A stretch of 6,945 bases of DNA from Geopsychrobacter sp. Lineage in GTDB: Bacteria; Desulfobacterota; Desulfuromonadia; Desulfuromonadales; Geopsychrobacteraceae. Below the pieces are notes generated by a model, which saw nothing but the letters and a program-made list of their open reading frames with translations, made no database searches and was not told the origin of the DNA. Location of the stretch: positions 1 to 6,945 of the forward strand of contig JAKIUS010000085.1 of the NCBI GenBank assembly GCA_021647445.1, given 5' to 3'. The position numbers and the translations under genes were made by a program. The number at the start of each line of letters is the position of its first letter. Position 1 is the first letter of the stretch. This document shows positions 1 through 6,945 of this stretch, in pieces.

Positions 1-150
1 CTGATCGATCGTTTCAGTTGGTATGAGATGACGCAATTACTCGAAACCCTTAAGACCGGCAGTTTGATTGAAGCTGCGGTCGATCATGTATATGGTGATT
101 ATGCCGTCGATTTAGCCCTGCTCGAACTCGACTGGCGACGACAACTCTGA
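1..150 (+). CDS. C-terminal fragment of unidentified protein, possibly peptidase MA-like
   Basis: Frame 1 is open from the window edge to a TGA at 148-150, giving the last 49 residues of a protein whose start lies outside the window. The fragment is mostly helical and acidic, with Trp residues at 7 and 46, and ends in WRRQL. The pattern of a Leu-rich helix, then a SLIEAAVDHVYG segment, then an acidic helix ending in W-R resembles the extreme C-terminus of peptidase MA-like (gluzincin) proteins, where a similar stretch follows the HExxH domain. The catalytic motif would be upstream of the window, so this is a weak resemblance from memory. That it is a real coding end is supported by frame and codon usage like the downstream genes. 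About 110 bases without a clear hairpin terminator separate it from the next ribosome-binding site. Confidence 0.45.
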   Translation: MIDRFSWYEMTQLLETLKTGSLIEAAVDHVYGDYAVDLALLELDWRRQL

Positions 151-250
151 TCCCTGTTGCCCGGTCGGGGATTTCTTCTTGCCCGAATCATACCCATCGT
201 CTAAACTTCGTTTTTGTCCGACTTTATTGCTATCTCATAGCTGTTTAAAA

Positions 251-259
251 TAAGGAGAT
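251..259 (+). promoter_or_regulatory. Ribosome-binding site of fbp, which decides where translation starts
   Basis: TAAGGAGAT is a near-perfect Shine-Dalgarno sequence and the best in the window. It lies 43 bases before the first canonical in-frame start codon (TTG at 303), too far to serve it. The in-frame codons just after it are ATT (258), ATT (261), TTT, ACT, AAC. Translation therefore probably begins near 261, on a non-canonical codon such as ATT, unless a start codon has been lost through mutation or sequencing error. Confidence 0.6.
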
Positions 260-302
260 TATTTTTACTAACGAACCAGGTTCAACCCCCTTTCAGGTCG
301 AT

Positions 303-1205
303 TTGCGACGTCATCTGCGTGAGCGTGAAGAGGATCGCGATCTTACGCGGGTTATCTGCGAACTGGCGACGGCGAGTCGTTACATTATTAATTCGATTCG
401 AACCGGCGAACTCGGGGTGGCCGGAACCTCGAATCTGTACGGGGAATCCCAGCTTAAACTTGATGTGCTCGCCGATCGAATTATCCGTAAACGCATGACC
501 CATACCGGAGTGATAGCGAGTATCGCTTCTGAGGAGGATGGCGAAATTCAGATCATCGACCCCGATGGGAAATATTCCCTCGCCTTCGATCCTCTGGATG
601 GGTCTTCGCTGGTCGATGTCAATCTGGCGGTAGGAACCATCGTCGGTATCTATAAGGGTGCCGATGTCTTAAGCCCGGGGCGTGAGATGATTGGTGCCCT
701 GTATGTGCTTTACGGCCCGCGTTGTACCCTGGTCTATTCAACCGGCAATGGCACCCATGAATTCGCAATGAACGCCCTGATGGAGTACACCCTGGTTCAA
801 GAAAATATCCAGATTGCCGAACAGGGGAATATCTACGCCCCCGGTGGGACGCGCAACCAGTATACCCCGGGAGTCGAAGCCTTTGTCAGCCACTTAGAAG
901 AGCGGGGCAGTAAGTTGAGATACAGCGGTGGATTCGTGCCGGATATTAACCAGGTCCTGATCAAGGGGCATGGTGTTTTTCTCTATCCACACCTTAAGAA
1001 TCTTCCTCGGGGTAAGTTGCGTCTGCTTTACGAACTGAACCCGATGGCCTTTCTGGTTGAGCAGGCGGGTGGTGCCGCTTCGAACGGTCATCAGCGGATT
1101 CTCGATCTTGTTCCCGAGGGAATTGAGCATCGTGAGCCAGTTTTCATCGGCAGTAAGGCCGATGTTGCCAAGGTTGAAGAGTTGATTCGTGCCCTTGAGT
1201 CCTGA
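303..1205 (+). CDS. fbp: Fructose-1,6-bisphosphatase, class I
   Basis: This enzyme hydrolyses fructose 1,6-bisphosphate to fructose 6-phosphate and phosphate, the committed step of gluconeogenesis in the cytoplasm. Counting from the TTG at 303 (300 residues), the family landmarks are all present: SEED at 76-79 and DPLDGSS at 96-102 (metal and phosphate binding), STGNGTHEF at 146-154, RY at 206-207, and the class I signature GKLRLLYELNPMA at 237-249, with metal ligand E244. One motif differs: the GSMVAD/GSLVAD loop of textbook enzymes reads GGFVPD at 209-214, and the preceding loop is short. The true start is probably upstream. The in-frame codons between the ribosome-binding site at 251-259 and 303 encode a plausible N-terminus (NEPGSTPFQVD) like that I recall in Geobacter relatives, but contain no ATG, GTG or TTG. 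If ATT at 261 is used, the protein has 314 residues. The next gene begins 23 bases downstream, so co-transcription is likely. The family call is very secure; the start is not. Confidence 0.95.
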   Translation: MRRHLREREEDRDLTRVICELATASRYIINSIRTGELGVAGTSNLYGESQLKLDVLADRIIRKRMTHTGVIASIASEEDGEIQIIDPDGKYSLAFDPLDGSSLVDVNLAVGTIVGIYKGADVLSPGREMIGALYVLYGPRCTLVYSTGNGTHEFAMNALMEYTLVQENIQIAEQGNIYAPGGTRNQYTPGVEAFVSHLEERGSKLRYSGGFVPDINQVLIKGHGVFLYPHLKNLPRGKLRLLYELNPMAFLVEQAGGAASNGHQRILDLVPEGIEHREPVFIGSKADVAKVEELIRALES

Positions 1206-1217
1206 GTGAATTCTTGC

Positions 1218-1221
1218 GGAG
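1218..1221 (+). promoter_or_regulatory. Ribosome-binding site selecting the GTG start at 1229
   Basis: GGAG lies 7 bases before GTG 1229. The alternative TTG at 1214 has no Shine-Dalgarno and would overlap this site. Starting at 1229 also gives a cleaner signal peptide, beginning M-K-H-F followed by Leu residues. Confidence 0.6.
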
Positions 1222-1228
1222 TTCTCTT

Positions 1229-2341
1229 GTGAAACATTTTTTGCTGCTTTTACTCATCCTCTGTCCTTCTTTTGCGGAGGCCCAGATTACCCAGCGTGAT
1301 TGGGCTCTGCAATTGATCGACAGCCTTGGTTGGTCTTTTGGCTTGCCAGAGAAACCGACCGATGATGATTATGCGCGCATGCTTGACGGCAACCGAGTCT
1401 ATCGGGTTGAGGCCGAAGAGGCTTATCAGCGTGGTGACCGCGTGGCGGTTATGCAGTTTAAGACCTTCGGTGAGTTTAGCGGTGATGGCTGGCTGAACGG
1501 CATCAAGAATCGGACGCAGGCCCATCTTAAATTTAACCTGCCACATGCCGGTCGCTATAAGGTGAGGGCACGTGTGCGTCTGCGCGAGCATCATCTGTTG
1601 ATCGGCGGACGTGATTTCAGGATGAGCGGCAGTAATCAATTTACCGATGTTGAGGTTGGTTATGTTGAGATGCAGTCAGGAGAGCAGGAGGCCGTTGTCC
1701 AACTGCGGCCGAATGGCAGTATTGATTATATAGAGCTTGAGGCAGAACCCTTTGCGCCGATTCGACCTGCAGGGGGGTGGAACTTCGACGCCGCATTGAC
1801 CCCCGAAGTTGCCGCGCGGACCACGATCCAGTCACTCAATCTGCAAAACCAACTCCCTTTAACAGCGCAGAGTTTAAACCTCGAAGCTGAAAATCTGGTT
1901 CAACCTGCGGGGGTTCGCATCTATCGGGGATCCAATAAAGGGGAGGCGAGCGGTGGTCGTTATGTGCAGGTCGGAGCGGCGCCTGTCGAGCTTAATTTTT
2001 ACGCCGTAAACCTTGCAGACGGGGTGAAGGATCTGGTGCTGCGTGCTGCCAGCGGCAAGGTGCTGAGGGTGAAGTTTGAGGGCTATCTGGAGTCACAGGT
2101 ACGCTTCGATTCTCGTTTTACCGACCGGGTTCTGGGGACCTTCTTTGTCCCGCAGGGTGACATGTCGATCAGGGTTCAATTGCCGGCAGGTGCCTCCGTC
2201 GATCGTTTAGAGCTTCGCTCAAGGCGTGCCGGGCGGCAGGAGATGTTGAAGCTTGTCGGTCTTAAGGATTCCGCAAAGGTGAAGCCGCGTGATTTAAACA
2301 ATCTGTCGGCCCTTATCTATCGTTTAAAGGCTCTGCGTTAA
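1229..2341 (+). CDS. Secreted protein of unknown function with two CBM6/35-like domains
   Basis: The 370-residue protein (GTG start) begins with a signal peptide: Lys2, a Leu-rich core at 4-12, and a likely cleavage after FAEA (residue 18). It is thus predicted to be periplasmic or secreted, with no lipobox and no later membrane helix. Residues 20-57 form a short helical lead-in ending in a GLPEKP...DY motif. Two similar blocks follow. Block 1 spans about 58-172, opening with YRVEAEEA and closing with SIDYIELEAE. Block 2 spans about 216-330, opening with LNLEAENL and closing with SVDRLELRS. An opening EAE strand and a closing (I/V)DxIEL strand about 110 residues later are typical of CBM6/CBM35-type galactose-binding-like beta-sandwiches, so each block may bind a sugar chain or another surface ligand. 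The tail (331-370) is basic and helical. No catalytic domain is visible, so it may act as a binding or assembly protein. It follows fbp by 23 bases. The coding call is secure; the fold is inference. Confidence 0.85.
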   Translation: MKHFLLLLLILCPSFAEAQITQRDWALQLIDSLGWSFGLPEKPTDDDYARMLDGNRVYRVEAEEAYQRGDRVAVMQFKTFGEFSGDGWLNGIKNRTQAHLKFNLPHAGRYKVRARVRLREHHLLIGGRDFRMSGSNQFTDVEVGYVEMQSGEQEAVVQLRPNGSIDYIELEAEPFAPIRPAGGWNFDAALTPEVAARTTIQSLNLQNQLPLTAQSLNLEAENLVQPAGVRIYRGSNKGEASGGRYVQVGAAPVELNFYAVNLADGVKDLVLRAASGKVLRVKFEGYLESQVRFDSRFTDRVLGTFFVPQGDMSIRVQLPAGASVDRLELRSRRAGRQEMLKLVGLKDSAKVKPRDLNNLSALIYRLKALR

Positions 2342-2398
2342 GGGGCCATCGTTCCCGCTTATTTCTGGTACTTTTTTATGTAAATAACCACAGCCAAC

Positions 2399-2407
2399 GA
2401 GGGGGGG
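2399..2407 (+). promoter_or_regulatory. G-rich ribosome-binding site with a seven-G tract before comEC
   Basis: GAGGGGGGG sits just ahead of the GTG at 2411, with three bases (CGT) between the last G and the start codon. Several registers of this tract can pair with the 3' end of 16S rRNA, the best being the GAGG at 2399-2402, 8 bases before the start. The site supports GTG 2411 as the start. A G7 homopolymer here could change length and so alter the spacing. Confidence 0.5.
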
Positions 2408-2410
2408 CGT

Positions 2411-4756
2411 GTGAATCTGGTTGGTTTTTGTCTGGTTGGCTATGTTGCAGGGCTGTTGCTGGCTCCGTATTTCGATCTGCCGTTCATTCCGTTGCTTCTT
2501 CTTGCCTGTTTCTCTTTGCTGCTCCTCTTTTTCAAGCGTAATTCGCGCATCGCTTGTTATCTTCTGTTGCTTTTCTGCTTGCTGATCGGTCTGTTGCGTG
2601 ATGAGGCATTATTCTCTTCCCACAACAACCCGCTCGACCCCTTTGTTGGTACGAAATTGGTGAGAATCTTGGGGCAGGTTCTTGCGAGCCATGAACGTCC
2701 CCGAGGCGGTGTCAGTATCGATCTTGCGGTGGAGCGTCTCGGTCCCGATTTGCATGCCAGAGGGTACGGCCAACGCCTGCGGTTGTATGTCGGGCAGGCG
2801 ACGGTGGTTCCCGTGGTCGGGAGTTCGGTGATTTTTGCGAGTCGTATCCGTCGCCTGAGTAGTTTTGGCATTCCCGGGGAGTTTGACTATGTCCGACATC
2901 TCTCCTATCGGGGGATACAACATTCCGCTTATCTGTCGCACTCAAGGAGTCTGGCGGTTTTTGCCCCGCCCGAGGGGGAATATGCGACCTGGATTGATCT
3001 TGTCCGTCGCGCTGGATTGCGGATTCTGGATCAGGGACTTTCGCCCGAACGGGCACTATTATTGAAGGGATTGTTGCTTGGCGAAAAGAGTGCCATGCCG
3101 CAAGAACTGCGCCAAACACTCGCAAATGGCGGTATTGCACATCTGTTTGCAATCTCTGGACTTCATCTCGGTCTGCTTGCTTTTCTGCTTTATTGCCTGT
3201 TTAAATTTCTTTATGGCCGCTCGAGCCGACTGCTACTCTGGCAGCCACCGCGTCGGGTTTTATGGTTTCTGATTCTGCCGTTGTTATTTCTCTATCTGCT
3301 GTTAACTGGCGATGCCTTGTCGACCCGTCGTGCCTTTTATGCCCTGTTGGTTCCGGTGGTGCTTTCTCTTCTTCGGCGTCGCGTTGACCCGTTGCACCTG
3401 CTATTCGGGCTGGCTTTTCTGTTTTTGTTGTTTGAGCCCCTGGCATTGTGGCAACCGTCGATGCAACTCTCTTTCAGTGGTGTTTTGGGTATTTTGTTGT
3501 GGCAGCAGCCCGTACAGCGGCTGTTGTCTTCCTGCCCAGGGTTTGTGCGTTATCCGCTTATGTTGTTTGCGATCAGTCTGGCTGCCTTTCTTTCAACCTT
3601 GCCGTTTGTCATTATGTCTTTTCACCCAATCGCACCTGCCGGACTGCTTGCGAATTTGTTTGCAATCCCATTGGTCAGCTTTGTCGCCCTGCCGACAGGT
3701 CTCTTCGGTTTGCTGCTCAGTAGCTTTTGGGCAAGTGCTGGTGCGTTGTTGCTGGGTTTTTCTGCAACGCTGTTACAATGGGTGGTTCGTTTTTCCAGCT
3801 GGATCAATGATCTGCCCGCACTCTCCGCACAGCGTTTATTTTTGACCCTGCCTGAGAATCTCGCCCTTTTGTTGTTCTGTTTCTCTCTTCTTATCGGCTG
3901 GCGATTTCGAAGAGGGTTATGGTTGCTGATTCCTGCGGTTTGTCTTATGGGTATTAGCCCACGGGATAATACGACTGTGGAATTGATCATGTTCAGTGTC
4001 GGGCAAGGGGAGTCGATGCTGTTGCGGGTCAACGGTGAGAATTTTCTTGTTGATGGTGGCGGTTTGCGCAGTAAGAGTTTTGATGTTGGAGAACGGTTGC
4101 TGGCTCCTGCCCTCGGTCGCCTGGGGGTGGATAAACTGGCTGCCGTGCTTCTGACGCATAACCATCCAGACCATAGTGGTGGTCTGGCTTATATTGTCGA
4201 GCATTTTAAGGTGCGACAGTTCTGGAGCGGAGTCCCTTTGCAACGGCTTGCTCCTAACCTGCGTTCTATACTGCAGGAGAAAGAAGTGGAGTTGCATGAA
4301 TTTAAACAAAAGGGTTGGCATCGCGAACAGATTGGTCAGCGAACCTCGGTGTCTTTGTATATTGCCCAAGGCCTGAGGGGAGAGAATAATCGTTCCCTCT
4401 GCCTTTACCTTACAACGCCTGCAGGAGGAATCCTCTTGACCGGGGACCTTGAGGCTCAGGGTGTCTCGGCCTTATTGCAGAGTGCGATTCCCGGACCGGT
4501 CGTATTATTGAAGGCTCCTCACCATGGCAGTGCAGGGTCGAAGCCTAGGCAGCTCGTTGCGCAACTTGGGCCCGAGTTGATTCTCGCCTCCGTAGGGTAT
4601 GACAATCCTTATCATTTTCCTTCGTCTCGGTTGCTGGATCAAGCGGCAAAGGATAGTATAAGAGTTTGGCGGACTGATCTTGATGGAACGGTTCAGGTGC
4701 GTGTTGAGGGCAAAAAGTGGCAGGTTCGTCATTGGTCAAAAGGGCTTTTCCGTTGA
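2411..4756 (+). CDS. comEC: DNA internalization-related competence protein ComEC/Rec2
   Basis: ComEC is the inner-membrane channel that carries single-stranded DNA into the cytoplasm during natural transformation. The 781-residue protein has the complete family layout. N-terminal membrane helices (about 7-62) precede a soluble OB-fold-like DUF4131 region (about 80-185). The competence membrane domain (about 205-515) follows, with the diagnostic LLLGEKS (221-227) and HLFAISGLH (244-252) motifs and roughly ten hydrophobic helices. A metallo-beta-lactamase-like domain occupies about 522-770. Its motifs are VGQGES (530-535), FLVDGG (545-550), THNHPDHSGG (582-591), LLTGDLE (675-681), APHHGS (702-707) and YHFPS (734-738). 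The metal-binding motif is HxHxDH, where many ComEC proteins have HxDxDH; this keeps all ligands and looks functional as a nuclease or phosphodiesterase-type site. Length is normal and the frame is unbroken. No comEA, pilus or other competence genes are in the window, so active transformation cannot be inferred from context. Confidence 0.95.
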   Translation: MNLVGFCLVGYVAGLLLAPYFDLPFIPLLLLACFSLLLLFFKRNSRIACYLLLLFCLLIGLLRDEALFSSHNNPLDPFVGTKLVRILGQVLASHERPRGGVSIDLAVERLGPDLHARGYGQRLRLYVGQATVVPVVGSSVIFASRIRRLSSFGIPGEFDYVRHLSYRGIQHSAYLSHSRSLAVFAPPEGEYATWIDLVRRAGLRILDQGLSPERALLLKGLLLGEKSAMPQELRQTLANGGIAHLFAISGLHLGLLAFLLYCLFKFLYGRSSRLLLWQPPRRVLWFLILPLLFLYLLLTGDALSTRRAFYALLVPVVLSLLRRRVDPLHLLFGLAFLFLLFEPLALWQPSMQLSFSGVLGILLWQQPVQRLLSSCPGFVRYPLMLFAISLAAFLSTLPFVIMSFHPIAPAGLLANLFAIPLVSFVALPTGLFGLLLSSFWASAGALLLGFSATLLQWVVRFSSWINDLPALSAQRLFLTLPENLALLLFCFSLLIGWRFRRGLWLLIPAVCLMGISPRDNTTVELIMFSVGQGESMLLRVNGENFLVDGGGLRSKSFDVGERLLAPALGRLGVDKLAAVLLTHNHPDHSGGLAYIVEHFKVRQFWSGVPLQRLAPNLRSILQEKEVELHEFKQKGWHREQIGQRTSVSLYIAQGLRGENNRSLCLYLTTPAGGILLTGDLEAQGVSALLQSAIPGPVVLLKAPHHGSAGSKPRQLVAQLGPELILASVGYDNPYHFPSSRLLDQAAKDSIRVWRTDLDGTVQVRVEGKKWQVRHWSKGLFR

Positions 4757-4781
4757 CAGTTCAGCCTGATCCTGATAGAAA
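4753..4781 (+). promoter_or_regulatory. Candidate sigma-70 promoter for the GGDEF-TPR pair
   Basis: A perfect -35 hexamer TTGACA (4753-4758) overlaps the comEC stop codon. Seventeen bases later, TAGAAA (4776-4781) matches the -10 consensus at four of six positions. Transcription would start near 4788, about 23 bases before the ATG at 4811 and upstream of the CGGGAG ribosome-binding site (4796-4801). Location and spacing are good; the -10 is mediocre. Confidence 0.4.
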
Positions 4782-4810
4782 AACTTAATAGAATACGGGA
4801 GCTTTATTTC

Positions 4811-6184
4811 ATGGACCAGGCCAGGATACTCGTTGTTGATGATGAACTTTTCTTTCGTCAGCTTTACCACGACCTTCTCAGCGAGTGTGGTCATAGGGTT
4901 GAAGTTTATGACTCCGGTGATGATGCCATAGCGCGTTTGGCCGGCGGCGGCATCGATCTGGTGTTGACCGATATGGTGATGCCCGGTCGTTGTGGTCTCG
5001 AAGTGTTGCGCGCCGCGCGTGGCCTGGTCGACCCTCCAGAGGTCATTCTGGTGACCGGACATGCCAGTCTTGAATCGGCAATTCATGCCCTTAAGAACGG
5101 TGCTCGCGATTATCTTGTGAAGCCGTTTAATCCCGAAGAACTTAAACATCTCGTTAAAATCTGTCTTGAACAACGTCGTTTGTTAAATGAAAACGTACAG
5201 TTGCGTCAGCAGATTCATCTTTTCCAAAATGGCCAGTCACTCTCTTCACTTATCGAACTCGATCGCTTATTGCCACGTTCATTGGAGATTTTCCAACGTG
5301 AACTGGGTGGCGGCTATGCCTTCAGTGTCCTGCTGAGTGACGAGAATGAATATTCAATACAAGAAGCCATCGGGATTGAGCGCAGTCAGGCCGAAAATCT
5401 CTTACCGCTGTTACCCCGGCTCCTTGACGATGTAACCGGTCTTAAGTGTTTATCTTCTGATCAGTTGCGGCAGTTTGCGCAGGAGAACTACAAATTTGAT
5501 TCTCTCTGTGTGCTGCCTCTCTACAATGAAGGGGAATTAAAGGGCGGGCTGGTTTTCGGCGATGGGCCGCTGGCGATGATGAATGAAACCTTCCCTAAAG
5601 AACGCCTGCATTATCTGGCTGAGCAGGTTGCGCTCGGCTTTGAAAATTCCAGTCGCTATCAGGATGCACAGGACCTGATGTACACCGATGATCTCACCGG
5701 TCTCTATAATTATCGCTATATGCAAATTGCCTTGAATCAGGAGTCGCGTCGTTCCCAACGCTATGGATTGAAATTTTCATTGATCTTCCTCGATCTCGAC
5801 CGCTTCAAGGGGATAAATGATCGCCACGGGCATCTAGCTGGAAGTGCGGCCCTGCAGGAGGTCTCGCGACTGCTGCGTGGTTGTGTGCGCGAAGTCGATA
5901 CCCTGTTTCGTTTTGGCGGTGATGAGTTCACCGCGCTGCTGGTTGAAACCGATGCGACGGCGGCGCGAGTGGTTGCGGAACGAATTCGTAAGAGCATTGC
6001 CGATCATTCCTTCTTGAAGGACCACGAGCAACCCTGTCGCTTGACAACCACTGTCGGATTTTCAACCTTTCCTTCTGATGCTCTGGACGCAACCGAGTTG
6101 CTTGAACTTGCCGATCGTGCCATGTATGACGGCAAGCGTGTGCGTAATGTTATTCGTGGCGTTGAGGAGCTTGGCCACGAATGA
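4811..6184 (+). CDS. Receiver-GAF-like-GGDEF response regulator; candidate Hypr-type cGAMP synthase
   Basis: The 457-residue cytoplasmic protein has three parts. Residues 5-118 are a receiver domain resembling NtrC-type receivers, with acidic pocket D10-D11, phospho-acceptor D54 (LTDMVMPG), T82 and K104 (VKPF), so it should be phosphorylated by a histidine kinase that is not in the window. A helical linker (118-140) leads to a GAF-like region (about 145-280, with SLCVLPLYNEGELKGGLVFG at 231-250). The GGDEF domain spans about 290-450: DDLTGLYN (293-300), FLDLDRFKGINDRHGH (326-341), inhibitory RxxD (R360-D363), and GGDEF at 369-373. All catalytic residues are intact. The notable change is HGHLAGS: Ser345 (AGT at 5843) replaces the Asp that contacts the guanine base in ordinary diguanylate cyclases. 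From published work, this Ser marks Hypr enzymes such as GacA (GSU1658) of Geobacter sulfurreducens, also a response regulator, which make 3',3'-cGAMP as well as c-di-GMP. The ATG has CGGGAG nine bases upstream. The GGDEF assignment is certain; cGAMP production is strong inference. Confidence 0.93.
   Translation: MDQARILVVDDELFFRQLYHDLLSECGHRVEVYDSGDDAIARLAGGGIDLVLTDMVMPGRCGLEVLRAARGLVDPPEVILVTGHASLESAIHALKNGARDYLVKPFNPEELKHLVKICLEQRRLLNENVQLRQQIHLFQNGQSLSSLIELDRLLPRSLEIFQRELGGGYAFSVLLSDENEYSIQEAIGIERSQAENLLPLLPRLLDDVTGLKCLSSDQLRQFAQENYKFDSLCVLPLYNEGELKGGLVFGDGPLAMMNETFPKERLHYLAEQVALGFENSSRYQDAQDLMYTDDLTGLYNYRYMQIALNQESRRSQRYGLKFSLIFLDLDRFKGINDRHGHLAGSAALQEVSRLLRGCVREVDTLFRFGGDEFTALLVETDATAARVVAERIRKSIADHSFLKDHEQPCRLTTTVGFSTFPSDALDATELLELADRAMYDGKRVRNVIRGVEELGHE
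6164..6184 (+). promoter_or_regulatory. ATGA stop/start overlap with upstream ribosome-binding site
   Basis: The GGDEF gene's TGA (6182-6184) overlaps the next gene's ATG (6181-6183). GAGGAG at 6164-6169, inside the GGDEF coding end, lies 11 bases before that ATG. This arrangement normally means translational coupling, with matched production of the two proteins. Confidence 0.7.
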
Positions 6185-6945
6185 AATTGTTGTTGCAGTT
6201 TTGTCTCCTGGCCCTGTTGCTCGGACTGACTCTCCCTTGTGTCGCTGACTCTTCCTTAGTTGATCATTATCGCAAGGCTCTCGACGCCGATCCGCAAAAT
6301 CCGACTTTACGTTATCATCTTGGCGTCGCCTTGTTGAATCAAGGTGAAAATAAACAAGCGATTAAAGCCTTTCGCAGGGCCTATCCGACGTTGTCTGATG
6401 ATGCCGAAATTAACTTTAATCTCGCCCTCGCCTATAGCCGGATATCTGATCCAGACAGTGCATTGATTTATCTTGATCAAGCCGCAGCAGAGACCGTCCC
6501 TCAAACCGATGTTTACCCCCTTAATACGATCTATTTCAATCTGGTTATTCTGTATGAGCAGCAGGGTCGGCTTGATGATGCGGTGGTCTTGCTGAAGCGA
6601 CTCCTGCGTGAAAACCCGACTTCCCTCGATTCTCTGAGAATGCTGGCCGAATTTCAGTTGCGGTTAGGACGGGTTGATGAAGCGACATTGCTGTTCAGTG
6701 ATTATCTTAAGCGGGCCCCGACCGATTCCGAGATGCGCGAATATATTTTTGCCAGCCTGTTTAATCGCGGTCTTAAAGCCTACGAGAATAAAGAATTTAA
6801 GCGGGCCACAATCGAGTTTAAGCGCGTTTTGCAGTTTAGGCCTGAGAGCAGTCTTGTTTTGTATTATCTCAGTTTGCTCGATTATCAGCAGCAGAATTTT
6901 GAACGGATTGCCGAACGTTTGCCCCAACTGTATGAGCGCCTCAAT
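6181..6945 (+). CDS. Exported tetratricopeptide-repeat protein, 3' end outside the window
   Basis: The frame is open from ATG 6181 to the window edge (255 residues, no stop). The N-terminus is a signal peptide: Lys2, a Leu-rich core at 9-18, then LPCVA with likely cleavage after Ala22. The Cys at 20 follows Pro, so it is a poor lipobox, and a lipoprotein is unlikely. The remainder is helical with recurring TPR features: about 43-75 (YHLGVALLNQGENKQAIKAF), 76-108 (NFNLALAYSRISDPDSALIY), 115-147 (IYFNLVILYEQQGRLDDAVV), 149-181 (LAEFQLRLGRVDEATLLF), 191-224 (FNRGLKAYENKEFKRATIEF), and a partial repeat from about 225. TPR arrays bind partner proteins; this one would act in the periplasm. The specific partner and role are unknown. 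The ATGA overlap with the cyclic-dinucleotide gene suggests shared expression. It is not listed as a complete gene only because the window ends; nothing suggests it is broken. Confidence 0.85.
   Translation, partial: MKLLLQFCLLALLLGLTLPCVADSSLVDHYRKALDADPQNPTLRYHLGVALLNQGENKQAIKAFRRAYPTLSDDAEINFNLALAYSRISDPDSALIYLDQAAAETVPQTDVYPLNTIYFNLVILYEQQGRLDDAVVLLKRLLRENPTSLDSLRMLAEFQLRLGRVDEATLLFSDYLKRAPTDSEMREYIFASLFNRGLKAYENKEFKRATIEFKRVLQFRPESSLVLYYLSLLDYQQQNFERIAERLPQLYERLN

What the first reader, a model, noticed from the sequence alone, without database searches (positions are those of the whole stretch)
5843..5845. GGDEF enzyme with Asp-to-Ser at the guanine-contact position: predicted cGAMP synthase
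Seen in the sequence: HGHLAGS ends in Ser345 (AGT), where ordinary diguanylate cyclases have HGHxxGD, while the GGDEF motif, N336, D328 and the RxxD site are intact. Known: the same Ser substitution defines Hypr GGDEF enzymes, first shown for GacA (GSU1658) of Geobacter, which produce 3',3'-cGAMP that acts through GEMM-Ib riboswitches on genes for extracellular metal respiration. Inference: this organism has a kinase-controlled cGAMP pathway, so annotating this gene as a plain diguanylate cyclase would be misleading.
Basis: partly seen in the sequence, partly recalled or inferred. Interest (0 to 1): 0.85.

Follow-up and report, generated by a model that had tools for sequence, protein, structure and literature searches.

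The report
GacA-type cGAMP synthase gene
This contig from a relative of Geobacter carries the counterpart of a known Geobacter enzyme, GacA, with the same serine at its base-reading position, so it is predicted to make the signal molecule cGAMP and likely helps switch on electron-transfer genes; it is a new member of a known kind, kept in nearly all of the relatives examined.

The parts
4811..6184 (+). gacA-like gene: receiver domain, middle sensor-like region, GGDEF domain (457 aa)
4826..5155 (+). receiver domain (residues 6-115)
   Evidence: Pfam PF00072, 88.3 bits
4970..4972 (+). Asp54, predicted phospho-acceptor; Asp in 71 of 72 readable orthologue sequences, Glu in 1
5681..6139 (+). GGDEF domain (residues 291-443)
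5711..5713 (+). Tyr301 at the cross-dimer position (GmGacA Tyr304; Arg in most diguanylate cyclases)
   Evidence: role from PMC6456294 section 13
5816..5818 (+). Asn336, base-contacting Asn (GmGacA Asn339)
   Evidence: role from PMC6456294 section 12
5843..5845 (+). Ser345 (AGT), position of PleD Asp344 / GmGacA Ser348
5888..5899 (+). R360xxD363 inhibitory-site motif
5915..5929 (+). GGDEF motif, residues 369-373
5987..5989 (+). Arg393, in VAERIR, aligned with the PleD inhibitory-site Arg; taken as the counterpart of GsGacA R393
   Evidence: role from PMC6456294 passages; the equivalence is inferred from the alignment
2411..4756 (+). comEC-like gene; next upstream of gacA among the genes sought in 22 of 22 loci
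6181..6945 (+). TPR protein gene, start overlaps the gacA stop (ATGA), runs off the contig
303..1205 (+). fructose-1,6-bisphosphatase gene (neighbour, not part of the system)
1214..2341 (+). conserved gene without Pfam match (neighbour)

Best explanation
The window encodes a GacA-type Hypr GGDEF protein, which is predicted to make mainly 3',3'-cGAMP from ATP plus GTP and would likely act through A20-type GEMM-I riboswitches found elsewhere in the same genome. Shown by the calls: the GacA sequence signatures, the shared gene order, the tree position and the riboswitches. [quoted passage not shown] the shorter Asp371 of GGDEF holds the metal at the matching distance; Tyr301 stacks on the base in the other half-site and favours the mixed product; c-di-GMP in the inhibitory site (Arg360, Asp363, Arg393) holds the enzyme down. 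cGAMP would then close the aptamer and prevent a terminator that shares the aptamer's 3' strand (locus L002), so the downstream genes would be switched on: by gene order with a congener, a ferredoxin/flavin oxidoreductase and multihaem cytochrome cluster, and in two other cases large MalT-like regulators.
Against: No product or binding was measured. Support for the GacA branch is moderate (94/78; bootstrap not settled), and Ser occurs in homologues outside it: 10 of 12 distant rows in the tree have Ser and do not group with GacA, so Ser is wider than GacA. Foldseek ranks PleD chains above 6D9M (14th). GacA makes mixtures in vitro (PMC6456294 section 8). Own aptamers: 0 of 4 with the ACTAAA core, and the omcST aptamer is reported to sense both messengers. 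Congener G001 (99% complete) has GacA but a single GEMM-I, with G20; five other genomes have GacA and none over the cut-off. The oxidoreductase was not found in this genome: the contig ends 137 bases after the aptamer and the genome is 71% complete. The commonest cross-dimer residue in relatives is His (41 of 75), which is not among the residues named in PMC6456294 section 13.
Confidence: 0.84

Rival explanations
1. A promiscuous enzyme whose main cellular product is c-di-GMP, with cGAMP a minor product.
For: Hypr enzymes make mixtures; two with Arg at the cross-dimer site make more c-di-GMP (PMC6456294 section 13). The own A20 aptamers could be dual sensors (core AGCAAA).
Against: This protein has Tyr301, and 0 of 75 orthologue sequences have Arg there. 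The same genome has 11 Asp-type GGDEF domains that could serve c-di-GMP, so an invariant Ser in GacA suggests a different product.
Confidence: 0.1
2. The pathway is switched by a histidine kinase through Asp54.
For: The receiver domain is intact (88.3 bits); Asp54 is kept in 71 of 72 readable sequences and Lys104 in 72 of 73, which argues for some use of the site.
Against: None of the five window genes searched is a kinase; a kinase elsewhere was not sought. GsGacA D52A makes wild-type cGAMP levels and rescues Fe(III) oxide reduction, while the inhibitory site controls output (PMC6456294 passages). Phosphorylation might instead turn the enzyme down.
Confidence: 0.25
3. A catalytically dead GGDEF that only binds nucleotides.
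For: Ser at this site inactivated four of five canonical enzymes when engineered (PMC6456294 section 12).
Against: Those four had GGEEF; this one has GGDEF, the combination that works in GacA, and the motif is kept in 74 of 74 readable relatives.
Confidence: 0.03

Closest known systems
GacA (GSU1658 of Geobacter sulfurreducens; Gmet_1914 structure 6D9M)
   Same: Receiver-GGDEF design, Ser at the guanine-contact site, GGDEF motif, Asn, cross-dimer Tyr, inhibitory-site residues; comEC upstream as in Geobacter-side genome G161.
   Different: 50% identity over the GGDEF domain of 6D9M, 43% over 446 residues to the G161 copy; in the five congeners examined a TPR gene and a class III nucleotide cyclase gene sit downstream of gacA, before hisS where the contig reaches it. 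GSU1658 itself was not in hand.
GSU1937-type second Hypr (HAMP membrane protein with GGDDF)
   Same: A protein of that design is also in this genome (L299 1429-2760, minus strand): HAMP, Ser at the selectivity site, GGDDY.
   Different: It is not the window protein; its equivalent of Asn336 is Gly. Identity to GSU1937 itself was not measured.
Bd0367 of Bdellovibrio bacteriovorus
   Same: Hypr GGDEF with Ser (S214) reported to make cGAMP in vivo (PMC9140294 passages).
   Different: Different pathway (gliding exit from prey); sequence not compared here.
PleD (canonical diguanylate cyclase, receiver-GGDEF)
   Same: Overall design and fold.
   Different: Asp344, GGEEF and Arg at the cross-dimer site.

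Membership tests
Hypr GGDEF | Ser or Thr in place of the guanine-contact Asp | tested here: met
   Ser345
Hypr GGDEF | GGDE[F/Y], Asp not Glu as third motif residue (Goldilocks match) | tested here: met
   GGDEF 369-373; rule from PMC6456294 section 12
Hypr GGDEF | base-contacting Asn kept | tested here: met
   Asn336; also 75 of 75 relatives
Hypr GGDEF | cross-dimer residue not Arg (Tyr, Ser, Ala or Gln in cGAMP-dominant enzymes) | tested here: met
   Tyr301; rule from PMC6456294 section 13
Hypr GGDEF | makes 3',3'-cGAMP from ATP and GTP | not testable with these tools
   needs the purified enzyme
GacA orthologue | groups with GacA and not with canonical GGDEFs | tested here: met
   one side of a branch, 94/78, bootstrap not settled
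GacA orthologue | gene order comEC-gacA-hisS | tested here: met
   comEC in the window; in relatives comEC upstream 22 of 22, hisS downstream 21 of 22 loci incl. Geobacter-side G161. In the window itself the hisS side lies beyond the contig end
GEMM-Ib (cGAMP) riboswitch regulon | GEMM-I aptamers with A at nucleotide 20 | tested here: met
   3 of 4 in this genome
GEMM-Ib (cGAMP) riboswitch regulon | ACTAAA core, seen in 19 of 25 Geobacter-side A20 hits | tested here: not met
   0 of 4 in this genome; present in congeners G004, G006, G007. Whether this core is needed for cGAMP binding is not known to me, so it is not treated as defining
GEMM-Ib (cGAMP) riboswitch regulon | selective binding of cGAMP | not testable with these tools
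   needs in-line probing
canonical diguanylate cyclase | Asp at the guanine-contact site | tested here: not met
   Ser345

The most novel reading that the evidence does not exclude
Across this order cGAMP made by GacA is a conserved core signal that in several lineages works without any GEMM-I riboswitch, so an undiscovered cGAMP receptor exists there; and in the window's organism two A20 riboswitches pass the signal to large MalT/SARP-like regulators, turning a direct riboswitch regulon into a transcription cascade, with a class III nucleotide cyclase encoded in the gacA operon linking cGAMP to a cyclic mononucleotide signal.
Probability: 0.35. Interest if true: 0.62.

Novelty: new member of a known kind. 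Interest (0 to 1): 0.37.

Why it matters
NCBIfam labels this protein a plain diguanylate cyclase (TIGR00254 over its cut-off; the PleD model far under its own), which would send a reader to the wrong messenger. The comparison shows that the Hypr signature is kept in GacA of all 74 orthologue-bearing relatives examined, in an order other than the one that holds the Geobacter-side genomes. Genomes that keep GacA but show no GEMM-I riboswitch give a direct way to look for missing cGAMP receptors.

Tried and rejected
Plain diguanylate cyclase: rejected, the selectivity residue is Ser, not Asp. Misalignment of the Ser: rejected in three alignments. Riboswitch inside the window: none at Rfam's gathering scores. 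I looked at the Ser position in 17 of those 80 loci: Ser in 15, Gly in 1 (L158), Asp in 1 (L174). The oxidoreductase behind L002 was not found in this genome, which the contig end may explain. A terminator after aptamer L003 was not listed by the simple scan but folds at -15.7 kcal/mol followed by seven T; none was listed after L004. A kinase partner elsewhere in the genome and cGAMP-degrading enzymes were not sought. Papers: Hallberg 2016 (the Hypr discovery) is not held; what I say of it comes from other papers. Seen: PMC6456294 passages and sections 8, 12, 13; PMC8835794 passages and section 7; PMC9140294 passages; all other papers only as search listings. A four-word search lists first the papers with most words, and none holds all of Hypr, GGDEF, cGAMP and Desulfuromonadales; none holds cyclic GMP-AMP, riboswitch and Desulfuromonas together. 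This does not cover subscription journals.

Full report
Observation. The ORF at 4811-6184 encodes 457 residues; codon 345 at 5843-5845 is AGT, Ser, in RHGHLAGSAAL. GGDEF 369-373, Asn336, Asp328, R360xxD363 and Arg393 are present. Pfam finds a receiver domain (6-115) and a GGDEF domain (291-443); the middle has no Pfam match but is modelled as a mixed alpha-beta domain between two long helices (mean pLDDT of the whole model 87.9, pTM 0.52). I read it as a sensor-like, perhaps GAF-like, domain; that is inference.

Conservation. The full protein was sought in 79 genomes, this one included. I took as orthologues the hits of 277 bits or more; everything at or under 160 bits was dropped as other GGDEF proteins. 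That leaves 75 sequences from 74 of 78 relatives (G042 has two; G008, G060, G063, G074 have none). Ser is kept in 75 of 75, Asn in 75 of 75, GGDEF in 74 of 74 readable, RxxD in 74 of 74 readable, the second inhibitory Arg in 73 of 74 (Leu once, in L122). The cross-dimer residue is His 41, Tyr 28, Gln 3, Ser 1, Asn 1, Val 1 and never Arg; His is not among the residues discussed in PMC6456294 section 13. The receiver Asp is kept in 71 of 72 readable (Glu once). With the 6D9M domain as query, 211 of 277 genomes of the class match at E 1e-50; Ser was not checked in those beyond the above.

Gene order. Eight neighbouring genes were sought in 22 loci (20 relatives, G004 and Geobacter-side G161). comEC is the next of them upstream of gacA in 22 and hisS lies downstream in 21; in the other (G001) the contig ends first. 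In 8 of 22 a TPR gene and a class III nucleotide cyclase follow gacA, before hisS where the contig reaches it: five congeners (G001, G004-G007) and G055, G062, G067; G053 has the TPR alone, G071 a 60-residue cyclase-like stretch. The G004 cyclase has HAMP and a Guanylate_cyc domain. In the window the TPR start overlaps the gacA stop (ATGA) and the contig ends inside that gene; a cyclase of the same kind begins at base 9 of contig C36 of this genome (77%), which fits a continuation but does not prove it.

The pathway around it. The second Ser protein (L299 1429-2760, minus) has HAMP, GGDDY and Gly for Asn; this is the design described for GSU1937, the second cGAMP synthase of G. sulfurreducens (PMC8835794, section 7 read). 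In 30 of 30 sequences checked (this one and 29 relatives, the best hits) Ser and GGDD[Y/F] are kept. RF01051 finds four GEMM-I aptamers. Taking the 11th base of each hit as nucleotide 20 (Vc2 numbering recalled; no indel assumed before it) gives A in L002, L003, L004 and G in L001. In the 7 congeners with hits 20 of 43 have A. In Geobacter-side G161 and G157 it is A in 17 of 19 and 8 of 9, among them one before a pilM gene (PF11104) and tandem pairs; G. sulfurreducens is reported to have tandem GEMM-Ib aptamers and a pilMNOP target (PMC6456294, section 8). This supports the reading of the position. In a tested aptamer A20G turns cGAMP selectivity into c-di-GMP selectivity (PMC6456294 passages).

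Targets. L002 shares its upstream gene, a radical-SAM/lysine-2,3-aminomutase-like gene, with congener loci L128 and L141 (78-79%), where a closely similar A20 aptamer precedes a ferredoxin/flavin oxidoreductase. L130 and L134 have aptamer and oxidoreductase without that upstream gene in the fetched stretch. Behind L128 in G006 follow an ankyrin/Sel1 protein, a protein without Pfam match and three proteins with cytochrome c7/c3-type matches. After L002 a terminator hairpin reuses the last ten bases of the aptamer, so ligand binding would prevent termination: a predicted ON switch. L003 and L004 precede large ATPases resembling MalT in their N-terminal half (128 and 155 bits, under the curated cut-off of 537); the complete one carries a BTAD domain over its cut-off and a Trans_reg_C match just under it, the other runs off its contig. 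A terminator was seen after L003 but not after L004.

Against the reading. The A20 aptamers here carry AGCAAA, while 19 of the 25 A-type Geobacter-side hits carry ACTAAA, 5 a near form and 1 AGCAAA, and the omcST aptamer is reported to sense both messengers, so the ligands of L002-L004 are not settled. G001 keeps GacA with only one GEMM-I, of G20 type. Of 79 genomes 72 have a GEMM-I hit. Of the 7 without, five have Ser-type GacA (G022, G040, G045, G047, G049) and two lack GacA (G008, G060). With laxer filters none of the 7 has a hit over the cut-off; two weak sub-threshold hits (E 0.09 and 0.96) appear in G049 and G047, and four of 14 control genomes also give such weak hits. Fragmented genomes can hide riboswitches: G040 is 84% complete, the other four GacA-bearing ones are listed as 100%. 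Taken at face value this means other cGAMP receptors.

Control. The receiver domain is intact, but the published GacA does not need its phospho-acceptor Asp for cGAMP, whereas its inhibitory site matters 30-fold (PMC6456294 passages).

Novelty. The enzyme is a new member of a known kind. The parts that go beyond what I saw in print are the invariance over the relatives examined, the genomes without GEMM-I, the MalT/SARP-like targets and the class III cyclase neighbour; each is a lead, not a proof.

Noticed in passing
L297:3178-4665 (G004) and contig C36:9-1166 of this genome (L365): A class III nucleotide cyclase (with HAMP in G004) follows gacA-TPR in 8 of 22 loci examined; two second-messenger synthases may share one operon.
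   Followed up: partly
L299:1429-2760 (minus): Second Ser-bearing GGDEF of this genome, HAMP-GGDDY, GSU1937-like design; its Asn335 equivalent is Gly, and Gly, Ser or Asn in the 29 relatives aligned, so base contacts may differ from GacA.
   Followed up: partly
G022, G040, G045, G047, G049: GacA with Ser but no GEMM-I riboswitch over the cut-off, hinting at other cGAMP receptors.
   Followed up: partly
L124:41-3379 (minus), L125:665-3412: Two A20 GEMM-I aptamers precede large MalT-like ATPases, the complete one with a BTAD domain and a sub-threshold DNA-binding match.
   Followed up: partly
L001:1500-1580: The fourth GEMM-I of this genome scores best as the Rfam variant c-di-GMP-I-GGC (RF03167) and precedes a protein with only sub-threshold fibronectin-III-like matches.
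   Followed up: no
L129, L135, L138, L142, L144, L146, L302, L308: Congeners hold a further GEMM-I-like variant with a GCC-type core and CGGAAAG or a near form instead of CGCAAAG; ligand unknown to me.
   Followed up: no
L158:3170-4516 (Deferrisomatales MAG): A full-length homologue has Gly at the selectivity position (GHLTGGK), neither Asp nor Ser.
   Followed up: no
G008: A congener (89% complete) without a gacA hit and without GEMM-I still has the second Ser-type GGDEF (66%).
   Followed up: no
1214-2341: Gene next to fbp/comEC, found by tblastn in 12 of the 22 neighbourhoods, no Pfam match.
   Followed up: no
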